Origin: Acidobacteria bacterium RIFCSPLOWO2_12_FULL_67_14b
GTDB taxonomy: Bacteria; Acidobacteriota; Vicinamibacteria; Vicinamibacterales; UBA2999
Direction: 5' to 3'
NCBI GenBank assembly: GCA_001768615.1
Contig: MELE01000015.1
Coordinates: forward strand, 1 to 38,538
DNA: 38,538 bases
Positions within the stretch are counted from its first letter, which is position 1. Each line of letters starts with the position of its first letter. Under the pieces are notes generated by a model that searched no databases, was not told the DNA's origin, and worked only from the letters and a program-made list of their open reading frames with translations. The translations under genes and the position numbers were made by a program. Below are positions 1 through 38,538 of the stretch, piece by piece.

Positions 1-3000
1 CCCGTAGGTCGCACTCACCCCATACGCCGCGAGGAAGTCGCCACTGCCCGTCGTCAAACCGATCGGGTCCAGCTCCCCGTACACCTTGCTGTTAGCGTTG
101 GTGGTCCACGTTGCCGCCCGCTTGCCGATCGTGAAGGTCGTCGAGCCGTCGCTCCTGTCGTGGTTGGCGTCGCCCTCATACGTCGCGTCGGCCGTCGCCG
201 TCCCCGCATTCGTGTTGGCCGCGTAGGTGACCGTCAGCGACGCGTTCAGCCCGCCCGCGCCCGTTACCGACGCGGAGCACGGCGTCTTTGCGGTGCCGTC
301 GTAGGTCACGCTCGCCGGGCAGCTTACGACCGTCAACGAGGCCGCCTTGTCGATCCTAAACGGCGCGCTGTCAGTCGAGCCGACGGAGCTGGCGCTCTCG
401 TCGTAGGTGGCGGCCGCGTTGTAGCTACCGGCGTTGGTCGGAGCTTGATCAGACGGCCCGTATATCGTGTCGTTTGTACCCGTATAAATGACGGTTAGCG
501 ATTGATCGAGGCCAAAACCCCTGACGCTCGCGGTGGCACCGTGTGGGGCTCCGTCGTAAGTCGCGCTAGAGACGGTGACCGTTGTGGTCGTGACGTCGCG
601 GACCACGACGTTGAAACTGCTCGACGCGACGTTTGGCCCGGGCAGCGCGCGAATGTCGGAGGCCGTGCACGTAACTGTGGTTGTACCGACCGGGAAGTCA
701 GCACCGAATACGAATGCTCCCGGGGCGATCGATTCTACCGGCGAAGCCGCGGTCGAACACGTGACGGCACCCACGGCCACATTGTCGGTGGCCGACACCG
801 AGAACTGCACACGCTCGACGCCGCTGTTGTCGCTGTCGTCGACGGATATATCCGCAGGCACTTCAATCGTCGGCGGAATCGGGTCGTAGGTATCCTCGGG
901 CGGGGTTTCGACGTCCTTGCACTCGGTGAACCCTTTGACAGAATCGCCGGCACCGTCGTCCGCTGCTGTCGTAATTTGGCAGTTGGCCGCCTGAGACTCC
1001 ACGCGCATCGCCACTCGGTTCTCGAGCGAAGGCAGAGCGCAAGTGTCGGCTCTGGGGTCGCAGTAGGCCCTCAGCGTGACGATGCCGTACTCACCCGGCC
1101 CTAGTGAGAAGGTGGCGTTGTCGCGGCTCGGGTCGTTGAAGTCTGGATGACTCTCATTGAATTCGGCTGGGTCCCTTTGGACGTTTGCCCTCCAGATGTT
1201 CACGAGCGGAACGCTTTGCGCCGAGTAGGCGTCTGCAGAGCAAAGGGCCGCGGGGCTTTGAAAAATCTTTCGTACTATGAGCTGATACAACACGTCATCC
1301 GGTGCATCTTGCACGAACACATTGGTCTTGTAGGCAGATGTGGTGTTGCCCTTGTTGCGTACCGGAAAGGTCGTGTCCGATACCTGGAAGCTGCCGTTCT
1401 CGAAATCGGGGTTGTCGAAATCGGGGTTCTCGAAATCGGGGTTGTCGAAGTCGGGGTTGTCGAAATCGGGGTTCTCGAAATCGGGGTTCTCGAAATCGGG
1501 GTTCTCGAAATCTGGATTCTCGAAGTCGGGATTCCGGATCGACGAGGACGCGGTCAGCGTGAAGTTTTCGAAATCGGGGTTCTCGAAATCGGGGTTGTCG
1601 AAGTCCGGGTTCTCAAAGTCGGGATTATGCAGCTCCGCATTTTCGAAGTCCGGGTTCTCAAAGTCGGGGTTCTCGAAGTCCGGATTCTCGAAATCCGGGT
1701 TCTCGAAGTCCGGGTTGAGGTACACCGTGTCAAACGCGGTCCCTCCTGTTACCTGGGTGACGACAACCGGCACCAGCACATCATCAAGCGCTGCGGTTGG
1801 ATCGGCGGGCTCGGCCTTAAGCGCCACGAACAGCGTACGCGAGACGCTCGACTTGCGCGGAATGGTCACGCGGATTGTGTCAAGTGGTGCCGGGCCCCCG
1901 TCGACGAAGCCGCGGAACTGGTCGAACGACGCGATCACGCCGGGGGGCGGCGTGGCCACCAACTCGTAAAGGTGCTCCTCGATGGTCGTATTCTGCGCGA
2001 CGACTACGAACGTGCGCTGGAGCCCGGTAATGCGCTTCGAATTCTGCGGCGCCGACACCACGAGGCCCGGCCGAAGCTGTGCCGTGTAGACATCCTGATT
2101 GCGGATCCCTACTTGCCTCGGTTTGTCGGGCGTGCAGACCACCGTGCCGGCGGGTCCGAGCACCCGAGGCATGAACTGATCCCAGGGGTTAAACGGTGGC
2201 GGGTTGCTGAAAGGGGGCGTGCCCACATTGCGGTTGTCGGCCCAGGCCACGTGAAACACGGGCGCCGGGCGGTTGGCTGTGTACCCGGTATTCCAAGCCC
2301 ACCCGCCATCGTCGGTCACCACGAAGCTCTGGCCGGCGATGTCGATGTAGTCGCCGATGAAAGGGAACTTGCCCTTAGAGAAGATGGGCAGGTTGGGCCG
2401 GTTGTACTGCAACTGCACGCGCGCCCCGTCGGCAGACGTCCGACCCTGCATATAGCGGGACACCTTGCCGCTGCCCAGCAGCGACGAGCTTGCCCAATCG
2501 CAATTCCCGTCCTCGCACTCCGCGATCGCCGCACGCATGTCCAGCGTGTGCCGGCGCTCGAGGGTCGCGTTGTTTAGGACACAGAGGAGCACCTGCACAA
2601 ACCCGGCGGCACTCTCCGCTTCGATGCACTGCTCGAACGCCTGCTGGCCGTACTCCATGACCAGGTCATCGAAGCCGCCTGACGCATCGTCTCGCAGGTC
2701 GTAATAGGCGAGCGCCATCTTGCCGCCGGCAAACGCCAGGGTCGGCATGATCTGGTGGCCGGCGTCGCCGTACGAATCGGTGCGCGCCGGATTGGTCCAC
2801 GTGTCGCCGTCGACGGATGAAGAGATTACGATCCGCGCGTCGCCCAGCGTTTGGCCGGGCCCAAGTGCCCTGAATCCCCGTGCCGACCACGCCACGTACA
2901 CGCGTCCGGACTGCCCCGCACCCTCGGCGGGCACGATCGCCATGGTGGGGTACGCATTCGTGCGGAAGGTCAGCGGCGAGGACGCCTGATCGAACGGCTG

Positions 3001-4038
3001 GAACTCGTAGCCGTTCGGCGTGATGGCCTCGGCCTTGGTAAACGTCTGGCCCCCGTTGGTGGAGCGCGAAATCAGGATGGCGTTGCGGCTGTTGGCATCA
3101 TCGGTGGCCGAGAATTCGCGCCAGGCCACGTAGATGGTCCCCGTCCCTGGGTCCACGGCAATCGTCGTGCCCTGGTTCTTGGCCACCCGCTCGCTCAGCT
3201 TCGAGGGGGTCGACCAGGTGACGCCGCAATTGGTGGATTTCGAGAACAGGATCTTCGAGTGGACGTTGTTGTCGCCGCCCACAAACGACGTGTAAACGAG
3301 ATACACGGCGCCGGCCGGCACGTTGCGGCCGTTGACCGTGCAGGTCGAGCCACTGCGCGGAACGTCGGCGACGATCCACGGCTTGTCGAGGAACTGGCCG
3401 GACGTGCCGAGGTCGATCTGCTTCGCTCCGAGATACTCGATCGGGTCGCCGCCGTCCTTGTTGTTGTTGTCGAGGAAGCGCGCGACGAAGACCTTGCCGA
3501 CCTCGCCTTCGCCACGGTTGAACGCGATGCCGCTGTAATAGAACAGGCCGTTGGTGCCCGCCCGGACCGTCGCGTCGGCCGCGGCCGCCAGGCCCTTAAG
3601 TGGCGAGGCCAGGCCATCGTCCGAGGCGTCCAGCTTGTGTCCCGGCAGTAGCGTCGAGGTCCAGGTGGCGCCGCAGTCGAACGACTTGAAGACGCCCAGC
3701 CAGGCGTCGCCGACTTCGCCGGCGGCCTCTTCGACATCGACCGCGCGGTAGTCGTTCGCGCCGGCCAGGAGATGGCAGGGGTTCCGCGACGACACCGCGA
3801 TCGATGGCTCGTTCTGCCGCTGCAGGAACGGGTCGCCAATGATCTCGTTGGTCTCTGGATTGAACGTCGCCGGGCCGCCGCCCATGTTCACGTTGGGCCC
3901 GACTGTGACACTCGTTGGGGTCGCGTTGGTTGGGGTCTGCGCCTGGGCCGCGTCGAGCGACGCCATGGTCGCCAGGGCGAACCCGATCAACAGACGTGTG
4001 GAGAAAGAACGCGGTACGGGGGGGGCGAACCGGCGCAT
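1..4038 (-). CDS. Giant secreted BNR/Asp-box protein with NPDF pentapeptide repeats, HYR and MBG-like modules (C-terminus beyond window)
   Basis: The frame is open from the ATG at 4038 to base 1 (1346 codons), so the C-terminus is missing. A GGAGG ribosome site lies 7 nt upstream (4046-4050). Residues 1 to about 35 form a signal peptide ending near AQAQ. Residues ~60-450 resemble a sialidase/BNR beta-propeller, with Asp-box-like motifs at 119-126 (SFDCGATW), ~266-275, ~324-333 and ~406-414. Residues 775-881 hold 18 NPDF[E/D] pentapeptides. A HYR-type beta-sandwich follows at ~1053-1147, then MBG/YDG-like modules from ~1148 (motifs ATYDG, VTYDG, KVYGELDP). HYR and MBG modules usually sit in adhesin-like surface proteins. 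The likely role is an extracellular glycan-binding or adhesive protein. Catalytic sialidase residues were not identified, so enzymatic activity is unproven. The fold assignments rest on motifs only. Confidence 0.85.
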   Translation of the reverse strand, partial: MRRFAPPVPRSFSTRLLIGFALATMASLDAAQAQTPTNATPTSVTVGPNVNMGGGPATFNPETNEIIGDPFLQRQNEPSIAVSSRNPCHLLAGANDYRAVDVEEAAGEVGDAWLGVFKSFDCGATWTSTLLPGHKLDASDDGLASPLKGLAAAADATVRAGTNGLFYYSGIAFNRGEGEVGKVFVARFLDNNNKDGGDPIEYLGAKQIDLGTSGQFLDKPWIVADVPRSGSTCTVNGRNVPAGAVYLVYTSFVGGDNNVHSKILFSKSTNCGVTWSTPSKLSERVAKNQGTTIAVDPGTGTIYVAWREFSATDDANSRNAILISRSTNGGQTFTKAEAITPNGYEFQPFDQASSPLTFRTNAYPTMAIVPAEGAGQSGRVYVAWSARGFRALGPGQTLGDARIVISSSVDGDTWTNPARTDSYGDAGHQIMPTLAFAGGKMALAYYDLRDDASGGFDDLVMEYGQQAFEQCIEAESAAGFVQVLLCVLNNATLERRHTLDMRAAIAECEDGNCDWASSSLLGSGKVSRYMQGRTSADGARVQLQYNRPNLPIFSKGKFPFIGDYIDIAGQSFVVTDDGGWAWNTGYTANRPAPVFHVAWADNRNVGTPPFSNPPPFNPWDQFMPRVLGPAGTVVCTPDKPRQVGIRNQDVYTAQLRPGLVVSAPQNSKRITGLQRTFVVVAQNTTIEEHLYELVATPPPGVIASFDQFRGFVDGGPAPLDTIRVTIPRKSSVSRTLFVALKAEPADPTAALDDVLVPVVVTQVTGGTAFDTVYLNPDFENPDFENPDFENPDFENPDFENAELHNPDFENPDFDNPDFENPDFENFTLTASSSIRNPDFENPDFENPDFENPDFENPDFDNPDFDNPDFENPDFDNPDFENGSFQVSDTTFPVRNKGNTTSAYKTNVFVQDAPDDVLYQLIVRKIFQSPAALCSADAYSAQSVPLVNIWRANVQRDPAEFNESHPDFNDPSRDNATFSLGPGEYGIVTLRAYCDPRADTCALPSLENRVAMRVESQAANCQITTAADDGAGDSVKGFTECKDVETPPEDTYDPIPPTIEVPADISVDDSDNSGVERVQFSVSATDNVAVGAVTCSTAASPVESIAPGAFVFGADFPVGTTTVTCTASDIRALPGPNVASSSFNVVVRDVTTTTVTVSSATYDGAPHGATASVRGFGLDQSLTVIYTGTNDTIYGPSDQAPTNAGSYNAAATYDESASSVGSTDSAPFRIDKAASLTVVSCPASVTYDGTAKTPCSASVTGAGGLNASLTVTYAANTNAGTATADATYEGDANHDRSDGSTTFTIGKRAATWTTNANSKVYGELDPIGLTTGSGDFLAAYGVSATYG
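1396..1716 (-). repeat. Pentapeptide repeat tract NPDF[E/D] (18 copies)
   Basis: Read on the minus strand inside the giant secreted protein, this stretch encodes 18 NPDFE or NPDFD units (residues 775-881). One degenerate NAELH unit keeps register. An 11-residue step (FTLTASSSIR plus N) interrupts the array between units 9 and 10. In register the pattern is P-D-F-[E/D]-N, which fits the pentapeptide-repeat rule of a hydrophobic centre (L/F) preceded by D/N, but with Pro where Ala or Cys is usual. The degenerate unit AELHN has the canonical A-x-L-x-x form. The 15-bp DNA unit is nearly identical between copies, which suggests recent expansion. Confidence 0.9.
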
Positions 4039-4090
4039 GACACCGCCTCCAAGCTGAGATACATCACGGTCCCAGGACTGCAGCGGCAGG

Positions 4091-4134
4091 ACTTACAAGT
4101 ACCAAAGTGTTACAAGAAGTTCGCAATTGTAAGT
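4091..4134. promoter_or_regulatory. Inverted repeat ACTTACAA / TTGTAAGT around the promoter
   Basis: Two perfect 8-bp inverted arms lie at 4091-4098 and 4127-4134, separated by 28 bp. They flank the predicted -10 box, and one arm overlaps the -35 box. This layout suits a dimeric repressor or a looping operator, but no cognate regulator can be named from the sequence. Confidence 0.3.
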
Positions 4135-4137
4135 CAA
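4109..4137 (-). promoter_or_regulatory. Sigma-70-type promoter of the giant secreted protein gene
   Basis: Read on the minus strand there is a -35 TTGACT (4132-4137), a 17-nt spacer and a -10 TGTAAC (4109-4114). This would start transcription near 4102 and give a leader of about 64 nt before the ATG at 4038. The match is 5/6 at -35 and 4/6 at -10. Position and spacing are good, but no transcript data exist. Confidence 0.45.
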
Positions 4138-4339
4138 GCCGGGTCCGTTTGCACAGTCCTAATGGGCCGATCCATCTTCTGTCTATCCCTGTGCAATCGA
4201 CACCGGTCGACGGGTCGCTGGGGGCGGGTCCGAGTCCGATGAGAATGGACTAAGGCCTTGCCCGACAATGACTTATCAGCCGCTGTCGTTGCAAGTAACT
4301 TCACTGTTGTTAGTGGACGGCTGGCGGGAGGCCGGAGTT

Positions 4340-4365
4340 CTTAGGTTTTCCTTAGTTTTTCTTAG
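4340..4365. promoter_or_regulatory. Three phased CTTAG direct repeats with T-tracts
   Basis: CTTAG occurs at 4340-4344, 4351-4355 and 4361-4365, with starts 11 and 10 bp apart and T-runs between. Helically phased direct repeats of this spacing resemble binding sites of OmpR/PhoB-type regulators. The rest of the 390-bp gap between the two flanking minus-strand genes (4039-4428) holds only the promoter region near 4100 and a hairpin near 4390; no further gene is visible in it. Confidence 0.25.
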
Positions 4366-4374
4366 ATTCACAAT

Positions 4375-4417
4375 CGGCACGCGGGCGTGAGCTTGGCATG
4401 CGCCCGCCCGCGTGCCG
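4375..4417 (-). terminator. Hairpin downstream of the DinB-like gene
   Basis: Perfect 12-bp GC-rich arms (4375-4386 and 4406-4417) with a 19-nt loop lie 11 nt after the stop codon of the minus-strand DinB-like gene. The sequence that follows on that strand is only moderately T-rich, so it may be an imperfect intrinsic terminator or a 3'-end stabilising hairpin. Confidence 0.45.
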
Positions 4418-4428
4418 GTTATCGGTGG

Positions 4429-4962
4429 CTACTTCGCCGGTTCGGACGAGGGCGGGATGATGCCCTTGAGACGCATGTAGGTGACGAGGTTGCCGTAGTG
4501 CTCGTAGTCGTGCGAGTTGTTGAACGCGAGCACCATCAGCCGCGGCGTCGGGCCGGTGATGAACTTGATGCTTTCGGCGCCCTTCTTGTCGTCCATCGAC
4601 GCGAGCACCTTCTCGCAGAAGGCGAACGAATCCGCGAGGGCCTTCTGTAACGCGGCCTTGGATGTCGTGCTCTTCTCGATCCCGCTCAGGGGGGGCTTCT
4701 CGCCGCCGCCCGCCCCGCAGATCCCGAAGTTGGCGTCGGCGATGTGGCCGATCAACTGGCCGAGGCTGCGGACCTCCGGCGTCGGCTTGAACGCGTAGAG
4801 ATCTTCCGGCACCTTTGCCGCCGTGCGGATTACAGGGTCCTTGACCTGCGCGAGCTGCGCCTTCACGGCGTCGGTGAACGGGTTGGCGCCGGCCTGGGCG
4901 AAGGCGCCGGCCGGGACGAACAGCAGGACCGCGATTGCGCCGGCAGTGAACAAGCGTGTCAT
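4429..4962 (-). CDS. Secreted DinB-family protein
   Basis: This 177-residue protein begins with a signal peptide (MTRLFTAGAIAVLLF through AFAQ). A DinB/YfiT-like four-helix-bundle domain follows. Three histidines fit the family's metal triad: His73 in LIGHIADAN, and His151 and His155 in NNSHDYEHYGN. The family binds divalent metal; some members are thiol transferases, but most have no known reaction. Two ATGs are adjacent (4965 and 4962). The second was chosen because GAGG (4969-4972) then sits 6 nt upstream. A longer frame from 5007 would put a hairpin-derived sequence in front of the signal peptide and is unlikely. The gene is divergent from the lipoprotein gene at 5015. Confidence 0.8.
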   Translation of the reverse strand: MTRLFTAGAIAVLLFVPAGAFAQAGANPFTDAVKAQLAQVKDPVIRTAAKVPEDLYAFKPTPEVRSLGQLIGHIADANFGICGAGGGEKPPLSGIEKSTTSKAALQKALADSFAFCEKVLASMDDKKGAESIKFITGPTPRLMVLAFNNSHDYEHYGNLVTYMRLKGIIPPSSEPAK

Positions 4963-4983
4963 CATGAACCTCACAGACGTGGC

Positions 4984-5001
4984 GTCCGCCTTCAGGCGGA
5001 C
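4984..5001. repeat. TTCA-loop palindrome between divergent genes
   Basis: GTCCGCC and GGCGGAC (7-bp perfect stem) enclose the tetraloop TTCA. Further imperfect pairing of GGC/GCC lies outside. The palindrome sits in the 52-bp space between the divergent starts at 4962 and 5015 and shares the TGAA/TTCA loop with hairpins near 6180 and 20382, suggesting a dispersed REP-like element. Confidence 0.6.
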
Positions 5002-5014
5002 CGCCAATTAAACG

Positions 5015-6172
5015 GTGATCCTCGACGATGTGATTCTCCCACGGACCCGGCGCGCGGCCCGCCTGCTGGTGACGGGCGCCCTGGCGGTCGTGATGGCCGC
5101 CTGCGCGCCGTCACGATTGCCGTACGTGGCGCCGGTCGATCCCCTGCCCGAGCTGCCGCCCCTGCTCACGTGGATGGGAGAATTCACCCGGCCCGCCGCC
5201 ACTCCCTATCCGACGCTCGCCGACAGCGAACGTTTCGGCAGCCTCTCGGGGCTGGTGCGCGATGCCGCCAGCGAACAGTGGGTGGCGGTGATCGACGATC
5301 GCGAGGGCACGCGGGTCGCGTGGCTCACGATTGACTTTGCCGCCGGCGCCCTGACGGTGTCGCCGACCCGGATGATGCCGCTTCGCGCCGGACCTGGTGT
5401 CGGCGACCGCATCGCGAGCGAATCCGACCTCGAGGCGATCGCGGCATTGCCCGACGGCACGTTCCTGATGGCCGAAGAAGGGCACCTCCGCGACGGCGAG
5501 GTGTGGCAGCCGGCGCTCCTGCACGTGACCCGGGAGGGCGTGGTCACGAGCGTCACGCCGTTCCCCGAGGCGTTCTCGATCTCGGAGGATCCGGCCCGCG
5601 GCCTTCGCGACAACCAGGGCATCGAAAGCCTCACGCGCACGCCCGCCGGGCGCGTGATCGCCGGGCTCGAGCAGCCGCTGAAGGACGACGGCGACGCCAC
5701 CTCGTTCGAGCGTCCCGGCACCGGCCGGCTGATCGAGTTCGAGCAGGACGGCCGGCGGTGGCAGCCCGGGCGCCAGTGGCGGTACATGATCTCGCCCACG
5801 CCGAGGGTCGATGGCTACCCGCAGGTGTGCAGCGCCGGCGAAAACGGCCTGGTGGATCTGCTGGCGCTCACCGACACGCGGCTGATCGCGATGGAGCGGG
5901 CCTGCCTGCTCGACGACGAGGGGCAGCGAACCGCGAACGCCGTGCAGTTGTTCATCGTCGATCTGGTCGCCGGCGATGCGCGCAAGACGCTGATGCTCGA
6001 CCTGTCGACGCTCGCGCCGAAGCTCACGCCGGCGCTGTCGCGGCTCGAGAATTTCGAGGCGCTGTCGTTGGGGCCACTGATGGCCAACGGCCTGCGCACG
6101 CTGCTCGTGGTGTCGGACGACAACTTCCGGCCGACGCAGAAGACGTCGTTCCTGTTGTTCGGGTTGCGATAG
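5015..6172 (+). CDS. Esterase-like activity of phytase family protein, lipoprotein
   Basis: The 385-residue product starts at GTG (5015); an in-frame GTG at 5030 is an alternative, and neither has a clear ribosome site. A lipoprotein signal ends in VMAAC (Cys30), so the mature protein is probably anchored in a membrane of the envelope. The rest matches the phytase-like esterase family (PF13449 type): motifs such as FGSLSGL, SDLEAIAALPDGTFLMAEE and DNQGIESLTRTP mark blades of a beta-propeller with acidic, potentially metal-binding loops. The substrate is not predictable; members have been called esterase- or phytase-like on similarity only. It is transcribed alone and ends 75 bp before a convergent regulator gene, separated by three hairpins. 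Confidence 0.78.
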   Translation: MILDDVILPRTRRAARLLVTGALAVVMAACAPSRLPYVAPVDPLPELPPLLTWMGEFTRPAATPYPTLADSERFGSLSGLVRDAASEQWVAVIDDREGTRVAWLTIDFAAGALTVSPTRMMPLRAGPGVGDRIASESDLEAIAALPDGTFLMAEEGHLRDGEVWQPALLHVTREGVVTSVTPFPEAFSISEDPARGLRDNQGIESLTRTPAGRVIAGLEQPLKDDGDATSFERPGTGRLIEFEQDGRRWQPGRQWRYMISPTPRVDGYPQVCSAGENGLVDLLALTDTRLIAMERACLLDDEGQRTANAVQLFIVDLVAGDARKTLMLDLSTLAPKLTPALSRLENFEALSLGPLMANGLRTLLVVSDDNFRPTQKTSFLLFGLR

Positions 6173-6179
6173 TTGTGGC

Positions 6180-6239
6180 GGCGATGGCTGAAGCCATCGC
6201 CCTCCGAATGATCGGAGAGTGACGGCTTTAGCCGTCGCT
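6180..6239. repeat. Cluster of three adjacent hairpins (BIME-like) at a convergent junction
   Basis: Three hairpins follow one another: 9-bp stems at 6180-6188/6193-6201 with loop TGAA; 6-bp stems at 6202-6207/6212-6217 with loop ATGA; and about 9-bp stems at 6218-6226/6231-6239 (one G-T pair) with loop TTTA. They fill the gap between two convergent genes and may work as a bidirectional terminator or as a REP-type element. Confidence 0.7.
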
Positions 6240-6246
6240 GGTACCG

Positions 6247-6942
6247 CTACTCGACGAACTTGTAGCCAACGCCCCTGATCGTCAGCAGGTGCTTCGGTTT
6301 GGTCGGATCGGTCTCCAGATACCGCCGCAACCTGACGATGAAGTTGTCAATCGCGCGCGTGTCGGTGTCTTCCTGCAGGTCCCACACGTCTTCGAGAATC
6401 GCCTTGCGCGACACCGGCCGGCCGACGTTGCGGACCAGGTACTGCAGCAGGTCGCACTCCATCTGCGTCAGCTGATACGCCTTGTCGCCCACGTGCAGCT
6501 CGAGCGCTTCGAGGTCCAGCGTCTTGCCCGCAAACGTCAGCTGCTCGTGTTCGTGCTGGTTCTGAAGCATCCACTGGCGGCGCCGCAGCAACCCGCGCAG
6601 GCGCGCCAGCAGGATCTGCAGCTCGAACGGCTTGGGCAGGTAATCGTCTGCGCCGGCTTCGAAACCCTGCAGGACATCCGCCGGGCGGCTGCGCGCGGTG
6701 AGCATCAACACCGGCACGTAGTGCCCCGCCCCGCGCAGCTCCTTGACCACCGTGAAGCCGTTCTTGCCCGGCAGCATCACGTCGAGCACCACGGCATCGT
6801 AGGCGTCGCGATCGGCCAGCAGCCGATCGAGCGCCTTCTGCCCGTCGCTCTCGATGTCAACCGCGTGGCCTTCGGCCTCGAGGTTGAATCGCAGCCCGTC
6901 GGCGAGGTGCGCCTCGTCTTCGACAATGAGGATTCGACTCAT
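6247..6942 (-). CDS. OmpR/PhoB-family response regulator
   Basis: The 231-residue protein begins MSRILIVEDE. It has a receiver domain (1-120) with the phosphoacceptor Asp54 in VVLDVMLPG, Thr82 and Lys104, then a winged-helix DNA-binding domain (~135-230) ending in the typical RGVGYKFVE. It is the partner of the histidine kinase upstream: the kinase stop and this start overlap as ATGA (6939-6942), implying translational coupling. Being the last gene after a desaturase and a short-loop kinase, it may control membrane lipid genes (inference). Frames extending upstream of 6942 only read through the kinase gene and were discarded. Confidence 0.93.
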   Translation of the reverse strand: MSRILIVEDEAHLADGLRFNLEAEGHAVDIESDGQKALDRLLADRDAYDAVVLDVMLPGKNGFTVVKELRGAGHYVPVLMLTARSRPADVLQGFEAGADDYLPKPFELQILLARLRGLLRRRQWMLQNQHEHEQLTFAGKTLDLEALELHVGDKAYQLTQMECDLLQYLVRNVGRPVSRKAILEDVWDLQEDTDTRAIDNFIVRLRRYLETDPTKPKHLLTIRGVGYKFVE

Positions 6943-7880
6943 ACCGCTTGCCGGGCTCCGGGCGCCGGGCTCCGGGCTCCGGGATCGCTCTTCGAGCGCG
7001 GCAGCTCGAGCGTGAAGGTCGCGCCCTTGCCCTCGCCCGAGCTTTCGGCGAACACGCGGCCGCCGTGGCGTTTCGCGATCGATCGGACGATATAGAGGCC
7101 GAGGCCGGTGCCCTTGACCTTGAAGCCGCCGGTCTGGAAGCGGTAGAAGCGGTTGAAGATGCGATTGAGCTGCGCGCGGGGAATGCCGACGCCGGCATCC
7201 TTGACCCGCACCCACACCGTGTCGGGCGCGGGACCCGCGGCCTGCACGGTGACCTGCGGCCGGCCGCCCGAGTATTTCACGGCGTTGTCGAGCAGATTGG
7301 CAATCGCGGCGCGGAGGTCGTCGACGTCGCCGTCAACCACGAGCGGCGTTTGCGGATCCACATCCACGATCGACACCGCCTCGGGCGGGAGGTTGTGCCG
7401 CATGCGCGCCGTGTCCACGCACTCGTGCACCAGCCACGCCAGGTCGACCGGCGCGACCTCGTGCAGCTTCGACCGCTGCCGCGCGGCGCCGGCCTTCAGG
7501 ACCTGTTCGACCGTGTGCTGCAGGCGGTCGGCGTCCTGCAGCATGATGCGGTAGAACTCCTTCCGCTGCGCATCACCCACCTCGCGCGCCTGCAGTGTTT
7601 CCAGGTACAAGCGGATCGACGCGATTGGGGTCTTGAGCTCGTGCGTGACCGAGCTCAGGAAACTGTCTTGCTGTTCGGTGATGCCCATTTCGCGGACCAG
7701 GAACACCGTGTAGACGATGATGCCCGCGATGATGAGGCTGAAGGAGAAGACGCCGAGGATGAGCGGCGCGACGCGCCGCCCGTTCACGAGGATCCAGCCG
7801 ATGTTGAGCGTAACGGCGGCGGCGACGAGAACGACGCAGAGGACGACGAAAACGATCGAGGCCGTCTGGCGTCGGGTCAC
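6939..7880 (-). CDS. Two-TM histidine kinase without an extracytoplasmic sensor domain
   Basis: The 313-residue kinase starts at GTG (7880), 9 bp after the desaturase stop. Two membrane helices (~8-32 and ~39-63) are joined by only about six residues (NGRRVA), so no periplasmic sensor domain exists and any stimulus must be read in or at the membrane. The HisKA domain follows with His80 in SSVTHELKTP, then HATPase_c with the N box (NLLDNAVKYS), G1 (DAGVGI) and G2 (GTGLGL). There is no recognisable HAMP domain. The C-terminal tail (GARSPAPGAR) is encoded by a heptanucleotide tandem repeat and is probably not part of the fold. The overlap with the regulator gene makes this a clear kinase-regulator pair. 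Confidence 0.92.
   Translation of the reverse strand: MTRRQTASIVFVVLCVVLVAAAVTLNIGWILVNGRRVAPLILGVFSFSLIIAGIIVYTVFLVREMGITEQQDSFLSSVTHELKTPIASIRLYLETLQAREVGDAQRKEFYRIMLQDADRLQHTVEQVLKAGAARQRSKLHEVAPVDLAWLVHECVDTARMRHNLPPEAVSIVDVDPQTPLVVDGDVDDLRAAIANLLDNAVKYSGGRPQVTVQAAGPAPDTVWVRVKDAGVGIPRAQLNRIFNRFYRFQTGGFKVKGTGLGLYIVRSIAKRHGGRVFAESSGEGKGATFTLELPRSKSDPGARSPAPGARQAV
6951..6984. repeat. Heptanucleotide tandem repeat CCGGGCT (4.9 copies)
   Basis: Units CCGGGCT, CCGGGCG, CCGGGCT, CCGGGCT and a partial CCGGGA run head to tail inside the 3' end of the kinase gene. Seven is not a multiple of three, so each unit gained or lost would shift the frame of the kinase tail. The same heptamer (other strand) recurs at 12402-12429. 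Confidence 0.75.
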
Positions 7881-7889
7881 CCGCCGATT

Positions 7890-8750
<861 letters not shown>

Positions 8751-8853
8751 AGGGAGAACGACAGTAACAGGTGCGGGACGCGGCCACTGTAATAGTTGTG
8801 TCAGGGATGCTAAGTCGCTTCCTTTGAGCAAGTTCGTATATTATTGTTTGCAG

Positions 8854-8863
8854 CCATATATGG
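8854..8863. promoter_or_regulatory. Palindrome CCATATATGG over the PadR start codon
   Basis: A perfect 10-bp palindrome overlaps the PadR ATG (8860) in an AT-rich stretch (TATATTATTG nearby at 8837-8846) of an otherwise GC-rich genome. PadR proteins often repress their own genes through AT-rich palindromes, so this is a candidate autoregulatory operator. Confidence 0.35.
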
Positions 8864-9234
8864 TCACATCAGCGCTGCAGCGCGAGCTCAAAAGGGGTAG
8901 TGCCGAGATCCTGATCCTCGCTTTGCTCGAAGAGCAGGAGCGGCACGGCTACGAGATCGGCCGGCTGATCGACGAGCGATCGGACGGCACCATCACCTTT
9001 CACGTGACGTCGCTGTACCCAACACTGTATCGCCTCGAAGACAAGGGCCTGATCGAAGGTCGCTGGGTCGAAAAGGGCCACCTTCGCCAAGGCTCCGGTG
9101 CCCAAGCCGGCACCCGCCGCCGCCGCATGTACCGGCTCACCCCCGGTGGCCGCGGCGTGCTGGCGAAGCAGCGTTCCGTGTGGGACACGTTTGTCACGGC
9201 GCTCGATCGCGTCGCGAGGATTCGCCATGCCTGA
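8860..9234 (+). CDS. PadR-family transcriptional regulator
   Basis: The 124-residue protein has the PadR winged helix: ELKRGSAEILILALLEE, then HGYEIGRLID, the recognition helix with VTSLYPTLYRLEDKGLI, and a basic wing (RRRRMYRLTPGG). The ATG at 8860 was preferred over an upstream in-frame start because the PadR domain begins directly after it. In the wing loop about ten extra residues (LRQGSGAQAG) separate the two strands, where PadR proteins normally have a tight turn. In Acidobacteriota such genes usually precede an ADOP permease. Here the stop codon overlaps the start of a permease remnant by 8 bp, so this regulator has lost its usual partner. Confidence 0.92.
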   Translation: MVTSALQRELKRGSAEILILALLEEQERHGYEIGRLIDERSDGTITFHVTSLYPTLYRLEDKGLIEGRWVEKGHLRQGSGAQAGTRRRRMYRLTPGGRGVLAKQRSVWDTFVTALDRVARIRHA

Positions 9235-9424
9235 GTGGAAACCGCGCATCCGCGCAGCCTTCATCGCCGTCCACCATCCACTGGACGAAGACATCGTCGA
9301 GCAGCTCGCGCAGCACGCGGAAGCGTCGTACGAAGCGTCGCGCGCCGAGGGCGTGCCTGCGGCCGAGGCGGAGGCCCGCGCCGAGGCGTTGGTTAGTGCT
9401 TCGCGAAGCACGTTAGCTGGTTAG
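9227..9424 (+). pseudogene. Remnant of an ADOP permease: N-terminal prefix domain only
   Basis: The 65-codon frame begins MPEWKPRIRAAF and continues with DEDIVEQLAQHAEASYE and a charged helix rich in Ala/Glu. This is the pattern of the cytoplasmic permease-prefix domain at the N-terminus of acidobacterial duplicated orphan permeases. A full ADOP gene would continue for about 800 codons of FtsX/MacB-like sequence. Here homology stops after about 55 residues at a 16-bp palindrome (9396-9411), and a stop codon lies in the first bases of a large inverted repeat. It overlaps the PadR stop by 8 bp, the normal arrangement for these pairs. It is most likely a deletion remnant; a small functional partner of PadR is a less likely alternative. 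Confidence 0.75.
9396..9411. repeat. 16-bp perfect palindrome at the permease breakpoint
   Basis: GTGCTTCGCGAAGCAC is a perfect palindrome exactly where the ADOP prefix homology ends. Copies of GTTAG lie close on both sides. It may mark the endpoint of the deletion or of a repeat insertion. Confidence 0.7.
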
Positions 9425-9571
9425 TTCAAAGTTCAAGAGTTCACAGTTCAAAGTTTCAGTTTGAAGTTTAGAGTTTACGCCTGCCGAAACTTGGCACTTG
9501 AAAACTAAAACTTGAAAACTGAAACTTTAAACTGAAACTTTGAACTGTGAACTCTTGAACTTTGAACTAAC
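9420..9571. repeat. Large inverted repeat, 50-bp arms with 52-bp spacer
   Basis: Arms 9420-9469 and 9522-9571 are reverse complements with a single mismatch. They are AT-rich compared with the surroundings and built from short words such as GTTCAAAGTT and AAACTTGAA. The spacer carries further copies of the same words. The element sits between the PadR/ADOP remnant (+) and the VWA-TPR gene (-), ends 6 bp past the stop of the latter, and contains the stop codon of the former. It could act as a two-way terminator. Confidence 0.9.
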
Positions 9572-9577
9572 GCCCTG

Positions 9578-12445
9578 CTACTTCAGAACGTATCGTCTCC
9601 ACGTTTCGACGATGGCGCGATCCGGTCCGCCCAGTTTCTGGTGGCGCTCGACGTAGTTGCCGAACCTCGCCTTGCTGGCCGCGTCCAGCCCGCCTTTCTC
9701 GATGTGCATCTTGTACAAGACCTGGATGGCGATGAAGAGCAGCGGCTGGTCCTCGTTCCTCGTGTCGAGCAGGTCGACGAGCTTGGGTAGCGCCTCCGCG
9801 TAGTCGCCGAGCATGGCGAGCGCGGTGGCTTCGCGGCGGATGCGCTGGTTGTCGTCGGGCCACGCGCTTGGCGCTTCTTCGATCAGGTCGATCGCCTGGC
9901 GCCCGTCGCCCATCCTGAGCAGCGCATCCACCAGCGCGGGGTAGACCGCGCCCGGGTTCTCGCTGAGCAGCGCCATCTGCCATGCGCCGGTGGCGTCGCG
10001 GTCGCGGCCCTGCGCCGCGTGGGCGGCGCCCAGGTAGAACGCGGCGCCGAGAAAGTCTGACGCGCCCTTCAACGTCTGCTGGAACCACGCGGTGGCCTGG
10101 GGCATCTCGCCCTTCTGCAGCGCGTGCAGGCCGCGGACGAACGCGAGCGACAGCTCGTCGTCCGGCGTTGCGCCGGGCTCGGCCGGCGCGTCGTAATTGC
10201 CGTTCCGCGCGCGTTCGAGCATCGCCTCGACTGTAGGCGACGGCGGATGCAAATCGGCGAGGCCGTCGAGGAACGGGCGCACCACGCCCGGGATCAGCAC
10301 CGTCTCGGGGACAAAGCGCGGCACCGGCGCGAAGATCTTCACGGCGGCCAGCGGCGCCGGCGGCGCATCCGGATCGAGCGGGACCCGCAGGTCCACCGGC
10401 GGCTCGGCGGCGGCCATTACCGGCGCGAGCTGGAACGGCCGCACGATGCGGGTCTCTGCCTGGCCCGGCGCGCTGATGATGGCGCGGGCCACGTACTCGC
10501 CGGGCGGCAGCACGCCGAGGTTGATTCGCGCGGCAAACGCGCGCTGGCCCTCGCCGCGGGTGGCCTGGCGCGCGTCGACGTTGACCAGCGGCGCGCCGTT
10601 CTCGCCGTCGGCGATCTGGACGGTGACCTTGGCGCGGCCGAGCAGCGCCGCGTCGCTGCCGCTCATCTCGATCATCGCGGAGACGGCCTCGGTATCGATC
10701 ACGCCCGACGGCCGCGGCCGCGGTGTGTCGCCGCTCGAGGTCGGCTGGGAGACCAGCATCAGGTCCGACACGCTCAGCTTGCCGCCCGCCGGCGACAGCC
10801 GCGCGTTGATCGTGTGGTGCACGCTGCCGACGCGGCCGGTGTCGTCGGCGGCCGCGATGCGCAGCGTGTACTCGCCGGGGTCGAGCAGCATCGACGTCAG
10901 GATCAGCCGCGGTGAGGCGCCGCGAGGGCTCGCCGGAAACAGCTTCGTCGGGCCCGCGCGGCTGACGATCGCGCGATCGGCCTTGTCGATCACCATCATG
11001 CCGATCGGCCACTCCGCCTCCTCCGTCGCCGGATCGCCGATTTCGGCCGAGATGATCACCCGGATCTTCGACGCACCCGCCTCGACCGCGGTGTAGCTGG
11101 CGACGCGCATCGGCAGGCCGCGCGTCGGCAGCGGCGCCCGCAGCACCTCCTTCACCTGATCGAGCGCCGTGGCGGCCGCCGCCGCGGCGCCGGCCTCGGC
11201 GACCCCGGGCGAGTCGCGAATGACGAACGTCGGCCGGGCGCGGACCGTCAGGCCGCGGGGCCTGACCTGCACGCGAATGCGGCGCTCCTTGCCCGTGCGA
11301 TCCGCTTCCGTGGGCTCGAACCCGAGCAGGTAGTACCCGGACAGCTCGCGGCCCAGCCGATCGAAGGCGTTCTCCGCAGACCCGCCGACGGTGGCCATCG
11401 TGCCGCGGGTCTGGCCCGCCAGCTGCTCCAGTCCCTCGCTGAGCAACCCATCGTCGTAGAACCTCGACACGCCGGGCGCCGAGGAGTCGTCCATGTCGAA
11501 GTACGCCTGGCCCGGCCGGATCACGTGGATGGTGGCGCGCGCCTCGGCGGCGCGCCGGCCGATCTCCGCCATGTTCTGCCGATCGCGGGCGACGAACAGG
11601 CCCTCGGAAATCATCACGATGTTGACCGGCGTCTTGAGCGCCACCAGGCCGCGCAGCAGGCCCTCGAGCGCCTGCAGCGTAACGCGCGTCCTGGCGCTCG
11701 ACTCGATCAGCATGCTGCGCGCGTCGGCTTCGACCGTGGTCGCGCACGCGTCGAGCCCCGGCCCGGTTTCGCCCTGGCACTCGCGCTCGATGGCCTGCTG
11801 CCACAACGCGACGTCGTTGTTCTCGAGCGCCCAGGCCTCGCTGATGTTCACCTTCGTCATGCCGACACGCGAGTTGACGCTGCCGTTGATGCGCGTCATG
11901 CCGTTGACGATGCGGGAGCGATCCGCCGTGAACTCGACGTTGCCCGTGCCGTTGGGCAGCCGTGCCAGGCCGACCAGGTCGCCGGGGGCCAGCCGCTCGA
12001 ACAGCGTCTGCGCCGTGCGCAGCACCGAGCGCGACGAGCCGATCCGGATGTTGTTCTCGTCGACCACGAACAACAGCAGCCGTCCCGTGGTCGCCATTTC
12101 GTTCGAGCTGAACGCCGCCTCGCGCGTCGACGTCGGCGTGGTGTTGGTCGGCACCGTCGACACGAACTGCACCGAGTCGATCGTCCGCGGCTGGCCGTTG
12201 ACCTGAAGCTCGAAGTCGCCCGCGGTCAACGTCGGCACCGGCCGCGCGTCGCGATCGATCACGTTGACGTCCACGAGCACCAGCTCGGCCTTGGTTTCGA
12301 ACGACGGGCGGGGCGCCGGCTGGGGCTGTTGCGCGCCGGCGGCGACGCCGAGCACCACCGCCGCCACTACCGTCCACGGCAGAGTGATTCGGCGTACGGT
12401 CCGGAGCCCGGGACCCGGAGCCCGGAGCCCGTCTGTGTTGCTCAT
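9578..12445 (-). CDS. Secreted VWFA-related acidobacterial protein with C-terminal TPR-like helices
   Basis: The 955-residue product starts MSNTDGLRAPGPG, 4 bp after the upstream VWA gene stops. A signal peptide spans ~20-38 (TLPWTVVAAVVLGVAAGAQ). Residues ~45-400 match the VWFA-related domain typical of Acidobacteriota: the entry FETKAELVLVDVNVIDRDA, then a Rossmann-like VWA fold ending in DRLGRELSGYYLLGFEP. The MIDAS sequence DxSxS is replaced by VVDENNI, so metal binding may be lost or altered. The middle third is beta-rich. Residues ~740-955 are helical with TPR-like spacing (FVRGLHALQKGEMPQATAWF and following). A role in envelope protein-protein contacts is plausible, but no function is established. 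A heptamer repeat lies in codons ~6-15. Confidence 0.85.
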   Translation of the reverse strand: MSNTDGLRAPGPGLRTVRRITLPWTVVAAVVLGVAAGAQQPQPAPRPSFETKAELVLVDVNVIDRDARPVPTLTAGDFELQVNGQPRTIDSVQFVSTVPTNTTPTSTREAAFSSNEMATTGRLLLFVVDENNIRIGSSRSVLRTAQTLFERLAPGDLVGLARLPNGTGNVEFTADRSRIVNGMTRINGSVNSRVGMTKVNISEAWALENNDVALWQQAIERECQGETGPGLDACATTVEADARSMLIESSARTRVTLQALEGLLRGLVALKTPVNIVMISEGLFVARDRQNMAEIGRRAAEARATIHVIRPGQAYFDMDDSSAPGVSRFYDDGLLSEGLEQLAGQTRGTMATVGGSAENAFDRLGRELSGYYLLGFEPTEADRTGKERRIRVQVRPRGLTVRARPTFVIRDSPGVAEAGAAAAAATALDQVKEVLRAPLPTRGLPMRVASYTAVEAGASKIRVIISAEIGDPATEEAEWPIGMMVIDKADRAIVSRAGPTKLFPASPRGASPRLILTSMLLDPGEYTLRIAAADDTGRVGSVHHTINARLSPAGGKLSVSDLMLVSQPTSSGDTPRPRPSGVIDTEAVSAMIEMSGSDAALLGRAKVTVQIADGENGAPLVNVDARQATRGEGQRAFAARINLGVLPPGEYVARAIISAPGQAETRIVRPFQLAPVMAAAEPPVDLRVPLDPDAPPAPLAAVKIFAPVPRFVPETVLIPGVVRPFLDGLADLHPPSPTVEAMLERARNGNYDAPAEPGATPDDELSLAFVRGLHALQKGEMPQATAWFQQTLKGASDFLGAAFYLGAAHAAQGRDRDATGAWQMALLSENPGAVYPALVDALLRMGDGRQAIDLIEEAPSAWPDDNQRIRREATALAMLGDYAEALPKLVDLLDTRNEDQPLLFIAIQVLYKMHIEKGGLDAASKARFGNYVERHQKLGGPDRAIVETWRRYVLK
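12402..12429. repeat. Heptanucleotide tandem repeat CGGAGCC (4 copies) just after a start codon
   Basis: Units CGGAGCC, CGGGACC, CGGAGCC and CGGAGCC are the complementary rotation of the repeat at 6951-6984. Here the tract occupies codons ~6-15 of the 955-residue VWA-TPR gene, ahead of the signal peptide, so a change of one unit would put the whole protein out of frame. Confidence 0.75.
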
Positions 12446-12449
12446 GGCT

Positions 12450-13595
12450 TTATGACCCTGGCGCACGGTAGCCCTGGCGGGCGCGGACCGAGTAGCTGGT
12501 GCCCGGCACCTCGACCTTGACCTCGCGCCACGATCCGTTGCGCTTCGCGTTGGTCGACTCGTATCCGACCACGTACTGGTGCGAGAGCTCGTCAAGGATC
12601 TCGGCGAAGGGCTCGTCGAGCTGATCGCTGCGCTCGACGAACAGCGCGCGGCCGCCGCTGAGGTCGACGAGCCGCTCGATGCCGGTCTTGAGCTGGGCTT
12701 CCTTGACCCCGCGGCCGAGCGCCACCATGAACAGCGTGGCGTCGTTGGCGCGCACCGCGTTTTCGACCGCCCGAATGGTGGCGTGGCTCGTCCGATCGTC
12801 GCCGTCGCTGAACACCACGAGCACCCGGCGCCCGGGCTGCCGCGCCAGCTGCTGCACGCCGCGGATGATCACGTCGTAGAGCGCGGTGCCGCCCCACGCC
12901 GACAGGCGATCGATCGCGCGCAGGCGGAGCGGGATGCTGGTCTCGCGCTTGGCCAGCGTGAACATGTTGTCGTTGAACGCCGTGATCGTGACCTGGTCCT
13001 TCGGGCCGAGCGCCGACAGGAACTTCTTCACCGCGTTCTTCAGCTGCGGCATGGCCTGGGTCATGCTCTCGCTGACGTCGACCGCGATGACGATCTCGAG
13101 GGGCGAGCCCTCCGAGGAGAAGTGCTCGATGGTCTGCGGCACGCCGTCCTCGGCGAGCTTGAAGGCGCCGCGTGCCAGCCCGGGCACGAAGCGGCCGCGG
13201 TCGGTGACCACCGCCGTGACCTGCACGACCTCGACCATGACCTTCTCGACCTGATCGAGGCCCCTGGTGCGCGAGCTGGCGACCAGCCGCCCGCCGTTCT
13301 TCAGGTTGGCGACGACGCGGAGCACGTGCGATCGCACTTCGGCGCCGGCGTCCCACGTGCATTCGGCGGCGATGGGATCGAGGACGTTGCAGACCTGCTT
13401 GCCGTCGGCGAAGAAGAGGAGCTGGTTGACCTCGAGGGCCTTGACGGCAGGCACGACGGCGGCCTTGAAGAGGGTGACGCCGCTGACGTACGCGTCCGGC
13501 TCGGGCGACACCACGCGGATCGCGAGCTCCGGTGGGGGTTCCTGCGCCGAGAGGACGAGTGCGAACGCCGTAAAGAGGAGTGTCAGTCGGTACAT
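12450..13595 (-). CDS. Secreted VWFA-related acidobacterial protein with intact MIDAS
   Basis: The 381-residue protein has a signal peptide (MYRLTLLFTAFALVLSAQ). A beta-rich N-terminal half (~25-125) is followed by the VWFA-related domain (~120-350). The metal-ion-dependent adhesion site DVSES is at 173-177, with a further acidic/Thr motif in FSDGDDRTS. The domain ends with LDELSHQYVVGYES, the usual signature of the acidobacterial subgroup. Such domains bind protein ligands through a divalent cation. It is the middle gene of a three-gene minus-strand operon, 21 bp after the large unknown protein and 4 bp before the VWA-TPR gene, so the three products may form one envelope complex. A palindrome covers its ribosome site. 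Confidence 0.9.
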   Translation of the reverse strand: MYRLTLLFTAFALVLSAQEPPPELAIRVVSPEPDAYVSGVTLFKAAVVPAVKALEVNQLLFFADGKQVCNVLDPIAAECTWDAGAEVRSHVLRVVANLKNGGRLVASSRTRGLDQVEKVMVEVVQVTAVVTDRGRFVPGLARGAFKLAEDGVPQTIEHFSSEGSPLEIVIAVDVSESMTQAMPQLKNAVKKFLSALGPKDQVTITAFNDNMFTLAKRETSIPLRLRAIDRLSAWGGTALYDVIIRGVQQLARQPGRRVLVVFSDGDDRTSHATIRAVENAVRANDATLFMVALGRGVKEAQLKTGIERLVDLSGGRALFVERSDQLDEPFAEILDELSHQYVVGYESTNAKRNGSWREVKVEVPGTSYSVRARQGYRAPGS

Positions 13596-13610
13596 AGGGG
13601 TCAGACCCCT
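13596..13610 (-). promoter_or_regulatory. Palindrome AGGGGT-CTG-ACCCCT enclosing the VWA gene ribosome site
   Basis: On the minus strand AGGGGT (13605-13610), loop CTG and ACCCCT (13596-13601) directly abut the ATG at 13595. The only Shine-Dalgarno-like sequence (AGGGG) is one arm of the stem, so folding would hide it from the ribosome. It could also be a dispersed repeat that landed at the start. Confidence 0.55.
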
Positions 13611-13616
13611 TCTGTT

Positions 13617-16238
13617 CTACCGTGGCCGCAACGGGCCGCCGCCCGCCAATGCTGCCACGTAATCTTCTACCCGGCGCGGCGAAAGCGCCAGTGCCTGTCT
13701 GGTCATCGCCGGCCAGTCGTCCGGGAAGCGCGCCAGAACGTCGTGCCAGTAGTCCTGTGTGGCAAACGTCAGCAGGGCCGGCACGAGCCGGGCCGGCAGC
13801 CTGAGCCGCGCGGTCTCTTCGGCCATGCGCAGGGTGAGATCCGGCGTTTGCGTGCCGATGACGCCGCCATCGGCCCGCCCGCCGAAATCCTCCCAGGGGG
13901 CGGGCGGCGGCATCACCGGTTTCAGCCGGCTGTTCAGCACCTCGCCATACACGCCCCAGCGGTCGAGCGCGGCGGTCGGCAGGTCGGGCTTGCCCAGCCA
14001 CATCAGATCGCGCAGCGCAAAGAGCGAGGTCATCGATTCCGGCGCACGCTGAAACAGCCAGGGCAGCGTTTCGCGCAGCACGCGGGACATGCGCGCCTCC
14101 TCGGCGAGCGCGGCGATCGCGGGCAGCGTCGTGGCTGCGGCAACCCGCTGCCGTCCGCGCGCGATGGCCTCGACGAGGCGATCCCGATCGGGGTCGCGCA
14201 TCTCGCGCGGGTTGAGCGCCGCGATGGTGCGCGCCAGCGTGAGCTGATCGTTCAAGTTGATCGTGGGCGCCGCCGGCATCTCGTTGTCGGCGATGCGGCG
14301 CAGCGCCAGCCGCGCCAGCCCGAGGTCGAGCCCGAGGATCGATCCCTGGATGTGCCACGGATCGCCGTCGCCCACCTGATCGCGGGGCCGCGCCCACGAC
14401 AGGCCCTCGCGGCGCGCGCCGATCGGCACGTCCTGCGCAAACTCGTGGCGCGTGGCGATGTCGGTGCTGAGCAGCGCCTGGCCCTCGGGATCGCCGAGCG
14501 CCGGCGTGTAGACCAGCGGCAACAGCGCGTCGGCGATTTGCCGCGGCTGCCCCGAAGAGAGCGCCGCGTCGAGACCCGGCGAGTCGATCTGCTCGCGAAT
14601 CCGCGCCAGGCGTTGCCGCTCGCCGGCGGCGAGGTCGACCCGGTACGACAGCCCTTCCCATTCCACCGTGGGCGCGTCCGGCTCCGACGGCGGGCCGGCC
14701 ATGGCCTGCAGGATCTTCGATTCGTACGCGGTGCCGGGCCCGGTCCATTGATCCGGCTGGATCAGGGGAGGCAGCGCGTCGATGAGCGAGGTCGTGATCC
14801 AGTGGGCCGCCGCCGCGGGTATCGGCGCGTCGCGATCCACGGCGTCCGCCAGCGACAGCACCAGACGTTCGGCGGTGGCCGCGTCGATGGCCCTCGTGAT
14901 CCGGGCCCGCTCGACAATCGCCAGCGCGCCCTGCAGCGCGATCAGCGAATCGCGCTGCTCGCGGCCCGGCCGTTCGTCGATGCGGCGCGCGGCCTCCACC
15001 GCGCGCGCGAACGTCTTCGGCGCCGTGATGTCCATGCGATCGAGCGTCAGCAGGACCGCCTGGTAGCGGCGGTAGCCGCCGAGCGCCACCAGCACGTCCG
15101 CGATGTCCTCGTCGCGCACGCGCGGAAACACGGCTTGCGCGAAGCGCACCATCTCGAAGCGGTTCCGCCGCTCGAAGGGCGAGGCCTCGACGATCTTCTG
15201 GCTGAGCCAGGCGAGCGTGACCGGGAACGCCGGCACGCGGCGGATCGAGCCGGCCCGCCGCCGCGGGATCTCGGACCGATCGAACAGCGCCTCCCACAGC
15301 CACTGCCACGCGGGCCCGGCCACCTCGCCGTTGCGGACCTCCACTTGCGTGGCCACCATCCAGGGATCGGCCACGCCGCGCAGGAACGGGTGGTCTTCGA
15401 GCCGCCAGTTCTGATCCGCCGCGCGAAACGCGGCATAGAACGCCCGAGCCTGTTCGACTTGCGCGTCGATCGGGCCGGAGCCGAAGGCCGCCGCGAGGCG
15501 GTTGGCATCCATGCCGGCGATGACGTCGAAGAACCACGCCAGCCGTCCCGCGTCGCGCGACACGATCGCGCGAATGAAGTCTGCGGGTTTGGTCACCCGC
15601 TCCATCGCGAGCGCTTCCCAGATCGGCTCCGCGGCCGTGCCGCCCGGCACGACCATGCGATCGTCCTGGATGCGCAGGCTCCGGGCCGCCAGCCAGAAGC
15701 CGCCCGGCGCCGTCCGCGCCAGGAAACGGAGCAGCCCCCGGTCGCGTTCGAGCAGCGCGCGCAGGGACGCATCCCCCGCGAGCGCGCCGGCGGCCACGAG
15801 CAAGACCGACCGGTTGGCGATGAGGGCGGGGAAGAGCTCCGCGTGCCCCGGCAGCTCGAGCAGGTCGCGCCAATGATCCGCCATGAGCGGCGCGGCGATG
15901 CTGATGGGCGCCGACCCCGGCGCAGCCGCGGCCGCTGCCGTGCCCGGCGCGCCCAGGAGCACGGCCAGCCGGCGGGCGGCCATCGACCGCTCCGCGGTGC
16001 CCGCGCCCTGGCTGTGCAGCTGCCGCGTGAGCAGCGACAACGCGACTCCCCGTTCTTCGGGCAGCAGGCCCAACGCCTGGTAGGCGTCGCCGCCGCCGGT
16101 GACCGGGAGATCAAAGAAGCCTGGGACGGATGCCGCGGTGTCTGGTGCGCGGCCAGCCTGCCACACCGGTGCGCCCACCAAGACGGGCGCCGCGAGGAGC
16201 ACGACCAACACGACAATGGGGAATCGCCGCAAGCCCAC
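13617..16238 (-). CDS. Large secreted alpha-helical protein of unknown function
   Basis: I do not recognise this 873-residue protein. It starts at GTG (16238) with a signal peptide (MGLRRFPIVVLVVLLAAPVLVGA) and shows no later membrane segment. The mature part is Ala/Arg/Leu-rich and almost entirely helical by eye, with spaced motifs such as GLLPEERGVALSLL, ERVTKPADFIRAIVSRDAG and PWEDFGGRADGGVIG. A HEAT- or TPR-like solenoid is possible but no repeat register is convincing. Residues ~490-540 contain a Trp/Gly-rich insert. It heads an operon with two VWFA-related proteins, suggesting a periplasmic or surface scaffold working with them. The frame on the opposite strand is also open but is an artefact of high GC. 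Confidence 0.75.
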   Translation of the reverse strand: MGLRRFPIVVLVVLLAAPVLVGAPVWQAGRAPDTAASVPGFFDLPVTGGGDAYQALGLLPEERGVALSLLTRQLHSQGAGTAERSMAARRLAVLLGAPGTAAAAAAPGSAPISIAAPLMADHWRDLLELPGHAELFPALIANRSVLLVAAGALAGDASLRALLERDRGLLRFLARTAPGGFWLAARSLRIQDDRMVVPGGTAAEPIWEALAMERVTKPADFIRAIVSRDAGRLAWFFDVIAGMDANRLAAAFGSGPIDAQVEQARAFYAAFRAADQNWRLEDHPFLRGVADPWMVATQVEVRNGEVAGPAWQWLWEALFDRSEIPRRRAGSIRRVPAFPVTLAWLSQKIVEASPFERRNRFEMVRFAQAVFPRVRDEDIADVLVALGGYRRYQAVLLTLDRMDITAPKTFARAVEAARRIDERPGREQRDSLIALQGALAIVERARITRAIDAATAERLVLSLADAVDRDAPIPAAAAHWITTSLIDALPPLIQPDQWTGPGTAYESKILQAMAGPPSEPDAPTVEWEGLSYRVDLAAGERQRLARIREQIDSPGLDAALSSGQPRQIADALLPLVYTPALGDPEGQALLSTDIATRHEFAQDVPIGARREGLSWARPRDQVGDGDPWHIQGSILGLDLGLARLALRRIADNEMPAAPTINLNDQLTLARTIAALNPREMRDPDRDRLVEAIARGRQRVAAATTLPAIAALAEEARMSRVLRETLPWLFQRAPESMTSLFALRDLMWLGKPDLPTAALDRWGVYGEVLNSRLKPVMPPPAPWEDFGGRADGGVIGTQTPDLTLRMAEETARLRLPARLVPALLTFATQDYWHDVLARFPDDWPAMTRQALALSPRRVEDYVAALAGGGPLRPR

Positions 16239-16251
16239 ACTTATACTTCAA

Positions 16252-16338
16252 CCGCGGCTCGCCGCTTCGCGGCTCGTGGGACTCGCGGTCCGGAAGCGAG
16301 CGACGCATACGAGCGAAGCGAGTCCTCGAACGTTAGCG
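16252..16338. repeat. Short hairpin repeat block upstream of the ADOP permease
   Basis: GCCGC-TTC-GCGGC (16261-16273) followed by CTCGTGGGACTCG is also found downstream of the permease (18943-18968, with GAGTCG in place of GACTCG). AGCGAAGCGAGTCC at 16313-16326 belongs to the same family. The block fills the 123-bp gap between the divergent genes at 16238 and 16362, so permease promoter elements would have to lie within it. Confidence 0.7.
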
Positions 16339-16361
16339 CGTTGTCTCCCGTCAAAGCCCTT

Positions 16362-18908
16362 ATGACCTTCGATAACTTCCGCCAGGACCTTCGCCACGCC
16401 ATCAGGAGCCTGCTGCGCGCCCCGGCCTTCACCATCATCACCATCCTGACGCTGGCCCTGGGCATCGGCGCCAACACCGCCATCTTCTCCATCGTCAATG
16501 GCGTGATCCTGCGGCCGCTCGGGTACCCCAAGCCCGATCAGCTGATGTACCTGACGACGCAGTTCCCGGCGTTTGGCTTCGACCAGTTCTGGGTGTCGCC
16601 GCCGGAGTATTTCGAGTTTCGCGAGATCAACCAGTCGTTCGCGGCGGTCGGCGCCTTCACGACCGGCGAGGTGAACCTCACGGCCGGCGACCGCCCGTTG
16701 CGCGTGCGGTCGGCGTCGGTGAACGACGACCTGCTCACCGCGCTCGGCGTGCAGCCGGTGGCGGGCCGCCTGTTTGCGAAAGGTGAGGCGGACATCACGG
16801 GCCCCCCGCCCGCGCCAGGCTCGCCGCCCGTGCCGCTGCCGCCGTTCTGCATCCTCTCGCACGAGCTATGGCAATCGGCCTTTGGCGGCCAGAACATCAT
16901 CGGGCAGACGGTTGAAGTCAACGGCCTTCGGCGCGAGGTGATCGGCATCATGCCGCCGGGCACGGACGTGATGGACAACCGTACTGAGATCTGGATGCCG
17001 CTCGGCCTCGTTCCCGCTTTCCGGCTCAACCGCGGCAGCCACTACCTCTATTTGATCGGAAGGTTGAAGGACGGCGTCACCGAGCAACAGGCGCAGACCG
17101 AGCTGGCGTCGCTCGTCCAGAACTGGGGCGAGCGCGTCGGCGTGAAGCAGCACGTGTTTGCGCCGCCGCCGAAGGACGCCGCCGCCAAGCAGGCGAATCC
17201 GGGCGCGGGCCACATCCTGCAGATGGAGCCGATGCAGCAGGAGATCGTCGGCAGCGCCGGCCGGGCGATCTGGGTGCTGCAGGCCGCGGTGGGATTCGTG
17301 CTGCTGATCGCGTGCGCCAACCTCGCCAACCTGCTGCTCGCGCGCGCCGAGACGCGCCACCGCGAGTTCGCGGTCCGCACCGCCCTCGGCGCGGGGCGCG
17401 GGCGGCTGCTCGGGCAGTTCATGACCGAAGGCGTGTTGCTCTCGCTCGCGGGCGGCGTGCTCGGCCTCGTGCTCGCGCGCGCCGGCGTCCAGATGCTGAT
17501 CCGCGTCTACCCGACGAGCCTGCCGCGCACGGCGGAGGTCACCGTCGACCCGCTCGTCCTGCTGTTCACGCTGGGCGTGTCGATCCTGACGGGCCTGGTC
17601 TTCGGGTTTGCGCCGCTGATGCATACACGCGTGCAGGGCCTGGTCACCGCGCTCAAGGAAGGCGGCGCCAGGGGCGCCACCGGCGCGGCGCGCCATCACA
17701 TCCGCCGCGGGCTCGTGATGGTGGAAGTGGCGCTGGCGGTGATGCTCGTGATTGGCGCCGGCCTCCTGCTGCGCACCGTCTACAACCTGACCAACGTCGA
17801 TGCCGGCTTCGATCGGTCGCGCCTGGTCACGTTCTCGATCACGCTGCCGGTCGCCAACTATCCGCAGCCGGCCGCCCGCGGCCAGATGTTCCAGCGCCTG
17901 CTCGCGAAGCTGCGCGCCCTGCCCGGCGTGCAGGGGGCGTCGATGATGTCTGGGTTGCCGCCGAACCGGCCGCTCAACGCCAACGACACCGACATCGACA
18001 ACTACACGGCGCCACCGGAGGGACCGTTCGAGAACATCGACTACTACCAGCAGGTCATGACCGACTACTTCGAGACCATGGGCATCCCGATCGTGCAGGG
18101 GCGCGGGTTCCAGGCGAGCGACGCCGCTTCGCCCGGCCTGGTCGCGGTGGTCAACGAAACGCTGGTGAACACGTTCTGGAAGGAACAGAACCCGATCGGA
18201 CAGCGGCTGCGCCCGTCGTCGGCGATGGGCGACAAGGCGCCGTGGTTCACCGTGGTGGGCGTCGCGAAAGACGTGAAGCAGGGCGGCGTCGATCAGCGGA
18301 CGGGGCACGAGTTCTACGCGCTGGTCGATCAGGCGGCGCTGGTGGGACCGCCCTTCAATTTCGTGCCGGGCACGATGAACGTCGTGCTGCGGACGACGCT
18401 GACGCCGGCGGGGCTGGCGCAGACCATCGAAGGCGTGGTGCGCGAGGCCGATCGGTCCGTGCCGGTCGTGCGGCTGCTGAACATGGACGGCGTGTTTGCC
18501 GAGTCGATCCGCCGGCCGCGGCTGCTGGCGCAGCTGCTCGGCGCGTTTGCCGGGCTGGCGTTGCTGCTCGCGGCGATCGGCACCTACGGCGTGTTGTCGT
18601 ACATGGTGGCGGAGCGCCGGCGTGAAATCGGCATCCGCATGGCGCTCGGCGCCGACCGGGCCAGCGTGCTGGCGCAGGTGATGAAGCAGGGGCTGGTGCT
18701 GACCACGGTCGGCATCGTCGCGGGACTGGCCGGCGCTTTCGCGCTGAACCGGTTGATTGCCTCGCTGTTGTTCGGCGTGCAACCCACCGACCCCTCGACC
18801 ATCGTCGCGGTGGTGGCCACGATCACGCTGGTCGCGGCAGTGGCCTGCTGGCTACCGGCGTGGCGGGCGTCGCGGCTGGACCCGAACGTGGTCTTGCGAG
18901 ACGACTAG
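16362..18908 (+). CDS. ADOP-type MacB/FtsX-like ABC transporter permease
   Basis: The 848-residue protein begins MTFDNFRQDLRHAIRSLLR. The first membrane helix (~20-45, TIITILTLALGIGANTAIF) is followed by a MacB-type periplasmic core (~50-290) and an FtsX domain with three helices (~300-430), with the marker RHREFAVRTALGAGRGRLL. A second core region and a second FtsX domain (~720-848) carry the parallel marker RRREIGIRMALGADRASVL. This duplicated layout defines acidobacterial duplicated orphan permeases, which lack a linked ATPase gene. It lacks the N-terminal prefix domain seen as a remnant at 9227. Its start has no clear ribosome site. Related hairpin repeats flank it on both sides. Confidence 0.92.
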   Translation: MTFDNFRQDLRHAIRSLLRAPAFTIITILTLALGIGANTAIFSIVNGVILRPLGYPKPDQLMYLTTQFPAFGFDQFWVSPPEYFEFREINQSFAAVGAFTTGEVNLTAGDRPLRVRSASVNDDLLTALGVQPVAGRLFAKGEADITGPPPAPGSPPVPLPPFCILSHELWQSAFGGQNIIGQTVEVNGLRREVIGIMPPGTDVMDNRTEIWMPLGLVPAFRLNRGSHYLYLIGRLKDGVTEQQAQTELASLVQNWGERVGVKQHVFAPPPKDAAAKQANPGAGHILQMEPMQQEIVGSAGRAIWVLQAAVGFVLLIACANLANLLLARAETRHREFAVRTALGAGRGRLLGQFMTEGVLLSLAGGVLGLVLARAGVQMLIRVYPTSLPRTAEVTVDPLVLLFTLGVSILTGLVFGFAPLMHTRVQGLVTALKEGGARGATGAARHHIRRGLVMVEVALAVMLVIGAGLLLRTVYNLTNVDAGFDRSRLVTFSITLPVANYPQPAARGQMFQRLLAKLRALPGVQGASMMSGLPPNRPLNANDTDIDNYTAPPEGPFENIDYYQQVMTDYFETMGIPIVQGRGFQASDAASPGLVAVVNETLVNTFWKEQNPIGQRLRPSSAMGDKAPWFTVVGVAKDVKQGGVDQRTGHEFYALVDQAALVGPPFNFVPGTMNVVLRTTLTPAGLAQTIEGVVREADRSVPVVRLLNMDGVFAESIRRPRLLAQLLGAFAGLALLLAAIGTYGVLSYMVAERRREIGIRMALGADRASVLAQVMKQGLVLTTVGIVAGLAGAFALNRLIASLLFGVQPTDPSTIVAVVATITLVAAVACWLPAWRASRLDPNVVLRDD

Positions 18909-19197
18909 GAGAGGACTCGTCGCTGCGCTCCTCGTGGGACTCGCCGCTTCGCGGCTCGTGGGAGTCGCTCGCTGCGCTCGCTCCTGCGACTCACTTTGTT
19001 CGTAAGACAAATCCAAACTGCCTACGAGGGCTCGCAGAGCCCGAGTCCCACGAGTCGCGAAGCGACGAGTCCAAGGAGCGAGCGCAGCGAGCGACCCCCA
19101 CGAGCGCCGAGAGGCGCGAGTCCTACGACGAGCGAAGCGAGGAGTCGCAGGAGCGAGCGACTTCGACGAGGCCCGGAGGGCCGAGTCCGAGTATCAT
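18909..19197. repeat. Array of hairpins with variable stems and constant flanks
   Basis: The 306-bp gap between the permease and the flavoprotein gene contains at least four perfect hairpins: 18943-18955 (GCCGC stem), 19028-19042 (GGGCTC), 19054-19066 (GTCGC), 19104-19117 (GCGCC) and 19170-19182 (GGCCC) are the clearest, plus weaker ones near 19075 and 19131. Stem sequences differ, yet each is bracketed by near-constant flanks, CGAG before and (C)GAGTCC after; the first lies in opposite orientation. Loops are GAA-, GCA- or GGA-like. No gene or conventional promoter is visible in the stretch. Confidence 0.8.
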
Positions 19198-19214
19198 GAG
19201 CGCCGAGGGGACTC

Positions 19215-20381
19215 ATGGATCGCAGATCGTTGTTGAAATTTGGGGCGCTCGCATCCGTCGGCTTTGCCGTCGAAGGCTGCGCACCGAAGACCGCCAGGCC
19301 CCAGGTGAGCGCGCCGCGGCGGGCGCCGCTGCGGCTGCCGCTGGTGAACGCGTCGTGGGATCGCGTGATCCGCACGACCATCGGCCTGCGGCCGCATCGC
19401 CCGTCCGGCTTCGTCCTGAAGGCCGACAAGCTCGACGGCAAGACCATCATCCACAACTTCGGCCACGGCGGCGCCGGCATGTCGCTGTCGTGGGGCACCG
19501 CGTCGATGGCCACCGACCTGGCGATGGCGCACGGCGACCGGCGCGCGGCGGTGCTCGGGTCCGGGGTGGTGGGCCTGACCTCCGCGCGCGAATTGCAGCG
19601 GCATGGCTTCGCGGTGACGATCTACGCGGCGACGGTCCCACCGGACACCACGTCGAACATGTCGCTGGCGGGCTTCACGCCGACGTCGGGCCTGATCCAG
19701 TTCAGCAGCCGCACGCCCGAGTGGGACGCGCAGTTCCAGCAGGCCGTGCAGATCGCCTATCGGCGGCTGCAGTTGCTGATCGGGCCGAAGTACGGCGTGA
19801 CCTGGATCGTGAACTACGCGCCCACCGACAACGAACAGGCGGGACGCGGCACCAACCTGCTGCTGCCGGAAAGCGTCCAGGGATCGCGCACGATCCTGCA
19901 GCCCGGCGAACATCCGTTTCCGACCAAGTACGCGATCGAACGTCCTGAGATGCGCATCGAGCCGTCGATCTACCTCGACGCGCTGATGAGCGATTTCCTG
20001 TTGTGGGGCGGCAAGGTGGTGATCCGCAAGTTCGAGACGCCACGCGACATCATCGGCCTCAGCGAATCCGTCGTCGTCAATTGCACGGGCCTTGGCGCCA
20101 AGGCGCTCTTCGGCGATCCGGAGCTGGTGCCGCTCAAGGGCCAGCTCACCGTGCTGGTGCCGCAGCCGGAAATCACCTACGGCACGAGCGGCGGCTCGCG
20201 GGTGGCGAGCGCCGAGCCCGGGGTCGGCATCCACATGATGCCGAGGTCGGACGGCATCATCCTCGGCGGCACGTCACAGCGCGACGTGTGGACGATGGAG
20301 GTGGACGAGAAGGAGAGGACGCGGGTGGTCGAAGGGCACATCGAGTTGTTCAACGCGATGCGCAACCTGGCCCGTACGTAG
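19215..20381 (+). CDS. Tat-exported D-amino-acid-oxidase-like FAD oxidoreductase, apparently circularly permuted
   Basis: The 388-residue protein has a twin-arginine signal (DRRSLLKFG) ending in a possible lipobox (VEGC, Cys22). GAGGGG lies 4 nt before the ATG. The FAD-binding GSGVVG motif is at 115-120, not near the N-terminus. Ahead of it, residues ~50-105 hold GLRPHRP (57-63) and HNFGHGGAGMSLSWG (80-94), which in D-amino-acid/D-aspartate oxidases form the extreme C-terminus. Conversely, this protein ends with IILGGTSQRDVW and a helix (VVEGHIELFNAMRNL) that in those enzymes immediately precede the GLRP segment. So the order of segments is rotated. The likely reaction is oxidative deamination or a related FAD oxidation in the envelope; the substrate is unknown. 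Confidence 0.85.
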   Translation: MDRRSLLKFGALASVGFAVEGCAPKTARPQVSAPRRAPLRLPLVNASWDRVIRTTIGLRPHRPSGFVLKADKLDGKTIIHNFGHGGAGMSLSWGTASMATDLAMAHGDRRAAVLGSGVVGLTSARELQRHGFAVTIYAATVPPDTTSNMSLAGFTPTSGLIQFSSRTPEWDAQFQQAVQIAYRRLQLLIGPKYGVTWIVNYAPTDNEQAGRGTNLLLPESVQGSRTILQPGEHPFPTKYAIERPEMRIEPSIYLDALMSDFLLWGGKVVIRKFETPRDIIGLSESVVVNCTGLGAKALFGDPELVPLKGQLTVLVPQPEITYGTSGGSRVASAEPGVGIHMMPRSDGIILGGTSQRDVWTMEVDEKERTRVVEGHIELFNAMRNLART

Positions 20382-20403
20382 GGACGCACCTTCAGGTGCG
20401 TCC
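20382..20403. repeat. TTCA-loop palindrome after the flavoprotein gene
   Basis: GGACGCACC and GGTGCGTCC (9-bp perfect stem) enclose TTCA, beginning at the first base after the flavoprotein stop codon. It shares the loop with the hairpins near 4984 and 6180 and sits between convergent genes, so it could terminate transcription. Confidence 0.7.
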
Positions 20404-20412
20404 TCCGGCAGT

Positions 20413-20434
20413 GGACAAACCTAAAAGTTTGTCC
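20413..20434. repeat. Hairpin that supplies the stop codon of the prolyl oligopeptidase
   Basis: GGACAAAC and GTTTGTCC (8-bp perfect stem, loop CTAAAA) overlap the 3' end of the minus-strand peptidase gene. Its last codons (GTNF) and TAG stop (20421-20423) lie within one arm and the loop. Confidence 0.65.
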
Positions 20435-22487
20435 CCACCTGCATGTGGGCCGCGGCAAAGGCCCACTGGTCGGCTTTTTCCGCAATCAACCGATCCGTCG
20501 GGCGGTAGCCGTGCGAGGCCTGCACTTCCACGCGGATCAGCGCGGGGCGGTCGCAGCCCTGCGCGGCTTGCAGCGCCGCCACGAACTTGAACGAGTGACT
20601 CGGCACCACGCGGTCGTCGTGATCGGCGGTGGTCACCAGCGTGGCGGGGTAGCAGGTGCCGGGCTTGAGGTTGTGCAGCGGCGAATACTTCAACAAGCAG
20701 GCCAATTGCTTCGGATCCGATGACGAGCCGTACTCGGTGGCCCACAACTGGCCGCCGGTGAACTTGTCGTAGCGGAGCATGTCCATCACGCCCACGGCAG
20801 GCATCGCGACCGCGAAGAGGTCCGGCCGCTGCTCCATCACCGCGCCCACCAGCAGGCCGCCGTTCGACGCGCCCATGATCCCAAGCGTCGCCGGGGCTGT
20901 GATCCGTTCCTTCACCAGGTGCTCGGCCACGGCGATCATGTCGTCGAACACGTTCTGCTTCTTGTCGAGCGCGCCGGCCTTGTGCCAGGCCTCGCCGTAC
21001 TCCGCGCCGCCGCGCAGGTTCACGGTCACGAACACGCCGCCCAGCTCGAGCCACGCCGGCACGTCGGGCCGGTAGGCGGGCAGCACGCTGACCGAGAACC
21101 CGCCGTAGCCGTACAGCATCGTCGGGTTGTCGCCCGTCGGCGGCAGGTCTTTCTTCGCCGAAAGAACGAACGGCACGCGCGTGCCGTCCTTCGAGGTCGC
21201 GAACAGCGCGCGCGTCTCGAAGCGGCTGGTGTCGATCGGCGGGGTCGGCGCCTCGAACGCCGCGGAGCGCTGCGTCTCGGGATCGCAGCGGTAGACCGTC
21301 ACCGGGACGAGCGGCGAACTGAAGGCAAACCACACATCGGACGAATCCGCGCGGCCCGTCAGATCGGAGACCGTGCCGACCGACGGCAACTCGATCTCGC
21401 CCGCAGGCCTGCCATCCAGGCCGAACAGCCGCAGACGGCTCTGCACGTCGACGAGGCTGTGGACGACGATCCGGCCGCCGATGAGCGCCACGTCTTCGAT
21501 GGGGTCGCGCTGTTCGGCGACCACGACCTTCCACGCCGACGGCTCGGGGTTCTCGAGATCGATCGCGATCACGCGCCGGTTGGGCGCGTCCTTGTCGGAG
21601 CGCACGTAGACCCGCGACTGGTAGTTGCCGATCGGCGCGTACTCGGCATCGAGCGCTTCGGTGACCGCCTTGATTGGCGCGTGGATGTCCGGCGTCGACG
21701 GGTTGCCGAGATCCACGAAGTGGAGCTGGTTGTTGTTGTCGGAGCCGCGGTAGGTCTTGATCAGCAGGTAGCGCCCGTCTTCGGTGACCGAGGCATTGAC
21801 GATCCAGGTGGGATGGTCCACGCGGCGGTAGATCAGCACGTCGTCGGCTTGCGCGGTTCCGATCCGGTGGTAATACACGGCCTGGCCCGCGAGCGCGGCC
21901 TCGAGCACCTTGTGTGTCGGCGGCTCGGGATAGCGCGAGTAGAAGAAGCCGTTCGAATCGTGGGTCCACGACAGATCGGAGAAGCGCACCCAGCCGACTT
22001 CATCGACCAGGTCGCGTCCCGTGGCGATCTCGCGAACGCGAACGGTTTCCCAGTCGGCGCCGCCCCGGGCTGAGGCGTAGGCGAGCAGCGCCGCATCCGG
22101 CGAGGGCGCAATCTGCGACACCGCCGTCGATCCATCGGGCGACAGGGCATTGGGATCGAGGACGAGCGCCGGGGTGCCCGTGATTCCCGAGCGCATGTAG
22201 ATCGGCGCCTGCCGCTCGAGCCCGCTGTTCTTCGCGTAGAAGAGCCGGCCGCCTTCGAGCACGGGCAGGCTGGTGCGCGCGTAGTTCCAGAGCTCGGTGA
22301 GGCGGCGCTCGAGCGGCGCGCGCAGGGGCAGGCCCCGGAGGTGCGCGTGGGTCACCGCGTTCTGGGCGGCGACCCACGCCGCGACCTCCGCGGAATCGAG
22401 GTCTTCCATCCACCGGTACGGATCGGCGACCGTGACGCCGCCGTAATCGTCGACGACCTCACCCGTGCGTGAGGGCGGGTAAATCAT
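20421..22487 (-). CDS. Prolyl oligopeptidase (family S9A)
   Basis: The 688-residue length is normal for S9A enzymes. The N-terminus reads MIYPPSRTGEVVDDYGGVTVADPYRWMEDLDS, the standard opening (DPYRWLE-like), followed by the seven-bladed propeller (~75-415) and the alpha/beta-hydrolase domain (~420-688). Catalytic Ser541 lies in GASNGGLL, the Asp in HDDRVVP (624-625) and His659 in ASHGY. It cleaves short proline-containing peptides after Pro. There is no signal peptide, so it is cytoplasmic. The start is the ATG at 22487, overlapping the stop of the upstream M20 peptidase as ATGA; longer frames run through that gene. The pair suggests stepwise peptide breakdown. The 3' end is formed by a hairpin repeat. 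Confidence 0.95.
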   Translation of the reverse strand: MIYPPSRTGEVVDDYGGVTVADPYRWMEDLDSAEVAAWVAAQNAVTHAHLRGLPLRAPLERRLTELWNYARTSLPVLEGGRLFYAKNSGLERQAPIYMRSGITGTPALVLDPNALSPDGSTAVSQIAPSPDAALLAYASARGGADWETVRVREIATGRDLVDEVGWVRFSDLSWTHDSNGFFYSRYPEPPTHKVLEAALAGQAVYYHRIGTAQADDVLIYRRVDHPTWIVNASVTEDGRYLLIKTYRGSDNNNQLHFVDLGNPSTPDIHAPIKAVTEALDAEYAPIGNYQSRVYVRSDKDAPNRRVIAIDLENPEPSAWKVVVAEQRDPIEDVALIGGRIVVHSLVDVQSRLRLFGLDGRPAGEIELPSVGTVSDLTGRADSSDVWFAFSSPLVPVTVYRCDPETQRSAAFEAPTPPIDTSRFETRALFATSKDGTRVPFVLSAKKDLPPTGDNPTMLYGYGGFSVSVLPAYRPDVPAWLELGGVFVTVNLRGGAEYGEAWHKAGALDKKQNVFDDMIAVAEHLVKERITAPATLGIMGASNGGLLVGAVMEQRPDLFAVAMPAVGVMDMLRYDKFTGGQLWATEYGSSSDPKQLACLLKYSPLHNLKPGTCYPATLVTTADHDDRVVPSHSFKFVAALQAAQGCDRPALIRVEVQASHGYRPTDRLIAEKADQWAFAAAHMQVGTNF

Positions 22488-23893
22488 CGTGCGCGGGCAA
22501 GATCGAGCACGGCGTCCCAGTTGAAGCGGACGAAGCGGAACAGCTCGCTCTCGAGAATGCGTTCCTGATCGCTGTGCGCGCCAAACCCCTTGGGGCCGTC
22601 TTCGCTGTCGGCGGCGGGCCCGATGCCGTAGCACTGGACCCCCTTCTGGCGCAGGTACGCCATGTCGGTAGCGCCGGTGCTCATGGTGGGCAGCGTGATC
22701 GCCTTGTAGTGCTTGGTGATATTGGCCTCGAGCGCCTTGAACGCGTCGGAATCGAGCTTCGCCGTGGGCGTGGGCGGGCGCGAATCGCGAGACCCGTAGC
22801 TCACGTCGACCTGGGGATCGTTGACGACCTGCCTGACCAGCTCGAGGAACTTCATCGGATCTTCGTCCGGCGCGAGGCGCGTGTCGATGTTGGCCGTGCC
22901 TTCGGACGGAATCACGTTGGTGCGGTAACCGCCCGCGATCATCGTCGGCGAGAGCGAGGTGCGCAGCATCGACCAGTGGCTCGGTTCGTTCTTGCGGAGG
23001 TAGGCGTCGGCCGGGCCGGAGATCTTCGGATCCGGGTTGAGCACGTCGCGATAGCGCGCCGCTTCTTCCGGCGACGACACCGTGGCCAGCCGCTTGAAAT
23101 ACGCGGCGGTGGTTTCGTTGATCCGCTGCGGCGGCGTCCAGGCGGCAATGGCGCCGACGGCTTCGCCCAGGTGGGCGAGCGCATTGCTTTCGAGCGGCAC
23201 CGATCCATGTCCGGCCACGCCCTTCGCGGTCACCGTGATCGCACGCGGGATCTTTTCGACGGTCTGCACCCGGGCGAACTTCACCACCCCGCCCGTCCGC
23301 GTGACGCCGCCGCCCTCGGCGTAGCAGAACTCCGCGTCGATCGCGTCGAAGTGCTGGTTCGCCATGAACTGGATGCCGACGCGCGTGCTGCCCTCTTCTC
23401 CGGCTTCGGCCAGGAAGATGACGTCGCGGTCGAGCGGCACGTTCAGGCGCTTGAGCATCAGCATCGTCATCAACGTGGCGACGACGTTGTCCTTGTCGTC
23501 CACGGTGCCGCGGCCGTAGACCCAGCCGCCGTCACGCACGGCGGCGAAGGGCGGGTGCGTCCACTTCTTGGGGTCGACGTTCACCGTGTCGGTGTGTCCC
23601 ATCAGCAACAGGGGCCGCTTCTTCCCGTTGCCCTTGATGCGCGCGACCAGGTTCGGCCGGTGCGCCTCCAGCGCAAAGGTCTGCACCGGAATGCCCTCGG
23701 CCTCGAGCACCTGCTTGAGATAGTCGACCACCGGCTTCTCCCCGCCCGGCGGGTCGGTGGTGTCCATCTCGAGGATGGCCCGGAAGTGCCGCATCGTCTC
23801 GTCGTCCAGCTTCGCCCAGTCGGGTTGCGCCGGAGACTGCGCCAGCAGCGTCGTCGAGGTCAAGGCAATGAAGAGCAGAATGAGTCGTCGCAT
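22484..23893 (-). CDS. Secreted M20-family metallopeptidase
   Basis: The 469-residue protein starts MRRLILLFIALTSTTLLAQ (signal peptide). Zinc ligands of the M20 family are visible: His100 and Asp102 in MGHTDTV, bridging Asp132 in GRGTVDDKD, the catalytic/ligand pair Glu166-Glu167 in AEAGEEGS, an acidic ligand in FCYAEGGG, and the final His in GFGAHSDQER. The dimerisation lid begins near TVEKIPRAITVTAKGVAGHG. These enzymes hydrolyse dipeptides or acylated amino acids. The signal peptide places it outside the cytoplasm, while its operon partner is cytoplasmic. The start at 23893 was chosen because upstream frames carry no family sequence; an ATG at 23908 is an alternative. Confidence 0.93.
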   Translation of the reverse strand: MRRLILLFIALTSTTLLAQSPAQPDWAKLDDETMRHFRAILEMDTTDPPGGEKPVVDYLKQVLEAEGIPVQTFALEAHRPNLVARIKGNGKKRPLLLMGHTDTVNVDPKKWTHPPFAAVRDGGWVYGRGTVDDKDNVVATLMTMLMLKRLNVPLDRDVIFLAEAGEEGSTRVGIQFMANQHFDAIDAEFCYAEGGGVTRTGGVVKFARVQTVEKIPRAITVTAKGVAGHGSVPLESNALAHLGEAVGAIAAWTPPQRINETTAAYFKRLATVSSPEEAARYRDVLNPDPKISGPADAYLRKNEPSHWSMLRTSLSPTMIAGGYRTNVIPSEGTANIDTRLAPDEDPMKFLELVRQVVNDPQVDVSYGSRDSRPPTPTAKLDSDAFKALEANITKHYKAITLPTMSTGATDMAYLRQKGVQCYGIGPAADSEDGPKGFGAHSDQERILESELFRFVRFNWDAVLDLARAR

Positions 23894-23984
23894 GGTGTAG
23901 CCTAGCATGGGGCAGAAAGCCGGCTGCAGGTGGAACGCCACCAAACGCTGACCGACGATAATCGCCTCCGAGGCCCAAGGACAC

Positions 23985-25337
23985 ATGGAACCCTTTCGCC
24001 CCGTCCTTCTCGTCGTCGACGATGAGCCGGGGATTCTCGCGATTGTCGCGCGGGTCGCACAGGCCGGGGGATTCGAGGTCGTGACCCGGACGCGGGGCCA
24101 GACGGTGTCCGAATTGGAGACCATCAAGGCCGATGCCGCCCTGGTCGACTTGCGCATTCCCGGCACCAGCGGCATCGAGATCCTGCAACAGATTCATGCA
24201 CACGACCCCGCCTGCCAGGTCATTCTGATGACGGGCTTTGCGTCGATCGACTCGGCCGTGGAAGCCGTGAAGCTTGGCGCCCTCGACTATTTGAGCAAGC
24301 CGCTGAATCTCGAACGGCTTGGCGAGTTACTGAAGACCGTTCAACAGGGCCTCGACCGCCGGCGGCGTCTGATGGCGGCCGACAGTGCCGTCGCCCAGCG
24401 GTTCGAGTTCTGCGGGATGATTGGTCGAAGCCCGGCGATGCAGGATCTGTTCGACTTGATCCGCCGGCTGGCGCCCCACACCAGAACGGCGCTGATTACC
24501 GGCGAGACCGGCACGGGAAAGGAACTTGTCGCCGCCGCGTTGCACAAGATGGGCCCGCGCCGTGGGCGCCGTTTTGTCGCCCTGAACTGCTCTGCCATCG
24601 CCGAGACGCTGTTCGAGAGCGAGCTGTTCGGCCATGCCCGCGGAGCATTCACCGGGGCGGGAGAGGCGAAGGCAGGGCTCTTCGAACTGGCTGACGGCGG
24701 CACGCTCTTTCTCGATGAGATCGGCGAGCTCCCGCCGCCGATGCAGGCCAAGCTGCTGCGTGTGGTGGAGATGGGCGAGTTGCGCCGTGTCGGTGCGACT
24801 GACGAGCGGAAGGTCGACGTGCAGGTTGTGGCTGCCACCAACCGCAGCCTCCGTGATGAGGTCGATCACGGCCGGTTTCGCCAGGACTTGTACTACCGGC
24901 TCAACGTGGTCGAGATTGCCCTGACGCCGCTGCGCGAGCGCCGCGAAGACATCCCCTATCTGACCGCGGCGTTTGTCGAGGAGTTCGCGAAGGGTTTCGG
25001 CAAGCGTCTCCAGGGGCTGACCCCTGGCGCCGAGCGCCTGCTCCAGCAGGCGGACTGGGCAGGCAACGTGCGCGAGTTGCGCAACACGATCGAGCGTGCG
25101 TGCATTCTGAGCGAGGGCCACATTCTCAGCGAGCGCGACATCGCGTCGGTTGCGGGCAGCCAGGACCGGCCCGCGCCACAGCCGCAGGCGGTGCCACGAC
25201 CGCAGATCCCACTCGATCTGGAGCAGGTGCGGAGCGCACTGGAACAGGCCGGCGGTAACAAGGCGGCCGCGGCGCGGGCGCTTGGTCTCAGTCGCCGGGC
25301 CTTCTACCGACGGCTCGAAACCCTGGGCCTCCGCTAG
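23985..25337 (+). CDS. NtrC-family sigma-54-dependent response regulator
   Basis: The 450-residue protein has a receiver domain (1-120) with Asp55 in AALVDLRIPG. The AAA+ domain (~145-375) carries Walker A GETGTGKE (173-180), the sigma-54-contacting GAFTGA loop (220-225), Walker B LFLDEIGEL and the arginine-finger region FRQDLYYRLNV. A Fis-type helix-turn-helix (~415-450) ends with AAAARALGLSRRAFYRRLETLGL. AAGGA precedes the ATG by 4 nt. It activates promoters used by RNA polymerase with RpoN. No kinase is adjacent in the same direction; it lies convergent to the signalling operon on its right (19-bp gap, with a weak 5-bp hairpin at 25338-25358), so its kinase may be one of those nearby. Confidence 0.95.
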   Translation: MEPFRPVLLVVDDEPGILAIVARVAQAGGFEVVTRTRGQTVSELETIKADAALVDLRIPGTSGIEILQQIHAHDPACQVILMTGFASIDSAVEAVKLGALDYLSKPLNLERLGELLKTVQQGLDRRRRLMAADSAVAQRFEFCGMIGRSPAMQDLFDLIRRLAPHTRTALITGETGTGKELVAAALHKMGPRRGRRFVALNCSAIAETLFESELFGHARGAFTGAGEAKAGLFELADGGTLFLDEIGELPPPMQAKLLRVVEMGELRRVGATDERKVDVQVVAATNRSLRDEVDHGRFRQDLYYRLNVVEIALTPLRERREDIPYLTAAFVEEFAKGFGKRLQGLTPGAERLLQQADWAGNVRELRNTIERACILSEGHILSERDIASVAGSQDRPAPQPQAVPRPQIPLDLEQVRSALEQAGGNKAAAARALGLSRRAFYRRLETLGLR

Positions 25338-25356
25338 GAGTCTTCCTTCGGGCGAC

Positions 25357-25821
25357 TCAAGCGCTGGCCCCGGGCCGACGCACGCTTCCGGGTGGCGGCT
25401 CGTTGACGATGGCCCAGTATCCGCCGAGTTGCTTCACCGCCTCGACGAACTCATGAAACTGCACCGGCTTGACCATGTACGCATTGGCACCGAGTTGATA
25501 GCTCTCGACCAGATCCTGCTCTTCGCGCGAGGAGGTCATCACAACCACGGGAATCATCTTGAGCGCCGGGTCGCCTTTGATCTGGCGCAGCACCTCCATC
25601 CCGTCCACCTTGGGCATCTTCAGATCGAGCAACACCACCGCGGGCTGACCGTTGGATCGGCCGGCAAACGGGCCGCGCCGGTACAGATAATCCAGCGCTT
25701 CGGCGCCATCCCGGACATGGACGACTTCGTTGGCGAGATGATGTTCGCCGAGCGCTTCGAGCGCGAGCTCCGCGTCTCGCGCGCTGTCTTCCACGAAGAG
25801 AATGCGGTGGAGGGAATCCAT
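25357..25821 (-). CDS. Single-domain Rcp-type response regulator, copy 1
   Basis: This 154-residue stand-alone receiver (MDSLHRILFVEDS) has Asp66 in VVLLDLKMPKVDG, the TSSREEQD segment after beta-4 and Lys in YMVKPVQFHEF. It belongs to the Rcp1 group, which pairs with phytochrome-type kinases and passes phosphate without DNA binding. AGGA sits 7 nt before the ATG. It is the last gene of the minus-strand signalling run, 37 bp after the hybrid kinase. Its sequence is near-identical to the receiver at 27817 (about 26 differences in the first 144 residues by eye), including the C-terminal NEPPPGS. Confidence 0.93.
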   Translation of the reverse strand: MDSLHRILFVEDSARDAELALEALGEHHLANEVVHVRDGAEALDYLYRRGPFAGRSNGQPAVVLLDLKMPKVDGMEVLRQIKGDPALKMIPVVVMTSSREEQDLVESYQLGANAYMVKPVQFHEFVEAVKQLGGYWAIVNEPPPGSVRRPGASA

Positions 25822-25858
25822 CGTGTGTCCTTTCCTGCCCTGCGGTTATGTAGAAATG

Positions 25859-27793
25859 TCAGTCCTTCGAGTCGAGGACCTCGCGGACCTTGCGACCGAG
25901 CGCCACGGCAGTGAAGGGCTTGCCGATGAAGGGCAGCCGCTCGTCCAGGATCCGGTGTCGCATGACGGTATCGTCGGTGTAGCCTGACATGTAGAGCACC
26001 TTTATCCCCGAGCGAATCCGTCCGGCCTCCTCTGCCAGACTCGGCCCGCTCAAGCCTGGCATCACGACGTCGGTGATCATGAGGGACACGGGTCCTTCGA
26101 CACGCTCCAGCTCGTGCAACGCCTCCTTGCCGTCTGCAGCCGTGCGCACGGTGTAGCCCGCGGATTGGAGAATGCGCGCGACCAGGTTGCGAAGTCCCTT
26201 CTCGTCTTCGACAACGAGGATCGTCTCGGTGCCGCGCGTCGGCCCGGTGGCCGCGTGGAGAAACGTACTGCCCGCGACTTCGGCCACCCGCGGCAGGTAA
26301 ATCTTGAAACTGGTGCCACGGCCGACTTCGCTATACACCCAGATGAGCCCCTCGCTTTGTTTGACGATGCCGAACACGGTCGACAGCCCGAGGCCCGTTC
26401 CCTTACCTGACGCCTTCGTCGTGAAATACGGCTCGAAGATGCGCGCGCGTGTGGCCTCGTCCATGCCGGTGCCGGTGTCAGTGATCGCCAGCATCACGTA
26501 GGACCCTGGCCGCACGGCGACGCCGTGCTGGCGCGGGTAGTCTTCGTCGAGCTCGACATCGAGCGTTTCGATGGTCAGCTGGCCGCCCTGCGGCATCGCG
26601 TCTCGCGCATTCACGGCCAGGTTCGCAATCACCTGCTCGATCTGTCCCGGGTCCGCTTTGACGCTGCCGAGGCCCTGTGCCCCCTCGACCACCAGGTCGA
26701 TATCTTCGTGGATCAAACGGCGGAGCAAGCCCTCCATCTTCGCCACCACGGTGTTGAGGTTCAGCACCTCCGGTTGCAGGAGCTGCTTGCGGCTGAAGGC
26801 CAGCAGCTGCTTGGTCAGGAGGGCGCCCCGCTCCCCGGCCCGGTGAATCTCCTCGAGATCCGCGCGGAGCGGATCGCCGTCTTTCACTTGTTCCAGGACG
26901 AGTTCGGCAACCCCGATGATGACCGTGAGCAGATTATTGAAGTCGTGCGCGACGCCGCCGGCCAGGCGGCCGACGACCTCCATCCTCTGGGCCTGCCGCA
27001 ACTGTTCTTCCAAGCGGTGGCGCTCGCTGACGTCTCGAACGGCACTGATATTGAGCCGCTTGCCGCCGACTTCGACGGAGCCGAGGCTGACGCTGATGGG
27101 AAACTCACGTCCGTCCCGGCGCAACCCGATCAACTCGAGGCCGACGCCCATCTCGCGAGTCTGAGGGGATCGGCCAAACATGTCCCGGTGCTGAATGTGC
27201 CCTTGGCGATATCGGGCGGGCATGAGCATCTCGACGGGCTGACCGATCAGTTCCTTGCGTGTGTAGTCGAACACCCGTTCGGCCGCTGCGTTCGCCATCT
27301 GGATGCGACCAGCGTCGTCGACAATCAGGAACGCGTCGGGGGCAAATTCCAACAGGCTGCGAGTACGTTCCTCGCTCTCCCGCAAGGCCGCTTCGGCGAG
27401 TCCGCGCAACCGCCGTTGCTCGGCGTCCTGAATCGATCGCATCACGGCGAACCCCAATCGCGAGACGCGATCTTTCAGCACGTAGTCGGTGGCGCCTGCT
27501 TCAAGGCACTTGGCGGCCTCTTCGTCGGTCAGCACGCCGGTGATGATGATCACCGGGACGTCCGGCTGCCGCTCCCGGGCCAGCCGCAACGCGGCCAGGC
27601 CGTTGAACCCCGGAAGGTTATAGTCGCAAAGGATGAGGTCGAATGGGTGCGTGGCCAGGGCGGAGGCAAAGCTCTCCTGTCGGTCCACCCAGATGAGCTC
27701 GTGAGGGATGTCGGCTGCCTTCAGCTGGGAGCGAACAAGCTCGGCATCCCGAGGGTTGTCCTCCACGTGTAACACGCGAATGGGTCGCTCCAT
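25859..27793 (-). CDS. Soluble hybrid histidine kinase: REC-PAS-HisKA-HATPase-REC
   Basis: The 644-residue protein has no membrane helix. An N-terminal receiver (1-125; Asp57 in LILCDYNLPGFNG) is followed by a PAS domain (~140-258), the HisKA domain with His283 in GGVAHDFNNLLT, HATPase_c (~385-505; DTGTGM and GKGTGLGL) and a C-terminal receiver (~523-640; Asp575 in LMITDVVMPG). The two receivers at opposite ends suggest it is both controlled by and feeds phosphorelays. It lies between two near-identical Rcp-type receivers (gaps of 23 and 37 bp), which are likely phosphate partners of this kinase or of the upstream one. Confidence 0.95.
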   Translation of the reverse strand: MERPIRVLHVEDNPRDAELVRSQLKAADIPHELIWVDRQESFASALATHPFDLILCDYNLPGFNGLAALRLARERQPDVPVIIITGVLTDEEAAKCLEAGATDYVLKDRVSRLGFAVMRSIQDAEQRRLRGLAEAALRESEERTRSLLEFAPDAFLIVDDAGRIQMANAAAERVFDYTRKELIGQPVEMLMPARYRQGHIQHRDMFGRSPQTREMGVGLELIGLRRDGREFPISVSLGSVEVGGKRLNISAVRDVSERHRLEEQLRQAQRMEVVGRLAGGVAHDFNNLLTVIIGVAELVLEQVKDGDPLRADLEEIHRAGERGALLTKQLLAFSRKQLLQPEVLNLNTVVAKMEGLLRRLIHEDIDLVVEGAQGLGSVKADPGQIEQVIANLAVNARDAMPQGGQLTIETLDVELDEDYPRQHGVAVRPGSYVMLAITDTGTGMDEATRARIFEPYFTTKASGKGTGLGLSTVFGIVKQSEGLIWVYSEVGRGTSFKIYLPRVAEVAGSTFLHAATGPTRGTETILVVEDEKGLRNLVARILQSAGYTVRTAADGKEALHELERVEGPVSLMITDVVMPGLSGPSLAEEAGRIRSGIKVLYMSGYTDDTVMRHRILDERLPFIGKPFTAVALGRKVREVLDSKD

Positions 27794-27816
27794 CTCTGAA
27801 GGTCCTTGATCGCGCG

Positions 27817-28275
27817 TCAGAATCGCGGCTTCGCCAGGCTTCCCGGCGGCGGCTCGTTCAGGACGGCCCAGAACCCGCCCACTTGCTTCACCGCGTCGAC
27901 GAACTCATGAAACTGCACGGGTTTCACCACGTAGGCATTGACGCCTTGCCGATAGCTGGCGAGCACGTCCTGCTCTTCGCGCGAGGAGGTCATCACCACG
28001 ACGGGAATCAGCTTGAGCGACGGGTCTTCCTTGATCTGGCGCAGCACTTCCAGACCATCCACCTTGGGCATCTTCAGATCGAGCAGGACCACCGCGGGCT
28101 GACCGTTCTGCCGGCCCGCGAACGGGCCGCGCCGGTACAGATAATCGAGCGCCTCGGCACCGTCGCGGACGTGGACGACTTCGTTGGCCAGATGGTGGGC
28201 TTCAAGCGCCGCGATCGCCATCTCCGCGTCTCGCGGGCTGTCCTCCACAAGCAGTATCCGCTGCAAGGAATTCAT
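27817..28275 (-). CDS. Single-domain Rcp-type response regulator, copy 2
   Basis: This 152-residue receiver (MNSLQRILLVEDS) has the phosphoacceptor Asp66 in VVLLDLKMPKVDG and Lys in YVVKPVQFHEF. A strong AAGGAG ribosome site precedes the ATG. It lies 24 bp after the DUF4118 kinase, the classical position of an Rcp1 partner behind its Cph1-like kinase, so it is the probable output of that kinase. Its twin at 25357 lies beyond the hybrid kinase, showing a recent local duplication. Confidence 0.94.
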   Translation of the reverse strand: MNSLQRILLVEDSPRDAEMAIAALEAHHLANEVVHVRDGAEALDYLYRRGPFAGRQNGQPAVVLLDLKMPKVDGLEVLRQIKEDPSLKLIPVVVMTSSREEQDVLASYRQGVNAYVVKPVQFHEFVDAVKQVGGFWAVLNEPPPGSLAKPRF

Positions 28276-28299
28276 CGCGTTCTCCTTCGTTAACCGCGT

Positions 28300-30264
28300 T
28301 CACGCGGACGGCGATTGCTTCAGTGTAAAAAAAAATGTCGCGCCCTGTTCGATCGCGCCCTCCGCCCAAACGCGGCCCCCATGCCGGGCCACGATCCGCC
28401 GGACCGTGGCCAGGCCGATGCCGGTGCCCTCGAAGTCCTCGGGCCGGTGCAGCCGCTGGAAGACGCCGAACAGTTTGTGCACATACTTCATGTCGAAGCC
28501 GGCGCCGTTGTCGCGGACGAACAGCACGGTACGCCCGTCCTCGTCCCCGGCGCTGCCGATCTCGATCCGCGCCGGGTCGCGCTGGCGCGTGTACTTCACG
28601 GCATTGTCGACCAGATTCGCCAGCGCCTGCTTGATCATCGCGGAATCCCCGACCACCGCCGGCAGCGGCGCAACCTGCCAGGTAATGTTGCGGCCCATGG
28701 TCGACATTTCCATCCCCTGGATCGTGTCCTTGACCAGGGCGTTCAGGTCGACGGACGATTCGCGCATCTCGGCCCGGTTCGTGCGGGAGAAGGCGAGCAG
28801 GTCGTCGATGAGTTGACCCATCTCCGCGCTCGCCTCCGTGATCGTTTTCACGTACCGCTGGCCTTTCTCCGATAACTGGCTGGCGGCGTCCCGCTTGAGC
28901 ATTTCGATGTAGCCGTGGACGTGCCGGAGCGGCGCGCGCAGATCGTGCGACACCGAGTACGAGAACGACTCCAGTTCCTTGTTGGCCTCGACGAGCTGGG
29001 CGGACCCGATTTGCAGGTCGGCGTTGAGCCGAGAGACGCGCTCTTCGGCCTGCTTGCGCTCGGTGATGTCGGTGCGAATCGCGATGTATTGGAGCGGCTT
29101 CCCGTGCTCGTCGAGGAAGGGCACGATGGTGGTGGCCACCCAGTAGAACGTGCCGTCCTTCGCACGATTCCTGATCTCACCTTTCCACACCCGCCCGCTG
29201 CCGATCGTCTGCCACAGGTCGCGGATGAACGCTTTCGGGTGATGCCCGGAATTGATGATGCGGTGATCGTGCCCGATTAGTTCCTCCCGCGCGTACTGCG
29301 AAATCGCGCAGAACTTGTCGTTGACGTACGTGATCTTCCCGCGCGCGTCCGTGATCGCGACGATGGCGTGCTCGTCAAGGGCAGCCTTGAACTGCGCGAG
29401 CTGGGCCGCGCGTTCCTGCACGCGCCCCTCCAGATCGGCATTGAGCGCATGGATGTCCTCTGCGGCCCGCTGGCGTTCCGTCATGTCGCGGGTGATCTTG
29501 ACGAACCCGCGCACACGGCCCGACTCGTCGCGCAAAGCCGTGATGATCCCGTTGGCCCAGAATCGCGAGCCGTCCTTACGCACCTGCCAGCCTTCGTCCT
29601 CGGACCGCCCGCTGGCGGCAGCCTGTTCCAGCTCCATCGCCGGTTTGCCGCGGGCGACATCCTCCTCTGGGTAGAAGCACGAGAAGTACTGCCCGATGAT
29701 TTCTTCCGCCCGGTAACCCTTGAGGCGCTCGGCGCCCGGGTTCCAACTGGTCACGTGCCCGCTGAGATCCAACGTGAGAATGGCGTAGTCGGTGACCCCG
29801 TCAACCATCATCCGGAACCGCTCTTCGCTTTCGCGCGATGCCAGGCTGGCTTGCTCCAATTCCGCCGTGCGCTCACGCACGCGCCATTCCAGGCGCTCGT
29901 TGGCCCGGCGCATGGCCTCGGCGACGCTGGAAATCATCGTCCCGGTCAGGACGAAAACCACCAGGCCCAGCCAGTCAGCGCCATCGTTGATGAAGGGTTG
30001 GGCCACCAGCACCGGCCACAAGAACGTGACCGTGAGACACGCCAGACCGATGGCCAGCCAACCGGCGGCGAGGCCGCCGTAGATCGCCGCCACCATGACG
30101 GCGGGATAGAACGTCAGCCAAGTCATCCTCGAGTCGATCGCCTGCAAAGGCCAGTACCGCAGTGCGGCGGCGGCGGCAATCATGGCCACCGCCCAGAGGG
30201 AGCCCTGCCATGTCCAGGTGATGCTCTGGTGCCACGAGGTGCGTTGGATAGGCCGGTTCGTCAC
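28300..30264 (-). CDS. Membrane histidine kinase: DUF4118-PAS-PAS-HisKA-HATPase
   Basis: The 654-residue kinase starts at GTG (30264). Residues ~20-120 form the four short helices of a DUF4118 (KdpD-like) membrane module (TFYPAVMVAAIYGGLAAGWL). A coiled-coil and two PAS domains follow (~140-265, YAILTLDLSGHVTSWNPGAE; and ~290-410, AIVAITDARGKITYVNDKF). The HisKA domain has His440 in SYSVSHDLRAPLRH, the form found in phytochrome-like kinases, and HATPase_c carries DNGAGFDM and GTGIGLATV. The second PAS (with FYWVATTIVPF) resembles redox- or ligand-sensing PAS domains, but no cofactor residues were confirmed. It is followed by an Rcp-type receiver, its likely partner. Confidence 0.94.
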   Translation of the reverse strand: MTNRPIQRTSWHQSITWTWQGSLWAVAMIAAAAALRYWPLQAIDSRMTWLTFYPAVMVAAIYGGLAAGWLAIGLACLTVTFLWPVLVAQPFINDGADWLGLVVFVLTGTMISSVAEAMRRANERLEWRVRERTAELEQASLASRESEERFRMMVDGVTDYAILTLDLSGHVTSWNPGAERLKGYRAEEIIGQYFSCFYPEEDVARGKPAMELEQAAASGRSEDEGWQVRKDGSRFWANGIITALRDESGRVRGFVKITRDMTERQRAAEDIHALNADLEGRVQERAAQLAQFKAALDEHAIVAITDARGKITYVNDKFCAISQYAREELIGHDHRIINSGHHPKAFIRDLWQTIGSGRVWKGEIRNRAKDGTFYWVATTIVPFLDEHGKPLQYIAIRTDITERKQAEERVSRLNADLQIGSAQLVEANKELESFSYSVSHDLRAPLRHVHGYIEMLKRDAASQLSEKGQRYVKTITEASAEMGQLIDDLLAFSRTNRAEMRESSVDLNALVKDTIQGMEMSTMGRNITWQVAPLPAVVGDSAMIKQALANLVDNAVKYTRQRDPARIEIGSAGDEDGRTVLFVRDNGAGFDMKYVHKLFGVFQRLHRPEDFEGTGIGLATVRRIVARHGGRVWAEGAIEQGATFFFTLKQSPSA

Positions 30265-30337
30265 TGAGTTCTAAGAAGCATAGACGGCCAGACCAGCACA
30301 GTTTCTCGCCTCAGCATTCCTGTGCCTCAACGCCAGG

Positions 30338-31567
30338 TTACCCCGCTCGATGGAGGTGTGCCGACCCACCGACCGCCACGACCGTGAGCGTCTCCGCGGC
30401 GCACACGCGGTTACGTCCCGCCTGTTTCGCGCGATAGAGGGCTTTATCGGCTTGCGCGATCAGCGCCTTCACATCGAGGTTGCCGTTCAGCGTCGTGGCC
30501 ACACCAAGACTCGCGGTCACCGACAGCGTTCCCTCACCATGCGAGACCTGGAGCTGCGCGATTTCCCGACGCAGGTGCTCAGTCACGAGTTTGGCTGCGT
30601 CGAGCGGTGTGTCGGGGAGCACCACAAGAAACTCATCACCCCCATAACGGTATTTGTGGTCACTGCCGCGGAGAATCTGGCTGAGATGGCAACCGACCGT
30701 CGCCAAGACACTATCACCGATCAAGTGGCCATAACGGTCGTTAATAGTCTTGAAATGATCGATATCAAACATCACGACGGAGAGAGGGCGCCCCGACCGC
30801 TTCACGCGGCGCAGTTCCGCCTCGATCACTTCCAGCGCATGGGCACGGTTAAAACACCCTGTCAGGCCGTCACGGAGGCTGCTTTCCTGGCTCTCCCTGA
30901 ACAGCCGCACGTTCCGCGCCGTGATGGCCACGAGAGCGGTCGCCGCGCCGAGCGCCCGCCGCTCGTGTGCGCTGAGCGGCTGCCGGCCTTCACAAACTCC
31001 CAGGACGCCGAAGGGCTTTCCCGCCACGATCATTGGAAAGCAGACATGCCCCTCCAGACCCACACCCTCAGAGGTGGCTTCCACGCCCAACGCCTGCGTG
31101 GCCAGCGCTTCGAGCGCCTCAAGCTTCGATCGCTCCAGTTCGCTGGTCTCGTCAATGAGCGCGGCCCACTGACCTCGGTTGTGAGTCAGGACCCATGCTT
31201 CACGCTCCTGGACGAACTTCGGGAGGTGTCGCCACAGCACCTGTCGCAGCCCAGGCAGATCGAGGGCGTTTGCGAGCGCCTGCCCGAACGCGACCAACTG
31301 CTCCAGGTCCCTGGAGCGCTCCCGAGCTTGCCGCGCCTCGGCCGCCGCTGCGACGGCTTCCGCCTTCATCTGTTGCCGTTTGCGGTACTGATGGAACACA
31401 AAGACCACGCTGAGCACGGCGAGGGCTGGGATCAAATCGACGTGATACTGCGTCTCGACCTCTCGCGCGACATCCAAGACGTACCGGAGCGGCTGGTGAA
31501 ACACGATGACGGTCCCGATGATGAGGCCGACCGCAAGTGACCCATCGTGCCGATCTAGCAGGCGCAT
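30338..31567 (-). CDS. Membrane diguanylate cyclase with GAF domain
   Basis: The 409-residue protein has two N-terminal membrane helices (~10-32 and ~43-60), a coiled coil, a GAF domain (~95-215) and a GGDEF domain (~235-395). The active-site motif GGDEF is at 309-313, and the product-inhibition I-site RGSD lies at 300-303, exactly five residues before it. It therefore should make cyclic di-GMP from two GTP with feedback control. A strong AAGGAGGAG ribosome site precedes the ATG. The 73-bp gap to the kinase downstream on the same strand holds only a 6-bp inverted repeat (30296-30301/30320-30325), so co-transcription is possible. It is divergent from the HD-GYP gene, whose likely product degrades the same messenger. 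Confidence 0.95.
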   Translation of the reverse strand: MRLLDRHDGSLAVGLIIGTVIVFHQPLRYVLDVAREVETQYHVDLIPALAVLSVVFVFHQYRKRQQMKAEAVAAAAEARQARERSRDLEQLVAFGQALANALDLPGLRQVLWRHLPKFVQEREAWVLTHNRGQWAALIDETSELERSKLEALEALATQALGVEATSEGVGLEGHVCFPMIVAGKPFGVLGVCEGRQPLSAHERRALGAATALVAITARNVRLFRESQESSLRDGLTGCFNRAHALEVIEAELRRVKRSGRPLSVVMFDIDHFKTINDRYGHLIGDSVLATVGCHLSQILRGSDHKYRYGGDEFLVVLPDTPLDAAKLVTEHLRREIAQLQVSHGEGTLSVTASLGVATTLNGNLDVKALIAQADKALYRAKQAGRNRVCAAETLTVVAVGGSAHLHRAG

Positions 31568-31596
31568 TGTCTCCTCCTTGTGCCGTTGCCCTCCCT

Positions 31597-31612
31597 TGCA
31601 GAGTTGATGCCG
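31597..31612 (-). promoter_or_regulatory. Weak sigma-54-like promoter for the diguanylate cyclase
   Basis: On the minus strand CGGCAT, 5 nt and CTGCA keep the required GG-N10-GC spacing, with three departures from the TGGCAC/TTGCA consensus. Transcription would start near 31586, just ahead of the strong ribosome site at 31571-31579. Confidence 0.25.
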
Positions 31613-31788
31613 TCACTCTGACGCCGCCTCAAGGGCTGTTAAATCAGGTGGATAAGAGGAACGTCCCAAACTGAGACCGTGTGCGCTCTGCGGTAGGCGG
31701 CTGTGCGCGCACGTCATGGCGTGCGTACGCACGCCTTGCCAGAGTTGGCTCACAGGTCGAGTCTGTGCCGAATCTCGTCCTTCGCGCG

Positions 31789-31804
31789 TGGCACGGTTCT
31801 GGCA
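31789..31804 (+). promoter_or_regulatory. Sigma-54-like promoter before the HD-GYP gene
   Basis: TGGCAC, 5 nt and TGGCA match the sigma-54 consensus (TGGCAC-N5-TTGCA) at all but one position and keep GG-N10-GC. The predicted transcription start is about 31814, only a few bases before the ATG at 31819, so the leader would be very short or the start codon lies elsewhere. Confidence 0.35.
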
Positions 31805-31818
31805 GTAGTGCGGGCGTC

Positions 31819-32862
31819 ATGTTGTTGGAGCTCGTCAAACCGGTACTGCCCAGCGCCCCGCCGCCCGCGGCCTTTGCGCCGATCTCGGGCGAGGCTCCAG
31901 GCCGCGTGCTAGTAGTCGATGATCTGGCCGGAAACCGGCGGGTGTTGAGTGCAATGCTCGCCAGCCACGGTTACACGGTCATCACGGCCGCAAGTGGCAC
32001 GGAGGCACTGGCGGCCCTGGCCGAGCGGCCTGACTTGGTACTGCTCGACGTCATGATGCCCGGACTGAACGGCTTCGAGGCGTGCCGCCGAATCAAGCTC
32101 GACAAAGACACGCGCCTGATCCCCGTGGTGCTCATTACGGCCCTTCCTTGCTCGGAGGATCGGATCCGCGGACTTGACGCCGGGGCGGACGATTTCATCA
32201 CCAAGCCATTCAATTCGCTCGAACTGCGGGCGCGCGTGCGCTCGCTGATTCGGATCAAGCGCTATACGGACGACCTCGACAGTGCCGACTCGGTCATCCT
32301 CAGCCTCGGGCTGACGATCGAGGCGCGGGACCCCACGACAAATGGACACTGCCAGCGGCTCGCCGCCCTCGGCACGGCGCTCGGCGCCCGGCTCGGTCTT
32401 GATCACGACGACCTAGTCGCGATCGAACGAGGAGGGTTCCTGCACGACGTCGGCAAGATTGGCATCCCAGACTCGGTGCTGTTGAAACCCGGCCCCCTGA
32501 CCAGAAGCGAGTTCGAGCAGGTCAAACAGCACACGGTCATCGGTGAACGGCTGTGCGCGGACCTCCGATCGCTGAAGAGGGTGCGGCCGATCATCCGGAG
32601 CCATCACGAGCGCCTCGACGGCAGCGGATACCCCGACGGGCTTCGGGGCGATTCGGTACCGATGCTCGCACAGATCACCGGCATCGTTGATGTCTTCGAC
32701 GCCCTCACGCACGCGCGGCCCTATAAACCGGCACTGTCGGTCGACCATGCGTGCGGCGAGCTGGCAGGCGAAGCCGCGAGGGGATGGCGGAGAAAAGATC
32801 TTGTTGCCGCATTCACGGAGCTCGTGGATCGACCGGCGGGGCGACTCCTGGCCTACGCGTGA
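31819..32862 (+). CDS. HD-GYP response regulator (cyclic di-GMP phosphodiesterase, RpfG type)
   Basis: The 347-residue protein begins MLLELVKPVLPS. A receiver domain (~33-150) has Asp77 in LVLLDVMMPG and Lys in FITKPFN. An HD-GYP domain (~160-340) follows with His209-Asp210 in HDVGKIGIPD and the second motif HHERLDGSGYP starting at 262. HD-GYP domains with these residues hydrolyse cyclic di-GMP at a di- or tri-metal centre, here under phosphorylation control. The frame is open upstream to a GTG at 31681, but that extension has no domain sequence; the ATG at 31819 was preferred, though it has no strong ribosome site. The stop overlaps the ribosome site of the small gene that follows. Confidence 0.93.
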   Translation: MLLELVKPVLPSAPPPAAFAPISGEAPGRVLVVDDLAGNRRVLSAMLASHGYTVITAASGTEALAALAERPDLVLLDVMMPGLNGFEACRRIKLDKDTRLIPVVLITALPCSEDRIRGLDAGADDFITKPFNSLELRARVRSLIRIKRYTDDLDSADSVILSLGLTIEARDPTTNGHCQRLAALGTALGARLGLDHDDLVAIERGGFLHDVGKIGIPDSVLLKPGPLTRSEFEQVKQHTVIGERLCADLRSLKRVRPIIRSHHERLDGSGYPDGLRGDSVPMLAQITGIVDVFDALTHARPYKPALSVDHACGELAGEAARGWRRKDLVAAFTELVDRPAGRLLAYA

Positions 32863-32869
32863 GGCCGAC

Positions 32870-33079
32870 GTGAATAGCGGGCAGATCTGTGGCGCGAAGC
32901 ACACAAACCTGCTCGTGCACGAGCTCAACAATCGCCTCGGCATCATCATGGGGCTTTGCGATCTGCTGCTGGACGCCACGCCGCCGGCAGATGCCAGGTT
33001 GGCCGACCTGCACGGGATCCGCGGCGAATCGGAGCGAGTGGTCAGATTGCTGTCGGCACTCGTGGCGGCCAGACCTTGA
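32870..33079 (+). CDS. Stand-alone histidine-kinase dimerisation/phosphoacceptor (DHp) protein, no ATPase domain
   Basis: This 69-residue frame starts at GTG (32870), with GAGG (32861-32864) 5 nt upstream, and is translationally close to the HD-GYP stop (7-bp gap). LLVHELNNRLGIIMG, with candidate phosphoacceptor His17, aligns with [14 protein letters not shown] of the next gene's kinase core. The second helix (DARLADLHGIRGESERVVRLL) aligns with the DHp second helix there. The ATP-binding domain is absent. It may be a phosphotransfer shuttle, a dimerisation decoy, or a leftover of a larger kinase. The frame, ribosome site and intact helix pair argue for a real gene. Confidence 0.6.
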   Translation: MNSGQICGAKHTNLLVHELNNRLGIIMGLCDLLLDATPPADARLADLHGIRGESERVVRLLSALVAARP

Positions 33080-33162
33080 ACGACCTTATCGGTCCCACTG
33101 CAGTAGAATCCCGAGGTCTCGGCGAACGTGCCGGCGAGAGTCGCGGAGAAGCCGGGGGATAC

Positions 33163-35460
33163 ATGATCTGGCCTGACAGCGAGGAGTTCTTTCGCGTCGT
33201 TCTGGACGCCGTTCCCGCGAACATCGCAGTCGTCGATGGCGCTGGCACGATTGTCGCTGTCAATCAGGCATGGCGCGCGTTCGCCGCCGCCAACGGCGTC
33301 AGTCCCGAGCAGGTCGGCGAGGGCGTAAACTATCTCGCATCGTGCGACCGTGTGGTCGGCCGGGACGCCGACGTGGCCCGCAGGGCCGCCGCCGAGATCC
33401 GGGACGTCATCGCCGGACGTCTCGGGACGAGCCGCATCGAGTATCCGTGCCACTCGGCGGACGAGGAACGGTGGTTCATCTGCAGTACGACACCGCTCCA
33501 TGTCTCCGGGAATCCTGGCGCAGTGGTCATCCATCTCGAGACCACCAGGCGACGGCAGGCGGAGCAGGCGCTCAGCGAAAGCGAAGAGAAGTACCGCATG
33601 CTCGTAGAGCAGGCGGATGAGGTGTTCTACAAAACCCTGTGCGATGGCGACCCGCTCGTGGGGCAGCTGAAGTTCGTGAGTCAAAGCGCGACACGGATCA
33701 CCGGATTCGCAGTCGATGAGTTCGTCCAGGACCCGTCCCTCTGGATTTCCCTGTTGCATCCGGAGGACGTCCCTGCCGTGGCCAGCGCCACGCGGGAGTG
33801 CTTCGAGCGCCTCGCGCCCGTGGTTCGCACTTACCGCCTCCGGAATCGGGACGGGCATTACCGCTGGATGGAAGACCGTGTCTCGCCGATTGTCGACGCC
33901 GATGGCAAGGCAATCGGGTACCAGGGCGTGGCACGGGACGTTACCCACTATCGGCTGGTCGAGGAGCGGCTGCGCGACAGCCGAAGCTCGTTGGAGCTGG
34001 CACAGGCGACCGCCCACCTAGGAGACTGGAGAATGACGCCGCACGGGACCGTCGTCTGGTCGGACGAGATGTTCCGGCTGCACTACCTCGATCCCTCGGC
34101 GTCCGGATCGCCGGGTCGCGCACCTGGCCTTTCCGAGCGTGTCAATCTGGTACACCCGGACGATCGCGAACGTGTGCTGGCCATCCGGAGCACTCTGGTG
34201 GACGGCCGACCCGCTCATCTGATGTTCGTCTATCGCACCAACCCGGCAGCCGGGCCGGTGAGGACGCTCGAGGCCCACGTGCGCACCGTGGTCGATGAGG
34301 CCGGCAGCGCGATCGAGTGGCACGGCACCGTCCAGGATGTCACCGAACGCGAGCGGCAGTCGGCAGAGCTGCGCCAATACCAGAAGATGCAGAGTGTGGG
34401 GCGGCTGGCCGGGGGGATTGCCCACGATTTCAACAACATCCTCTCGGAGATCATGGGCTTTGCCGGCTTCGTGCGTGACGCGCTCGACGAGACCGATCCA
34501 CGGCGTGCGGACATCCTGTGCGTCCTGGAGGCGGCCGACCGTGCGGCTGCTGTGACCCGCCAGCTGCTGGCCTTTTCCCGCCAGCAGCCGGCCGACAAGC
34601 ACACGGTTGATCTCAACCAACAAATCGAGCAGTTCAGCTCGCTCCTCAAACGAACGGTTGGCGAGCACATTGCCCTCAGCATCGAGCCCGCCGCGCGGCC
34701 CGCGGTCGTGTTGATCGACCCCGTGCAGTTCGACCAGGTGGTGCTCAACCTCGTCAGCAATGCCCGGGACGCCATGCTGGGTGGTGGCACGCTGCGGATC
34801 TCGATCAATCTCGATGCGGCACACGCCTATCTCCGTGTGACCGACACCGGTGTCGGCATGGACTCCGAAACGCGGCAGCGGATCTTCGATCCGTTCTTCA
34901 CCACGAAGCCGGTGGGCCACGGTACGGGACTCGGGCTTTCTACATGCTTCGGGATCGTCGAAGATGCTGGTGGAAGTATTCGCGTCGAGAGTTCCGTCGG
35001 CGGGGGTTCCACGTTCCTCGTGACCCTGCCGCTCAGCTCGGCGGACCTTGCCGAGCCACGCCAACTCCAGACACCGGCCCCCATGCACACGAGCGCAAAA
35101 GAGGTGCTGCTCTGTGAGGACGAATCGGGGCTCCGCCGCGTGGGTGTTCGCGCACTTGAAGGAGCCGGCTATCGGGTGCACGTCGCGGCCGACGGGAACG
35201 AGGCCATCCGTCTCATCGATGCGCTGGGCCCACGACTGGCAGCGGTTGTTTCCGACATGGTGCTGCCCGGATGCGGTGGCGCCGCCGTCGCGGCGCATGC
35301 CGCGCGCGTGATCCCAAACGTACCCGTGCTCCTGACGTCCGGTTACTTCGATCACACGAGCGCCCCGGCGTCCGGGGCCAGCGAAATCCTGTGGAAGCCG
35401 CTGCCGCCTGCCGACCTGGTGCGCGCCGTCACGACGGCAATCGCGAAGGCTGGCTCTTGA
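33163..35460 (+). CDS. Soluble hybrid histidine kinase: three PAS, HisKA, HATPase, REC
   Basis: The 765-residue protein starts [10 protein letters not shown] after GGGGGA. Three PAS-type sensor domains precede the core (~5-125; ~135-265, with PAC motif [22 protein letters not shown]; ~270-400). The HisKA His421 lies in [13 protein letters not shown], HATPase_c shows [16 protein letters not shown] and GHGTGLGL, and the C-terminal receiver (~640-760) has Asp698 in [11 protein letters not shown] and Lys in ILWKPLP. There is no membrane segment, so the signal is cytoplasmic. The gene follows the DHp-only gene after 83 bp. The cytosolic core closely parallels the hybrid kinase at 25859. Confidence 0.94.
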
Positions 35461-35463
35461 GAT

Positions 35464-35500
35464 GGCGCGCTGACTGCGCCGCCCGCGCCGGCGCGCTGAC
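35464..35500. promoter_or_regulatory. 11-bp direct repeat GGCGCGCTGAC before the NarX/NarL-type pair
   Basis: GGCGCGCTGAC occurs at 35464-35474 and 35490-35500, 26 bp apart, in the 71-bp gap before the kinase gene at 35532. It may be an operator of the pair or a chance feature of very GC-rich DNA. Confidence 0.25.
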
Positions 35501-35531
35501 CGCAAGGCTCAGATAGACTGGCTGCGGCTGT

Positions 35532-36986
35532 ATGGCACCAGATTCAGCACGCCTGCTGGCGGCGGCGTCGGCGCTGGTCGAGCAAGGTCTCGAGATGGTC
35601 GTCCTGCTGGACGCGCTCGGCATCGTGCAGGCGGCCAGTGCAGGCGTCATCAAGAGGTTCGGCCTGAGTCCCGATGAACTCACAGGGCGCGCGATGGTCG
35701 ACCTCGTGCATCCGGACGACCGGCAGAGGCTGGCCGCGGAATTGTCGGCGCTCGCGCGCTCGGAGCCCGGCACAGCCGTTCGCGTCGAGTACCGCGTCAC
35801 GCAGCCCGACCGCTCGATTCGATGGTTGCGGACACTGTATGTCAACTGCCTCGCGAACCCGGCTGTTGGCGCCATCGTCGCCACCTGTCAGGATGTCACC
35901 GAGTACCGCCAGGCGAGCGACGCGTTTCTCGACAGCCATCACCGGTTCGAAACGGTGTTTGCGTCCACGCTGGACGCCCTGCTGCTCTGTGACGACCAGA
36001 GGCACTACGTTGAAGTGAATCCGGCGGCCTGTGCGCTGCTCGGCCGTACGCGCGAGCAACTCTTGAGATTGCGAATCGATGACGTGGTGCCGGAGGGCGA
36101 GCGGGAGGCCTTTGTTGCCGCGTGGCCGGCGTTCATGACCAACGGCCGGGCGGCGGGTGAACAAGTCATGGTTCGTGCGGACGGCACGCAGTGTCCTGTC
36201 GAGTTCAGATCGGTGGCGAACGTGCTGCCCGGGGTTCACCTGTCTGCCATACGAGACGTCAGCGCCCGCCGCGCCGCCGAGGATCAGGCGAACCTCCTCC
36301 AGCAACAGCTTCGCGCGTTGACCGGCCGGCTCCATTCCCTGCAGGAGGAAGAGCGCCACCGCATCGCCCGCGAAGTGCACGACGAGCTCGGCCAGTTGCT
36401 GACCGCTCTCAAACTCGATCTGGCTTGGTCGAAGCGGAGGCTCGCCTCCCACGGCCTCGTCACGACGAGCGGCATGCGGGAGAAGTGCGAAAGCATGTCC
36501 GCCCTGGTCGACGACGCGATAGGCTCGGTGCGACGGATCGCTTCGGGACTGCATCCGACGGAACTGGACCAGCTTGGGCTTGTGGCGGCGATCGAGGCCC
36601 ATGTGCGAGAATTCAGCGTCAGGACGGGCGTCGTGACCTCGGTGGTGGCGACGCTGGATGACTCGAATCTCGACTTCGAGACGCGCGTGCAGCTCCTGAG
36701 AATTACCCAGGAAGCCATGACCAACGTCAGCCGGCATGCACAAGCCACGACCGTGGCGATCACCCTTGATCGGGATGATCACGGGCTCCGGCTGGTGATC
36801 ACGGACAACGGGCGCGGCATGGCCGTGGTGCCGCCCGGATCGCTCGGACTGCTTGGCATGAAGGAGCGCGCGCGCCTCTGCGGCGGCGAACTCCATGTTG
36901 ACTCGGCGCCCGACCAGGGGACATCCGTGCGCGTCGTGATACCGGCCCGCGGCTCGTCAGGCGCAGGCACAAGGGTCGGTGCATGA
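35532..36986 (+). CDS. PAS-PAS histidine kinase of the NarX/DesK (HisKA_3) class
   Basis: The 484-residue soluble kinase has two PAS domains (~15-130 with PAC-like RWLRTLYVNCL; ~140-255) and a coiled-coil (LLQQQLRALTGRLHSLQEEERHR). The HisKA_3 domain has His283 in REVHDELGQLL and a second helix ending GLHPTELDQLGL. A compact HATPase_c follows with QEAMTNVSRHA, DNGRGM and GSLGLLGMKERA. This class phosphorylates NarL/FixJ regulators, and one follows directly: the kinase stop and regulator start overlap as ATGA (36983-36986). The signal is cytoplasmic and not predictable. It is independent of the phytochrome-like kinases nearby. Confidence 0.95.
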   Translation: MAPDSARLLAAASALVEQGLEMVVLLDALGIVQAASAGVIKRFGLSPDELTGRAMVDLVHPDDRQRLAAELSALARSEPGTAVRVEYRVTQPDRSIRWLRTLYVNCLANPAVGAIVATCQDVTEYRQASDAFLDSHHRFETVFASTLDALLLCDDQRHYVEVNPAACALLGRTREQLLRLRIDDVVPEGEREAFVAAWPAFMTNGRAAGEQVMVRADGTQCPVEFRSVANVLPGVHLSAIRDVSARRAAEDQANLLQQQLRALTGRLHSLQEEERHRIAREVHDELGQLLTALKLDLAWSKRRLASHGLVTTSGMREKCESMSALVDDAIGSVRRIASGLHPTELDQLGLVAAIEAHVREFSVRTGVVTSVVATLDDSNLDFETRVQLLRITQEAMTNVSRHAQATTVAITLDRDDHGLRLVITDNGRGMAVVPPGSLGLLGMKERARLCGGELHVDSAPDQGTSVRVVIPARGSSGAGTRVGA

Positions 36987-37609
36987 AGATCCTGCTCGCC
37001 GACGATCATCCGGTGGTCCGTCGTGGCCTCCGCCAGTTGCTGCAAGAGCATCAAGGGTTCGACGTCGTGGCCGAAGTGTCGACCGGCCAGGAGGCGTTGG
37101 CCTACACCAGAGCTCATGAGTGCGACGTGGTTGTCCTCGACATCAGCATGCCCGGCATGAACGATCTCGAGACACTCAAACAGCTGCACGGCGAGCGCCC
37201 GTTACTGCCGATCCTCATGCTGAGCATCTATCCGAGCGAGCAGTTTGCCATCCGGTCCTTCAGGGCGGGGGCGGCTGGGTATTTGTGCAAGGAGGCGTCG
37301 CCAGACGAGCTCGTGGAGGCCGTCGGCAAAGTTTATGGCGGGGGCCGTTATGTGTCGCCGGAGTTCGCGAACCGGCTTGTGATCGAAAGTTCCGACCGGC
37401 CTGGGCGGCTGGGCCACGAGCGGTTGAGCGACCGAGAGTTCCAGGTCCTGCGCGCGCTGGCGGCCGGCCGCACCGTGAGCGAGGTGGCGCGCCAGCTGCG
37501 GCTGAGCGTCAAGACCATCAGCACCCATCGGGCCAATCTTCTCCGCAAGCTTGGCCTACGCACGACGGCGGATCTCATCAAGTACGCGCTCGAACAAGGC
37601 TTGCTCTAG
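36983..37609 (+). CDS. NarL/FixJ-family response regulator
   Basis: The 208-residue protein begins MKILLADDHPVVRRGL. Its receiver has Asp53 in VVVLDISMPGMND, Ser in LMLSIYPSE and Lys in YLCKEASPDELVEAV. A LuxR-type helix-turn-helix follows (~145-205; LSDREFQVLRALAAGRTVSEVARQL, then SVKTISTHRANLLRKLGL). The residue after MPGMN is Asp where most relatives have Gly, a mild variation in a loop next to the phosphorylation site. Its overlap with the kinase gene shows they form a pair. Confidence 0.96.
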   Translation: MKILLADDHPVVRRGLRQLLQEHQGFDVVAEVSTGQEALAYTRAHECDVVVLDISMPGMNDLETLKQLHGERPLLPILMLSIYPSEQFAIRSFRAGAAGYLCKEASPDELVEAVGKVYGGGRYVSPEFANRLVIESSDRPGRLGHERLSDREFQVLRALAAGRTVSEVARQLRLSVKTISTHRANLLRKLGLRTTADLIKYALEQGLL

Positions 37610-37636
37610 CAGCCCGGCCGCGACAGCAGATTCCTG

Positions 37637-37683
37637 TTGTCCTACTGCGACCTCATCCTTTGTCTGATTGTCCCGCGTTGTCT
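37637..37683. promoter_or_regulatory. Four TTGTC[C/T] repeats upstream of the REC-PAS gene
   Basis: TTGTCC or TTGTCT occurs at 37637, 37660, 37668 and 37678, all in the same direction, within the 189-bp gap before the gene at 37799. The last three are 8 and 10 bp apart. They may bind a regulator; nothing else in the gap stands out. Confidence 0.25.
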
Positions 37684-37798
37684 CGCGTGCTAGCGTTCCA
37701 CGGATTCAGCATTCCGCCTCGTCCCCTGGCCTCTACTGGTTCGACGTCAACACAGCTCCACCGGCCGACGCCTCTCAAGACCGCCACCAGGTGACATC

Positions 37799-38538
37799 GT
37801 GACTGCCCGCCGATTCCCGGTACGCCTCCTCCTGCTAGAGGACCGCCCGGCAGACGCGGATCTGCTGATTGCCCATCTGACGGCAGAAGGTTTTGTCTGC
37901 ACGTGGACGCGCGTGCAGACCGAGGAGGCATTGCGCCGCGCCTTGGACGAGCCTCTTGACGCGGTTCTGGCCGACTACAGCCTGCCCGGATTCAACGGCA
38001 TGGAAGCCCTGGCCATCGTCCGGGAACGACATCCCGATCTGCCCTTCATCCTCGTGTCCGGCACGATTGGCGAGGACCTCGCGGTCGCGGCGATCAAGAA
38101 CGGCGCCGACGACTACCTGCTGAAGGACCGGCTGAGCCGTCTCGCGCCGGCCCTCGAGAAGGCTCTCGCGGAGCGGCGACTCCGCATTGATGCCGCGCGC
38201 TCCAGCGCCGAGGTGGCCGCGCAGAAGCGACTCCTGCAATCGGTCATCGAGAGCATGACGGACGGAGTTGTCGTTGCGGATGAAAGAGGAACCCTGCAGT
38301 TTGTCAATCCCGCGGCCCGACGGATCATGGGCGACGTGCTGATCGCGCAACGGCCGGGCGACTGGGGGCCCGATCACGGATTGACTGACCCCAAGACCGA
38401 GCGCGCGCTTGTGGCCGAAGACGTGCCCTTGCTCCGCGCCATCAAGGGCGTGTCAACCGATGCGGCTGAAATCGTCGTCAAGCGGCGTGGAATGGAGACG
38501 CGCATCACCAGCGCAAGCGGCCGTCCCATTGTTGATGA
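37799..38538 (+). CDS. REC-PAS signalling protein, probably a hybrid sensor kinase (C-terminus beyond window)
   Basis: The gene starts at GTG (37799) with AGGTGA 5 nt upstream and is open to the window end (246 codons). A receiver domain (~5-130) has Asp59 in AVLADYSLPGFNG and Lys in YLLKDRLSRL. A linker helix and the beginning of a PAS domain follow (~147 onward, LQSVIESMTDGVVVADERG). The same DY-type receiver and LKDR motif appear in the N-terminal receiver of the kinase at 25859, so a REC-PAS-HisKA-HATPase layout is likely, but no catalytic part is inside the window. Confidence 0.85.
   Translation, partial: MTARRFPVRLLLLEDRPADADLLIAHLTAEGFVCTWTRVQTEEALRRALDEPLDAVLADYSLPGFNGMEALAIVRERHPDLPFILVSGTIGEDLAVAAIKNGADDYLLKDRLSRLAPALEKALAERRLRIDAARSSAEVAAQKRLLQSVIESMTDGVVVADERGTLQFVNPAARRIMGDVLIAQRPGDWGPDHGLTDPKTERALVAEDVPLLRAIKGVSTDAAEIVVKRRGMETRITSASGRPIVD

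Follow-up and report, generated by a model that had tools for sequence, protein, structure and literature searches.

A circularly permuted D-amino acid oxidase-like flavoprotein family with one apparent origin and, in most members, an export signal

The gene and its parts

The window analysed here is the whole 38,538-nucleotide stretch of contig MELE01000015.1, from the assembly of Acidobacteria bacterium RIFCSPLOWO2_12_FULL_67_14b (GCA_001768615.1). On its plus strand, at 19215..20381, it contains an open reading frame that starts with ATG and encodes 388 amino acids plus a stop codon. Pfam, phmmer and a structural model agree in describing the product as a flavoprotein resembling D-amino acid oxidase (DAAO); its parts are in permuted order.

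All of the parts lie on the same strand. Residues 1–24 (19215..19286) resemble an N-terminal export signal, with the sequence MDRRSLLK, a hydrophobic run, and a cysteine (Cys22) at a lipoprotein-like position. The moved segment, residues 44–106 (19344..19532), consists of the canonical C-terminal strands and helix, which now come first. Within it are GLRPHRP (residues 57–63, 19383..19403), which holds Arg59, and HNFGHGGAGMSLSWG (residues 80–94, 19452..19496), a flavin-side glycine-rich loop together with the start of the last canonical helix. From its alignment, we take Arg59 to be the equivalent of Arg283 of human DAAO, which holds the substrate carboxylate. A junction, residues 95–114 (19497..19556), leads from what was the C-terminal helix into the first strand of the Rossmann fold. 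The core, residues 107–388 (19533..20378), corresponds to the N-terminal and middle part of canonical DAAO. It carries GSGVVG (residues 115–120, 19557..19574), the dinucleotide-binding motif of the FAD domain, and His340 (codon 20232..20234), which aligns with the active-site tyrosine, Tyr228, of human DAAO. The sequence IILGGTSQRDVW forms residues 348–359 and is followed by a C-terminal helix, residues 365–387 (20307..20375), after which a canonical chain would enter GLRP. The translation confirms these motif positions, that of IILGGTSQRDVW included, which had been read earlier from the letters and open reading frames with no database search (the sequence-only reading).

The protein matches the Pfam DAO family with 97.9 bits (cut-off 27.9), in two stretches. 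Two alignments that include family members were used in what follows, A1 with 15 sequences and A3 with 61; all 61 sequences of A3, the window protein among them, match Pfam DAO (E 0.001).

Segment order in sequence comparisons

In DAAO and D-aspartate oxidase (DASPO) the segment with GLRP and HNYGHGG closes the chain, whereas in the window protein it precedes the core. A phmmer search of the whole protein against PDB sequences aligned residues 109–368 to residues 13–260 of human DASPO (6rkf), and residues 52–102 to residues 280–333 of the same chain, in swapped order relative to the core. With an E limit of 10, residues 40–104 alone matched 20 different PDB sequences. The best 17 (E 2.3e-8 to 0.035) are all DAAO or DASPO, and the match always falls in the C-terminal part of the chain, between residues 274 and 371; the other three are of an aminoglycoside acetyltransferase (E 0.27–0.35). 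The profile of the 61-member family was read in three chains, and there the core and segment pieces were each significant separately, with i-E values of 7e-34 and 7.1e-11 in 6rkf, 3.9e-26 and 1.8e-13 in 7ct4, and 1.6e-23 and 1.2e-9 in 8hy5. The sequence match in swapped order is beyond chance, and both pieces are homologous to the same parent, DAAO/DASPO. All 17 of the PDB sequences have the core match in front and the segment match last, so that no solved relative found by sequence is permuted.

The window protein was also re-ordered, with the front segment put last. The best stretch of this query crosses the join in 17 of 17 DAAO/DASPO chains and spans nearly the whole length in 10 of them; against 6rkf, query residues 3–345 align to chain residues 14–333 (E 1.6e-18). 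In the other seven, which include 7ct4, human DAAO and 1c0i, the best stretch starts mid-core. The total score hardly changes, because the same homology is merely re-ordered: 16 of the 17 sequences rise by 0.4 to 8 bits (6rkf from 69.9 to 70.3, 9vpf from 59.0 to 67.0), and one chain, 1c0i, scores lower (57.5 to 54.2).

Predicted structure

AlphaFold2 gave a pLDDT of 78.7 and pTM of 0.78 with 15 sequences, and a pLDDT of 92.1 and pTM of 0.87 with 61. In the second model there are β-strands at residues 51–61, 67–73 and 76–82, a helix at 85–104, and a strand at 110–114, from which the Rossmann fold continues onward to the last helix at 365–387. When either model was compared with the PDB using Foldseek, ranks 1–33 were DAAO/DASPO entries, as we take 4qfc and 4qfd among them to be, with E-values for the second model of 2.5e-14 to 1.8e-11. 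Foldseek is a sequential aligner, and the TM-scores to these 33 are modest (0.51–0.58 by query, 0.54–0.67 by target, over 277–323 columns). They fit a match of the core without the moved piece, which is as expected for a permutation and is no direct proof of it. The window protein is predicted to share the DAAO/DASPO fold.

These results bear out the main claims of the sequence-only reading. Its identification of the early motifs as the canonical C-terminal segment agrees with the whole-protein, segment-only and profile searches; the re-ordered alignment places the end of the chain where a canonical chain enters GLRP, as it had said; and the model shows the join that it proposed, with the former C-terminal helix (85–104) running into the first Rossmann strand (110–114). 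Structure prediction, which it had suggested as a check, produced a confident model whose PDB neighbours are DAAO/DASPO. Circular permutation, offered as the simplest reading, is supported, each testable step having held.

Relatives and their segment order

Another suggested check was a search for homologues with the same segment order, and many were found. Segment and core profiles were run over 1751 open reading frames of at least 200 residues, from 183 loci. Both pieces are present in 169 of these, of which 135 are permuted, 34 canonical and none ambiguous, the 135 and 34 not being independent counts since some genes entered the set as two loci (L003 and L020, for example). Of the 34 canonical frames 29 were kept; the other five match only weakly and probably encode other DAO proteins. 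No frame of at least 200 residues from the 183 loci holds two copies of the segment at E 0.01, and none is an intermediate with the segment at both ends. A second copy of the HNFGHGG segment elsewhere, which was to count against permutation, was sought in the window and in its own genome and was found in neither: the six frames of the window give one significant segment match only, and the next-best match in the genome (92% complete) has an E of 0.008 over 38 residues, with a stop inside.

The family is widely distributed. At a threshold of E 0.001, 15 of 40 relatives match, the window's own genome being counted among the 40; G033 does so with only a 55-residue piece, and the match in G013 has an internal TGA. 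In a sample of the phylum, 31 of 199 genomes match, 16 being read as permuted (two in split pieces), seven as canonical in two pieces and eight as short single pieces, one of which (G182, locus L130) a later profile search moved to canonical. The phylum of Sphingopyxis (G227) has matches in 27 of 299 genomes, 15 of them long, colinear and permuted. In that of Aureivirga (G231) the figure is 33 of 198, two permuted and the rest canonical or short. A scan of genome contigs confirmed 565 stretches, and the titles of the best 80 name Acidobacteria, Gemmatimonadetes, Gammaproteobacteria, Sphingomonas and other Alphaproteobacteria, as well as Aureivirga, Ekhidna, Luteolibacter, Zixiibacteriota and Dadabacteria; the genera in such titles were assigned to what we take to be their phyla. 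One contig titled Acidimicrobiia (locus L020) has 40,403 bases and a gene position identical to those of a contig (G003:C36, locus L003) of a genome in the window's genus, while a contig from the same taxonomic order (G035:C316, 7,081 bases, locus L021) carries an Acidobacteria title; the name Acidimicrobiia appears to be a mislabel.

In a plasmid collection 13 records match. Permuted proteins occur in those of Niveispirillum, Kozakia, Rhizobium, Bradyrhizobium and Nonomuraea, and canonical proteins in the opened records of Streptomyces, Nocardia and Mycobacterium lentiflavum. The order reading covered these, the further matches being in Mesorhizobium and in three more actinobacterial species, Streptomyces sp. 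BHT-5-2, S. fungicidicus and Streptantibioticus (two records).

The export signal

A Tat signal in front of the moved segment had also been claimed from the sequence, and the window protein does have an RR motif (in MDRRSLLK) and a hydrophobic run in that place. Arg3 and Arg4 are invariant in the 15 sequences of A1; across the 61 sequences of A3, both of them and Cys22 reach a conservation of 90% or more. The Pfam TAT_signal model scores below its cut-off for the window protein (7.1 against 22.7 bits).

Ahead of the segment, a strict RR motif is found in 120 of 135 permuted and 0 of 29 canonical frames, and a looser criterion, a hydrophobic run behind RR, gives 130 of 135 against 1 of 29; this contrast may be biased, since the query that collected the canonical sample was itself permuted and signal-bearing, related sequences were counted together, and the count covers the open frame up to the segment and so may include residues before the true start. 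The hydrophobic run is followed by [AGST]C in 114 of the 135 permuted frames. On these grounds the flavoprotein would be exported by Tat in folded form, and most members would be anchored through an N-terminal lipidated cysteine. The window enzyme is likely to be an exported flavoenzyme, of a kind often lipid-anchored, that acts on small amino acids.

Export is not universal among the permuted proteins, since no signal precedes the segment in L100, L101, L102 and L148; L149 offers no sequence ahead of the segment that could be judged. An RR signal is present in L150, which shares a branch with L100 and L102. One gain and one loss, or two gains, fit this pattern equally well.

Gene neighbourhood

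In the window, the permuted gene has a gene for a MacB/FtsX-like permease upstream and, on the opposite strand downstream, those for a prolyl oligopeptidase and an M20 peptidase. The surroundings were read in six genomes of the same genus (L184–L189), and all six retain the two peptidase genes next to the permuted gene; the link between peptidases and the permuted gene is at most suggestive. In Kozakia, a cytochrome c gene lies directly 3' of the permuted gene, and the other neighbours encode S9, S12-type and S15 hydrolases and a further DAO protein. In Rhizobium and Bradyrhizobium it lies between an FAD oxidoreductase and a thiamine-diphosphate enzyme (Pfam on Rhizobium). At the rhizobial plasmid loci L100 and L101, the permuted gene has no signal and multicopper oxidase genes are nearby.

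A different arrangement is seen at 11 of 105 loci (L064, L075, L076, L077, L082, L084, L086, L090, L093, L198 and L199; Pfam on L090), where hslV and hslU flank the permuted gene and all three share a strand. Nine of these loci have a named origin, in Sphingomonas and its kin; one further Sphingomonas locus, L097, is without the arrangement. A gene for a putatively exported flavoprotein is thus placed amid those of a cytosolic protease. Six gammaproteobacterial-type loci (L055, L061, L065, L068, L074 and L079) have in common a downstream gene for a protein of about 450 residues, the start of which was read in L055 and L061 and contains a CxxCH motif in both; that of L061 matches no Pfam family at E 1e-5.

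No single gene context is common to the family, and the neighbours differ between lineages. Gene neighbours were for this reason dropped as a pointer to the substrate. Directly upstream of the window gene, positions 18913–19200 are dense in direct and inverted repeats, with arms of up to 53 nt that are 79–100% complementary; an 18-nt element of this cluster has three copies in the genome, two of them there.

Active site and possible function

Conservation was counted in proteins reduced at 80% identity, 105 permuted and 26 canonical. Arg59 is invariant in both sets (105/105 and 26/26). The glycines of the FAD motif (Gly115, Gly117 and Gly120) and of the glycine-rich loop (Gly83, Gly85, Gly86 and Gly88) are present in all 105 permuted proteins, and His80 and His84 in 104 each. 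The position equivalent to Tyr228 is more variable. It is Tyr in 55 and His in 30 of the 105 permuted proteins, and Tyr in 23 of the 26 canonical ones; the window protein has His340, and all five members of the group L100, L101, L102, L148 and L150 have Tyr. Two further positions mark out the larger permuted group. Tyr322 is found in 99 of its 100 members, in three of the five other permuted proteins and in four of the 26 canonical ones, and Trp197, conserved in 95 of the 100, is not conserved in canonical proteins.

The best explanation of these observations, which we consider probable, is an FAD enzyme with a circularly permuted DAAO/DASPO fold that oxidises amino acids, probably of a single origin and probably exported by Tat. 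Such an enzyme would oxidise the alpha C–N bond of a small amino acid held by Arg59, and would pass the electrons to oxygen, or possibly to a cytochrome where a cytochrome c gene adjoins. The enzyme may act on something other than an ordinary D-amino acid, given that the Tyr228 equivalent is His in the window protein and Tyr in only 55 of the 105. This raises an alternative that we regard as possible though doubtful, in which the permuted fold is the same but the pocket has changed, and the enzyme either oxidises some other amine or acid or works as a dehydrogenase on a compound derived from peptides. The histidine in the window clade would suit such a pocket, as would the near-invariance of Tyr322 and Trp197 in the larger permuted group and their absence as conserved residues from canonical proteins, and the peptidase genes that adjoin in the window genus and in Kozakia. 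Retention of Arg59, the four loop glycines and, with one exception each, His80 and His84 argues for the amino acid-oxidising enzyme instead, as does the fact that the nearest solved structures are DAAO and DASPO.

Origin of the permutation

A tree was calculated from 48 rows with less than 52% core identity (28 permuted, 20 canonical), of which eight have an unusual amino acid composition. One branch separates the permuted from the canonical rows (support 100/94), so that a single change is needed on the tree. Leaving out the moved segment gives the same branch (support 99/93), although two canonical rows are long-branched there. The permuted rows form one side of the branch in 100% of 200 bootstrap trees, and in 98% when the moved segment is omitted. 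The single split also appears in a FastTree tree of 123 rows.

The junction is also uniform. From WG to GxGxxG it measures 20 residues in 109 of 134 permuted frames (one further frame has no recognisable motif). In 27 of the 29 canonical frames, the residues that follow WG and those that precede GxGxxG add up to a median of 25, with the nearest ATG taken as a guess at the start. Joined together, the two canonical ends would thus be roughly the length of the junction.

The permutation most likely arose once. Several independent origins would accord with the long branches and the broad distribution of the family, but are improbable in view of the bootstrap result and the constant length of the junction. 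The tree is unrooted, and its one change gives no direction; this is taken from the known enzymes, whose order is canonical. It might be supposed that the permuted order is ancestral and the canonical one derived; we think this very unlikely, as core first and segment last is the order of all 17 DAAO/DASPO sequences in the PDB, and presumably of more distant DAO proteins such as glycine oxidase. A single permutation of a canonical enzyme could plausibly have come about by tandem duplication, fusion and trimming; there is no intermediate among the classified frames. That the order is an artefact, whether of misassembly, of a frameshift or of two adjacent gene pieces having fused, can be rejected almost with certainty: two relatives have one stop each within the matched stretch (TGA in G013/L011, TAG in G148/L109), but the window gene has none, the window holds a single segment copy, and the same order in relatives from many genomes, including those of named isolates (Dokdonella fugitiva, Sphingopyxis panaciterrae DSM 27164 and Blastomonas natatoria DSM 3183, for instance), argues against assembly or frameshift error.

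Relation to known enzymes

The proteins appear to form a family that is circularly permuted, DAAO-like, of one apparent origin and mostly equipped with an export signal. With DAAO itself (human and pig; 7ct4 from Rasamsonia; 1c0i) the window protein shares the FAD motif, the core, GLRPxRP, the HNYGHGG loop, the carboxylate-binding arginine and the predicted fold; it differs in segment order, in its N-terminal signal and in the histidine at the Tyr228 position. DASPO (6rkf from human, 9vpf from Cryptococcus) shows the same swap of two pieces relative to the window protein, and 6rkf is the best match of the 61-member profile (E 2.9e-48). ThiO glycine oxidase and DadA belong to the wider DAO superfamily and give local matches. 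Membership of either was rejected, with 41.8 of the 250.8 bits of the NCBIfam cut-off for ThiO, and 28.7 of 383 and 23.3 of 494 bits for DadA. None of 25 curated NCBIfam models, of 40 listed as matching, reaches its cut-off.

Pfam files the window protein under the general DAO family, and the annotated records examined name the permuted proteins only as FAD-dependent oxidoreductases. No description of a permuted DAAO was found in a literature search at the level of abstracts, in which subscription journals are thinly covered. The permuted set is worth marking, as a plain match to Pfam DAO does not show the changed order.

Natural circular permutants of well-studied enzyme folds are uncommon. 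Here a permutation is spread over several phyla, seems to have arisen once and is accompanied by an export signal, which makes it a testable case of a permutation re-addressing an enzyme. We tentatively hypothesise that one ancient permutation gave rise, from a cytosolic DAAO ancestor, to a separate and widespread family of exported flavoenzymes, by freeing the N-terminus for a Tat lipid anchor and opening a periplasmic niche with its own substrate. The permutation would have mattered because the N-terminus of canonical DAAO leads straight into a buried FAD strand.

Bacterial canonical DAAO-like proteins (L106 from Streptomyces, L107 from Nocardia, and L166–L183 from the Aureivirga phylum) are found by the same profiles, in both pieces. 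Their segment is last, most have a short head, with a median of 10 residues before GxGxxG (27 frames), and there is no strict RR motif, as counted above. Locus L130 encodes a longer protein of 733 residues, in which a DAAO-like part in canonical order is followed by about 370 more residues. Some members of the family (L021, L024, L025, L036, L037, L038, L039 and L043) have a C-terminal extension with an LESFFG-like end.
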